In this document: piece by piece, positions 1-45,702 of the stretch
How positions within the stretch are numbered: the stretch's first letter is position 1
Layout: every line of letters begins with the position of its first letter
NCBI GenBank assembly: GCA_003141205.1
Contig: PLLD01000029.1
Span: forward strand, 1-45,702
From: Gemmatimonadota bacterium
GTDB lineage: Bacteria; Gemmatimonadota; Gemmatimonadetes; Gemmatimonadales; Gemmatimonadaceae
Direction: 5' to 3'
Length of the DNA: 45,702 nucleotides
Position numbers and translations under genes: made by a program
The notes under the pieces: generated by a model
Told to the model about the DNA's origin: nothing
Seen by the model: the letters and a program-made list of their open reading frames with translations, nothing else
The model's database searches: none

Positions 1-113
1 GCAACGAGTTGCCAGTTCCGCTTCCCGCGGGCGAGGTCACCGAACGCGTTCGCGAGCTCCGTCCGCGCGGCGATGAGTCGGTTATCCGCGACATGCGAGG
101 GGGGCGCCGACAC
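1..113 (-). CDS. trbF: TrbF-like T4SS protein, N-terminal part only (runs off the window edge)
   Basis: Not in the ORF list. GTG at 113 overlaps the trbL stop region; translation MSAPPSHVADNRLIAARTELANAFGDLARGKRNWQLVA.. resembles TrbF N-termini, and the position after trbL fits trbBCDEJLF order. Confidence 0.65.
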   Translation of the reverse strand, partial: MSAPPSHVADNRLIAARTELANAFGDLARGKRNWQLV

Positions 114-114
114 G

Positions 115-1062
115 TCAGCTCAGCCTTTGCAGAGCGGTGGAGAGCCCCAGGCTCGTATGGCTCATCAGCGCCGACGACAGATCCTTCGGCACGCGCACCG
201 CGATGTACGCGAAGGCGACGACCGTCCCGACGAAGCGGAAAAGCGCCGCTCCCGCCCCCAACAAGTTTGTCGCGGCTACGTAGGGCTGGATGGCGTTCGT
301 CGTGACATCGATACCGACGGCCGTGATCAGATACAGCAGAAAAGCGCGCGCCCCCAGCCGGAAAACGTGCGCGATCAGATGCTCGGCGTACGCCGCGGTC
401 CAGCGCGAGGCCGCGAAGGCCAGGAACAGGACCCCTCCCCCGATGATCGTCACGTAGCTATCGACCATGACGAGGAGGAGCTGGAGCGCGACGACGAGAT
501 AGCTGGCAAACACGACGACCACCGCGAAGACACAAAATGGCGTCAGCAAGGGGACGGCGGAGAACGCCGAGCGTATCATCTGGAGTGCCAGCGTCCAGGC
601 GATCTGCGCCCCCAGGCCGAGGATTCCGTTCGGGGTGAGCACGCCGCGCCCCGCGACCTGTTGCCCGGCGGCGACGAAGCCGTCGAAGATCGGCGGCACC
701 CATGTGTTGAACGCGGTAAGCAGCGTGAGGAGAAAGGCAATCAGGGTAAACTTGAGCAGGAACTTCGCGGCCAGATCGTCGAGAGATTCCCGTTTCACCG
801 CCCAAACAAGGCCGGACACGCAAAACTCGAGTGCGGCGAGGAGCATGAAGGTGCGCTGGGCGATCGGGAGGAGGCGCGCCTGCCATCCGGTTGCCGCGGT
901 CCGGAACGCATCTGCCATTCCGTCGAGCCCGGGCGGGAGCGGCGCGGCCACCTGACCCAGGGCCGTAGCTGCGATGACGCACCCACATGCGAAGGCAATG
1001 GCGCCCGCCGCGGCGACCCGCGTGATCCGAACGCAGGAAGGCGCAAACGGGCGGAGATTCAC
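115..1062 (-). CDS. trbL: TrbL/VirB6-like conjugal transfer membrane protein
   Basis: 315 aa with many hydrophobic segments; directly follows trbJ with a 4-nt overlap. Confidence 0.85.
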   Translation of the reverse strand: MNLRPFAPSCVRITRVAAAGAIAFACGCVIAATALGQVAAPLPPGLDGMADAFRTAATGWQARLLPIAQRTFMLLAALEFCVSGLVWAVKRESLDDLAAKFLLKFTLIAFLLTLLTAFNTWVPPIFDGFVAAGQQVAGRGVLTPNGILGLGAQIAWTLALQMIRSAFSAVPLLTPFCVFAVVVVFASYLVVALQLLLVMVDSYVTIIGGGVLFLAFAASRWTAAYAEHLIAHVFRLGARAFLLYLITAVGIDVTTNAIQPYVAATNLLGAGAALFRFVGTVVAFAYIAVRVPKDLSSALMSHTSLGLSTALQRLS

Positions 1063-1781
1063 GGTTGCAGACTCAGCGTCACTGCGGCCGCCGGCACGGC
1101 CGGGGCCGCGAGGGTCGTCAGGAGCGCACGGACGGTCGTGTCCCGCTGGGCCTCGCGCGCAATCTGATCGGCGTAGTACACGGCCTGGAGATTTGTCTGT
1201 AGCATCGCGGCCTGGCGCAGGAGCATGAGCTCTTCCGCCGAGTACACCGCGGCGGTGTTCTGCAGCTCGAGCGCTTGTTGTTGTCCCAGGAGGCCGCTGT
1301 TCGTTCGCTTCATCTGCGCGATCGCCGCCTCACCGGGCGCGATGGCCTGCTGCTGTCGATTGGTCGCGACCACAGCCGCCTGCAGCACGTTCAGCGTGGC
1401 CTCGGCCTGCGCCTCCTGCACGGGCACCCACGGCTGCCCGATCTGTGAGGGGGTGAAGTAGGTCTGAAAGGTTCCGCCGACATCCGGGTTGGCGTACCCG
1501 AGCGATTGGGGCTGTCCGAGCAGCGCGCTCACCTGGTCGAGCAGCAGCTCCGCGTTCCGTGCCGGGAATCCGCGGAGATGCTCCATGTCCTGCAGCTGTG
1601 CTTCCAGCTGCTGAACCTGCATCGCCACCTGATAGATTTGCTTGGCGTACTCCACGACATTGTACGAGAGGTTCCAGGGATCCTCGACGATGATCTGTGC
1701 GCGCACATCGGGCGCAGAGCACGGGCACGCAATCGCCACCGCGGCAACCCAATAGATGCGTCCGCGACACCCGGGCGACAT
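1059..1781 (-). CDS. trbJ: TrbJ/VirB5-like protein
   Basis: 240 aa, signal peptide, coiled-coil Q-rich body (VEYAKQIYQVAMQVQQLEAQLQDMEHLRG). Confidence 0.85.
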   Translation of the reverse strand: MSPGCRGRIYWVAAVAIACPCSAPDVRAQIIVEDPWNLSYNVVEYAKQIYQVAMQVQQLEAQLQDMEHLRGFPARNAELLLDQVSALLGQPQSLGYANPDVGGTFQTYFTPSQIGQPWVPVQEAQAEATLNVLQAAVVATNRQQQAIAPGEAAIAQMKRTNSGLLGQQQALELQNTAAVYSAEELMLLRQAAMLQTNLQAVYYADQIAREAQRDTTVRALLTTLAAPAVPAAAVTLSLQP

Positions 1782-1784
1782 CGG

Positions 1785-4373
1785 TCAGGCCGCCCGCGAG
1801 ACGGGGGCATGATCGGCATCCATTCTCGACCGAATGGCTCGGAGCTCGGATGCCCATTGGGACTGGCCGCGCGCCTCGAGCCACACCGCTGCCCAATCGC
1901 GCCCATGGCGATCCATCAGCGGTTCGATCGAGCGTCGCATCTCCTCGATTGTCTGCCCCGCGGGTGTGCTGAGGAATGCAAGAGCGACGGGCCCCAGCCC
2001 AAGCTCGAACAGGCGGCTGCCGCGCGGGGATTTCACGTAGTAATGGCGCTTCGGGGTCGCCGTCGCGATTGTCGCGACCTCTCGTTCGTTGAGACCCAAA
2101 TCGTGGTACAGCTCTGCCGTCGCTGGCGCGCGGGCATCCGGATTGGGGAGGTAAAATCGCGTCGGGCACGATTCGATCACCGTGTGCCGGTGCGGAAGTT
2201 GGGCCAGCTGGGCCGGCGTCTGCGTCGCCAGGACTACCGCCGCGTTGCGTTTGCGCAGGCCCAGAAGCCATTGATTGATGCGCGGACCAAAGACCGAGTG
2301 CGCCAGCGCGATCCACGCTTCATCGATCGCGATCAATGTCGGCCGGCCATCGAGTCGCTGCTCGATTCGATGAAACAGATAGAGCAGGACGGGGACGACG
2401 ATCTTCTCGTCCAGCGCGAGCAGATGCCGCATCTCGAAGACGGCGAATGCGCTGTCGCCAAGGTCATCCGCGGTGGAATCGAGAAGTTGACCGTAGGGAC
2501 CGATCAGAGTGTAGGGGCGCAGGGCGGCGATGAGCTCGGCGTGCTGGAGTTGCGCCGACAGCTCCGTGAGTGTCCGATGCCCCCGATCGTTCTGGCTGAG
2601 GAGCTCCACCGCACGGTCGATGCGCGCGCGATGTGGGGGGGTAATTGCGACCCCTTGTATCGTCGCGAGGGTTTCGAGCCACTCGACCGCCCAGAGTCGA
2701 TCGATGGGATCATCGACGCGCGACAACGGTTGAAAGCGCAGGACGTCGGCTCGGCCGGCGGCAAGGTCGTAATGCGAGGCCCCGCACGCTTCGGCCAGCG
2801 CCCACAGGGAGTACCCGACATCGAAGATGAAAACCTGGGAGCGGGGATACCGCCGAAACTGCGCGGCCGTGAGTCCGAGGAGTGTGCTTTTCCCGGAGCC
2901 GGTCTTTCCCAGCACCAGGGCGTGACCAACATCCGAGTCGTGCAGGTTGACGCGAAAGGGCGTTGCGCTCGCCGAGGCAGCCCAGAGCAGGGGGGGACTC
3001 CCCGGAGGAAAGAGGGGCGACGGATTCACCGCGAGCCCGGGCCAGATGCTCGTGATCGGAAGCAGGTCCGCGACGTTCCGCGTGTGCAGCAGCGGCCGGC
3101 GCAGGTTGGGGTACCCGTGACCCGGTAGCGTTCCCAGGTAGGCATCGAGGGCGTTTACGCTCTCAATGCGCCCTGTAAACCCCGCATCATTGAGAGCTTT
3201 GAGAATCTCCGCGGCGGCCGCGTTCGCGCGCACCGGGTCGGCGTCCATGACGATCGCGACCTGCGTGTACAGACAAAAGCGTACGGAACCCGAGGCGTTG
3301 GCGGTGACCGCTTCCCCGGCGTCTTGAGCCATCTGGCGCGCGTCGTGATCCAGAAACAGCTCATCATCGCGCCCCCGCCCGCTGGCGTCCCGTCCGGCCG
3401 CCAGGTCCTGCACCCACGCCGCGGCGCCCTTCCGTTTCTTATACCACGTGAGTTGATGCCGGCGGATCAGTCGTGCAGCCGTATGCATGCCGACCGGAAT
3501 GACGCGATTGCTCCAGCGAAACGCGCACCGGAGCCCATTGAGCACGTCGAGGCCACCCGATGTCGACGCATGTGGATATCCCTGAATGGCGACAGCGCGG
3601 ATCGTGTGCTCGCCGATCCGCGGCTCGAATCCGCCGAGGAGCTCTCGATCGGCAAGAATCAGATTGAGGTACGATCCGTGTTCGGGCGCACGCACCGGAT
3701 GCGGGAGGCCCGTCAGACATTCGTGCAAATAGGACAGCAACGCATCCGATCCAAGTCGTGCGAAGCGGAGACGCTTGCCGAGTCGCGACTCGAGCGTATC
3801 CAGAGTGGCCAGAAAATCGCCGAGTAAGCGGTCCCATGCGCCCGACGGCGAGTCGCTGGAGGCGTGACGGCGCGATCGGTTGTCTCCGTCCTGGACGAAG
3901 AACCGCGTGAGACGGGTGAAGGCCTCCGCGGGGGGGAGATGCGTTACGGTCCAGAAATAGTCGGTCTCAAACGATTGACTGGCGCGCATGCGATAGGCTG
4001 CACGCCGCTCTGCATCGATCAGTTGGGTAACGGGATCCGGAAAAGAATCCGCGGCATATGCCGCCGCCGGCCGACGCACCGCATCGATATGAAACATCCA
4101 GTCGTCGCCGAATGGCAGCAGCGCATCGTTGACCTGATGCGTGAGCGCGTCGAGTTCCGCCGCGGTGGCGGCATGGAGATCGGGACCGGCATACCGAAAT
4201 GCGGCCAGGAGACTGCCGTCCTTCTGAAGGACGACACCGTCGTCGACCAGAAATCCCCAGCTCAGCAAATCGGCGAGCCCGGCAGGGTGGCTCCGATCCT
4301 CTCGTCGCCGCGCGAGCATCTGCGAGAATCCAGCTCCGCCAGCTACGCCGACGGCAAAGGACAGAGGGTGCAT
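1785..4373 (-). CDS. trbE: TrbE/VirB4-like T4SS ATPase
   Basis: 862 aa; Walker A VLGKTGSGKSTLLGL, Walker B LIAIDEAW. Confidence 0.93.
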   Translation of the reverse strand: MHPLSFAVGVAGGAGFSQMLARRREDRSHPAGLADLLSWGFLVDDGVVLQKDGSLLAAFRYAGPDLHAATAAELDALTHQVNDALLPFGDDWMFHIDAVRRPAAAYAADSFPDPVTQLIDAERRAAYRMRASQSFETDYFWTVTHLPPAEAFTRLTRFFVQDGDNRSRRHASSDSPSGAWDRLLGDFLATLDTLESRLGKRLRFARLGSDALLSYLHECLTGLPHPVRAPEHGSYLNLILADRELLGGFEPRIGEHTIRAVAIQGYPHASTSGGLDVLNGLRCAFRWSNRVIPVGMHTAARLIRRHQLTWYKKRKGAAAWVQDLAAGRDASGRGRDDELFLDHDARQMAQDAGEAVTANASGSVRFCLYTQVAIVMDADPVRANAAAAEILKALNDAGFTGRIESVNALDAYLGTLPGHGYPNLRRPLLHTRNVADLLPITSIWPGLAVNPSPLFPPGSPPLLWAASASATPFRVNLHDSDVGHALVLGKTGSGKSTLLGLTAAQFRRYPRSQVFIFDVGYSLWALAEACGASHYDLAAGRADVLRFQPLSRVDDPIDRLWAVEWLETLATIQGVAITPPHRARIDRAVELLSQNDRGHRTLTELSAQLQHAELIAALRPYTLIGPYGQLLDSTADDLGDSAFAVFEMRHLLALDEKIVVPVLLYLFHRIEQRLDGRPTLIAIDEAWIALAHSVFGPRINQWLLGLRKRNAAVVLATQTPAQLAQLPHRHTVIESCPTRFYLPNPDARAPATAELYHDLGLNEREVATIATATPKRHYYVKSPRGSRLFELGLGPVALAFLSTPAGQTIEEMRRSIEPLMDRHGRDWAAVWLEARGQSQWASELRAIRSRMDADHAPVSRAA

Positions 4374-4386
4374 CAGCCGGTTCTCG

Positions 4387-4722
4387 TCAGCGCGAGCGCG
4401 CGAAGGGGATGGAGGGACGCACCGCGGCGATGGATCCCCGGAAGCCCGCGTGAGGGGTGTAGAAATCGCGCGCCACGAGGCTTCGGAGGTAGAGTTGCGA
4501 CATCTGCGGGTCCTGGGTTGCGACCCACACCATGACGCCGTGAACGACGATGAGATAGAACGCAGCGAGCACGATCGTCGCGACCTGAAAACCGACGCCG
4601 AACAACAGCGCTCCTGCGCTCAACACCTCGAGAATTGCCGCGGCGGGCTCGGCGCCGGCGAGGAGAATCGGGCGCACGAGCGATTGGTAAATGGGATGCG
4701 TGTCGGCCGTCGCGAGTGTCAT
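4387..4722 (-). CDS. trbD: TrbD/VirB3-like protein
   Basis: 111 aa, N-terminal HPIYQSLVRPILLAGAEP typical of VirB3/TrbD; between trbC and trbE. Confidence 0.85.
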   Translation of the reverse strand: MTLATADTHPIYQSLVRPILLAGAEPAAAILEVLSAGALLFGVGFQVATIVLAAFYLIVVHGVMVWVATQDPQMSQLYLRSLVARDFYTPHAGFRGSIAAVRPSIPFARSR

Positions 4723-5024
4723 ACGACCGCCCCCACGAACGCGAGCGCCGTGACGATATTCGCCGCGCCGATCGCGATCGCCGCGCCAACGATCACCTGC
4801 CCGAACCGACGAGCCCCTTCTTCCGACCGGCTGAAAGCCCAGATCGCGCCGCCGATGACGAACCCCAGACCCGCTAGGACACGCGCCGTCGGACCAGACA
4901 GATTATCCAGCAGCTGCTGGAGCGGCCCTGTCCACGGCATATCGGTGCCGCCGGCCGCGGCCGCTCGAGCAACAGAGGGCAGCAGGATGAGGATCCCGTA
5001 GTAGCGAAGGTGTCTCACGCCCAC
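4719..5024 (-). CDS. trbC: TrbC/VirB2-like pilin
   Basis: 101 aa, signal peptide plus two hydrophobic helices; adjacent to trbB. Confidence 0.85.
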   Translation of the reverse strand: MGVRHLRYYGILILLPSVARAAAAGGTDMPWTGPLQQLLDNLSGPTARVLAGLGFVIGGAIWAFSRSEEGARRFGQVIVGAAIAIGAANIVTALAFVGAVV

Positions 5025-6028
5025 TCGCCCTCGATGTTCAGGTGAACCAGTGCGGCGCGACCGTCCCTATCCAGCCCGCGCACGCGCGCCAGATCCGCGA
5101 CTCGGCGCCGACGGTTCCCTCCTTCCATCACCGCCACGAGGTGGATGGACTCCGCGATGAGGGGCATCTGGCTCGGGATGTTGTTGCGCTGGGCGAGACG
5201 ATCGAGACGCAGCAGCGCCCCCTCCGCGGTCGTCGCGTGGCACGTCCCGATCCCGCCGGGGTGGCCGGTCGCCCACGCATCGAGCAGATCGAGTGCTTCC
5301 GCGCCGCGTACTTCGCCGACCACGATCCGGTTCGGGGATGTCCGCATCGTCGAGCGGACGAGATCCGCGAGGGAGAAGGCCGGCCCCGTTCGGAGCGCCA
5401 GATGGTCCCGCGCCGAGCACTGGAGCTCGACCGTGTCCTCCAGAACGACGATGCGCTCCTCCGGAAAGCGATCCGTAATCTCCCGCACGAGCGCGTTCGC
5501 AAGGGTCGTCTTGCCACTGTTCGTTCCGCCTGCGATGAGGATGTTCTCATGGGCGGCGACCGCCGCGGCGAGGGCACTCCGCTGCCGCGACGTCAGGATC
5601 CCCGCCGCGCAGTAGTCGTCGAGCGTGAAGACCGTGGCGGGAGGCTTCCGGATGTTGAACGCGGGCCCGATCGTCGCCGGTGAAATGAATCCTTGAAGGC
5701 GGCTGCCACGAAAGCGGGCGACCGGAAGTTCCGCCTGGAGACTTGGCGACGACGCGGTCAGCGTTGCATTGAGGCTCGCCGCCGCTGCGTTGAGGAACAT
5801 CTCCACGCGGTGCGCATCGAGCGTGTGCCCGGTCGATACGCGCCCCCGGCTTCGCGTATCGGTCCGAACGATCCCATCGTGCGGATTGAGATAGATCTCG
5901 GTAACATCATCATCGTCAATGGCCGCCATGACCTCGCGGCCGAGAAACCGCGCCATCATCTCGGCGTAGCTGTCCGAGGCGACCGCGGCGGCAGATGCGG
6001 GGCGAAGTTTCGCGGGGACCGGTGGCAT
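5015..6028 (-). CDS. trbB: TrbB/VirB11-like secretion ATPase
   Basis: 337 aa; Walker A IAGGTNSGKTTLANAL, EDTVELQ, GEVRGAEALDLLDAWATGHPGGIGTCHA. Confidence 0.93.
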   Translation of the reverse strand: MPPVPAKLRPASAAAVASDSYAEMMARFLGREVMAAIDDDDVTEIYLNPHDGIVRTDTRSRGRVSTGHTLDAHRVEMFLNAAAASLNATLTASSPSLQAELPVARFRGSRLQGFISPATIGPAFNIRKPPATVFTLDDYCAAGILTSRQRSALAAAVAAHENILIAGGTNSGKTTLANALVREITDRFPEERIVVLEDTVELQCSARDHLALRTGPAFSLADLVRSTMRTSPNRIVVGEVRGAEALDLLDAWATGHPGGIGTCHATTAEGALLRLDRLAQRNNIPSQMPLIAESIHLVAVMEGGNRRRRVADLARVRGLDRDGRAALVHLNIEGEWA

Positions 6029-6098
6029 GGGATCCCCAGTACGTTTGAACGGCGGAAAACATCACATCGGCTGTGTCGCGCGCACTCAGGAGGGACTT

Positions 6099-7367
6099 GT
6101 GGCCGTTTCGGAGCTGCTTGCATCGTCCGCTAGCCGCAGCGCGACCAGCGCCGCCCCCCCGCCTCGCGCCCGGCTGGATGCCATCGACCTCCTCCGCGGC
6201 ATCGTCATGGTCATCATGGTCGTCGACCATACCCGCGACTTCGCCTTCGCCAGCACCCTCCACTTCTCCCCCACCGATCTCACGCAGACCACACCCGCGA
6301 TCTTCTTCACTCGCTGGATCACCCACTTCTGCGCCCCAATCTTCGTCTTCCTCGCCGGAACTGGGGCCCACCTCCAGCGCCTGCGCGGCCGCACCGCCCC
6401 CGAGCTCTCCCGGTTCCTCCTTACCCGCGGGATCTGGCTCATCGTCCTCGAGTTCACCGTCGTCGGGTTCGGCATCCGCTTCGCATGGGACACCGCCTAC
6501 CCCGGCGTCGCCCAGGTGATCTGGGCGATCGGCTGCGGCATGATCATCCTCGCCGCGCTTGTCTACCTCCCTACCTGGGTCGTCGGCACGATCGGCGTCG
6601 CCACGATCGTCCTCCACAACACCCTCGATGTGTTCCCCACGTACGGTTGGCGCGGCCCCCCATCACCCTATCCCACGATGTGGCAGGGGATCTGGACGGT
6701 CCTCCACGGCGGCGCATTTCTCCCCCTCCCCCTCGGCCACCCCTTCCCCGTCATCGTCGTTCTATACGCCGTCATTCCCTGGGCCGGCGTCATGGCCGCC
6801 GGCTACGCCGCGGGCGCCGTATACGCGCTCGAGCCCGCCGCCCGCCGTCGCGTGCTTCTATGGATAGGGAGCGCTGCCACCGCTGCCTTCGTCGTCGTCC
6901 GCGCCATCAACAGCTACGGCGATCCATCCCCGTGGGCCCCCCAGCACTCGGCCGTTTTCACGGTGCTGTCCTTCCTCAATACCACGAAGTACCCGCCGTC
7001 GCTCGACTATCTGCTCATGACCCTCGGGCCCGCACTGCTAGCGCTGGCCGCGTTCGACCAGGTTCGGCCCATCAAGCTTCTCACGCCCCTGATCACATTC
7101 GGCCGCGTCCCCCTCTTCTTCTATCTGTTACAGTGGTACGTCGCGCATGGCATCACGATCGTGGCATCGCTACTGGCGCACAAGCCAGTGGACTATCTCG
7201 TCTGGCGCACGCTGCCCCCGCCTACGCCGGGCCCCGACGCGGGATTCAGCCTGAGCGCGACCTACCTTCTCTGGCTCCTCGCGATCGTTGTGCTCTACCC
7301 GCTCTGCGCGTGGTTCGCCGGGGTCAAGCGCCGCCACCGCGACTGGAGCTGGTTGAGCTACCTGTAG
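6099..7367 (+). CDS. DUF1624 / heparan-alpha-glucosaminide acetyltransferase-like membrane protein
   Basis: ORF opens at 6027, but GTG at 6099 has a strong SD (CAGGAGGGACTTGTG); LDAIDLLRGIVMVIMVVDHTRDF motif and multiple TM segments. Confidence 0.75.
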   Translation: MAVSELLASSASRSATSAAPPPRARLDAIDLLRGIVMVIMVVDHTRDFAFASTLHFSPTDLTQTTPAIFFTRWITHFCAPIFVFLAGTGAHLQRLRGRTAPELSRFLLTRGIWLIVLEFTVVGFGIRFAWDTAYPGVAQVIWAIGCGMIILAALVYLPTWVVGTIGVATIVLHNTLDVFPTYGWRGPPSPYPTMWQGIWTVLHGGAFLPLPLGHPFPVIVVLYAVIPWAGVMAAGYAAGAVYALEPAARRRVLLWIGSAATAAFVVVRAINSYGDPSPWAPQHSAVFTVLSFLNTTKYPPSLDYLLMTLGPALLALAAFDQVRPIKLLTPLITFGRVPLFFYLLQWYVAHGITIVASLLAHKPVDYLVWRTLPPPTPGPDAGFSLSATYLLWLLAIVVLYPLCAWFAGVKRRHRDWSWLSYL

Positions 7368-7386
7368 CGAGCTGGGCGCATGTCGA

Positions 7387-8910
7387 TCAGACGGCGTCGG
7401 CCAGCGCCGTGAAGCTGAAGTCCTCGATCATCATCGGCGGTACGATCATCGGCACTCGCGGCCAGCGCGCTCCCTGCCCCAGCGGCGGCCAGGCGAAGAA
7501 CGTCCGGAACTCCCTCGGCATCGGCGGCGTCTGCCCCATCGGCACCCGTTGCGGCACGCCGATCATCTTCACCTTGTTGAACACGAAGAACGGCGACTCG
7601 ATGAAGCGATAGTTCTGCACCGGGTGATCGATCTTCCCATCCTTGATGTGGAAGCACCCGTCGCGTGTCATCCCCGTCATCGTCCCCGTCTTGAAGTCCA
7701 CCACGGACACGTCCGAGAAACGATTGACGTAAATCCCGTCCGCGCAGGCGGCAATCATCTCTTCGATCGTCGCCGTGTGCGTCCCCGGCACCGGCTTGAG
7801 ATGCACCGAATAGGGCTGCTCGGTCGCCGTATTCCCCATCTTCAGCGAGTAGTAGATATTGTACGCCAGGTGCTGGAGAACCCCGCCCTCCACCCAGGTG
7901 CTGCTGGGGAGCGGCAAGCCCGCGATCCCGGTCCCATTGGGCTCGAAGAACGGCGCGAATCCCCCTGCCGGATCGGCCGGGTCCGACACCATCGTCAACT
8001 GCGGGTCGAAAACACGCAGTCCGATCTTGTTCTTCTTGCCCGTGTCCGAGTGAATCGAGAAAGGCGTCCGCCCATTGTCCGAATCGTACGCATCGAACAT
8101 TGGCGCCATCCGCCGCACCAACTGCGCCACCGCCGCAGGCCCCAGGATCGCCGTCCGGCGCCCCGGCTCGAGCGCCACCGGCCTGCGCCCCTTGTTGGCA
8201 AGATCGATCGCCCCCTGCACCACCGTGCGCGGCGTGATCGTGCTCCAGTCTCGGCTCGCCTGCCCCGACCACCCCGACGCCGTCCCGTCCGCCGTGCGCG
8301 CCGTCACCGTCAGTTCGCAGTCGGTCTCCCGCACCCACGCCGTCATCCCGGGCTGATACATGTACAGCGCCGACCGCGCCGTGAGTCCCACGGTTGCCGA
8401 GGCCACCAAGTCCGCTCCCTTGAACTGCTCCAGCACCTGCGCCGCGACCGCGCCCGGTGCCGCATCCATGGCCGCCACCGTGCCATCATGCCAGAGCGAA
8501 ACCGGCAGATACTCCTTCTTGTCGTACGTGTGGTACTTGGGATCGTCCGGGTCGTCCGGCTCCTCGTCCTCCGCCAGCGGCAGCGGCGTCGCGATCGCCG
8601 TCGCCTGCTCCACCACACGCCGCAGCGTCGCGTCGTCGCGCTGGTTCGTCCCGATCGTGACCGGCAGCCCGCTGCCGAACTTGGATTCGAACGAGACGCT
8701 GAGCTGATCGTCATCCGTGCTACCCAACACACGGCCATTGCCTACCGTGGCCGTGGCGCGCGCCGTGTGCTCGATAATGACTCCCTCCGAGCGCGAGCGC
8801 ACCATCCCAAGCAGCTTCTCCGCCAGCGCCGTTGCCTCCTCGCGCGTCAGAACCGGGCTCGCATCGGGGGCGGATAGCAGCGACAGCGGTCGCGATCGGC
8901 GGTCACTCAT
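7387..8910 (-). CDS. PmbA/TldE-like TldD-family protein
   Basis: 507 aa; TldD/PmbA-type C-terminus (GTMTGMTRDGCFHIKDGKIDHPVQNYRF); no HExxxH; no signal peptide seen. Confidence 0.85.
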   Translation of the reverse strand: MSDRRSRPLSLLSAPDASPVLTREEATALAEKLLGMVRSRSEGVIIEHTARATATVGNGRVLGSTDDDQLSVSFESKFGSGLPVTIGTNQRDDATLRRVVEQATAIATPLPLAEDEEPDDPDDPKYHTYDKKEYLPVSLWHDGTVAAMDAAPGAVAAQVLEQFKGADLVASATVGLTARSALYMYQPGMTAWVRETDCELTVTARTADGTASGWSGQASRDWSTITPRTVVQGAIDLANKGRRPVALEPGRRTAILGPAAVAQLVRRMAPMFDAYDSDNGRTPFSIHSDTGKKNKIGLRVFDPQLTMVSDPADPAGGFAPFFEPNGTGIAGLPLPSSTWVEGGVLQHLAYNIYYSLKMGNTATEQPYSVHLKPVPGTHTATIEEMIAACADGIYVNRFSDVSVVDFKTGTMTGMTRDGCFHIKDGKIDHPVQNYRFIESPFFVFNKVKMIGVPQRVPMGQTPPMPREFRTFFAWPPLGQGARWPRVPMIVPPMMIEDFSFTALADAV

Positions 8911-10553
8911 CGGACGCGGCTCTCGATTTGGACGACGTTGAGCTCCTGGACGTGCCCGGCGGGCGCGCGAATGGGCTGTACCATCTGCATCATCCCCTCC
9001 CCGACCTCCGCTTCGTGCACGTACGATTGGACCGAGCTCTCATCGCCCAGCGTCGTGAGCGATTTCCAGAACTTCGCGGTGCCGAACTGCACGGCCCCAC
9101 CCGCGAAACGGCGCGTGATCTGACCGTGCTTCACCTCGAAGAGCATCGCCGGAAAAAGCGTCCCGCTCGTCAGCTGCTGATCCGAAAAGGCGTCGCTCAC
9201 TCCGCGCATCAATAGCCCGTTCCCAAGCTCGCGCGTCAACGCATCGAGCGACGCTCCCGCCGCATCCGCGTGCACCAGGAGCGATGACGCGGTCCCGACC
9301 GGAGCCTTTGCCGCCATCCACGCGACCGCCGATCCGTGCGCGCGTATCGGCATGCCGCGCGACGTGTACCACGGGACGAGGGTCGCAGCCGAGCCGCGCG
9401 TGGCGAAATAATCCACGACAGCTCCATGCTGAATCACGGGGAACGCCTCCGTCGCCACCCCTTCATCGTCCCAGCGCGCGGCGCCGAGGTGCGGCGGCGT
9501 CCGGTCGGCCGACACGGTGAGCGCGGGCGAAAACATCGGGCGCCCAAGAATCGTCGCCGGGGGCGCCAGGAAGCTCGTCCCGCCGGTATCTGCGGTCAGC
9601 CCAAGAACGCGATCGAGCTCGAGCGCTGGAGCCAGCGTCGCGCCGAGTATGGCCCCAATCGACGCACCGTCAAGGACGGCGGGGTAGCGACCGACCTCGA
9701 CGCTCACGATCGGGTAGGCGAGCAGACGGGTCGTCTCTTCAGCGATGGCCTTGATCCGCTCCTGCAGCGCCGATCCCTGCGTGATCTCGAAGCCCGCGCT
9801 CTCGGGGGCGATCTCGGTCACCGGCAAATGCGCCGGCCGGCGGACGTTGGGCTCCGCATCGACCGTGACGCGCGGCCGGGCCTGAGCCAGCCGCTGCGTG
9901 ACGAGAGATCCCTCGGTCGATGCAAAGACGCGCGTCTCGGACTGCCAATAGAAGCTCGGTTGCGTCTCCGCCCCGAGTGCGCGGCTGGTCGCCTCCATGT
10001 ACGCGCCGAGCATGTACGCGTGCTCGTCCGGCGATACCGAGAAAGGATCGATCTTGACCGGTGTCACCCACTCCCCCGTGACGACCGGCGCCGCGACGAA
10101 CTCCGGCGCGGGACCGCTCACCTTGGCCAGATCGCGAGCGCGGCCGGCGGCCCGCCGCGTGGCGCCCGCCACCCCATCGACCGTCGGGTCAGCTCCCGAT
10201 GCGAACGCCCATCCCCCATCGACGCGGACGCGAACCCCGTACGAGTAATCGAACCCAAGGGAGCTGATGGGCGGTATGTCGGGCCGGTGATAGAAGTACA
10301 TCATGTCGAGCATCCGCCGGTTCGCGATGCGGATGTCGGCGTACGACGCACCCGCACCCCGCGCCGCATCCATCGCGGCGAGCGCCAGTTTGCGGAGCGT
10401 GTCCGCGTCGACGAGGTCCGGAAGGAGCTCGGCGACAGGCCGGGCCGACCGGGCGGGGAGCGCGCCGAGGACTCCGGGACGCAATCCGATCCCGACGCCG
10501 GCGAGGGCCACCGACGAACGGGCGAGAAAATCTCGCCGACTATACGCTGACAT
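8907..10553 (-). CDS. TldD-like protein with Tat signal, putatively lacking the metal site
   Basis: 548 aa; MSAYSRRDFLARSSVALAGVG Tat motif; GRYPAVLDGASIGAILGATLAPALELDRV and DDEGVATEAFPVIQHGAVVDYFATR align to TldD. Confidence 0.85.
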   Translation of the reverse strand: MSAYSRRDFLARSSVALAGVGIGLRPGVLGALPARSARPVAELLPDLVDADTLRKLALAAMDAARGAGASYADIRIANRRMLDMMYFYHRPDIPPISSLGFDYSYGVRVRVDGGWAFASGADPTVDGVAGATRRAAGRARDLAKVSGPAPEFVAAPVVTGEWVTPVKIDPFSVSPDEHAYMLGAYMEATSRALGAETQPSFYWQSETRVFASTEGSLVTQRLAQARPRVTVDAEPNVRRPAHLPVTEIAPESAGFEITQGSALQERIKAIAEETTRLLAYPIVSVEVGRYPAVLDGASIGAILGATLAPALELDRVLGLTADTGGTSFLAPPATILGRPMFSPALTVSADRTPPHLGAARWDDEGVATEAFPVIQHGAVVDYFATRGSAATLVPWYTSRGMPIRAHGSAVAWMAAKAPVGTASSLLVHADAAGASLDALTRELGNGLLMRGVSDAFSDQQLTSGTLFPAMLFEVKHGQITRRFAGGAVQFGTAKFWKSLTTLGDESSVQSYVHEAEVGEGMMQMVQPIRAPAGHVQELNVVQIESRVR

Positions 10554-10596
10554 GTGAACTCTGTGAACCCTTCAGGAGGAGAGACCCGCCAGCGAG

Positions 10597-12069
10597 CTAC
10601 CGGCCGGAGGACACGTCAGAAATCGATGGCGATGCCGACGTCGGAGCGGCCGACGCCTGGCGCTTCGCCTCCGCGACCAGATACTGCACGTCGGAGGTCA
10701 GCAGCTTCTCGACTTCCGCGTCGTATCCAATCGAGATGTGCCGCACGATCCCCTTCCCATCGACAACCACGAAGGTCGGCGTGGCATCGATCGGGAACGC
10801 CGTCGCGCTGGGATTATCGCGCGGCAACGCCCCATTTTCCTGCGTCTTCACCTTTTCGCCCGCCCAGAGCGCGATCGCAAAATCGTAGTGCTTGCGGTCG
10901 ACGTAGTAATGCGCGAGATGCTGCGCTTCCTCATCCGGCGAATACTCGGTCGTACCCCAGAAGCCATCGGTCTGCGTGACGTACCAGACTTCGACGTTGG
11001 TGGGATACGCCTTGTGGATCCGCTCCATTCCCGGAAGCGCCATACGGCAGGGGTGGCAATTGTACTCGCCGTACTCGAGCAGGCGAATCTTGCCATCCGC
11101 CAGCGTCTGTGTACGCGCACCGGGCGCCTCTTTCGATTCCGTGACTGGCGCCGACACGTTGTACCAATGGTTGGCGGTGATCGCCGGTGCCGGCTGACCC
11201 AGATGTGCCGTCAGCTGCACCGCCGATTTGGCCATGTAGGTGTAAAACCGACTCGTCCAGAAGTACCCCGAATCGCGCGCGATCTGCTCCGGGCTGGCGG
11301 CCGCCAGCGGCAGCATCGAGGCACCGATCGAGTCGATCCTGGCGCGGCCACCCGGCATCCCGGAGAGAACATCCGCGAGCATGGGGAGCGGATTGTTCAT
11401 AAAGACATCCTGGCGCTCCTCAAACGGGATCTCCGTCACCAACGCGATCGCCTTCGACAACTGCGTGACGACCTCCGGTCCATGCCCTGTCACGTAGTAG
11501 GCTTGGCCCAGCGCCATGCGTCCCAAGAACTTCCACATCGCGTCGACGGGCAGCGCGTCCAACTCCGCCATGTAGCGCACCGCCGTCTGGATCCGAGCCG
11601 CATCGTCCGGATGGGCGAACGCCCTCGTCGCGACGACCAGCGTATACGCCTTGTTAGACGCCGACAGTCCTTTTGTCCCCAGGCGCTCCGCGAATTGCCG
11701 CTTGGCGATCGAGTCCTTTCCTACCGCGACGTACAGCTTCCCCATCGGGTCGAGCTCGAGACCCTTGACGGGCGCGGTTTGCAGCGACTCGATCCACTTC
11801 CGCGTCTGCTCGCCGACCGCGGGACCGACAAAGTCGGGACGTATGAGCGTACGATAGTCCGCCATCGGTGCAAGGACATCGTCAACGTACAGGTCGAGCC
11901 CCCACCCATACTCGGCCGGCGTCGGCTGCCGTGTAGTCGCATCCGCGACCGTCTGCGCTTCCTGCGCCCGTCCCGGTGCCGGGAGCCCGGCCACGAGCGC
12001 CGCCCCGAGGAGAGTGCCGAAAACGATATGCCCGCACGAGCGCTGGCTGAACCGATTGGGTAACGACAT
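10597..12069 (-). CDS. TlpA-like thioredoxin-fold protein, exported
   Basis: 490 aa, signal peptide, YGEYNCHPCRMALP (CxxC) and cis-Pro-like IDATPTFVVVDGKG. Confidence 0.8.
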   Translation of the reverse strand: MSLPNRFSQRSCGHIVFGTLLGAALVAGLPAPGRAQEAQTVADATTRQPTPAEYGWGLDLYVDDVLAPMADYRTLIRPDFVGPAVGEQTRKWIESLQTAPVKGLELDPMGKLYVAVGKDSIAKRQFAERLGTKGLSASNKAYTLVVATRAFAHPDDAARIQTAVRYMAELDALPVDAMWKFLGRMALGQAYYVTGHGPEVVTQLSKAIALVTEIPFEERQDVFMNNPLPMLADVLSGMPGGRARIDSIGASMLPLAAASPEQIARDSGYFWTSRFYTYMAKSAVQLTAHLGQPAPAITANHWYNVSAPVTESKEAPGARTQTLADGKIRLLEYGEYNCHPCRMALPGMERIHKAYPTNVEVWYVTQTDGFWGTTEYSPDEEAQHLAHYYVDRKHYDFAIALWAGEKVKTQENGALPRDNPSATAFPIDATPTFVVVDGKGIVRHISIGYDAEVEKLLTSDVQYLVAEAKRQASAAPTSASPSISDVSSGR

Positions 12070-12198
12070 AAGCTCAATCCTCGCGAAACAGGAGCGCTAC
12101 GATCGCGCACGTATCAACTACGCCGACCTTTCTATAGAGACAGTTATCCGAGCAAAACCCACAAACAATACGCTGCCATGAGATCTCTCGTTGGCTGT

Positions 12199-13611
12199 CT
12201 ACGGCGTCGCCGTGGAGGTAAGGCAGCCCTTGTACTCCGGATTCGTAACTGTGATCTGGTTGGATATGAGCCCCGCCGGGGTCGGCAACGTAATGCTCAC
12301 ATCCGAGCCGTAACTGGCGTACCCTGCACCGACCAACGGGTGCGTGGCGTCGTATGGCCCGTTCGGATACACCGTCGCGGGGTCCCGTCCGTACTGCCGC
12401 AACAGACGGCGCATGTCGCCCAGCCGCACCCCGGTTCCGAACAGCCAGAAGGCGCGCTCGCGAAACAGGAAATCCACCTGCGCCGCCGCGGGAAGCGTCG
12501 TCGTCGAGTCAGCCAGAAGGGGTACCTCCGACATGGTCGGATCGAAGGTCACATGCGTGTCCGCATCATCGGTCCGCAAGGCGCTGAGGTCCGTCACCCA
12601 CGTGGGATCGCCCCGCTGCTGCGCCGCTTCGGCCTGAATGAGGCGCGCTTCCACGCCGGTCGAGAGAGCGATATCTGTCAAATCGTTCTCGAACTTCGTG
12701 TCGAGGATCCACTGGCCGCCGTCACCCGCCGTTAGCGAGCTATCGACCACGACGCGCGGATCGTTGGCCGAGGCGTAATTCAGCCCCGCTCCTCCTTCGT
12801 GATCTCCGACGTTGAACATCCGATAGAACGGTTGCCCCATCGCCGCCGCAATAAAGGTCCCGTTCGGGGGGAAAATATTTGCGGCCGCCACCAGCGAGAT
12901 ATTGTACACAAAACTCGTCGGTACGGTAGCCACGGCCGTATCCGCCGCTGCGTATTGGCCTCGGCCGAGGAGCGCCCTCCCTAACCCTACGCGCGCCAGC
13001 CCCAGAACCGTGGGGTCCCCATTCGCACTCGCGATGGCCGAGTCGAAGTGTGCCTCGGCGGTTGCCAGCATCGAATCGGTGGTGAGCGGGGTCCCGTAGG
13101 CGTACTGCCCCCCGGGGAGAGCGCGATCCAAAGGGGTACCGGCGCAGAAAGTCTCGCCCAACATCAACTCGGCGTATCCGGCGAGCGCGTACGCCTCGCC
13201 GACCATCTGCTGGCCGCTGGCCGGCTCGTATTGCGACAGGAGAGGAATCGCGAGCAAAAGACCGGAGTGGGCTTGCAGGATGTTCCCCCAACCCACGTCC
13301 GAGTACAGCTCGTTACTGCCGCCCGGGACCGCGGTGAATCTCGCATCATAACCCGCACCGAACGAAAACCCGCTCTGGGTATAGTCGTCCGACATCAACT
13401 CGCTCCACATCGTCGTGCCGTAAAAGATGGAGCCGTTCGCCAGGAACAGCTGCCCCTTCGCCCCCTTGAAGGCGGCTTCCGCGCCCGCCTGGCTTTTCAG
13501 CGTCGTACTCGACGTGACGCCAGACGGCGCCGGCACGCTCAATACATCGCTCGGCTTGCACCCGGCCACACCGAGGGCGGCGAGGATCAGCGTCCCACAT
13601 CGTATGCGCAT
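12199..13611 (-). CDS. SusD/RagB-like lipoprotein
   Basis: 470 aa; lipobox LGVAGC; SusD-like C-terminus RERAFWLFGTGVRLGDMRRLLRQYGRD; directly downstream of SusC. Confidence 0.88.
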   Translation of the reverse strand: MRIRCGTLILAALGVAGCKPSDVLSVPAPSGVTSSTTLKSQAGAEAAFKGAKGQLFLANGSIFYGTTMWSELMSDDYTQSGFSFGAGYDARFTAVPGGSNELYSDVGWGNILQAHSGLLLAIPLLSQYEPASGQQMVGEAYALAGYAELMLGETFCAGTPLDRALPGGQYAYGTPLTTDSMLATAEAHFDSAIASANGDPTVLGLARVGLGRALLGRGQYAAADTAVATVPTSFVYNISLVAAANIFPPNGTFIAAAMGQPFYRMFNVGDHEGGAGLNYASANDPRVVVDSSLTAGDGGQWILDTKFENDLTDIALSTGVEARLIQAEAAQQRGDPTWVTDLSALRTDDADTHVTFDPTMSEVPLLADSTTTLPAAAQVDFLFRERAFWLFGTGVRLGDMRRLLRQYGRDPATVYPNGPYDATHPLVGAGYASYGSDVSITLPTPAGLISNQITVTNPEYKGCLTSTATP

Positions 13612-13614
13612 CGG

Positions 13615-16600
13615 CTAAAGCCCCAGGTTGAGCCGGACCACCCAGTACCGCGCCAACGGCACCGCGCCCTGATCCGTTCGTATGTCGTTGTTGACTGCGA
13701 ACCCGCCGGTGTTAGGAGTCGCTTGCACGTTGATTCCGAAGGCATTGCTCACTTCGGGGTCAGGTCCGGTATACCGTGTCCACAGCGCCAGGTTCCGAAC
13801 TGCGCCCGTAATGCTGAGGTTTTGCACGCGGAGTCTGTGTACGATCGAAAGCGGGAGCGCATACGTGAGCGCGACTTCCCGAACCCGAACGAAGGAGCCG
13901 TCCTCCGCATCCAGCGACTCGAATCCCCCTTGAGTGTTCGCGACGTCACGGGCCTGCAGGAAGAGCGGCGCCCGCGGATCGTTCTCCCCTTGGGAGTTAC
14001 CCACGAAGGAATTGCTGTTATACGCCGCCTCGGTGTTGGCGATCTTGTAGCCGCCGCGGTAATCGAGCAGCCCGCTGAGCGTCACCGCCCCACGGAAGAG
14101 ACCCAGGTGCGTCGAGACGGACGCTTCCCGCGTTGGGATCGTCGCACCCTGGAACGTTACGGAATCCGCCAGCGTTACCTCATTCTGCTCGATAATCCCG
14201 TCGTGGTTGGCATCCGCGTACGTCGCGTTCTTCGCCCAGATCCCGTACAGCGGGTATCCGACCGCCTGCCGGTACTGCAGGCCGATGAAGGCGTACGTCG
14301 TCTGCGCCGTCACCCCCGGCGCCAGCTTCACGAGCGTGTTGTGCGTTATGGATCCGTTGAGCGCGACGTCCCATGTGACCGACCGGTTTTGCACGATACC
14401 CACGTTCAAAGTGCCCTCGACCCCCGAGTTCCGCACCTCGCCGATGTTCTCCTGATATGTCAGGCCGGCGACGCCGCCGAAGCTCTCGCCAAGATTGAGA
14501 TTGACGAGCGCGTCGTTTGTCGTCTTGGAGTAGCCGGTGATCTCGAAGCTCACCCGGTTCCCCCATGCTCCGATGTCCGCGCCCCCTTCGAATTCGGTGG
14601 AGCTTTCCGGGCGAAGATTCGGATTTCCGATCCAGTTGACCTGTTCGGCGCTCCCTCCACCGGGAAGGGGAGATGCCACCGCGCTATACAGCTGCAACGC
14701 GGCCCCGTTGTCGGGTTGCACACCCGATTCGCCAAACGCGCCACGCAGACGCAGCGTCACCGGTCCCTTGTCGAGCGCCAGCCACGACACGCTCGCCTTG
14801 GGATAGGCCGCGGTGCTATATGCCCCGCCGAATCCGCTGCCCGCATCGATACGCAGGGCGCCCGTCAGGAACAGACGGTCTTCGAAGCTCAGCTGCTCCT
14901 CGCCGTACCCGCCCATCGTCGCTTGTCGTGTACCGATCTGGGCTACGATAGGATTCGTTGCGCCGTTCAAGGTCAGGTTCGTCGCTGTGATCCCGATCGC
15001 CTGCGCCGATTGCCCCGCCACTCGCGTATCCACGATCTGCAATCCGGCCGATGTCACGGAGCGGAGCGCACGGGTAAGACTGGCCGTCGCCGTCCCCCGT
15101 AAATCGACGGAGTACACGTCCGTGGTCAGATTCGTTACCGACAGCGCGGGGCTTTCGGAGACGTACAACGGATTCGCGAGCGGGTAGTCGATATTGGTGT
15201 TCCGCTGCGATCCATGGTCCAGTCCCACGGTGGCGTGTCCGACGAACCATCCGGTCGGACGCCAGTTGGCGGTGAGCCCCCCGGTGACACGATCGGTGTT
15301 CTGCATCCCGATCTCGCTCATTTCCGTGATCGGCGAGGAGGGCGGGCCGCCGCCGTTGCTGGGGGCGTCATACCCCCAGAAATGCGCGGGATCGTCCAGC
15401 CCGAGTCCGTTGAACACGCCGAAGAACAGCGAAGCTGCGTCCGGCGTCTGCTGATATGTCGACAGGTAACTCCCCGTCGCGGTGAGATCCGCGGTCCGTC
15501 CCAGCTGTATCGCCGTGTTGACCCGTACCGACCGCTGCTGCTCGCTGTTCGCATTGAGCGCCGCGGCCGGAAGTCCCAGGTTTGCGGTATCGTTCAGCTC
15601 CCTGAACACCGGCGGCATCTGGATGAAGCCGCGCTCGTTCGACAGTCCACCCGAGACGAAGTACCGCACCGCATCCGATCCGCCGCTCACGGACAGGTCG
15701 TATTTGCCCCGATTTCCCGTCCCGAAGATCGTTCGGGACGCGCTGTTGAGCGGGTTTTCTATTGAGACGCTGTCCACGACGCACCCGCCACTCGTCGCTA
15801 ACGCGCCCGCCGTATAGAAGAACTGGCCGGTCTGAAGCGCACAATCGATCGGAGTGTTGGTCCCATCCGTGGTGTGACCGAAGCTGTAATAGTTGTTCCT
15901 GAAGGTGGCGGGCATGTCGCTTTCCGTCTGCTCGGCTGACATCCTCCATTGGGGTCTCCCCGCCGTCCCATGCTTGGTCGTGATCACGATCACGCCGTTT
16001 GCGGCATCCGTGCCGTATTCGGTCGACGCGGCCGGTCCCTTGAGGATGTCGATCGTCGCGATGTCGTTGAAATCGATGTCGTTGAGGCGCGTGGGACTGG
16101 GATGCGTCCCCATGCCATTGGTGTTATTCGCGAACCCTCCGATGTACTGGCTGATATCGCCGCCCGCTGCGTTGTTCTGTCGCACACCGTCAACGATCAG
16201 GATCGGGTCGCTCTGCAGCACGAGGCTCGATATACCGCGGATCCGAATCGCCTCCCCGGCCCCCGTCATTCCGCTCGTCTCGAGCACGGTCACCCCCGGC
16301 GCCCGCGACGAGATGAGATCCGTGAGGCTCGTGATCGGTGCGGTGGGCGTGATCGAGTCGGCGTTGATCGTCGAGATGGTGTTCCCCACTTCGTACCGCC
16401 GCTGCTGCCCTACCGCTGTCGTCACGACCTCATCCAGCTTGGTCGGTGTCGCCACGATCGCGAAATCGAGCGTGCTCTTCTGATCCGCCGCGACCGTCAC
16501 GTCCTTCGTCAGCGATTGATACCCGACACGCCGGGCGGTCACGTGATAGGTACCAGGGGCAACCCCCGCGATCGTATATGCTCCCTCGCCATTCGTCAGC

Positions 16601-17115
16601 GCGCTGAGAGCCGAGCCCTCGACGCGGACAGAGACCTGGGAGAGGGAGCCCTTGAGCGTACCATCTATGATCCGCCCCGCGATCGACCCCGTACCCTGAT
16701 AGGCCGCCCCATACGCCCGATCAGGCACCGTCGGGCGCAGCGCGACACGCGTCCCGCCGGCCGCGACGACGGGCTCGACCAGCGTGCCCCGCAGCACAAC
16801 CCGAAACGCGTCGCCGACCGGCATCGACGCGGCGTCGAGCGACACGACGCTCTTGAGGGGCAGCTGGTTCGGGTCGTAGCTCAACGCGAGATGCGCCGCC
16901 GCCGCGATCGCGCCGAGCGCATCACCTAACCGCACGTTCACGAGATACAGCGTGATCGGCCGCTGCAGAACATCGCCCCCCGGGGAGCGGGTCTCCGGCC
17001 CCGACGGTGTGGGCAACGCGACCTGCACCACCTCCATCCCCTGCCCGGAGACGGCCGGCGGTCCCGCCACGCCGTACAGGGCCACGATCGCTGCCACGCC
17101 AATGCGGAGCCTCAT
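13615..17115 (-). CDS. SusC/RagA-like TonB-linked outer membrane protein with STN and carboxypeptidase-regulatory domains
   Basis: 1166 aa; plug DPILIVDGVRQNNAAGGDIS, DILKGPAASTEYGTDAANGVIVITTKHG; N-terminal STN-like region. Confidence 0.93.
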   Translation of the reverse strand: MRLRIGVAAIVALYGVAGPPAVSGQGMEVVQVALPTPSGPETRSPGGDVLQRPITLYLVNVRLGDALGAIAAAAHLALSYDPNQLPLKSVVSLDAASMPVGDAFRVVLRGTLVEPVVAAGGTRVALRPTVPDRAYGAAYQGTGSIAGRIIDGTLKGSLSQVSVRVEGSALSALTNGEGAYTIAGVAPGTYHVTARRVGYQSLTKDVTVAADQKSTLDFAIVATPTKLDEVVTTAVGQQRRYEVGNTISTINADSITPTAPITSLTDLISSRAPGVTVLETSGMTGAGEAIRIRGISSLVLQSDPILIVDGVRQNNAAGGDISQYIGGFANNTNGMGTHPSPTRLNDIDFNDIATIDILKGPAASTEYGTDAANGVIVITTKHGTAGRPQWRMSAEQTESDMPATFRNNYYSFGHTTDGTNTPIDCALQTGQFFYTAGALATSGGCVVDSVSIENPLNSASRTIFGTGNRGKYDLSVSGGSDAVRYFVSGGLSNERGFIQMPPVFRELNDTANLGLPAAALNANSEQQRSVRVNTAIQLGRTADLTATGSYLSTYQQTPDAASLFFGVFNGLGLDDPAHFWGYDAPSNGGGPPSSPITEMSEIGMQNTDRVTGGLTANWRPTGWFVGHATVGLDHGSQRNTNIDYPLANPLYVSESPALSVTNLTTDVYSVDLRGTATASLTRALRSVTSAGLQIVDTRVAGQSAQAIGITATNLTLNGATNPIVAQIGTRQATMGGYGEEQLSFEDRLFLTGALRIDAGSGFGGAYSTAAYPKASVSWLALDKGPVTLRLRGAFGESGVQPDNGAALQLYSAVASPLPGGGSAEQVNWIGNPNLRPESSTEFEGGADIGAWGNRVSFEITGYSKTTNDALVNLNLGESFGGVAGLTYQENIGEVRNSGVEGTLNVGIVQNRSVTWDVALNGSITHNTLVKLAPGVTAQTTYAFIGLQYRQAVGYPLYGIWAKNATYADANHDGIIEQNEVTLADSVTFQGATIPTREASVSTHLGLFRGAVTLSGLLDYRGGYKIANTEAAYNSNSFVGNSQGENDPRAPLFLQARDVANTQGGFESLDAEDGSFVRVREVALTYALPLSIVHRLRVQNLSITGAVRNLALWTRYTGPDPEVSNAFGINVQATPNTGGFAVNNDIRTDQGAVPLARYWVVRLNLGL

Positions 17116-17137
17116 ACGCTGCTGCTCTCCATGGTGA

Positions 17138-18193
17138 TCATTCGTGCGCCTGCCGGAGGGTCCGGGCAGTGAATTGGGCGTCTGTACCCGGCCGTGCCGC
17201 CGAGTGCGCCCGCCGCCGGATCGTCACCATCCGGCCGACGCGCTTGTATTCGGCGCCGATCGAGAGAGTGACCGCATCCAGGATGTTGTCGACCGGCTCG
17301 TCCCCGAACGTCGCGGTCAACGCTTCCCCGTCGAGCGCCGAGTCAGCCACCGTGATCTGGATGTCGAAGGCGCGCTCGAGCGCCGAGACCACGTGCGGCA
17401 GCGGCGCCTTGTCGAAGGCGAGGCCACCCTGCAGCCACACGAGAGCGCCCGCCACATCGGCGGCGGTTTGCACGACGATCCGCCCGCTGCGATCGACGAC
17501 CGCCGCCGTTGCCGCCGCGAGCACCGGCGCCGTCCCCATGCGCCGTCCGAGCGGAGCGATGGCAACCCGTCCTTCCGCCACCGTAACGCGCATGGCCGAG
17601 TCGTCCCCGAACGCACGCACGTCGAAGACGGTCCCGACATCGCGCGCGATCCCCCACGCCGTGCGCACCGTGAACGGGCGTCGCGCATCATGGGCGACGG
17701 CGAAGTACGCCTCCCCATCCAGCGTGACCGCACGATGGTGCGCGCCCGCGCCGCCCGCCGCGACGGTGAGCCGACTCCCCGGCGCCAGCGTGATGCTGGA
17801 ACCGTCGCCGAGCGACAAGGCGAGCCGGTGCCCCCGCGGCGCGACGTAATCCCGCGTCGAGAACGCGACCGGCGGAGCGCTCAACCGGCGCATGAAGAGC
17901 GAGATCCCGACGCCAACGACGAGAGTGGCCGCGATGGCCGCGATACGATAGCCGGCAGCCGCAGGGCGCCGCCGCGCGCGCAAGCGCACGAGCAGCGTAT
18001 CCGTATTGACCGCGCTCCGCCGCTCGCCGCCGAGTGCCTGCTGCGCGGTATCGAGGCGGGCCAGCAGGGCGGCACCCTCCGGATCCTCCGCCAGCCACGC
18101 CCGCACATCGGCCTCTTCCGCCGCCGTTCCCCGCCCCGCCAACACCCGGCGGAGCGCCTTTCGCATACGTACGAGATCCCGCATACCCCTCAT
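17138..18193 (-). CDS. FecR-like anti-sigma factor
   Basis: 351 aa; single TM, FecR core and C-terminal STN-like domain; between ECF sigma and SusC. Confidence 0.9.
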   Translation of the reverse strand: MRGMRDLVRMRKALRRVLAGRGTAAEEADVRAWLAEDPEGAALLARLDTAQQALGGERRSAVNTDTLLVRLRARRRPAAAGYRIAAIAATLVVGVGISLFMRRLSAPPVAFSTRDYVAPRGHRLALSLGDGSSITLAPGSRLTVAAGGAGAHHRAVTLDGEAYFAVAHDARRPFTVRTAWGIARDVGTVFDVRAFGDDSAMRVTVAEGRVAIAPLGRRMGTAPVLAAATAAVVDRSGRIVVQTAADVAGALVWLQGGLAFDKAPLPHVVSALERAFDIQITVADSALDGEALTATFGDEPVDNILDAVTLSIGAEYKRVGRMVTIRRRAHSAARPGTDAQFTARTLRQAHE

Positions 18194-18260
18194 GACACAG
18201 GGTATGTGCGATCACACATCATGCAATGAAGGGACGGGCGGCCGTCCCGGGAGAACGCGG

Positions 18261-18896
18261 TTAGACGAGCCCCGCGAGCTGCTCGCGCAGCCGTTTCAAT
18301 GCCCGGCCGATCCGCATCTCCACCGTCCGCACGGCGACCCCCAATCGCTCGGCGATCTCCGCATGCGAATACCCCTGCCACCGGAGAGCGTAGGCCGCAC
18401 GGCTCGCCTCCGGGAGCTGATCGATCGCCCAGCGCACCGCGCTATCCAGCTCCGCCGCGCGCACCGTCTCCTCGGCCTGCGCGCCGGCATGCAGTCCGTC
18501 GGCGATCAGCCGCTCGTGCGCGACCGCGCGCGACAGTCGTACGTCACCGCGGGCGCGCCGCATGGCGTTCCATGAGCGATTGCGCGTGGCGCCGTAGAGG
18601 TACTGCCGAAGCGTCCCGGAGACCGACAGGGTCGCGCGCAGCCGCCAGACCGCGTAGAACACATCCTGCACGACCTCGGCGGCCGTTTCCGGCGAGCCGG
18701 TCAATACCGCCGCGTACGCGGACAGCGCATCCGCGTGCTGGCGCACGATCGCGTCGAAGGCCCGCTCGTCGCCGGATCGCAGACGCGCGATAAGACGTCG
18801 CTCCTCCGTGAGAAGAGCAACGGCCTCGCCAGCCATCGGCGGCGGACCTGGGGATGCTGCGTCGGGATGCACTGCCGAGCGACGGGCCATGCGCAT
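18261..18896 (-). CDS. ECF-family RNA polymerase sigma-70 factor
   Basis: Sigma region 2 (FDAIVRQHADALSAYA...VVQDVFYAVW) and region 4 (YSHAEIAERLGVAVRTVEMRIGRALKRLREQL). ORF extends to 19133; start uncertain (18896 or 18836). Confidence 0.9.
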   Translation of the reverse strand: MRMARRSAVHPDAASPGPPPMAGEAVALLTEERRLIARLRSGDERAFDAIVRQHADALSAYAAVLTGSPETAAEVVQDVFYAVWRLRATLSVSGTLRQYLYGATRNRSWNAMRRARGDVRLSRAVAHERLIADGLHAGAQAEETVRAAELDSAVRWAIDQLPEASRAAYALRWQGYSHAEIAERLGVAVRTVEMRIGRALKRLREQLAGLV

Positions 18897-18999
18897 GCGG
18901 TACCGGTCGGTGGCGATCCACCCACGGATCGCCGTGAAAAGCAGGTCATCGATCGAACGCGGCCCATAGATAGTGCGCAGCCGCGCGGGATGCAACGGG

Positions 19000-19039
19000 A
19001 AAGAAAAGGGGGGAGGCGCCGTGGCGTGGCGCCTCCCCC
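19000..19039 (-). terminator. Rho-independent terminator
   Basis: Perfect 12-bp stem GGGGGAGGCGCC/GGCGCCTCCCCC (19009-19020 / 19028-19039), 7-nt loop, followed on the minus strand by CTTTTCTTTCCC. Confidence 0.85.
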
Positions 19040-19063
19040 ACTGATCCTTCCTGGACCCCGGTC

Positions 19064-19294
19064 CTACTTCCTGAGCGCCTCCGGATGCTCCCGCGGGTCG
19101 ACCCAGTGCTTCCCGGTCTTCGCCATCACCCACACATCGCTCACCTCACGCAGATCCGGTAACACCTCACGCCCCGTCAGGAGAGCCACCTTCACCGCGT
19201 GTCGCTCCGCCTGATGTGCGAGGCGCTTGTCCACCTTCTCACTCGCCACCGTCTTCGTGGGAACCACGGGATGCTTCTTCCGGGACCGGCTCAT
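19064..19294 (-). CDS. Small conserved-looking hypothetical protein (76 aa, MSRSRKKHP...)
   Basis: ATG 19294 preceded by AGGAGGGTGGTCG; followed by a strong terminator. Confidence 0.7.
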   Translation of the reverse strand: MSRSRKKHPVVPTKTVASEKVDKRLAHQAERHAVKVALLTGREVLPDLREVSDVWVMAKTGKHWVDPREHPEALRK

Positions 19295-19433
19295 CGACCA
19301 CCCTCCTGAGGCGTTCGCGTCCATAGGATTGATCGCCGGAGCGCTCAGCGCAATCCGTCGCGCTCCCATCGATCGCTACCATCGATTGACGCCGCGAGTT
19401 CCCTCGCGTTTCGGCGCGCATTTTGCATCCCGA

Positions 19434-20663
19434 CTACTGCCCGGGATGCACGAGTGCACGCGCGGGTCGCCCTGCGGGGAAGAACCGCTTCAGCGCGAGG
19501 AAGTGCCGCTCGTAGAGGTGCCAACTCGCCACCCCCAGCGCCGCCGTACACGTCGTCGCGATCACGAAAAAGACCCCCTGCCGAAGCAGCCCCGTGCCTG
19601 CCAGTAACGGCACCCGGTTCACGACCGCATACACCGGGCCAAACGTGAGCAGCATCGGAAGATGGAAGACGTACATCCCGTAGCTGTACTTCCCGAAGAA
19701 TTGAAACACCGGGCGCGTCACGAGCCCATCAACCCACCCCTGCGATGCCGCGGCCACGAACGCCGTGAAGCTCACGGCCACCGCACTGAATCCCACCGCA
19801 TTGTGGAAGGGCATGAGCGCCGGCCATCGCACGGTCGCCAGGAACGACACCGCCGCCGCGATCCCCGCCACGATCCCCACGCGCGCGATCGTGCGCCGAT
19901 ACGGCGCGAGCCCCGCCGCACTCGGCGGATACCGCAGCAGGATCGCGACCGCGCCCCCCGCCGCCAGCGTGTCCATCCGCGTCCACACGTACGATGCCAC
20001 CCAGTCCCCGGAGCCGCTCGCGATCACGCCGATGCGGCAGATCAGCGCCCCGAACACGCAGGCCACACAAATGCGCAGGAGTGTCTTCGGCGAAAGTGTG
20101 AAGACCAGCCAGGGCCATATCAGATAGAACTGCTCTTCCACCGCGAGAGACCAGAAATGGCCCGTGTTGTACGGCATCGCCCCCGGCCGGCGCCAGATGA
20201 AATTCGTGGCGTGCAGCCAGTACCACCACTGATTGTGTCGCAGCGTGTCGAGCGCGGGCGTGCCACCGGGGCGAAAGAGCGGAAACACCACCACGAGGGC
20301 GAAAACGACGCCGTAGTACAACGGGAGCACGCGGAGCCCACGCCGCGCGTAGAAATTGCGCACCCGGTGCGGCGTGTCCCGCGCATCCAGCAGCACCCCG
20401 GTGATCAGAAACCCGGAGAGTACGAAGAAGAGGTCGAGGCCGGTGTACCCGAGCAGCAGCACACCGTGGACCGCCCGATCCGCTGCCGTGGCAGGCCCAT
20501 CCAGCGCGAAATGCGCGCAGAGGACCAGCACCATCGCGACCCCCCGCACCCCGTCGAGCGCCGGGACGCGCTGCTCCCCCCGCGCGCGCCGAGGGGCAGG
20601 ATTCCGAGCGGCGGACGCCCCAGTGGCGGAGGACGGCGCGGATGCGACGACGGAGCTAGACAT
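19434..20663 (-). CDS. Acyltransferase 3 family (OafA/YrhL-like) membrane protein
   Basis: 409 aa; RVPALDGVRGVAMVLVLCAHF, YTGLDLFFVLSGFLITGVLLD. Confidence 0.9.
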   Translation of the reverse strand: MSSSVVASAPSSATGASAARNPAPRRARGEQRVPALDGVRGVAMVLVLCAHFALDGPATAADRAVHGVLLLGYTGLDLFFVLSGFLITGVLLDARDTPHRVRNFYARRGLRVLPLYYGVVFALVVVFPLFRPGGTPALDTLRHNQWWYWLHATNFIWRRPGAMPYNTGHFWSLAVEEQFYLIWPWLVFTLSPKTLLRICVACVFGALICRIGVIASGSGDWVASYVWTRMDTLAAGGAVAILLRYPPSAAGLAPYRRTIARVGIVAGIAAAVSFLATVRWPALMPFHNAVGFSAVAVSFTAFVAAASQGWVDGLVTRPVFQFFGKYSYGMYVFHLPMLLTFGPVYAVVNRVPLLAGTGLLRQGVFFVIATTCTAALGVASWHLYERHFLALKRFFPAGRPARALVHPGQ

Positions 20664-21444
20664 GACGGTGGGGTACGACCATCATACGATCCTGCAGGGT
20701 CCTTGGGGACTCCCCCCGGCCCCGACGGACAGCCGCACCCCTGGCATGCGCCCCGATACGAAGCAAGGTTTTCATTTCGGCACGAATTTCCTCTTCGCCC
20801 CGGCCCCGACGAGCGATCCGGCGTCGCTCCTGCAATTCCAGCAGCGACTGGCCGAAACGAGTAACACCCTCGTCTTCGACCAGGCGCAGCGTACGCCGAC
20901 GGGAGTGGCCCTGGCGCGACAGGCCCTCCCCCTCCAGATCACCGTGGGACTCGTCGGCCCCGGGCTCGGGCAGCTCCTGATGGCCGCCCCACAGCCTAAC
21001 CGCCCGTTGGTCAGCTTCATCGAAGAGGCCGAAATGATCGTGCAGGCCTACCGGCGCGTCTGGCCGGCGCCCGTGCAGATCGTGCGGCGCGATTGCACGC
21101 TCCGCTACCTGTACGCCGTGCGCGAGGGGCACGCGATGCAGTTCCTCTGGGAGCGGCGCCTGCATCAAACCGAAGCCGGTCTCCACCCCCTCGGCCGCCC
21201 CGTGCTCGGCGGCGGCCTTCGCCTCGTCATGCCCGCCCGGCCCGATGCACCGGCCGATCCGGGAATCGAAGTCAAGATCGAGTCGCTGCTCGCGGATGCG
21301 CGTCAACTGTTTCTCGAAACCCAATTTGTGTGGGAAATGGCGCCGGCCACCGGCGGAGACATGGATCCGCGCCCTCTGATCGAGGCGGTAGATGCGTATA
21401 ACGACGGGCCGCTGACAGATTTTGTGACAGCGGGCGCGTGGTGA
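20662..21444 (+). CDS. Hypothetical protein
   Basis: ORF open from 20356; ATG 20662 has an SD-like CGGAGCTAGAC. Alternative start 20749. No family recognised. Confidence 0.6.
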   Translation: MTVGYDHHTILQGPWGLPPAPTDSRTPGMRPDTKQGFHFGTNFLFAPAPTSDPASLLQFQQRLAETSNTLVFDQAQRTPTGVALARQALPLQITVGLVGPGLGQLLMAAPQPNRPLVSFIEEAEMIVQAYRRVWPAPVQIVRRDCTLRYLYAVREGHAMQFLWERRLHQTEAGLHPLGRPVLGGGLRLVMPARPDAPADPGIEVKIESLLADARQLFLETQFVWEMAPATGGDMDPRPLIEAVDAYNDGPLTDFVTAGAW

Positions 21445-22808
21445 TTATCCCGAATTCCGCCGTCCGGCAGAGCCGGTGGCGAAAACTGCCCCTTGCAGGA
21501 GCGACGCGGAAGGTCTACTCTGGGGGCACGACCTCTATGCGCCCCTCCGCCAAATCCGCCGCCGCGCCGCAGTCCGGGCGGACCGTTGCCCACACCGCCT
21601 TTTTCGAGGCGCTCGGTGCGTTGCCCGATGGGGGCGGAGCACGCTGGGCCGATATCCTCGCCGGTCTCGTGACGTTGCGGCTGGTCGATCGGTGGGCGCG
21701 TCACGAAACGTCGTCATTGTCGCGGACCGCCCTCAACGCCGTCGAGCAGGCGATCTGCAGCGTCGATGTGCGTACCCCTCTCCGGCCAGCGCTGAACGAG
21801 ATCGTCGAGGCGGTGCGCGGCTCGCTGCATCGCGCAGACGTCGATGTCCTGGCCGCCGTCCTGGCGTACGCGCACACGCTCCGGCTCAACGCCGATTGGG
21901 CGCTCGCCACCGATGTCTATCAGACGGTGATCACGGCCGCGCGCACGCCGGGCGACCAGCGGCTCGCGCCCGAGGCGTACGATCGGCTCGGCTACTGCTT
22001 GCGTATGCTGGGCGAGCTCGACCGCGCGCTCGAGGCCTATTCCGCCGGTCATGCGATCGCGATCGAGCGGGGCGACACCACCATGGCGCTCCGCATTCGC
22101 GTGTCGGAGGCCAACGTCTCGATCGGCCGCGGGAATTTCCCGGCCGCCGAGCTGCTGCTGGAGGAAATCGTGACGGCGGCGTATGCGGCGGACCTCCCCG
22201 CGATCGCCGCCCTCGCTCTGCACGACCGGGGCCTCGTGGCACACGTTCGCGGACAGATCGAGCGCGGCATCCTGTTCTATCACGACGCGCTCATTCACGC
22301 GACCGATCCCAGCCAGCGCGATCGTCTGCTCGCGGATCTGGGCCGAGCCTTCGGAGAGATGGGCGCGCGCGACGTCGCGCGCGAGGCCCTGCTCCTTCTA
22401 TATGTGACGGGCACCGCCCAGGTCGATCGTTGGGTTGCCGCGATCAACCTGCTCGAGCTCGCCGCACTCGACACGCAAGAGACGGTGTTCGAGGAGTACC
22501 GGCGCGAGCTCGCCCGTGCCGACCTTCCCCCCCGCTACCAGGCATTTTACCACCTCTTCGTCGGCGAGGGATGCGCGCGCTTCGGCCGGATGAAATGCGC
22601 ACTCTCCAGCTTCCACCGCGCCATCAAGGTCGCCGAGGAATACGAGGTGAATGAAGTCCTTGTCCGCGCCCAGACGGGGCGCGACGCCGTCCAGCGGCAT
22701 CGCGCCACGCCTCCGTACCCGGCGGCGGTCGAGGTCCCGGAGACCGTTGCGCATGTCGCGAGCGCCCTACGGATCCTCCGGGAACAGGCGGCAGCCGCTC
22801 ACCCCTAA
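21438..22808 (+). CDS. TPR-like repeat protein
   Basis: 456 aa; repeated helical pairs (YDRLGYCLRMLGELDRALEAYSAGHAIAIERGD). Start could be 21438 (GTG) or 21537 (ATG). Confidence 0.75.
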   Translation: MVIIPNSAVRQSRWRKLPLAGATRKVYSGGTTSMRPSAKSAAAPQSGRTVAHTAFFEALGALPDGGGARWADILAGLVTLRLVDRWARHETSSLSRTALNAVEQAICSVDVRTPLRPALNEIVEAVRGSLHRADVDVLAAVLAYAHTLRLNADWALATDVYQTVITAARTPGDQRLAPEAYDRLGYCLRMLGELDRALEAYSAGHAIAIERGDTTMALRIRVSEANVSIGRGNFPAAELLLEEIVTAAYAADLPAIAALALHDRGLVAHVRGQIERGILFYHDALIHATDPSQRDRLLADLGRAFGEMGARDVAREALLLLYVTGTAQVDRWVAAINLLELAALDTQETVFEEYRRELARADLPPRYQAFYHLFVGEGCARFGRMKCALSSFHRAIKVAEEYEVNEVLVRAQTGRDAVQRHRATPPYPAAVEVPETVAHVASALRILREQAAAAHP

Positions 22809-22844
22809 TAGAGCGACTACCGCGCGGAACCGAGTTTTATGCGC

Positions 22845-22976
22845 CTAGTGACACTGTCCACTGCCGAGCCCGACACCCGGGTTGCCGCAGTCACGCGACG
22901 GTGACGTCGGGCTGGCACAAGCGGCGAGAACAACGGCGGCAATGGTGATGGCGAGCATCGAGAGGCGGCGGGTCAT
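22845..22976 (-). CDS. 43-aa predicted lipoprotein (not in ORF list)
   Basis: MTRRLSMLAITIAAVVLAACASPTSPSRDCGNPGVGLGSGQCH; lipobox VLAAC; upstream CGGAGATCCCGACA as SD. Confidence 0.65.
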   Translation of the reverse strand: MTRRLSMLAITIAAVVLAACASPTSPSRDCGNPGVGLGSGQCH

Positions 22977-23099
22977 TGTCGGGATCTCCGAAGTGAAGGG
23001 GCAGACAGCACGGTACCATTACCAGTGTAGGCCGCCTGCTGGAGCCCCGACATGAGCCATTTCGGCCACGATACCCCCTAATCAGGGAACGCGGCGCTC

Positions 23100-23990
23100 G
23101 TGGAAATCGTCGCTCTCCTGTCCGAGCATCTGCTGACCGCGTTCTCTCTCGCGGCAGGGCCTCGGCACAGCGTGCGGATCGTGCGCACGGTTGCCGCGTT
23201 CGATGCGGTTCTGCGCCTGCATCCGATCGATGTCGCCGTGGTCGACCCGCAGGCTGCGGGGGTGGGGCGCGGGGGGATGCTCCAGCTCATCCCCGTGCTG
23301 GCGCGCCATGCCACCGTCCCGACCATCGCCTACACGACGGTCTCACCCGAGGCGGTCCGGGCCTGCGCGCGGCTAGCCGCGCACGGGGTGCACCATGTCG
23401 TGCTCAAAGGCTACGACGATGACCCCGCGAGTTTTCGTGCGCTACTCGAAGGGATTGGTGTCGAAGCGCTATCCGACGCGGTCCTCACGCTGTTGCAGCC
23501 GCTCCTGGCCCAGCTCCCCGGTCCGGTCGCCGCGGCCATCGAATCCCTCTTCCAACTCCCGCAAACCGTCGGCGACGTCGAGACTCTCGCCCGGCTCGCG
23601 GGAACTCCTCGCCGGACCTTCGACAGGGTCCTGGCCCGCGCCGGGCTGGTACAGGGGTGGACCCTCATCCGCGCGGCGCGGGTGGTCAGAGCCTACGATT
23701 ATCTCCGCGGCCCCGCCAGCCGCGTGAAAGAAGCCGCGGCGAAGGTGGGCTACCTTCGACCCGAGCAGCTCACGGATGACGTGACCCTGATCACCGGGTT
23801 CCTGCCGTCGTCGCTCCGCCGTGCCCTCGACCCCGAGGATTTCGTCGCGCGCGTCGCATTGCGCCTGCGCCGCGTACCGGTCGTGATCGCGCCGGAGCCC
23901 CCCATCATCCATCACGCCACGAGACCAGGGGTGCACAACGTGCCGGCCGTCCCCGCCCTGCGCACCCTGCGCCCCCGAACGGGGTCGTAA
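23100..23990 (+). CDS. Receiver-like domain plus AraC-type HTH regulator
   Basis: 296 aa; N-terminal IDVAVVDPQ...IAYTTVS...HVVLKGYDD; C-terminal AraC-like helices (VVRAYDYLRGPASRVKEAAAKVGYLRPEQLTDD). Confidence 0.65.
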   Translation: MEIVALLSEHLLTAFSLAAGPRHSVRIVRTVAAFDAVLRLHPIDVAVVDPQAAGVGRGGMLQLIPVLARHATVPTIAYTTVSPEAVRACARLAAHGVHHVVLKGYDDDPASFRALLEGIGVEALSDAVLTLLQPLLAQLPGPVAAAIESLFQLPQTVGDVETLARLAGTPRRTFDRVLARAGLVQGWTLIRAARVVRAYDYLRGPASRVKEAAAKVGYLRPEQLTDDVTLITGFLPSSLRRALDPEDFVARVALRLRRVPVVIAPEPPIIHHATRPGVHNVPAVPALRTLRPRTGS

Positions 23991-24031
23991 GCAGCCCAGG
24001 AATACCTGGCTGAGCTCGCCCGAAGCGCGGG

Positions 24032-25021
24032 TTACGGGGCGAGAACGGCGGCCATCAGAACCCAGCCCGTCCGGTCCGTGCCGCTCGACTGATCGTAATA
24101 GAAGGCGTAGACCTTGTGGGTCACCGGGTCGACCGCCACCGAGCGAGCACCGCCTCCGGTTTTCACGACGTCGACGACCTTATAGGAATCCGGCGTGTCT
24201 TCGTGCACGATCGTGAGCGACGAGTCGGTCCGATTGGCATTGAAGATGAGCCGGGTCGCGGCATCGAACCCGTTCTCGTCGGCGTGCCCGCTCACGGGAA
24301 TCCGGGTGACGACCGCGCCATTGTCGGCATTCACGACGACGAGCTCCTTGTCGCAGCCCAAGAAGAGCCGCCGGCGTGCGCGGTCCATCGACAGCCCCTG
24401 GGGCTCCCGACAGTTGGCGATCGGGTACCGCGTCTCGATGGCGAGCGTCGTGGGATCGACCTTGAGGACGATCGCCGAGTCCTCGCGATTGATGAACAGC
24501 TTCCCTCGTCCATCGGTTACGGCGGACTCCAGCTTGGTCCCGAGGTGTGTGCGGAGCACGACCGTGCCAGCCCGCATGTCGACGACCGTGACGGTGTCAT
24601 CGAGCATGAACGCCCGTCCCGTCCCTGGATCGAAGACGCTCGCATCACCCTCCCCGGCCACGCGTCCCGTCACCTTCCCCGTGACGAGATCGAAGAGCGT
24701 CCCGTTGCGCGCGAGTCCCCGTCCGAGCTCGACGGCGAGGGCGTAGCCGCCCGCGGCCTTCCCCGGGATCGAGTCGATGACACTGTCCCGGTCGATGTCG
24801 ACGATCGTGTTGCCGAGCCCGTAGAGCCGCCGGTGCGTCGAATCGATGACGATGAAGTCGGCCTTGTATCCGGCTCCCTGCGTGCCGAGCGTGATGCGGC
24901 GGACGACATGGTAGTGGGGACCGCGCTCCTGCGGCACGGCGGCGATGAGGGCCCCGGCGGCGAGCGTGGCGCATACCGAACGAGAGAGGGATCGCATGAG
25001 GCGAGAACTTAAGACGTCCAC
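24032..25021 (-). CDS. YncE-like beta-propeller exported protein
   Basis: 329 aa, signal peptide, repeated propeller blades (FDPGTGRAFMLDDTVTVVDMRAGTVV). Confidence 0.75.
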   Translation of the reverse strand: MDVLSSRLMRSLSRSVCATLAAGALIAAVPQERGPHYHVVRRITLGTQGAGYKADFIVIDSTHRRLYGLGNTIVDIDRDSVIDSIPGKAAGGYALAVELGRGLARNGTLFDLVTGKVTGRVAGEGDASVFDPGTGRAFMLDDTVTVVDMRAGTVVLRTHLGTKLESAVTDGRGKLFINREDSAIVLKVDPTTLAIETRYPIANCREPQGLSMDRARRRLFLGCDKELVVVNADNGAVVTRIPVSGHADENGFDAATRLIFNANRTDSSLTIVHEDTPDSYKVVDVVKTGGGARSVAVDPVTHKVYAFYYDQSSGTDRTGWVLMAAVLAP

Positions 25022-25069
25022 CTGTCCTCACAATTACAGCGCGTAACGGCAATGTCACGCACCGCGCAC

Positions 25070-25510
25070 CTACCCGGTCGGCGCGTCGATCTCCGCGAGC
25101 CGACGGACGTGACGCCCGCCCTCGAACGCCGTCGAGAACCACGTCTCGACGATCGGGAGCAGCTCCGGCTCCGGAATCATCCGCTCGCCGAGCGACAGCA
25201 CGTTCGCATCGTTGTGCATCCGGGCCAGCCGCGCAGACTCGACGTTCCAGCAGAGCGTGCAGCGCACGCCCCGCACGCGATTGGCCACGATCGCCTCGCC
25301 ATTCCCCGAGCCCCCGAGCACGATCCCCCGCTCCGCCGCTCCACTCGCCACGGCCTCCGCGACCGGCCGGATGAACAGTGGGTAATCCACTGACGGCGAT
25401 GCGGCGTTCGTCCCGAAGTCCGTCACGGCATGCCCCTGCGCGCGCAGCCAGGCGATGAGGAGAGTCTTGTAGCGATACCCCGCGTGGTCCGACCCGATGG
25501 CGACCTTCAC
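25070..25510 (-). CDS. rpiB: Ribose-5-phosphate isomerase B
   Basis: GTG at 25510: MKVAIGSDHAGYRYKTLLIAWL...VDYPLFIRPVAEAVASG...GIVLGGSGNGEAIVANRVRGVRC; overlaps the DLH stop by 4 nt. Confidence 0.92.
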   Translation of the reverse strand: MKVAIGSDHAGYRYKTLLIAWLRAQGHAVTDFGTNAASPSVDYPLFIRPVAEAVASGAAERGIVLGGSGNGEAIVANRVRGVRCTLCWNVESARLARMHNDANVLSLGERMIPEPELLPIVETWFSTAFEGGRHVRRLAEIDAPTG

Positions 25511-26208
25511 GCGCCGCCGCCGGCGACGTGCCGCGCCAGGAACGCGAGCGTTCGATCCCACGCCAACGCCGAGGAGGCCGCGTCGTACACCTGCGGCCGC
25601 GTGTCGTTGAAGAAGGCATGCCCGGCGTCGTAGTAATAGTCCTCCACCGGCAACCCCTGCCCGCGCAGGCGATCCAGCATCGCGCGCGCGGCCGCTTCCG
25701 GCACGCTCTTGTCGCGCAAACCGAAATGCCCCTGCACCGGCACGCGCAGCTTCGCCGGATCGATCGTGACCGTGGGATGCCCGCCGTAGAAATCGATCGC
25801 GGCCGCGAACCGGTCGGGATACTCCGACGCGGCGTAGAGCGCGAGGGCGCCCCCCATGCAGAAGCCGAGCACGCCGACCGCCTTGGGCGCGACCGCGGCG
25901 AGGCCGAGGAGGTAATCCGCGGCGCCGCGGATGTCCGTCGCGGCCGCGTCGATGTTGAGCGCCATGAGGAGCCGCTGCGCCGCATCCGGGCTCGTCGCCC
26001 GCTCGCCATGATACAGGTCGGGCGCGAGCGTCACGTACCCGGCATCGGCGAAGCGATCGGCGACCGCCTTGATGTGATCGACGAGTCCCCACCATTCCTG
26101 GATGAGCACGAGCCCCGGGCCGCCGCCCTTCGGCGGCAGCGCGAGATAGCCCGGCGCCGTTCTCCCGTTCGCGCGAAACGCAATCAGTGTTCCGGTCATG
26201 CCGCCCAA
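25507..26208 (-). CDS. Dienelactone hydrolase family protein
   Basis: 233 aa; VLGFCMGGALALYAAS nucleophile elbow; DYYYDAGHAFFND. Confidence 0.9.
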   Translation of the reverse strand: MGGMTGTLIAFRANGRTAPGYLALPPKGGGPGLVLIQEWWGLVDHIKAVADRFADAGYVTLAPDLYHGERATSPDAAQRLLMALNIDAAATDIRGAADYLLGLAAVAPKAVGVLGFCMGGALALYAASEYPDRFAAAIDFYGGHPTVTIDPAKLRVPVQGHFGLRDKSVPEAAARAMLDRLRGQGLPVEDYYYDAGHAFFNDTRPQVYDAASSALAWDRTLAFLARHVAGGGA

Positions 26209-26239
26209 TGTATGGACCGGCGCTGCTCAGCGCCTGCGC

Positions 26240-27802
26240 TCACAGATCGCGCCCCACCAGCGTCTCCAGATTTGCGCGCGCCAGCTGATAGTCGTAGCGC
26301 GCGTTGACCAGGAGCTGCTCCGCCTGGGCGAGGCTCTCCTCCGCGACTGCGAGATCCAGGACGGTCGCCGCACCGACGCCGTAGCGCGACTGCTCGACCC
26401 GGTAATTCTCCTGCGCGCTGGCGTGCGACACGCGCGCGAGCCGGATCTGTTCCGCGGCGAGTCGCACCCCGCCGAGCAGCGCCTCCGCCTGGGCGCGCGC
26501 ATTGCGCTCGGCGTCACGGGCCGTGATGCGCGCGACCTCGCGCGCCGCCTGCGTCCGCTCGACCTGATCCTCGCGCACGAATCCGTTGAAGAGCGGGAAC
26601 ACCGTTCCCAGCTGCACCTGCCACCCGGGCTGAATCGTGCTCCCCGGCACGACCGTCCGAACCGCGGTGTATCCGCCCCCGAGCCGAACGGTCGGGAGGT
26701 ACTGCGTGCGCGCCGCCCAGACCGCTGCGTTGGCGGCGCGCGCGGAATCGACCGCCGCCACCAGCGTCGGCGCCGCCATCACCGCCAGCGCGATGACCGC
26801 CGTGTCCGAGAGCGCGAGCGGCGTCGGATCCAGCGGCGCACCCCGCTGCGCTTCCGCCGGACCTTCGATACCGGCCAGCCGCCCCAACGCGTACGCGTCG
26901 GATCGCCGATTGGTGATGGCCTGCAGCAACTGCTGGCGCGCCGTGTTGAGATTGAGCTCGAACTGCAGCACGTCGGCCGGCGTCGCCGCACCGACCGCGC
27001 GCCGGTGCTGCGCCGCCCGGAGATCCTCCCCCGCACGCTTGACCTGCGCGCGCGCGACGTCCTCGAGATCCTCGTCGCGCATGACGTTGTAATACGCCGT
27101 TTTCACGGATCCGATGACGAGGAACGTCTGCTCCGTCTCGGTCGAGTGCGCCGCGCGCGACAGCGCCCGCGCCCACGCATTGTCGGCCGGGCGCCGCCCG
27201 GCAGTAAAGATGTCGATCCCCGCGGCGACGTTGACGTACGCATTGTTGTACGGGCCGGTGGTCAGCCCCGCCCCCGTTGTCGGCGTCGCCGGCGTCACCT
27301 GCTGCAGGAGATCGGTTGGATTCGCGGGTAGGGGCGCGCGGAGCAGATCGCTCTCCGTGCCCGCATTCGCCCCGCCCACGCTGATGCTCGAGGGAGAATC
27401 TCCCAAGCTGGGCGTTCCGTCGTGGTACCACACCCCCGTCGCCACCGCGGACGGCAGGAATTCGCCGAAGGCGACGCGCTCCGTGGACCGTGCGTTGCGC
27501 ACACCGGCGCGCGCCACCGCCGTGACCGGGCTCGTACGCATGGCCCCCGCTATCGCGTCGGCGAGCGCGATCGTGGTGTCCGGCACCAGCGGCACCGTAT
27601 CGAGCGCGACGGCGGCGCTGTCGGCGAGAAGGACCGTGTCATTCGGCGCGGGCGGCATCGCCAGCGTGCCAGCGGCCCCTCCGACGCCCGCTTGCGCCGC
27701 GGCACGGGAAGCGAGACACACAATCAAGGCGACGGCGGTGAGCCACGGCCGCGTCGATCCGACAGCGGCGGACGTCACGAGGTGAGACACATGAGCACGC
27801 AA
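26240..27802 (-). CDS. TolC-family outer membrane efflux protein
   Basis: 520 aa; signal peptide; two OEP repeats, coiled coils. Confidence 0.88.
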   Translation of the reverse strand: MRAHVSHLVTSAAVGSTRPWLTAVALIVCLASRAAAQAGVGGAAGTLAMPPAPNDTVLLADSAAVALDTVPLVPDTTIALADAIAGAMRTSPVTAVARAGVRNARSTERVAFGEFLPSAVATGVWYHDGTPSLGDSPSSISVGGANAGTESDLLRAPLPANPTDLLQQVTPATPTTGAGLTTGPYNNAYVNVAAGIDIFTAGRRPADNAWARALSRAAHSTETEQTFLVIGSVKTAYYNVMRDEDLEDVARAQVKRAGEDLRAAQHRRAVGAATPADVLQFELNLNTARQQLLQAITNRRSDAYALGRLAGIEGPAEAQRGAPLDPTPLALSDTAVIALAVMAAPTLVAAVDSARAANAAVWAARTQYLPTVRLGGGYTAVRTVVPGSTIQPGWQVQLGTVFPLFNGFVREDQVERTQAAREVARITARDAERNARAQAEALLGGVRLAAEQIRLARVSHASAQENYRVEQSRYGVGAATVLDLAVAEESLAQAEQLLVNARYDYQLARANLETLVGRDL

Positions 27803-27830
27803 AAATACGGCGCGCGCCGGGCGGACGTTG

Positions 27831-28814
27831 TCAGGCAGCGACGGTTCCCGGGAGCGGGGTCTGCAGATACGACTCGATCTCCTGAATCTCCGACGCGCTC
27901 AAACGAAATTCCCCGGCCCCCACCCATCCCTCGACCTGCGCCGCGCTGCGCGCGCCGACGATCGCACCCGTGATCGCCGGGTGCCGTAGCACCCACGCGA
28001 TGGCCACTTCCCCCGGCGAGCGGCCGTGGCGCGCTCCGATCGCCCGCAACTTGTCGACCAGCCCGATGTTCCACGACAGCCGCGGCTCCTGGAATTCCTT
28101 GTTGCGCGTCCGCCAATCGGTGGACGGCAAGGAGAGCGCGCGCTCCTTCGTCATCGCCCCGGTGAGCATCCCCGACAGCATCGGCGAGTAGCTGATCACC
28201 CCGATCCCGTTGGAGTGGCAATACGGCAGGATCGTGGCTTCGATCGCCGGGCGCAGCATGGAATACGGCGGCTGCAACGACGTCACCGGCGCGATCGCCC
28301 GTGCGCGATCGAGCTGCTCCACGGTGAAATTGGACACCCCGATCCACCGCACCTTCCCCTCGCGCTGCAGCTCGGCCAGCGCCGCCCATCCCTCTTCGAT
28401 CGTTCCGTCCGCCGGCGTCGGTGGCGGCCAATGGATCTGGTACAGGTCGATCACGTCGACCTGGAGCCGGCGCAGGCTTGCCTCGCACTCCCGGCGCAGC
28501 GAATCCCGCGTGAGCAGAATCCGAACCTTGCGACTCTCGTCCCACACCATCGCGCACTTGGTGAAGAGATAGGGACGCTTGGATTGCCCGATGAGCGCGC
28601 GCGCGACGACTTCCTCGGAGTGCCCCTGACCGTAGACCGCGGCGGTGTCGATCCAGTTGATCCCCACCTCCAACGCGCGCCGGATCGCCGCTATCGAATC
28701 CTCGTCATCCTGCGGACCCCAGCCGAATTCCGAATCCCCCCCTCCTATCGCCCACGCACCCAGACCAACCGGGGTGATGTCCATATCGGAATTGCCGAGG
28801 CGCCGGGTCTGCAT
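27831..28814 (-). CDS. Aldo/keto reductase
   Basis: 327 aa; LGLGAWAIGGG, NWIDTAAVYGQGHSEEVVARAL, IDLYQIHWP. Confidence 0.93.
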   Translation of the reverse strand: MQTRRLGNSDMDITPVGLGAWAIGGGDSEFGWGPQDDEDSIAAIRRALEVGINWIDTAAVYGQGHSEEVVARALIGQSKRPYLFTKCAMVWDESRKVRILLTRDSLRRECEASLRRLQVDVIDLYQIHWPPPTPADGTIEEGWAALAELQREGKVRWIGVSNFTVEQLDRARAIAPVTSLQPPYSMLRPAIEATILPYCHSNGIGVISYSPMLSGMLTGAMTKERALSLPSTDWRTRNKEFQEPRLSWNIGLVDKLRAIGARHGRSPGEVAIAWVLRHPAITGAIVGARSAAQVEGWVGAGEFRLSASEIQEIESYLQTPLPGTVAA

Positions 28815-28861
28815 GGCGGGTCATCTCGCTGAGGGTGAATCGGAACGTGCAGGGGCCACAC

Positions 28862-28913
28862 GTAAAAAGGCTCGGGGACCGGGGCGAGTTCCTTCGCCAC
28901 CAGTCCCCGAGCC
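28862..28913 (-). terminator. Rho-independent terminator of the sigma factor gene
   Basis: 11-bp stem GGCTCGGGGAC/GTCCCCGAGCC (28869-28879 / 28903-28913) followed on minus strand by TTTTTACG; 20 nt past the stop at 28933. Confidence 0.85.
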
Positions 28914-28932
28914 CTCGCTCATCCCGCGCGGC

Positions 28933-29973
28933 TTATGCAGCCCAGTCGCGCAGCACCGACGCCGCATCGCCCGCCCGCAGCGCGGCGAGCGCACGATCGC
29001 GCAGCTGACGGACGCGCTCACGCGTCACACCCAGCATCCGGCCGATCTCATCGAGGGTCATCGCCTCGCCACCCTCGAGACCGTAATAGAGCACGAGCAC
29101 CTTCCGGTCCCGCGCCGGCAACGGCGCCAGCGCCAGCCGCAGCGCTTCGCGGCGCGACTCCTCTTCCAGCCCGCCGGGCAGATCCATCGGATCCTCGTCC
29201 CCCTCGGCGCTGATCACGCTCGCCAGCGTACGGCCGCGCGATCCCCCATCGGCGTCGAGCGGATCATCCAGCGACCGCTCCGGCTGCGCGACGTTGCGCA
29301 GGCTCTCGACGATCTCCGGCGTGAGCCCGCATGCCTGTCCGACTTCCACGTCGGTCGGCTCCCGTCCGAGCGTCGCCCGAAGCGCCGACTGCGCCTTGAT
29401 CACGCGCGACAGATCCCCCGCGCGTCCCAGCGGGACACGCACGGTGCGCGCCTTCGTCGTGATCGACGCATGCAGCGCTTGGCGGATCCACCACACGGCG
29501 TAGCTGATGAAATTCACCCCGACGTCCGGATCGTACTTATCGGCCGCACGGCAGAGCCCCGCGTTCGCCTCGCCGACGAGGTCCTCCAGCGGGAGTCCCC
29601 GATGCTGATACTTCTTCGCGATGGAGAACGCGAAGCGGAGATTCGCGTTGATGAGGTCCATGCGCGCCTGATTTCGATCGTCCAGCGTCCGCTTGGCATC
29701 GCGCATCACGCGCGCGAGGTCCTTCTGCTCCAATGCCGACAGCACCGGCATCCGGCGCAGCTCGGCGATATAGAGGTCGAGCAGCTCCTGTCCTTCCGGC
29801 GCCTCCATCACGGCCGGAGTCGGACGGGCGCGCGACGCGGAGGACGCACGCGTGCGCACGGGTGCCGGCGGCGCCGTCGTGACGGCAGCCGTCGGAGGGG
29901 GGGCCTTACGCTCGACCGGGCGACGTTCGCTCGAACGAGTCTTCCGCTGTACAGTCATCTTCTTCCTGTTCAT
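28933..29973 (-). CDS. Sigma-70 (RpoD/RpoS-like) RNA polymerase sigma factor
   Basis: LINANLRFAFSIAKKYQHRGLPLEDLVGEANAGLCRAADKYDPDVGVNFISYAVWWIRQAL; region 4 MTLDEIGRMLGVTRERVRQLRDRAL. ORF extends to 30096; start at MNRKK (29973) preferred. Confidence 0.93.
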   Translation of the reverse strand: MNRKKMTVQRKTRSSERRPVERKAPPPTAAVTTAPPAPVRTRASSASRARPTPAVMEAPEGQELLDLYIAELRRMPVLSALEQKDLARVMRDAKRTLDDRNQARMDLINANLRFAFSIAKKYQHRGLPLEDLVGEANAGLCRAADKYDPDVGVNFISYAVWWIRQALHASITTKARTVRVPLGRAGDLSRVIKAQSALRATLGREPTDVEVGQACGLTPEIVESLRNVAQPERSLDDPLDADGGSRGRTLASVISAEGDEDPMDLPGGLEEESRREALRLALAPLPARDRKVLVLYYGLEGGEAMTLDEIGRMLGVTRERVRQLRDRALAALRAGDAASVLRDWAA

Positions 29974-30213
29974 TTGTTTCTGCATCCCGGGACGCGACGG
30001 ACGCGTACGTGCACCGCTGGCTTTGCGGCGCCCCACCCGGATCCCACGTTGTTGGACACGCATAGTATCGCCAATTTCGCCCAATAGTTCCACCATGGCG
30101 TGCGGGCGGCTACATTGTGAGGCTCCCCAACCCCCTTCTGGGGCACCCCCCGCCCACTGATAGACGACTCGGAGGGGGTATCGAAACGGTCCTAGCGAGC
30201 GCGACCGTGTGCC

Positions 30214-31074
30214 CTATGCGCCGACCATTTCGGCGCTCCTGTTCCAAAGGTGGCGCGCTGCCTCCCGGTCATACGACACCGGCGACGAGGGACAGGGCCG
30301 CTCCGCGATGAAATATTTCCCCGACATGCCTGCGACACCTGGAGAGGCGGCGAGATACACCGGCGTGCGGGCACCCTCCTCAGGCGAGATCGCGAACCAG
30401 CGCGCGATCGCCCATATGAGAAGAGCGCGCATACCGTTGTTCTTCCCGAAGCTCGTGGACACGAGCCCCGGATGCAGAGCGTTCACCGTGACCTCACTCG
30501 CGGGTACGCGCCCCGCGAGGTCGTAGGTGAAATACAGATTCGCGAGCTTGGACCGCGCATAGGCCCGGAATCCGCTATACCGTCGCGCACATTGCAGATC
30601 GTCGAAGTCGAGGTGGATTCTCCGATGCGCTTCGGAGGAGACGTTCACCACGCGCGCCGGTGCGCTCGCGCGCAGGAGATCGAGCAGCAGCCACGTGAGG
30701 AGGAAATACCCGAGATGATTGAGCGCGAATGTCATCTCGATCCCGTCCCCGCTCAAGTGCCGATCGAGATACAATCCGCCCGCGTTATTCACGAGTACGT
30801 CCAGTCGCGGGAAGCCGTCGCGGTACTCCTGCGCGACCCGCCGGACATCGCGCTGGAGCGACAGATCCCCGACGAGCACGCTCACAGCGCCCGACCCGGT
30901 CGTGCGGCGGATCGCCTCGACGGAGGCGGCACATTTCGCCGCGTTGCGCCCCACGATGACCACGCGCGCGCCGCGGCTCGCCAGCTCGCGGGCCGTGATG
31001 AATCCGATCCCCGCGGTCCCTCCCGTCACCAGGCAATACTTCCCGGCGAGTGAATCGGAGGGGAGGACGTCCAT
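30214..31074 (-). CDS. Short-chain dehydrogenase/reductase
   Basis: LVTGGTAGIGFITARELASRGARVVIVGRN, NNAGG, YARSKLAN. ORF extends to 31239; ATG 31074 preferred. Confidence 0.9.
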   Translation of the reverse strand: MDVLPSDSLAGKYCLVTGGTAGIGFITARELASRGARVVIVGRNAAKCAASVEAIRRTTGSGAVSVLVGDLSLQRDVRRVAQEYRDGFPRLDVLVNNAGGLYLDRHLSGDGIEMTFALNHLGYFLLTWLLLDLLRASAPARVVNVSSEAHRRIHLDFDDLQCARRYSGFRAYARSKLANLYFTYDLAGRVPASEVTVNALHPGLVSTSFGKNNGMRALLIWAIARWFAISPEEGARTPVYLAASPGVAGMSGKYFIAERPCPSSPVSYDREAARHLWNRSAEMVGA

Positions 31075-31136
31075 CCCCCTTATACCCAAGGGGCTCGCGA
31101 TTGGTGCCCCCCCCCCCGAAAGTGCGCGGTGCCCGC

Positions 31137-33353
31137 TCAGTGCCCCGATGCGAAGGACACGCCGAATGTCAGCGACCGCGTCGGCGATGGGATGATCCCG
31201 GGTCCGGGGTATTCCGTCGTGCGCTGCGTGAAGTACCACACGTTAGTGAGGTTGTTGATCCCCAGCCACACGCGGTAGCGGCGCGCAATCGTGGCGTCGA
31301 TCGACCAATCGACGACAGAATAGCCGGGGATCACACCGATCCCGGCATCATCGGGGGCGCGCACGGTGTTGTTGGCATCCGTAAAGGAGTGCGTTTGCGT
31401 GGCGAGTTGGAACGTGGTCGAGGTGGGCCCGAACGCGTAACTCACGCCGATGCGGTTGATCCATGCGGGCGCGAGCTCGACCTGCTTCCCATCGAACGCG
31501 CCACTCACGTAATGCGAATCGTCGTACGCGGCCGCATCGAAGACGCTGAGCCCCGCCAGCGGCCCCTCCGTGCCCGCGACGGCGAACGGCGTCACCGCGA
31601 CATACGCCTCGACGCCTTGCGCCACGCTGGTGCCGATCGTGGCCTCTTCGGTAAACGTCGACCCCGCGGCCGTGTCGATCCCGCTGTAGAGCCCCTCACG
31701 ATTGTCATACCACAGATAGAAGGCGGTGACGCTCGCTGTGAGCCCGCGGACGGGTGTGCCCCGCCAGCCGATGTCCAGATCGTAGCCGTGCCCATCCTTG
31801 AGATCCGGCGAGATCCGCGACGTGCTCCCGAAGGGCGTCAGAGCATCGTAGGTGATGGGGCGATACGCCTGCGTCGCGTTGGCGTACAGTGTGGATGCGG
31901 GGCCGAGGAGATACTCCGTGCCGATCCCCGCGAGACCGAAGACCCGGTCCTTCTGCTGCGCCGGAATGTCGACCAATCCCCTCACCCCGTCGATCGTCGA
32001 GCGCAGCCACTCCACGCGCATCCCGGGGGTGACGCTCCAGCGGTCGGTGATGTGCAGCAGATTTTCGGCGAAGAGCGCGACGTTGGTAGTGCCGAAATGG
32101 AGGTCGGTCTCGAAAGGACCACCGTAGACGTTCATGTTGAAGTCGCTCCCGGTGGATCCGGGGCCGCCCTCCTGTCGCTCCATGTTCCCGGTGAACACCC
32201 GCACGCCGGCGGCGAGAGTATTCACCCGATGGAACAGAGAGTGATCGAGTTGCAGGCGGGCTTCGTTCGTGAAGTTGTAAAATCGCTCGCGCTCCACCTC
32301 GCGCGGGACGAACGCATCGGTCGCGGGATCGATCGTGTCCGCCACCTGCGCGCCCCCATCCTCATTGCGCCAGACGAGGTAGCGTTGGCTCAACATGAGC
32401 GACGATGTCACGTACAGCCGCAGGCGATCGGACAGCCGGCTCGTCAGATGCCCCTCCAGGATATTCCACGGCGCCGCCAGCCAATTGCGCGACCGGTAGG
32501 ACGACTGCGGATCCGCGTCGAACTCCGCGTCCGTGAGCCCGCCCGCCATGTGGATCCGATCGCGGAAGCGCGTGTACTCGAGGCCTATCGATGTCGAGGG
32601 CGACGCCGCGTAGTCCACCCGCGCGTACGCATCGGTTTGATCGTAGTCGGAATTCGGACGCCACCCCTGCTCGTTCCGGTGATCCACGGCCGCGAAATAC
32701 GTGACCGGGCCCGTGCCCCCGCCCACCGAGCCGAAGGTATCGAACAATCCGAAGCTTCCCGCGCTCTGCCGGAGGTCCACCGCGGGGGGCGAATTCGGCG
32801 TCCCCTGCTTGAGGATGTAGTCGATCGCCCCCCCGAACTGCGGACCGTAGGCAAGCGCCGATGCGCCTCGCAGCACGAGGATGTCGTCGATCAACTCGCT
32901 GGGCGGTGAGTAATACGTCTCGTTATAGCCATAGAGATCGCCCGCGATGTTCACCCCGTCCTGCCGCACGTTCATTTCAATCGACTGCGTGGGGTTGAGA
33001 CCGCGGAAACCGATGCCGTTCGACGGGAAGCCCGCGGCTTCCGTCTCCGCGATGTTCACCCCCGGGATTCGACCGATGATGTCGCGGCTGATATCGCGCC
33101 CCGTGTTGGCGCTCGTGCTGTCGACGTGCACGATCTGGACTGTCTTCCCCGCGTATACGATCCCACGGGATACCGGAGGCGGTACATCGATCGCACGCAC
33201 GGTGCGCGGCGCCGTGACCGTCACCGTGCCAAGCTTCGGCACCGAGTCGGGGCGCGAAGGCGTGGCGTGTGTGCTATCCCCTTGAGCCTGAGTGAGCCCG
33301 GCCATGCTGACGAGCATCATGGCAACGCAGACGAGTCGATAGGAGCAATTCAT
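31137..33353 (-). CDS. TonB-dependent receptor (FecA-like)
   Basis: Signal peptide MNCSYRLVCVAMMLVSMAGLTQAQG; plug domain GFPSNGIGFRGLNPTQSIEMNVRQDGVNIAGDLYGYNETYYSPP; C-terminal barrel. Confidence 0.92.
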   Translation of the reverse strand: MNCSYRLVCVAMMLVSMAGLTQAQGDSTHATPSRPDSVPKLGTVTVTAPRTVRAIDVPPPVSRGIVYAGKTVQIVHVDSTSANTGRDISRDIIGRIPGVNIAETEAAGFPSNGIGFRGLNPTQSIEMNVRQDGVNIAGDLYGYNETYYSPPSELIDDILVLRGASALAYGPQFGGAIDYILKQGTPNSPPAVDLRQSAGSFGLFDTFGSVGGGTGPVTYFAAVDHRNEQGWRPNSDYDQTDAYARVDYAASPSTSIGLEYTRFRDRIHMAGGLTDAEFDADPQSSYRSRNWLAAPWNILEGHLTSRLSDRLRLYVTSSLMLSQRYLVWRNEDGGAQVADTIDPATDAFVPREVERERFYNFTNEARLQLDHSLFHRVNTLAAGVRVFTGNMERQEGGPGSTGSDFNMNVYGGPFETDLHFGTTNVALFAENLLHITDRWSVTPGMRVEWLRSTIDGVRGLVDIPAQQKDRVFGLAGIGTEYLLGPASTLYANATQAYRPITYDALTPFGSTSRISPDLKDGHGYDLDIGWRGTPVRGLTASVTAFYLWYDNREGLYSGIDTAAGSTFTEEATIGTSVAQGVEAYVAVTPFAVAGTEGPLAGLSVFDAAAYDDSHYVSGAFDGKQVELAPAWINRIGVSYAFGPTSTTFQLATQTHSFTDANNTVRAPDDAGIGVIPGYSVVDWSIDATIARRYRVWLGINNLTNVWYFTQRTTEYPGPGIIPSPTRSLTFGVSFASGH

Positions 33354-33378
33354 GGCGCCAATAGTAATAACAGCGCCT

Positions 33379-33393
33379 AATTTTGACAAAATT
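33379..33393. promoter_or_regulatory. 15-bp perfect palindrome, candidate operator
   Basis: AATTTTG-A-CAAAATT, 26 nt upstream of the TonB receptor ATG in a locally AT-rich stretch. Confidence 0.45.
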
Positions 33394-33582
33394 TATCGGG
33401 ATTAATGTTACAACCTGCATACCTCTACTTAACATGCTATAAGCAGACTACATATGATCTGCCTTGACAGACACGCAGCTCCATAATACCGTTTGCCGCA
33501 TAGAAAGCCGATAAAATCACTTTTAATTTAGCCAGACCAGCCCTCACACTCGGATCGATGCCACGTAAACTAACGTTCCTGT

Positions 33583-33765
33583 GTGGTATGGCGGTGGCCG
33601 CGCACACGCCCGCTCTGGGGGATCGGCCTCACGCAGGTCGTCAACGGCCGTGTGAACTTCCTGCACGACGGACGCGCGCAGAGCGTGCGCAACCCCACTT
33701 TGTACCGCTCCTCGCAGCGCCCGCCGCACGGCGGGCGCGGAGCGTCAGTTCGCCAATGCGGGTGC
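33583..33765 (+). pseudogene. C-terminal remnant of a di-heme oxidoreductase (DUF1111/thiol oxidoreductase-like)
   Basis: VVWRWPRTRPLWGIGLTQVVNGRVNFLHDGRAQSVRNPTLYR resembles the RTPPLWGxGL..VNG..FLHDGRA segment of that family; no upstream part of the gene is present. Confidence 0.6.
33717..33738. terminator. GC-rich hairpin beyond the radical SAM gene
   Basis: GCGCCCGCCG-CA-CGGCGGGCGC just past the stop at 33745; no T tract. Confidence 0.4.
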
Positions 33766-35337
33766 CGGTGCGGGCGCGACCGTCCGAACGCCAATGGTCG
33801 AGAGCTCCTGCGTCGCTTCCGCATGGGCGTACGCGTTCTGGTCGTGGCGCAGTCCACCGCGCGGAAGATCATTCCAGAACGGTCCGAGATCGTGCCGCAC
33901 GCGATCCGTATAGAACCCGGGAAGCGCGTCGCTCTCGCCATCGAAATACTCCCGAACCGTCCGATCGCGATCGAGCAGCTCCCGCACGCGCTGATAATAC
34001 GCCATGCGCCCGAACCCTTCGCTCGAGACCGCCCGGACGACGTTCATCATCCGCGGGATCGTCGACTTGTTGGCGATCGCCCGCTTGGCGATCGCCGGCC
34101 ACGAGAACGTGTACTGCGTCAGATCCACCACCCGCTCGTAGAACCCCGACCAGGAGTAGTTCTTCGGCTTGACGTTCATCGCGAGGTTGTTGTTCAGGAA
34201 GTGATGCGGGAACGGCAACACCCTTCCTGCGCGCTGGAATTCCAGATTGAGCGGTGCCGCGCGCCCGAAGGCCGACAGCAGCGAATAGCCGGGGAACGCG
34301 CCCGGGGTGAGGTCGAGGAACCGCTTCGTCAGCTCGAACGGCTCCGGCCCCTCGTCACAGTCGAGCCCCAGCACGAAGTTCGTCTGCACGTACGGCACGT
34401 GCCGCAGCACCATGTTCACGTGGTCCGAGACCTGACGCACCTTCTCCATGCCGTCCAGCTTCCCCGACCGGCTCTTGTTGTTGAGCGAGAACCACGACTC
34501 GATCCCCGGCAGCAGCGCCTTGAAGCCGTTCTTCTGCAAGCGGGGCAGCCGCGCTTCCGATAGCAGCGACAGGCTGCTCTCGGCGATGAAATCGACGCGC
34601 CCCGGCGGCACTGCATCCTCGATCGCCCCCAGCGTCTCGTCGAAGCGGACCCCGAAGTTCGGGTCGTGCCAGCCGATACGCGGGCGCTTCATCTTCGTGA
34701 GCAGAAAGCGGAGGTCGTCCCGGATCTGATCCGCGCCCAACGTCTGGTAGTCGACCGTGGAGTCGATGCAGAAGCTGCAGGTGTACGGGCACCCGAGGCT
34801 CGCCAGCATCGGAATGATCTTGATCGTCGGCGCCTTCTCCAGCGTCTGCGCGATGAACTTCCAGCGGGCCTGCACCCCCGGCAACTCGACCGGCTGGCGC
34901 GCCGCGCTGACCGCCACGCCCACGGGGCGATGCGGCATGCACTCGCCGAGTACGTCGTTCAGCAGCGCCTTATCGGTGAAGCCAAGGACGTAGTCGAAGT
35001 AGTTGACCGCGTCCTCGGGATAGCACCGCGCGTGCGGCCCGCCGAGCACGGTCACCACGCCGCGCTGACGATACCGATTGCTGATGGCGTAGGCGAGTTG
35101 CGCGCTCTCGCTGAACGCCCCGATGAACAGAAGATCGGTGTCGGACGGGAGCTCGTCGTCGAGATTCTCGAATCCCGTATAGCAAACGAGGCGGACATCG
35201 TGGCCCGCCTCTTCGCACCAGACCCCAATGACCTGGGGCATGATACTCGCGAGATTGGCGTTCATGAGGCGCGAGTACATCCCGTGCGCCGGGCCGTTCG
35301 ACACCAGATCGAGTATGCCGACGCGGAGACGCCGCAT
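33745..35337 (-). CDS. Radical SAM protein with N-terminal B12-binding-like domain
   Basis: 530 aa; CPYTCSFC (CxxxCxxC); VVTVLGGPHARCYPEDAVNYFDYVLGF. Confidence 0.88.
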   Translation of the reverse strand: MRRLRVGILDLVSNGPAHGMYSRLMNANLASIMPQVIGVWCEEAGHDVRLVCYTGFENLDDELPSDTDLLFIGAFSESAQLAYAISNRYRQRGVVTVLGGPHARCYPEDAVNYFDYVLGFTDKALLNDVLGECMPHRPVGVAVSAARQPVELPGVQARWKFIAQTLEKAPTIKIIPMLASLGCPYTCSFCIDSTVDYQTLGADQIRDDLRFLLTKMKRPRIGWHDPNFGVRFDETLGAIEDAVPPGRVDFIAESSLSLLSEARLPRLQKNGFKALLPGIESWFSLNNKSRSGKLDGMEKVRQVSDHVNMVLRHVPYVQTNFVLGLDCDEGPEPFELTKRFLDLTPGAFPGYSLLSAFGRAAPLNLEFQRAGRVLPFPHHFLNNNLAMNVKPKNYSWSGFYERVVDLTQYTFSWPAIAKRAIANKSTIPRMMNVVRAVSSEGFGRMAYYQRVRELLDRDRTVREYFDGESDALPGFYTDRVRHDLGPFWNDLPRGGLRHDQNAYAHAEATQELSTIGVRTVAPAPAPALAN

Positions 35338-35549
35338 GTTGTTATTGCCTCACGAAACGAGAGAAGCGGATGAATCTAGCGGTGGAACCACACGAGCGCG
35401 AACACGTTCCGCATCCCGGCATGTAATGTTCCTGTCGATTCGGCAGTCCGGGGCGGGATGCCGACGCCGGATGCCGACCAGGACGCCGACGATGCTGGAC
35501 CGTGCGAGGAGCGCAACGGTCACGTTGCCATCTGACACGGGTTCGATCG

Positions 35550-36524
35550 TTAGCGATCCAATACGAGCGCGAACACGAGCGGCGCGACGATCGAAGCGTC
35601 GCTCTCGATGATGTACTTCGGCGTATCCACGCCGAGCTTCCCCCAGGTGATCTTCTCGTTCGGCACGGCGCCCGAATAGGATCCGTAACTCGTCGTCGAA
35701 TCCGAGATCTGGCAGAAGTACGCCCAGCGTGGGACGTGCTCGCGCTGCAGATCCTGATGCAACATCGGTACGACGCAGATCGGGAAATCCCCCGCGATCC
35801 CTCCCCCGATCTGGAAGAAGCCGATTCCGTGCTCGGTGGATGTCCGCGTATACCATTCCGCCAGCGCCATCATGTACTCGATCCCGGTGCGTACGGTGTG
35901 GACGTTCTTCACATCGCCGGTGATGCAATGCCCCGCATACATGTTGCCGAGCGTCGCATCCTCCCATCCCGGTACCCACATCGGAAGGTTTCGTTCAGCC
36001 GCGGCGAGCATCCAGCTGTCTTTCGGATCGATCTGGTAGGAGCTGGCGAGCGCGCCGCTCCGCAGAATGCGATACATGAACTCGTGCGGGAAATAGCGCT
36101 CCCCGCGCGTATCGGCGGCGACCCACTCCGCGAGCACGGCCTGCTCGATGCGCCGCATCGCCTCCATCTCGGGGATGCACGTATCGGTGACGCGGTTCAT
36201 GTGCCGGTCGAGCAGCGCCTGCTCGTCGGCGGGCGTCAGGTCCCGATAGTGCGGCACCCGCTGATAGTGGTCGTGCGCGACGAGGTTGAAGATGTCCTCC
36301 TCGAGATTCGCTCCCGTGCAGCAGATCGCGTGCACCTTGTCGCGCCGGATCATCTCGGCCAGCGAGAGCCCGATCTCCGCCGTGCTCATCGCGCCGGCAA
36401 GCGTGAGGAACATCTGTCCTCCGCCGTCGAGCAGTCGGTGCCACCCATCGGCCGCGTCCACGATCGTGGCTGCGTTGAAGTGGCGAAAATGGTGGCGCGC
36501 GAATGTGGCGATGGGGGTCGTCAT
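35550..36524 (-). CDS. Deoxyhypusine synthase-like protein
   Basis: MTTPIATFARHHFRHFNAATIVDAADGW...FLTLAGAMSTAEIG...ICCTGANLEEDIFNL...GNEKITWGKLGVD-like C-terminal segment (PNEKITWGKLGVDTPKYIIESDASIVAPL). Confidence 0.88.
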   Translation of the reverse strand: MTTPIATFARHHFRHFNAATIVDAADGWHRLLDGGGQMFLTLAGAMSTAEIGLSLAEMIRRDKVHAICCTGANLEEDIFNLVAHDHYQRVPHYRDLTPADEQALLDRHMNRVTDTCIPEMEAMRRIEQAVLAEWVAADTRGERYFPHEFMYRILRSGALASSYQIDPKDSWMLAAAERNLPMWVPGWEDATLGNMYAGHCITGDVKNVHTVRTGIEYMMALAEWYTRTSTEHGIGFFQIGGGIAGDFPICVVPMLHQDLQREHVPRWAYFCQISDSTTSYGSYSGAVPNEKITWGKLGVDTPKYIIESDASIVAPLVFALVLDR

Positions 36525-37870
36525 GTTCCGGGTTGGATGGGCACCATTTCGTATTCCGTGCGGACGTGGATCCCGCGGCGTGCGAGCTTCTCGGTCATGA
36601 TCGATGTCGGCATCAATCGTAGCGAGACGAGGTAGGCCGCGCTGCATCCGGCGAGGAGAGGAAGCAGTCCCGTCGACTGATGCGTGGTCTCGTACGCGAA
36701 GACCACGGAGGTCAGAAGCGCGTGCGACGCGCCAGCGAAAATCGCCGCCATCCCGACGAGCGCCGCCATCCGGGGATCGACCCCCAGCCCGGGCGCCGCT
36801 GCCGCCACCGCCGCGCCGAGGAGCCCGCCCAGTCCGCCACCAACGGTAAAGAGCGGCGCGAGTGTTCCGCCCGACGTGCCGCTCCCGAGGGCGATGGTCC
36901 ACGAGATGAGCTTGCACACGACCAGCGCGGCCAGCGCCCCGCCCACGAGCTGTCCCGCGACCGTCTGCTCGATATTGTCGTAGCCCACGCCCAGAGTCCG
37001 CGGCGCGATCCAGCCGATGAGCCCCACCGCGACAGCCGCCAGCGCGGGCCACCACATCCAATGAATGGGGAGCCGCTCGAACGCGTCCTCGACGGCGAAG
37101 AGCGCCCGCGTAATCACCACCGCCGCAACACCGATCGCTGCGCCGAGCAGCGTGTACACCGCAAGCGCGGCCACGCCCGGTGGCGCGAGTAGCGGCATGG
37201 CGAAGATGGGTGCTGCACCGACGGTGGCGATGCGCACGCTCGCGGCTGTGGCTGCGGCGAGCGACACGGGGATGAGCGATCGCGCGCGATACTCGAACAG
37301 CAGCAGCTCGATCGCCAGCAGGACCGCGGAGACCGGGCTGCCGAATGTGGCGGCCATCCCCGCGGCGGCCCCCGCGGCTAGGAGGATCTTCCGCTCGTTG
37401 GCCGTGGTGTGAAGGATCTGCCCGATGACGGAGCCGAGCGCGCCACCCGTGGCGATGATCGGTCCCTCGGCGCCGAACGGTCCCCCCGTGCCGATGGAGA
37501 TCGCTGCCGAGAGAGGCTTGAGGAACATTACGCGCGGGGCGATGCGGCTCTCGTTGAGGAGAACCTGCTCCATCGCTTCCGGGATCCCGTGTCCGCGGAT
37601 CGCGGAGGAGCCGTAGCGCGCCATGAGGCCGACGAGGAACGCACCGATGACCGGGACGAGGATGACGACCGGGCCCAGGGTGTTGTTAGCCGGGGAGCGG
37701 AACGCCAGCGATGGGTGGCCGTAGAAGGCGATGTTGGTGATCAGGCCGATCAGCGCGATGAGAATGCGCGCCACCAACGCCCCGACAACGCCGATACCGA
37801 TCGCCAGGCCGGAGAGGAAAAACACGCGGCCGAGGCGGTCGGAATCGACGGTACGCGACGCAGATTTCAT
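36521..37870 (-). CDS. ClC-family chloride channel/transporter
   Basis: 449 aa; GHGIPEAM, GGPFGAEGPIIATGGALGS, GSGTSGGTLAPLFTVGG; 4-nt overlap with the DHS-like gene. Confidence 0.92.
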   Translation of the reverse strand: MKSASRTVDSDRLGRVFFLSGLAIGIGVVGALVARILIALIGLITNIAFYGHPSLAFRSPANNTLGPVVILVPVIGAFLVGLMARYGSSAIRGHGIPEAMEQVLLNESRIAPRVMFLKPLSAAISIGTGGPFGAEGPIIATGGALGSVIGQILHTTANERKILLAAGAAAGMAATFGSPVSAVLLAIELLLFEYRARSLIPVSLAAATAASVRIATVGAAPIFAMPLLAPPGVAALAVYTLLGAAIGVAAVVITRALFAVEDAFERLPIHWMWWPALAAVAVGLIGWIAPRTLGVGYDNIEQTVAGQLVGGALAALVVCKLISWTIALGSGTSGGTLAPLFTVGGGLGGLLGAAVAAAAPGLGVDPRMAALVGMAAIFAGASHALLTSVVFAYETTHQSTGLLPLLAGCSAAYLVSLRLMPTSIMTEKLARRGIHVRTEYEMVPIQPGT

Positions 37871-37901
37871 GGCCCGTAACGTATATGCTTACATTGCCGT
37901 C

Positions 37902-38672
37902 GTGTCTCGCCGCGCACTCACACATCTCAGAAAGGTCGACCCGATTCTGGCGCGCGTGATCCAGAGGGTTGGGGCGTATCGGCCAAGGATGCAGGGGGAA
38001 GGAACACACTTTGGTGCGGTGATCCGGGCGATCGTATATCAGCAGCTCTCGGGCAAGGCCGCATCGACGATCCACGATCGCTTCCTCGCACTGTACGAGA
38101 ATCAAGAGCCGGCGCCGGCGCAGATCCTCGCCACATCGGATGCCGCGCTGCGCGCGGTGGGACTCTCCCGTGCGAAGGCGCGCTACGTCAAGGACCTCGC
38201 GGAGCGCGTGGAGAATACGGGTCTCCCGATCGAGCGCTTGCACGAGCTCGGCGACAATGCCGTGATGGATGCCTTGGTGCAGGTCAAAGGGATCGGGCGG
38301 TGGACGGCGCACATGTTTCTGCTTTTCCGCCTTGGCCGGCCCGACGTGCTGCCCGAGCTCGACCTGGGCGTCCAAAAGGCAATCCAGCTCGTGTATCACC
38401 TGCGGCGACTCCCGACGCCGGAACAAGTCCGTAAACGGGGGGCCGTCTGGTCTCCCTACGCGTCCGTCGCCACCTGGTATTTGTGGCGTAGCCTCGAACT
38501 CCCTTCCGAGACAGCGCATGCCACTCCGAAACGTCCCGTTCCGAAACGTCCCGTTCCGAAACGTCCCGTTCCGAAACGTCCCGCGCGCACGAAGCGCGCT
38601 CGCCCTGCTCCTGCTCGCCGCGCCACTCGCGCTCCTCGGCGCCGCACGCCAGCGCGGACGCGTCGCGCCTGA
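37902..38672 (+). CDS. DNA-3-methyladenine glycosylase II (AlkA-like, HhH-GPD) with basic repeat tail
   Basis: AIVYQQLSGKAASTIHDRF, VKGIGRWTAHMFLLFRLGRPDVLPELDLGVQKAI; C-terminal PKRPV repeats. GTG 37902 preferred over ATG 37869. Confidence 0.88.
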   Translation: MSRRALTHLRKVDPILARVIQRVGAYRPRMQGEGTHFGAVIRAIVYQQLSGKAASTIHDRFLALYENQEPAPAQILATSDAALRAVGLSRAKARYVKDLAERVENTGLPIERLHELGDNAVMDALVQVKGIGRWTAHMFLLFRLGRPDVLPELDLGVQKAIQLVYHLRRLPTPEQVRKRGAVWSPYASVATWYLWRSLELPSETAHATPKRPVPKRPVPKRPVPKRPARTKRARPAPARRATRAPRRRTPARTRRA

Positions 38673-39042
38673 CCCCGTCGTCACGGTGTACAAGGACCCG
38701 TCCTGCGAGTGTTGCAGGAAATGGGTGACGCATATGGAGTCGGCGGGGTTCACGGTCAAGGTGGTCGATACCCCCGACATGGGCACCGTCAAATCGAGCG
38801 CGGGCGTTCCGGGCGCGCTCGAGTCGTGTCACACCGCCTTCGTCGGCCCATACGTGATCGAGGGGCACGTGCCTGCGGAGCTCGTGCATCAGCTCCTGGC
38901 GACACACCCGTCGGACATCCGCGGCCTCGCGGTGCCCGGAATGGTGACCGGCTCACCGGGCATGGACGGCCCGAACCCACAGCACTATGATGTAGTGGCG
39001 TTCGGGAAGGACGGCTCGACGCACGTGTACGCTCATCGGTAG
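38518..39042 (+). CDS. DUF411 metal-binding protein, exported
   Basis: MPLRNVPFRNVPFRNVPFRNVPRARSALALLLLAAPLALLGA...VYKDPSCECCRKWVTHMESAGFTVKVVDT...SCHTAFVGPYVIEGHVPA; opens inside the AlkA-like gene. Confidence 0.88.
   Translation: MPLRNVPFRNVPFRNVPFRNVPRARSALALLLLAAPLALLGAARQRGRVAPDPVVTVYKDPSCECCRKWVTHMESAGFTVKVVDTPDMGTVKSSAGVPGALESCHTAFVGPYVIEGHVPAELVHQLLATHPSDIRGLAVPGMVTGSPGMDGPNPQHYDVVAFGKDGSTHVYAHR
38526..38583. repeat. 15-bp tandem repeat CCGAAACGTCCCGTT, three full copies plus 13 nt
   Basis: Copies at 38526-38540, 38541-38555, 38556-38570, 38571-38583 with no mismatch. Confidence 0.95.
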
Positions 39043-39102
39043 GCACTGCCCCACTGCACCGCGCGGCTGCTTCGATGCCGCGTGTAATAGGAGATCACCG
39101 CC

Positions 39103-39954
39103 ATGCGGACTCTGACAGCTGCTCTAACGCTCGTCGCTGCGACGCCTTTCCTTGCTCCCGCGATCCCTAACGCGTTCGGGACGCCTCACGCCGTTAGCAC
39201 GGCCGCCCGGCACACAGCGCACGAGATGACGATATATGCGCGCGATTTCGCGTTCGACGCGCCGGATACCGTGCCGGCCGGGATCACCACGATCCATCTG
39301 ATCAACAAAGGGGCGGAGCTGCATCACGTCGTCCTGATCCGCCTGTCGGGCGGTCATACGATGGCGGATCTAGGCAAGGCCATGGCGTCGAATGGCCCGC
39401 CACCCAAGTGGGCAACCAGCGTCGGCGGACCAAACGCTCCGGTTCCCGGAGGGAATGCAAGTGCGACGCTGCACCTCGCACCCGGCTCCTACGCCATCGT
39501 GTGTTTCATTCCGTCAGCCGACGGGGTAGCGCATGTCATGAAGGGGATGAGCCGGCCGCTGACCGTAACCGGCCCGGACGTCGTGGGTCCCTTACCGAAG
39601 TCCGACGTGACGGTGGCGCTCGTCGATTACGGCTTCAATGTCTCGCGTCCGTTCGTGGCGGGGCACCAGGTCGTCCGCATCCACAATGCGGCCATGCAGG
39701 ATCACGAAATGTTCATCGTTCGGCTCGCACCGGGAAAAACAGTGCAGGATCTAACGGCGTGGTCCGAGAAGATGGTGGGCCCGCCCCCCGCGATGCCGCT
39801 CGGGGGCGTGACCGCGCTCGCTCCGGGCCAGGAGAACGAGATATCAGTAGACTTCACGCCGGGACAATACGGCCTCGTCTGCTTCATGCCGGACATGCAC
39901 GATGGCAAGCCGCATTTCGCTCACGGGATGACCAAGGCGTTTACGGTATCGTAA
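39103..39954 (+). CDS. Exported protein with two cupredoxin-like domains
   Basis: 283 aa; two similar halves (ITTIHLINKGAELHHVVLIRL...GSYAIVCFIP and HQVVRIHNAAMQDHEMFIVRL...GQYGLVCFMPD). Confidence 0.8.
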   Translation: MRTLTAALTLVAATPFLAPAIPNAFGTPHAVSTAARHTAHEMTIYARDFAFDAPDTVPAGITTIHLINKGAELHHVVLIRLSGGHTMADLGKAMASNGPPPKWATSVGGPNAPVPGGNASATLHLAPGSYAIVCFIPSADGVAHVMKGMSRPLTVTGPDVVGPLPKSDVTVALVDYGFNVSRPFVAGHQVVRIHNAAMQDHEMFIVRLAPGKTVQDLTAWSEKMVGPPPAMPLGGVTALAPGQENEISVDFTPGQYGLVCFMPDMHDGKPHFAHGMTKAFTVS

Positions 39955-39967
39955 AGGCTGAGGGAAA

Positions 39968-39983
39968 CGCGGCTATCGCCGCG
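39968..39983 (-). terminator. Weak hairpin at the convergent junction
   Basis: CGCGGC-GATA-GCCGCG on the minus strand followed by TTTCCCT, spanning the stop region of the TlpA-like gene. Confidence 0.35.
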
Positions 39984-41850
39984 CGCCGGCTCCTGCGCGC
40001 GGCGCGGCGGTCATCTCGCGCAGAAGTTGGTCGACAACCGCCCGAAGATGCGCTTCGTCCTGGCCATCGACTTTCGCGACCAACACCCCTCGGGCGTCGA
40101 TGAGAAAGGTCGACGGAAAGCCGAACACATTATACGCCGCTGTCGTTTCGCCTGTCCCCGCCTTTCGATTTCCAAACGTCAGCGTCCGGTCCGCGGGGAG
40201 GGATTGATCGAGGAAGACTGGAAAGGGCAGATTGTGTCCGCCAAAGTCAACCTGCTTGAGCTGTGCGAAGACGCTGTCGAATTCCGCGTGGTTACGCACC
40301 GTGGCATCGTGCATTCCCAATACCACGACCGGCTTCCCTTCCTCCGCTTCCTCCTCCGCGAACGGCACGATGCTGTGCTTGAGCGCGTCCACGCACGGGC
40401 CGCACCAGAATGCCCAAAAATCCAGTACTACAACCTTGCCCCGATATGCGGCCAGATGCACCGGCGTGCCATCGAGGGTGGTCGCGATGAGATCGGGCGC
40501 GGGTTTACCGAGCATCGCGTAGATGGGAAGGACATGGAGACGCTGCGCCGGCAGGGTAACTGCGCCCGCCTCCGCGGTGATCTCGAACCATGCGCCTACC
40601 GTTCTGATGTCGCTGCCGCGATACGTGATGGTACGATAGTGACCGGGCGGAAGATGGAACACGACCTCCCGTCGTTTGACGACGGTGCCCGCGCTCGAAT
40701 CCGGATAGTCGACGTGGGCGGCGCGCAGGCGCGCCGACGCGGCGGTATCACGCACCGGCCCCTGCACGTCCGCGGTCGCCTCGACTCCGACCGTCATGCC
40801 CCCGGACGCCGGTGTGCGTGGCGGCTCGACGATCGGGATCCGCACCTCGCGTGTCGGGTGCAGCACAACATCGATATCGACTGACGGCGTCTGCAGTACT
40901 TCCCGCGGCAATTTGATCACGGCAGTGTTCGCGAACAGACTGTCGGCGAACATCAGCCCACGCTCGACCGGATCCAGCATCGCGCTCCCGTTCACGAGTC
41001 GCGCCTGCGGGTCGAAATCGACGCGTGGAGCCATGATGTAGCGCCCCGTCGAGTCGCTCACGACTCCGCCGAACGTCAGGTGCCGCTTCCAATCCGCGGA
41101 GGTCTGGATCAGACCCATGTTGAGATCCCAGAGCGCCCCGACGTTGGGCATGGGGCGCCCGCGCTCATCGCGAATAATTCCGGTCACGACCGGCAACATG
41201 GGTATGGTCAGCGAGGTCCCGGACGTATCGAGGAACGCCCTCGGTGAGATGTCGACCGGACGATAGCCCTGCGCCGTCACGGTCAGGTCGAGGGCGATCG
41301 GCGATGTTACCGGCGCGCGGACGCTGATCCGCCCCGCAGGGTCCGCGGTGGCCTGTACGACGACGCTGTCGCCCGCTCCCAATACCGCGCGCGCAACGGC
41401 ACCTGCAGCGGGCTGGCTGTCCGGCTTGAGCGCCGTCATCGTGCAGGTGTGCCAGGTCGAGGGCGTGAGAGTCACATCGAGGGACCGCGCGCTGTCGGCT
41501 ACTGCGGACACGTACGGTGCGTAGTCCTGCGCGACGACGATCACATCGAGGGCGCTATCGGCGAAGGTGCCCCACGCGGTGGGGATCGCGACACGAAAGG
41601 CGCCGTTGGCGTCCGCACGGACGAAGTAGCCCGGGATCCACGGGCTAGCCGGAACCAGGACCGCTGGGATGACCTCCGCGTCCGTCTCGTGGACTCGCAT
41701 CCCCACGAGCGCACCGGACACGCCGTGATGCCCCTGGTCGAAGACGTGTCCCTGAATGACCCGCGCCGTGTGCCCTCGCGTACCAGACAATGTCGCGAGC
41801 GCGAACGTGATCGCGGCAATCCGAGAGACGGCACGCACCGATGGCGGCAT
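39973..41850 (-). CDS. TlpA-like thioredoxin-domain protein with N-terminal carboxypeptidase-regulatory-like repeats
   Basis: 625 aa; [24 protein letters not shown]-terminal [21 protein letters not shown]. Confidence 0.88.
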
Positions 41851-43326
41851 TTACGCCACCTTGGTGCTAGTCAGACAGCCTTTATAGGAAGGGTTCGGAT
41901 CGCTGACGCCCGCCGACGCGGTCGGCAGCGTCAGGCTCACATCCGTCCCGTAGCTAGGAAGTGGTGCCGGTAGCCTCGGGTTATTGGCATTTGGATACGG
42001 ACCCACCGGAAAGACTGTGCTCTGATCCCGGCCATACTGCCGAATCAATCGCCGCATATCCCCCAGCCGGGCACCGGTTCCGTATAGCCAGAACGCGCGC
42101 TCGCGGAACATCACGTCGACCTGCGTTGCGGCGATGGCGCCCGTCGTCGAATCGGTTGGCAGAGCAGCCTGGAATACGACCTTCGTGTCCCCCGAGTCTG
42201 CCCGCAACGCATTGAGAGCGTCGGCCCACGCACCGGGCTGATTCGCGTTCAGATCCCCTTCCGCCTCCATCAGCCGCGCTTCGATCCCCGATGCTAGCGG
42301 GATATCCGTAGACGGGTTGCCGAACTTCACCGGGTAATACCACACGCTATCGGCGCTGCCAGCGTAGAATGCATCACACGTTACCGCGACGGCCGTGCTC
42401 AGCACGAGGCGCGGATCCTGCGCCGACACATAGTCGAGTCCGTTGCCACCTTTCCCATCGGCCACGTTCAGCCATCCGCAAGTATGTCCCTGGGCCTCTT
42501 CATCGTACACATTAAAGGCATTCGGCCCACCGCTGGTGAACGCGCCTGGCTCGAGCTCGACGTTGTACACGAAGCTTGTCGGCACGCCGCTGAGGGCCGC
42601 CGTGGCCTGCGCGAATTGGCCGCGATCCAGTTCTGCCCGAGCGAGTCCTACTTGCGCAAGCCCCGTGATGGTGGGGTCGCCCCCCGCGTGGGCGGCCGCG
42701 GAATCCAGATCGACTTCGGCCGTCGCCAGCAGGGAATCCGTGGTCAGGGGAGTGCCATATTGGACCCCGCCTCCGGGCAGGAGGCGCCCGAGCGGAATTC
42801 CCGCACAATAATCTTCCGCGATCAGCAACTCGGTATATCCGATTAGCGCAAAGGCCTCGCCAACTTTCGATTGACCGCTCGCGGGCTCGTATTGCTCGAG
42901 CCACGGCAGCGCGCTGAGCAGCGTCGTCCGTCCTCCCAGCAGCGACTCCAGCCCTCCATCCCCGCCTTCCACGTAGCCGTCACCGCCGGCTGTGATCCGC
43001 GCATCGACGTTGGCGCGATTGGCAGCCTCGGAGAAAAAGGTCCATTCGAATTCGTCGCCAAGCAGACCACTATACCCGAGTACGGCGGGGAAGCCTTGCG
43101 CGTACCCCGCAAAGATTTGTGCGCGTCCCTGCGCCAGAAGTAATTCCGCGCCACTCTGACTTTGGTATGCGCTGCTCGCGGTAACCCCCGAGGGGGGCGG
43201 GACACTCAGTACATCGCTCGGTCGGCAGCCGATCAGAAGCGCGCCGAGCGCGGCCGCGACAGCCACGCACCGGAGTCCCGCGCCCCGCGCACCCGAAGAC
43301 CGCGGTGCCCCGCTAGTTGCCCACAT
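41851..43326 (-). CDS. SusD/RagB-like lipoprotein (second copy)
   Basis: Lipobox LGALLIGC then RPSDVLSVPPPSGVTASS; RERAFWLYGTGARLGDMRRLIRQYGRD. ORF extends to 43503; ATG 43326 preferred. Confidence 0.88.
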   Translation of the reverse strand: MWATSGAPRSSGARGAGLRCVAVAAALGALLIGCRPSDVLSVPPPSGVTASSAYQSQSGAELLLAQGRAQIFAGYAQGFPAVLGYSGLLGDEFEWTFFSEAANRANVDARITAGGDGYVEGGDGGLESLLGGRTTLLSALPWLEQYEPASGQSKVGEAFALIGYTELLIAEDYCAGIPLGRLLPGGGVQYGTPLTTDSLLATAEVDLDSAAAHAGGDPTITGLAQVGLARAELDRGQFAQATAALSGVPTSFVYNVELEPGAFTSGGPNAFNVYDEEAQGHTCGWLNVADGKGGNGLDYVSAQDPRLVLSTAVAVTCDAFYAGSADSVWYYPVKFGNPSTDIPLASGIEARLMEAEGDLNANQPGAWADALNALRADSGDTKVVFQAALPTDSTTGAIAATQVDVMFRERAFWLYGTGARLGDMRRLIRQYGRDQSTVFPVGPYPNANNPRLPAPLPSYGTDVSLTLPTASAGVSDPNPSYKGCLTSTKVA

Positions 43327-43327
43327 T

Positions 43328-45702
43328 TTAGAACCCCACGTTGAGGCGCACGACCCAGTACCGCAACAGGGGCACCGCCCACCCGTTCTCGCGTATGTCG
43401 TTGTTGACGATGCTCGTGTTGGACGTCGCGTTGAGCTGTGTGTTGTAGCCACCGGAATTCGCGACTTCCGGGTCAGTGCCCGTGTAGTGGGTCCAGAGCG
43501 CAAGGTTGCGAACGGCCCCTGTGACGGTCACGCTTTGCGTGCGGAGGGCCCGCACGACGCGCCGCGGGAGCATGTACGTCAGCGACAGTTCCCGAAACCG
43601 TACATAGGACGCGTCCTCGTAGAATTGGGCCGACGTCGTGTAGATCCCCTCATAGAATAGGGCGGTGCCCCCGACATTACGTGCCTGCTCCCACAAGGGC
43701 GCCGTGGGGTCGTTCGACGCACGATCGCTTTGCGCGTTGCTCGCCTCATTGTACCTGGTGGTGTTCAGCAGGCGAAAGCCGCCACGATAGTCGATGAGCG
43801 CACCGACACTCAGGGCCCCGTGCCACAAGCCCAGATGCGTGCCCAGCGATACTTCTTGCGTCGGCAGGCTCGAGCCGGCGTAGCTCAGGGTATCGCCCGG
43901 CGTCACCTCGCTCAGATCGACGATCCCGTCGTGATTCAGGTCCGCGTACTGCACCTGCGGACCCCAATACCCATACAGGGGATATCCGGGCGCGAACCGA
44001 TACGTGGCGTAATTGCCATAGAATTGCTGCGAGAGCACGCTGGGAGCCAGCGTGACCAATTTGTTGTGATTGATCGATGCGTTGACCGAGACGTCCCACG
44101 TCACGAGTCGGGTCTGCACGACGGTCGCCGTCAGCGCGCCCTCGACGCCGACGTTGCGTACCTCGCCCACATTCTCTTCATAGGAGTAGTTACCGAGCTC
44201 CCAGCCGGTGCCCGTGCCTACCAGCGCATCGTGTGTCGTCTTCGAGTATCCGGTGAGCTCGAAACTGAGCCGATTGCCCCACAGACCGATGTCGGCTCCT
44301 CCTTCGTATTCGCTGGACCGCTCCGGCTGGAGGAACGGGTTCGCGACATTGGTGATCCCTACAGCGGCCGCGGGCCCGCTGCCGGACCACACCGCGGTGG
44401 GGGCGAGCAGCTCCAGGGCCGATCCATTGGGCGGCTGCACGCCCGATTCACCGAACGCCCCACGCAACCGCACCGATGTCCCGCCGGAGTTCAACGCCAG
44501 CCACGAGATGCTTCCCTTCGGATAGGTCGCCGTGCTGTAGGAGCGTCCGAATCCGCTGCCGGCATCAATCCGCACCGCCCCCGTGAGAAAGAGGCGATCG
44601 GCAAGGCTCACCTGCTCCTCCACGTACCCGCCGAGGGTCGCCTGACGGTCTCCGAGCTGCGTGACCGTCGGACCGACCGCTCCATTCAACGTGAAATTGG
44701 TCGCCGTAATGCCGGACGCCGTGACCGTGGTCCCCTGCATGCGCCTGTCCGCCAGTTGCATCCCCACGGAGGTCAGCGTCCCGATCCCATGCGTCAATGC
44801 TGCGGTGACAGACCCCCGGATATCGACCGTGTAGATATCGGTCGTGCCGGTCTCGATGCCGAGCTGCGCGGGAATAAATGAGGCCACTGACGCGACCTGC
44901 GGAAGAATTGCCGTCTGATCGCGCAGGGAGCCGTGGTCGACACCCACCGTCGCGTGACCCACGAACCACGACGCGGGTCGCCAGTTGGCCGTCATCCCGC
45001 CCGTTAGACGGTCGGTCTGCTGACTCGTCGGATTGCCGAATTGGTACACGGGCGACCAAGAGGGATCAGTACCGTAACCATATGTGTCGGCAGAGTCCCG
45101 CACGGAGGGCGCCTGCACCATCCCCTGAAACAGATCCTGCACGGCCGGCGTGGTCTGATAAGTCGAGAGGTAGGCTCCGGTGACGGACAAGTCGGCTGTG
45201 GAGCCCAGCCGGATGGCCGTGCTCGCTCGGACCGAGCGCTGGTCTTCACCATTGGGATTGAAGACCGAATGCGGCAATCTCGCGGCCGTCGCCTGGGCGA
45301 GGAACGCCTGTGGCATGCGGAGAATTCCGGTTTCGTTGGACAGTCCGCCGGAGATGTAGTACCGCGCGGCTTCGGAGCCGCCGCCAACGGACAAGTCGTA
45401 CTTCGCCCGGTTTCCCGTGCCGAAGATGGAGTAATCCGGGTTGTTGAGCGGGTCCCACGTCGTGACGCTGTCGGTGGCGCAGTTGCCAGTGACAGAGCCG
45501 TAGCCGCTCAGGAATGGCATCAGCGGGCATTGCACGGGCGTATTGGCACCATCGGTTGTATGGCCCCAGCTGTAGTACAACGCCGGGAAGCTCTCCGGGA
45601 TGGCGCTTTCCGTCTGCTCGGCCGATGCGTGCCACTGAGGCTGCCCCGTCTGTCCATGTTTCGTCGTGATCACGATGACGCCGTTGGCCGCATCCGTCCC
45701 AT
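43328..45702 (-). CDS. SusC/RagA-like TonB-linked outer membrane protein (second copy, N-terminus beyond window)
   Basis: Frame continues to the edge with TDAANGVIVITTKHG; barrel repeats similar to the first SusC. Confidence 0.92.
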   Translation of the reverse strand, partial: GTDAANGVIVITTKHGQTGQPQWHASAEQTESAIPESFPALYYSWGHTTDGANTPVQCPLMPFLSGYGSVTGNCATDSVTTWDPLNNPDYSIFGTGNRAKYDLSVGGGSEAARYYISGGLSNETGILRMPQAFLAQATAARLPHSVFNPNGEDQRSVRASTAIRLGSTADLSVTGAYLSTYQTTPAVQDLFQGMVQAPSVRDSADTYGYGTDPSWSPVYQFGNPTSQQTDRLTGGMTANWRPASWFVGHATVGVDHGSLRDQTAILPQVASVASFIPAQLGIETGTTDIYTVDIRGSVTAALTHGIGTLTSVGMQLADRRMQGTTVTASGITATNFTLNGAVGPTVTQLGDRQATLGGYVEEQVSLADRLFLTGAVRIDAGSGFGRSYSTATYPKGSISWLALNSGGTSVRLRGAFGESGVQPPNGSALELLAPTAVWSGSGPAAAVGITNVANPFLQPERSSEYEGGADIGLWGNRLSFELTGYSKTTHDALVGTGTGWELGNYSYEENVGEVRNVGVEGALTATVVQTRLVTWDVSVNASINHNKLVTLAPSVLSQQFYGNYATYRFAPGYPLYGYWGPQVQYADLNHDGIVDLSEVTPGDTLSYAGSSLPTQEVSLGTHLGLWHGALSVGALIDYRGGFRLLNTTRYNEASNAQSDRASNDPTAPLWEQARNVGGTALFYEGIYTTSAQFYEDASYVRFRELSLTYMLPRRVVRALRTQSVTVTGAVRNLALWTHYTGTDPEVANSGGYNTQLNATSNTSIVNNDIRENGWAVPLLRYWVVRLNVGF

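Follow-up and report, generated by a model that had tools for sequence, protein, structure and literature searches.

A TldD-like protein encoded in a Gemmatimonadota contig of 45,702 nt (hereafter the window, one contig of a 2.9 Mb assembly) lacks the HExxxH metal site of its family. It belongs to a clade that shows clade-wide loss of the metal ligands, a retained fold, purifying selection and linkage to a SusC/SusD gene cassette. We lean towards the reading that this protein (TldD') and its partner (TldE') work together as an exported pseudo-metallopeptidase and bind peptides on behalf of a SusCD system for uptake or sensing; export as a dimer, peptide as the ligand, the absence of catalysis and the SusCD role are what we infer from these observations.

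TldD' (548 aa; 8907..10553, minus strand) begins with a putative Tat signal region (residues 1-33; 10455..10553, minus strand) made of SRRDFL and a hydrophobic stretch, which the TIGR01409 model recognizes at 17.1 bits against a cut-off of 16.7, a margin of 0.4 bit; the Arg pair is conserved both in metal-less relatives and in those that keep HExxxH. Residues 288-314 read GRYPAVLDGASIGAILGATLAPALELD in the translation of the 8907-10553 minus-strand ORF. The metal site of E. coli TldD consists of H262, E263 and H267 plus Cys454, and HExxxH was called strictly conserved in the alignments of the structure paper (PMC5810440). In an alignment of a profile of TldD' and its paralogues with the E. coli TldD structures (5NJC/5NJF/5NJ5), the active-site helix is gap-free, which makes G304, A305 and P309 of the stretch G304-A305-T306-L307-A308-P309 (9627..9644, minus strand) the counterparts of H262, E263 and H267; the column survey agrees, and the replacement by G, A and P put forward in the original prediction is thereby borne out. 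The following E312-L313-D314 (9612..9620, minus strand) is kept as the counterpart of the E. coli scaffold residues E270/D272, with E in 19/24 and D in 22/24 metal-less proteins.

The argument drawn from the missing Cys ligand fared less evenly. TldD' indeed has no cysteine, but this is weak evidence because the Tat-type TldDs of the phylum use Asp: the Gemmatimonas TldD carries Asp in place of Cys as the third ligand (PMC5810440), and D-x-[KR]-G-[QE]-P occupies this place in 151 of the 155 long HExxxH proteins. Judged from the alignment, the informative change is rather Ala515 (9009..9011, minus strand), which is neither the Cys454 of E. coli nor the Asp of Tat-type HExxxH relatives. Both features of the M103 motif that we tested in TldD', HExxxH and a third Cys/Asp ligand, are thus absent. 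A shifted or relocated HExxxH was also considered and none was found in TldD', TldE' or the metal-less relatives. In the three homologues nearest to TldD' (60-64% identity) the corresponding stretch is ATLTP, ATLLP and ATLMP, which disposes of the concern that close homologues might keep the motif through a shifted alignment, and at identities of about 36% or less HExxxH proteins keep the motif in the same column.

Membership of both proteins in the PmbA/TldD superfamily (Pfam PF01523, PF19290 and PF19289) is certain. TldD' matches PF01523 (PmbA_TldD_1st) with 21.4 bits (cut-off 20.9) and PF19289 (PmbA_TldD_3rd) with 62.8 bits (cut-off 22), the middle domain staying under its cut-off, and TldE' matches PF19289 with 102.6 bits. 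Confident AlphaFold models (pLDDT 83.8 for TldD' and 86.9 for TldE') were compared with the PDB using Foldseek: the best match of the TldD' model is E. coli TldD (E 1e-35, TM 0.80 by target length), the top two matches being its peptide-bound H262A and E263A mutants, and TldD chains rank above TldE chains, while the best match of the TldE' model is TldE 6J6A. Single-sequence PDB searches returned no TldD match, but the profile search did. The NCBIfam TldD model matches 37 of 37 aligned relatives and the PmbA model 9, with TldD' itself reaching just 30 bits on the former, far under the model cut-off. TldD' therefore likely belongs to the TldD side rather than the TldE side, and the possibility that it is actually a TldE is disfavoured by the PDB profile, NCBIfam and fold rankings.

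The partner, TldE' (507 aa; 7387..8910, minus strand), shows no evident signal peptide, and its start shares 4 bases with the TldD' stop. It has no HExxxH, as had been pointed out, which is normal for a TldE. The TldE' partners have lost residues that are invariant in the partners of HExxxH TldDs (positions of R275, E279, R281, R352, W354 and Y400), and both subunits therefore changed together.

We compared 24 metal-less proteins, from several Gemmatimonadota genera, with 160 HExxxH proteins. The original prediction had called for a survey of Tat-type TldD homologues, and it reveals that the metal-less site is common to these 24 proteins instead of being a one-off: none of them keeps both His, with H at position 304 in one and E at position 305 in four, whereas HExxxH is kept in 160/160 proteins of the other set. 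A locus added later (G322 C17) retains the second His alone. Similarly, R421, M422, D485 and H528 show little or no variation among the HExxxH proteins but are relaxed in the metal-less ones. Cleft residues outside the metal site have drifted as well, and in the subclade of the window Val or Asn replaces the clamp Lys (K456 in E. coli). The metal-less TldDs contain no invariant His or Cys and TldE' no newly conserved one, so a replacement metal site built from these residues was rejected.

In a set of 40 related genomes, all TldDs read, apart from those of the window's own genome, kept HExxxH. A scan of genome contigs with the TldD' sequence alone gave no match, but an alignment-based scan did; it covered one genome per species in 85,462 species, and among the best 79 loci kept, on which the census outside Gemmatimonadota rests, metal-less members occur in Gemmatimonadota only (HOG34, LS_ISSM_2_bin.92, which is G322 in this text, and a Longimicrobiales genome). 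Searches within the class and the phylum brought in G043, G130 and further genomes of the Longimicrobiales genus, and a metal-less TldD is present in at least 14 of 399 sampled genomes, a lower bound given that three candidates were scored per genome. A tree of 42 proteins, built with most motif columns excluded, places a single branch between metal-less and HExxxH proteins (support 100/100), and when a distant HExxxH TldD was added a single metal-less clade was not rejected (p-AU 0.31). A single loss of the metal site is the simplest reading, though not proved. In Longimicrobiales (L150, L263-L266) two metal-less TldD' genes stand in tandem and are followed by one TldE'; many Hymenobacter loci (L166-L202) harbour tandem arrays of at least two Tat-type TldD/TldE pairs, HExxxH being kept throughout.

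The metal-less genes are under purifying selection. Nei-Gojobori estimates of dN/dS lie at about 0.11-0.36 overall, with 0.22 for a Longimicrobiales pair, 0.36 for a HOG34 pair and about 0.11-0.27 within the window's genome, where dS near 1 makes the values rough. A pseudogene or an assembly error, which the state of the source assembly (fragmented and 82.6% complete) might invite, is given almost no weight: the frames are full-length, dN/dS is well under 1 and the same loss recurs in several genera and in separate assemblies, dN/dS and conservation together ruling out a pseudogene. At the level of sequence, the statement that TldD' is not an M103 metallopeptidase is well supported, because the two His and the Asp/Cys ligand have disappeared throughout a clade whose genes are constrained and whose fold is retained. 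The same three lines of evidence support the earlier proposal that the pair may be a non-metallopeptidase, either a peptide-binding pseudoenzyme or one with different chemistry.

TldD' is part of a cassette whose usual order is ECF sigma, FecR, SusC, SusD, thioredoxin-like protein, TldD' and TldE', all on the minus strand in the window. The ECF sigma factor (listed ORF 18261..19133, the real start probably lying further in) has Sigma70_r2 and r4_2 above the Pfam cut-off, and the FecR-type anti-sigma factor (17138..18193) has FecR and FecR_C. The SusC/RagA-type TonB-dependent outer-membrane protein (13615..17115) matches TIGR04056 with E 2.6e-108 and 363.7 bits, slightly below the cut-off of 368.25, and has Pfam Plug and CarboxypepD_reg above cut-off. 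The SusD-like lipoprotein (12199..13611), 3 bases after SusC, was assigned by gene order and by homology to the SusD of a HOG34 cassette, which itself clears Pfam SusD_RagB by only 0.1 bit; Pfam gave no match for the window's protein. The third accessory gene of the cassette (10597..12069) encodes a thioredoxin-like protein with CHPC, identified by sub-threshold thioredoxin matches and by the presence of the same gene in six sister cassettes of the genome; PDB profile searches with this and the SusD-like protein returned no match. Among the loci compared, which include L047, L048, L050 and L143, the window copy and those of three sister cassettes retain the CxxC, which is gone from three other cassettes of the same genome and from one HOG34 relative; the protein may be a second cassette member losing its active site. 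Elsewhere in the window, a further SusD/SusC pair (41863-45700, minus strand) runs past the contig end, 1785-6028 (minus strand) carries type IV secretion or conjugation genes with a VirB4/TrbE-type and a VirB11-like ATPase, and a membrane protein with a heparan-alpha-glucosaminide N-acetyltransferase-like domain (6027-7367, plus strand) adjoins the cassette.

The window's genome has 27 matches to PmbA_TldD domain 3. Among its TldD-side genes with a readable site, 11 lack HExxxH and two have HESIGH (contigs C121 and C239), and the importer plus TldD'/TldE' cassette is present in about ten copies; neither this expansion of paralogues nor the link to SusC/SusD had been part of the original prediction. 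SusD and/or SusC lie directly upstream on the same strand of 9 of the 11 metal-less genes; on C340 a thioredoxin-like gene and FecR/sigma are upstream with SusC/SusD on the other side, and on C342 a sigma gene alone was seen near the metal-less TldD. Overall, SusC/SusD are upstream on the same strand of 18/22 evaluable metal-less genes vs 5/107 HExxxH genes, one fragment of an HExxxH gene being excluded from the count (Fisher p = 5e-14, descriptive only since the genes of one clade are not independent events). Three of the five linked HExxxH genes belong to one Hymenobacter cluster, the other two are weak matches and none has SusD. Two loci added later (G322 C17 and G130 C376) are both metal-less and SusCD-linked, and G043 shows the order TldD', TldE', thioredoxin-like, then sigma, FecR and SusC. 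For the Longimicrobiales metal-less genes no SusCD match was found in the stretch read, a finding that counts against the importer role.

A possible sequence of events can be outlined for the preferred reading. TldD' would be exported via the Tat pathway and would probably carry TldE' along as a folded pair, because TldD' has a Tat signal and TldE' shows none. In the periplasm the two would form a hollow TldD/E-type shell that, having neither metal nor catalytic Glu, would no longer cut and would probably bind extended peptides, its chamber holding them for, or passing them to, the SusC/SusD importer encoded in the same cassette, which would be under ECF sigma/FecR control. The E. coli TldD/E shell holds peptides through backbone pairing and without sequence preference, and dead E. 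coli TldD mutants were crystallised with peptide (PMC5810440); since the H262A and E263A structures contain bound peptides, a dead TldD can still hold one. For a naturally inactive shell encoded next to an importer, peptide binding and hand-over would be the simplest role, although binding by TldD' may differ or be lost because cleft residues have drifted and the clamp Lys is Val or Asn. We advance only tentatively the broader idea that Tat-exported dead TldD/E shells are a standing SusC/SusD accessory, a periplasmic peptide-holding chamber duplicated one per importer.

That the pair is still an enzyme, a hydrolase or transferase using non-metal residues such as the Ser/Thr after the old Glu (T306), seems unlikely to us. 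Position 306 is Thr or Ser in 24/24 metal-less proteins, but also in 145/160 HExxxH proteins, so the residue may be inherited, and neither TldD' nor TldE' contains a newly invariant set of acid, base or nucleophile. The lack of any new invariant His/Cys or obvious catalytic set in either subunit favours, as far as conservation can tell, the pseudoenzyme reading. About as improbable is a periplasmic sensor or adaptor that would report a ligand to FecR/sigma, or scaffold SusC, and carry no cargo: most cassettes do open with ECF sigma and FecR genes, but these precede many SusC genes generally, and the window's genome also has sigma/FecR by a SusC in a stretch with no TldD pair. Pseudoproteases often regulate active relatives, and HExxxH paralogues with Arg-pair signals exist in the same genomes (G000, G322 and G130), so TldD' or TldE' might swap partners with the cell's active TldD/E and regulate it. 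We consider this less probable still, given that every TldD' is encoded beside a TldE' of its own and that TldE' is altered alongside TldD' at positions invariant in the partners of HExxxH TldDs.

Compared with E. coli TldD/TldE (MEROPS M103; 5NJ5, 5NJC and 5NJF), the pair shares both subunit folds, the adjacent gene arrangement and the scaffold Glu/Asp of the active-site helix, but differs in the loss of HExxxH and third ligand, in its Tat signal and in the neighbouring SusC/SusD, FecR and ECF sigma. The nearest relatives outside the metal-less set are the Tat-type HExxxH pairs of Gemmatimonadota and Hymenobacter, with Asp as third ligand, which have the same Arg-pair signal and pair architecture at about 30-36% identity; unlike the metal-less pairs, they carry the motif in 160/160 proteins, are rarely found by SusC and, in the loci read, never have a SusD gene upstream. 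TldE/PmbA subunits and homodimers (1VL4, 1VPB and 3QTD) likewise have the TldD/E fold without a catalytic site, whereas the profile, NCBIfam and fold rankings place TldD' closer to TldD, and it comes with a TldE partner of its own. Bacteroidota-type SusCD loci under ECF sigma/anti-sigma control show the same order of sigma, FecR, SusC, SusD and accessory genes, the accessory genes here being the thioredoxin-like protein and the metal-less TldD/E pair. We came across no account, in the open-access literature searched, of TldDs forming a metal-less clade, of TldD/E encoded in SusCD cassettes or of a peptide-holding chamber as the substrate-binding component of a SusCD system.

Loss of catalysis in the TldD/E family is already known for TldE. 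Here a TldD-side clade has lost HExxxH; purifying selection constrains its genes, and most of them accompany outer-membrane importers. The label 'metallopeptidase TldD-related' would mislead for these genes. The association suggests peptides as the cargo of one SusCD subclass, and a probably dead natural TldD/E offers a way to ask what the hollow shell does besides cutting, in a family of still uncertain overall function.

Follow-up and report, generated by a model that had tools for sequence, protein, structure and literature searches.

In a survey of co-directional gene overlaps, none of 715 longer than 60 bp was judged real, and the longest true overlap, that of holD and rimI, measured 56 bp (Palleja 2008; PMC2478687). 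Models of overlap origin require no selection (Sabath 2008, PMC2542354; Fonseca 2013, PMC3887535). In the phase 1 unidirectional overlaps treated in these two studies, the downstream gene is offset by one nucleotide, and the overlap originates by replacement of a stop or start codon. Among DNA glycosylases, the disordered tails of UNG2 and MPG were reported to aid processive DNA search (reviewed in PMC9266487).

Here, we describe a 155-nt overlap between an AlkA-like glycosylase gene and a DUF411 gene in the window (the whole stretch of DNA that was analyzed, 45,702 nt). As in holD-rimI, the C-terminus of a DNA-metabolism gene overlaps an unrelated gene at its N-terminus; however, the holD-rimI overlap is up to 56 bp long and is conserved across Enterobacteria, whereas the present overlap is almost three times longer and is found in one genome. 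It shares the one-nucleotide offset of phase 1 overlaps and, probably, their origin by stop or start replacement (PMC2542354; PMC3887535), and the ATG of the DUF411 gene is provided by a His codon, CAT, which is of the NAT type modeled for that phase. It differs from them in its length, in containing a tandem repeat, and in having segments with recognizable roles (a basic tail and a signal peptide). Like the tails of UNG2, MPG, NEIL1, and TDG (PMC9266487), the AlkA tail is an extra unstructured segment outside the glycosylase core, but those proteins are eukaryotic, whereas the protein studied here is an AlkA from a bacterium, and its tail, of putative function, contains K/R pentapeptide repeats. 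The AlkA proteins of genus g17 (G016, G160, and G161) belong to the same glycosylase clade and carry K/R-rich tails, with 15-bp repeats in two of the three, but without an overlapping DUF411 gene. The overlap looks real and lineage specific, and it does not look like a new kind of system.

Organization of the overlapping genes

The features discussed below are as follows (window coordinates, forward strand marked +).

37902..38672, +, AlkA/Mag-type DNA-3-methyladenine glycosylase (HhH-GPD), predicted from PF00730, PDB matches, alignment, and a structure model
38499..38669, +, C-terminal AlkA tail, LPSETAHATPKRPV...TPARTRRA (tail survey, structure model)
38508..38510, +, GAG, the sole Shine-Dalgarno-like bases, 7 nt before ATG 38518
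38518..38672, +, same-strand overlap of the AlkA-like and DUF411 genes, 155 nt including the stop codon (sequence, open reading frames, translations)
38518..39042, +, DUF411 gene, encoding a CxCC protein that carries a putative, Sec-like signal peptide (PF04214; PDB 6wis)
38518..38599, +, DUF411 n-region, MPLRNVPF...RARSA, with DNA similar to the tail of AlkA in the sister genus (KRPARxKRA)
38525..38583, +, 15-bp tandem array, unit TCCGAAACGTCCCGT, 3.9 perfect copies (TRF)
38599..38651, +, h-region and cleavage area of the DUF411 signal peptide, LALLLLAAPLALLGAAR (maximum KD15 of 2.49; DNA alignments to other DUF411 genes)
39103..39954, +, exported-looking downstream protein, like two cupredoxin-like halves (sequence reading; Shine-Dalgarno TAGGAGAT; outside the overlap)

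The predicted glycosylase falls within the AlkA/Mag HhH-GPD family. It matched PF00730 (HhH-GPD; Pfam E value of 6.5e-16) and the solved structures PDB 3s6i, 2h56, and 2yg8, which are of the Mag1/AlkA2 type (E values of 6e-35 to 3e-27). Alignment with relatives revealed the invariant Asp of LDLG (D154) and the GIGRW hairpin, and the structure model gave a confident, all-helical AlkA core over residues 1 to 198. Translation could start at ATG 37869 or GTG 37902; the longer form is doubtful because the alignment of relatives begins at about GTG 37902. ATG 37869 also overlaps the start of a divergent ClC-type channel gene on the minus strand (ATG 37870; region 37868 to 37904), and a search among relatives for a conserved ClC-AlkA pair found none. 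The AlkA-like gene ends with TGA 38670-38672.

The DUF411 protein matched PF04214 (Pfam E value of 3.7e-23, 81 bits), has its CxCC motif in VYKDPSCECC, and has a solved relative in PDB 6wis (E value of 1.5e-24). Genes supported by homology, one mark of a true overlap, are thus found in both frames. By appearance, the signal peptide is Sec-like, whereas those of most family relatives are Tat-like (SRRxFL). Its h-region is among the most hydrophobic of the homologues (KD12 of 2.68), and its n-region measures 27 residues against a homologue median of 10, or 12 residues once three repeat units are removed. The downstream protein at 39103-39954 matched no Pfam or NCBIfam model, and a conserved DUF411-cupredoxin pair was rejected because no cupredoxin homologue was present near other DUF411 genes.

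An earlier note on this DNA had placed the DUF411 ATG at 38518, inside the AlkA-like gene, with 155 nt shared; sequence, open reading frames, and translations gave exactly these coordinates. Position 2 of the AlkA codons is position 1 of the DUF411 codons, and the shared DNA is read as ATPKRPVPKRPVPKRPVPKRPARTKRA... in the AlkA frame and as MPLRNVPFRNVPFRNVPFRNVPRARSALALLLL... in the DUF411 frame. The assertion that no later start codon precedes the signal-peptide core was also borne out: no other ATG, GTG, or TTG lies before the core, and an alternative start was rejected, since the next candidate after 38518 is GTG 38686, inside the DUF411 domain. The Shine-Dalgarno sequence for ATG 38518 is weak (GAG) compared with that of the next gene.

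The array at 38525-38583 has a period of 15 and 100% matches, and it encodes PKRPV in the AlkA frame and RNVPF in the DUF411 frame, as the earlier note had read it. Its TRF score of 118 compares with 52 for the next best array of the window and makes it joint third among the 25 arrays that scored at least 60 across 284 kb of the genome. No further copy with at most one mismatch was found in the rest of the genome and none in viral contigs, and a dispersed or mobile repeat was rejected on these grounds. Since 15 is a multiple of 3, a change in copy number would leave both frames intact, in agreement with what had been proposed.

Matched places in 179 genomes of the family yielded no co-directional AlkA-DUF411 overlap, which makes this one appear private to the window's lineage; a DNA search of the order did not find one either. 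Conservation in relatives, another mark of a true overlap, was not observed.

K/R-rich tails in the AlkA group

The AlkA tail comprises 57 residues, of which 21 are K or R and 1 is acidic; after residue 198, the structure model has pLDDT values of about 58 to 70 and no helices. Tails were surveyed in 116 AlkA homologues from the same order, nearly all from the same family, by counting the residues after the conserved WYLWRSLE. Most of these proteins (98 of 116) end within 15 residues of the core. Tails of more than 30 residues occur in 13, including that of the window, and all 13 are K/R-rich and almost devoid of acidic residues. Tail presence clustered on a tree built from the core without the tails, with 7 changes compared with 16 in shuffles. 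The basic tail that had been described for this protein is therefore a recurrent feature of its AlkA group. As a feature of bacterial AlkA, recurrent K/R-rich tails can be tested in their own right.

The window AlkA grouped with genus g17 (support of 99/91), in which all three members have tails, although an AU test did not reject genus g12, which lacks tails, as its partner (p = 0.28). Pentapeptide repeats are present in the tails of G016 and G160 (TKRAV and TTAKK). The window tail aligned better than shuffles to the tails of G016 (P = 0.001) and G161 (P = 0.005; DNA, P = 0.01), and without its extra repeat copies it aligned end to end with that of G161 (P = 0.003 to 0.004), but this likeness spans low-complexity, repetitive sequences, so that convergence is possible. 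The earlier note had taken AlkA relatives ending before 38518 as a sign of assembly or sequence error. Most relatives do end that early, but the nearest clade has tails; thus, an error in assembly or a frameshift error does not explain the data better.

K/R-rich AlkA tails, some with 15-bp repeats (TKRAV, TTAKK), were seen in several genera independently of any overlap (L041, L096, L087, L101, L157, L044, and L047). A 103-bp tandem repeat lies near the AlkA gene of G016 (L085:9438-9714; 2.7 copies, 96%).

Signal in both reading frames

Codon usage was taken from 130 heuristically called genes of the same genome (63,383 codons), and the re-coding tests below rest on these calls and on whole-genome codon usage. 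In the overlap, the codon adaptation index (CAI) of the DUF411 frame was ordinary (0.63, 19th percentile), and that of the AlkA frame was very poor (0.36, 0.2nd percentile). In 66 to 97% of synonymous re-codings of the DUF411 start, the AlkA frame stayed open; a signal peptide read out of frame in a GC-rich genome is mostly open, and the open frame is therefore no evidence in itself.

The poor codon usage and the ease with which the frame stays open speak for a simple loss of the AlkA stop codon. AlkA would then have ended near LPSE at 38510, with DUF411 starting from 38518, and the basic tail would be an incidental out-of-frame reading. The short relatives, several of which stop exactly at LPxD or LPxE, also favor stop loss, as does the finding that 3' elongation of the upstream gene was the commoner route to overlap in simulation (PMC3887535). 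The amino acid content of the tail and its similarity to the g17 tails argue against it. K/R content in the AlkA frame was 0.42 to 0.46, compared with a mean of 0.23 to 0.25 in re-codings that respected codon boundaries. The excess over re-codings of the DUF411 start had a P value of 5e-5 after the repeat and of 0.004 from the h-region on, and the effect was smaller but persisted once the null included codon-boundary context and was run on pieces. A K/R content of at least 0.42 was reached in 0.7% of real genic stretches read in the AlkA-type frame, and among 38 DUF411 genes with the alternative frame open for 50 codons, that of the window was the most basic (0.42, compared with at most 0.38). 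On balance, simple stop loss is possible but unlikely.

The DUF411 reading, in turn, was more hydrophobic than all 20,000 re-coded versions of that tail in AlkA (2.49, compared with a maximum of 1.18). The K/R excess and the hydrophobicity excess together mean that the content of each frame is not explained by the other frame, and they support nonrandom signal in both. With both genes backed by homology, the claim of dual coding is supported at the sequence level, and the shared DNA is probably used by both proteins. The locus thus offers a 155-nt candidate with homology-backed genes and nonrandom frames, for which the sister genus provides a polarized comparison.

A model for the origin of the overlap

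The window tail resembles the g17 tails up to about 38600, and the AlkA-tail-like KRPARTKRA ends at about 38599, while likeness to other DUF411 genes at the DNA level mostly starts between about 38590 and 38628. A junction at about 38590 to 38600 would explain why the DNA upstream is tail-like and the DNA downstream is DUF411-like. One exception counts against a junction: the DUF411 gene of G122 gave a weak DNA alignment reaching back to 38523. We favor, with a probability of roughly 55%, a genuine overlap of 155 nt, out of frame, between two unrelated genes, created at this junction.

In the proposed sequence of events, a rearrangement would have joined the AlkA and DUF411 genes at about 38590 to 38600, with an inherited, disordered K/R-rich AlkA tail upstream and the native DUF411 signal peptide downstream. 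The joining would have removed the AlkA stop and the DUF411 start. AlkA would then extend into the DUF411 signal peptide by about 23 residues before reaching a stop codon, and DUF411 would initiate at an ATG present by chance within the AlkA tail and so acquire a basic n-region. Later in-phase duplications of 15 bp may have added three extra copies and thereby 15 residues to both proteins; they are placed after the joining because the copies are identical. Translation of DUF411 would have to begin within the AlkA message. The tail may add nonspecific DNA affinity to the glycosylase, and the shared DNA would provide the Sec signal of DUF411 with a long n-region of positive charge. We infer the junction, the order of events, the function of the tail, and translation from sequence. 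A lineage-specific gene-joining accident followed by recent repeat expansion, in a clade with basic AlkA tails, is most likely. Such overlaps may be tolerated because basic tails of low complexity and signal-peptide n-regions are both permissive, and in GC-rich DNA either can pass for the other when read out of frame.

Alternatively, the DUF411 signal peptide could have arisen by overprinting inside a complete, preexisting AlkA tail, with no junction. The end of the tail, RRTPARTRR, resembles RRTPSRKVR of G161, and the end-to-end alignment with that tail fits this explanation. However, re-codings of the tail remain far below the hydrophobicity of the signal peptide, codon usage favors the DUF411 frame, the part of the tail after the junction had no significant likeness to the g17 tails when aligned alone (P = 0.09 to 0.13), and DUF411-like DNA starts at about 38590. 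We consider overprinting improbable.

Compared with a joining accident, a selected dual-coding repeat, the copy number of which tunes both the DNA affinity of the glycosylase and the export signal of the CxCC protein, is a distinctly long shot; if true, a single repeat count would set both proteins together. The idea of a fusion by programmed +1 frameshifting at CCC-G found no support, and in such a product the signal peptide would be buried. Finally, although the source is a fragmented metagenome assembly (344 contigs, 82.6% complete) and annotated large co-directional overlaps are usually errors (PMC2478687), an assembly or gene-calling artifact is very improbable, as neither gene needs a frameshift, both gene bodies are intact and homologous, reads are usually longer than the 59-bp array, and any whole-unit miscount would keep both frames.

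DUF411 genes in related genomes

Among the matched places in the 179 family genomes, AlkA and DUF411 genes were side by side only in G008, in the reverse order, with DUF411 first (L010/L066, G008:C33:83472-84633). In eight relatives (G013, G019, G037, G047, G058, G145, G147, and G148), DUF411 and AlkA share a strand, with DUF411 about 6 to 14 kb upstream. A conserved AlkA-DUF411 operon was rejected, given the single adjacency in the other order and the distances in several relatives; the distant same-strand arrangement hints at an old neighborhood.

The DUF411 genes of G041 (L019) and G057 (L036) carry, precisely where the first Cys of CxCC would be encoded, an in-frame TGA (VYKSPT*GCC), and the DUF411 matches of G049 (G049:C59:41860-42285) and G006 (G006:C18:96641-97009) contain one internal TGA each. 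Among the papers searched, none contained both "DUF411" and "selenoprotein." SelB scored above the cutoff in G041, G057, G049, and G006 and not in G000 or in G039, which has the Cys form; the TGA-bearing DUF411 is a candidate selenoprotein form.
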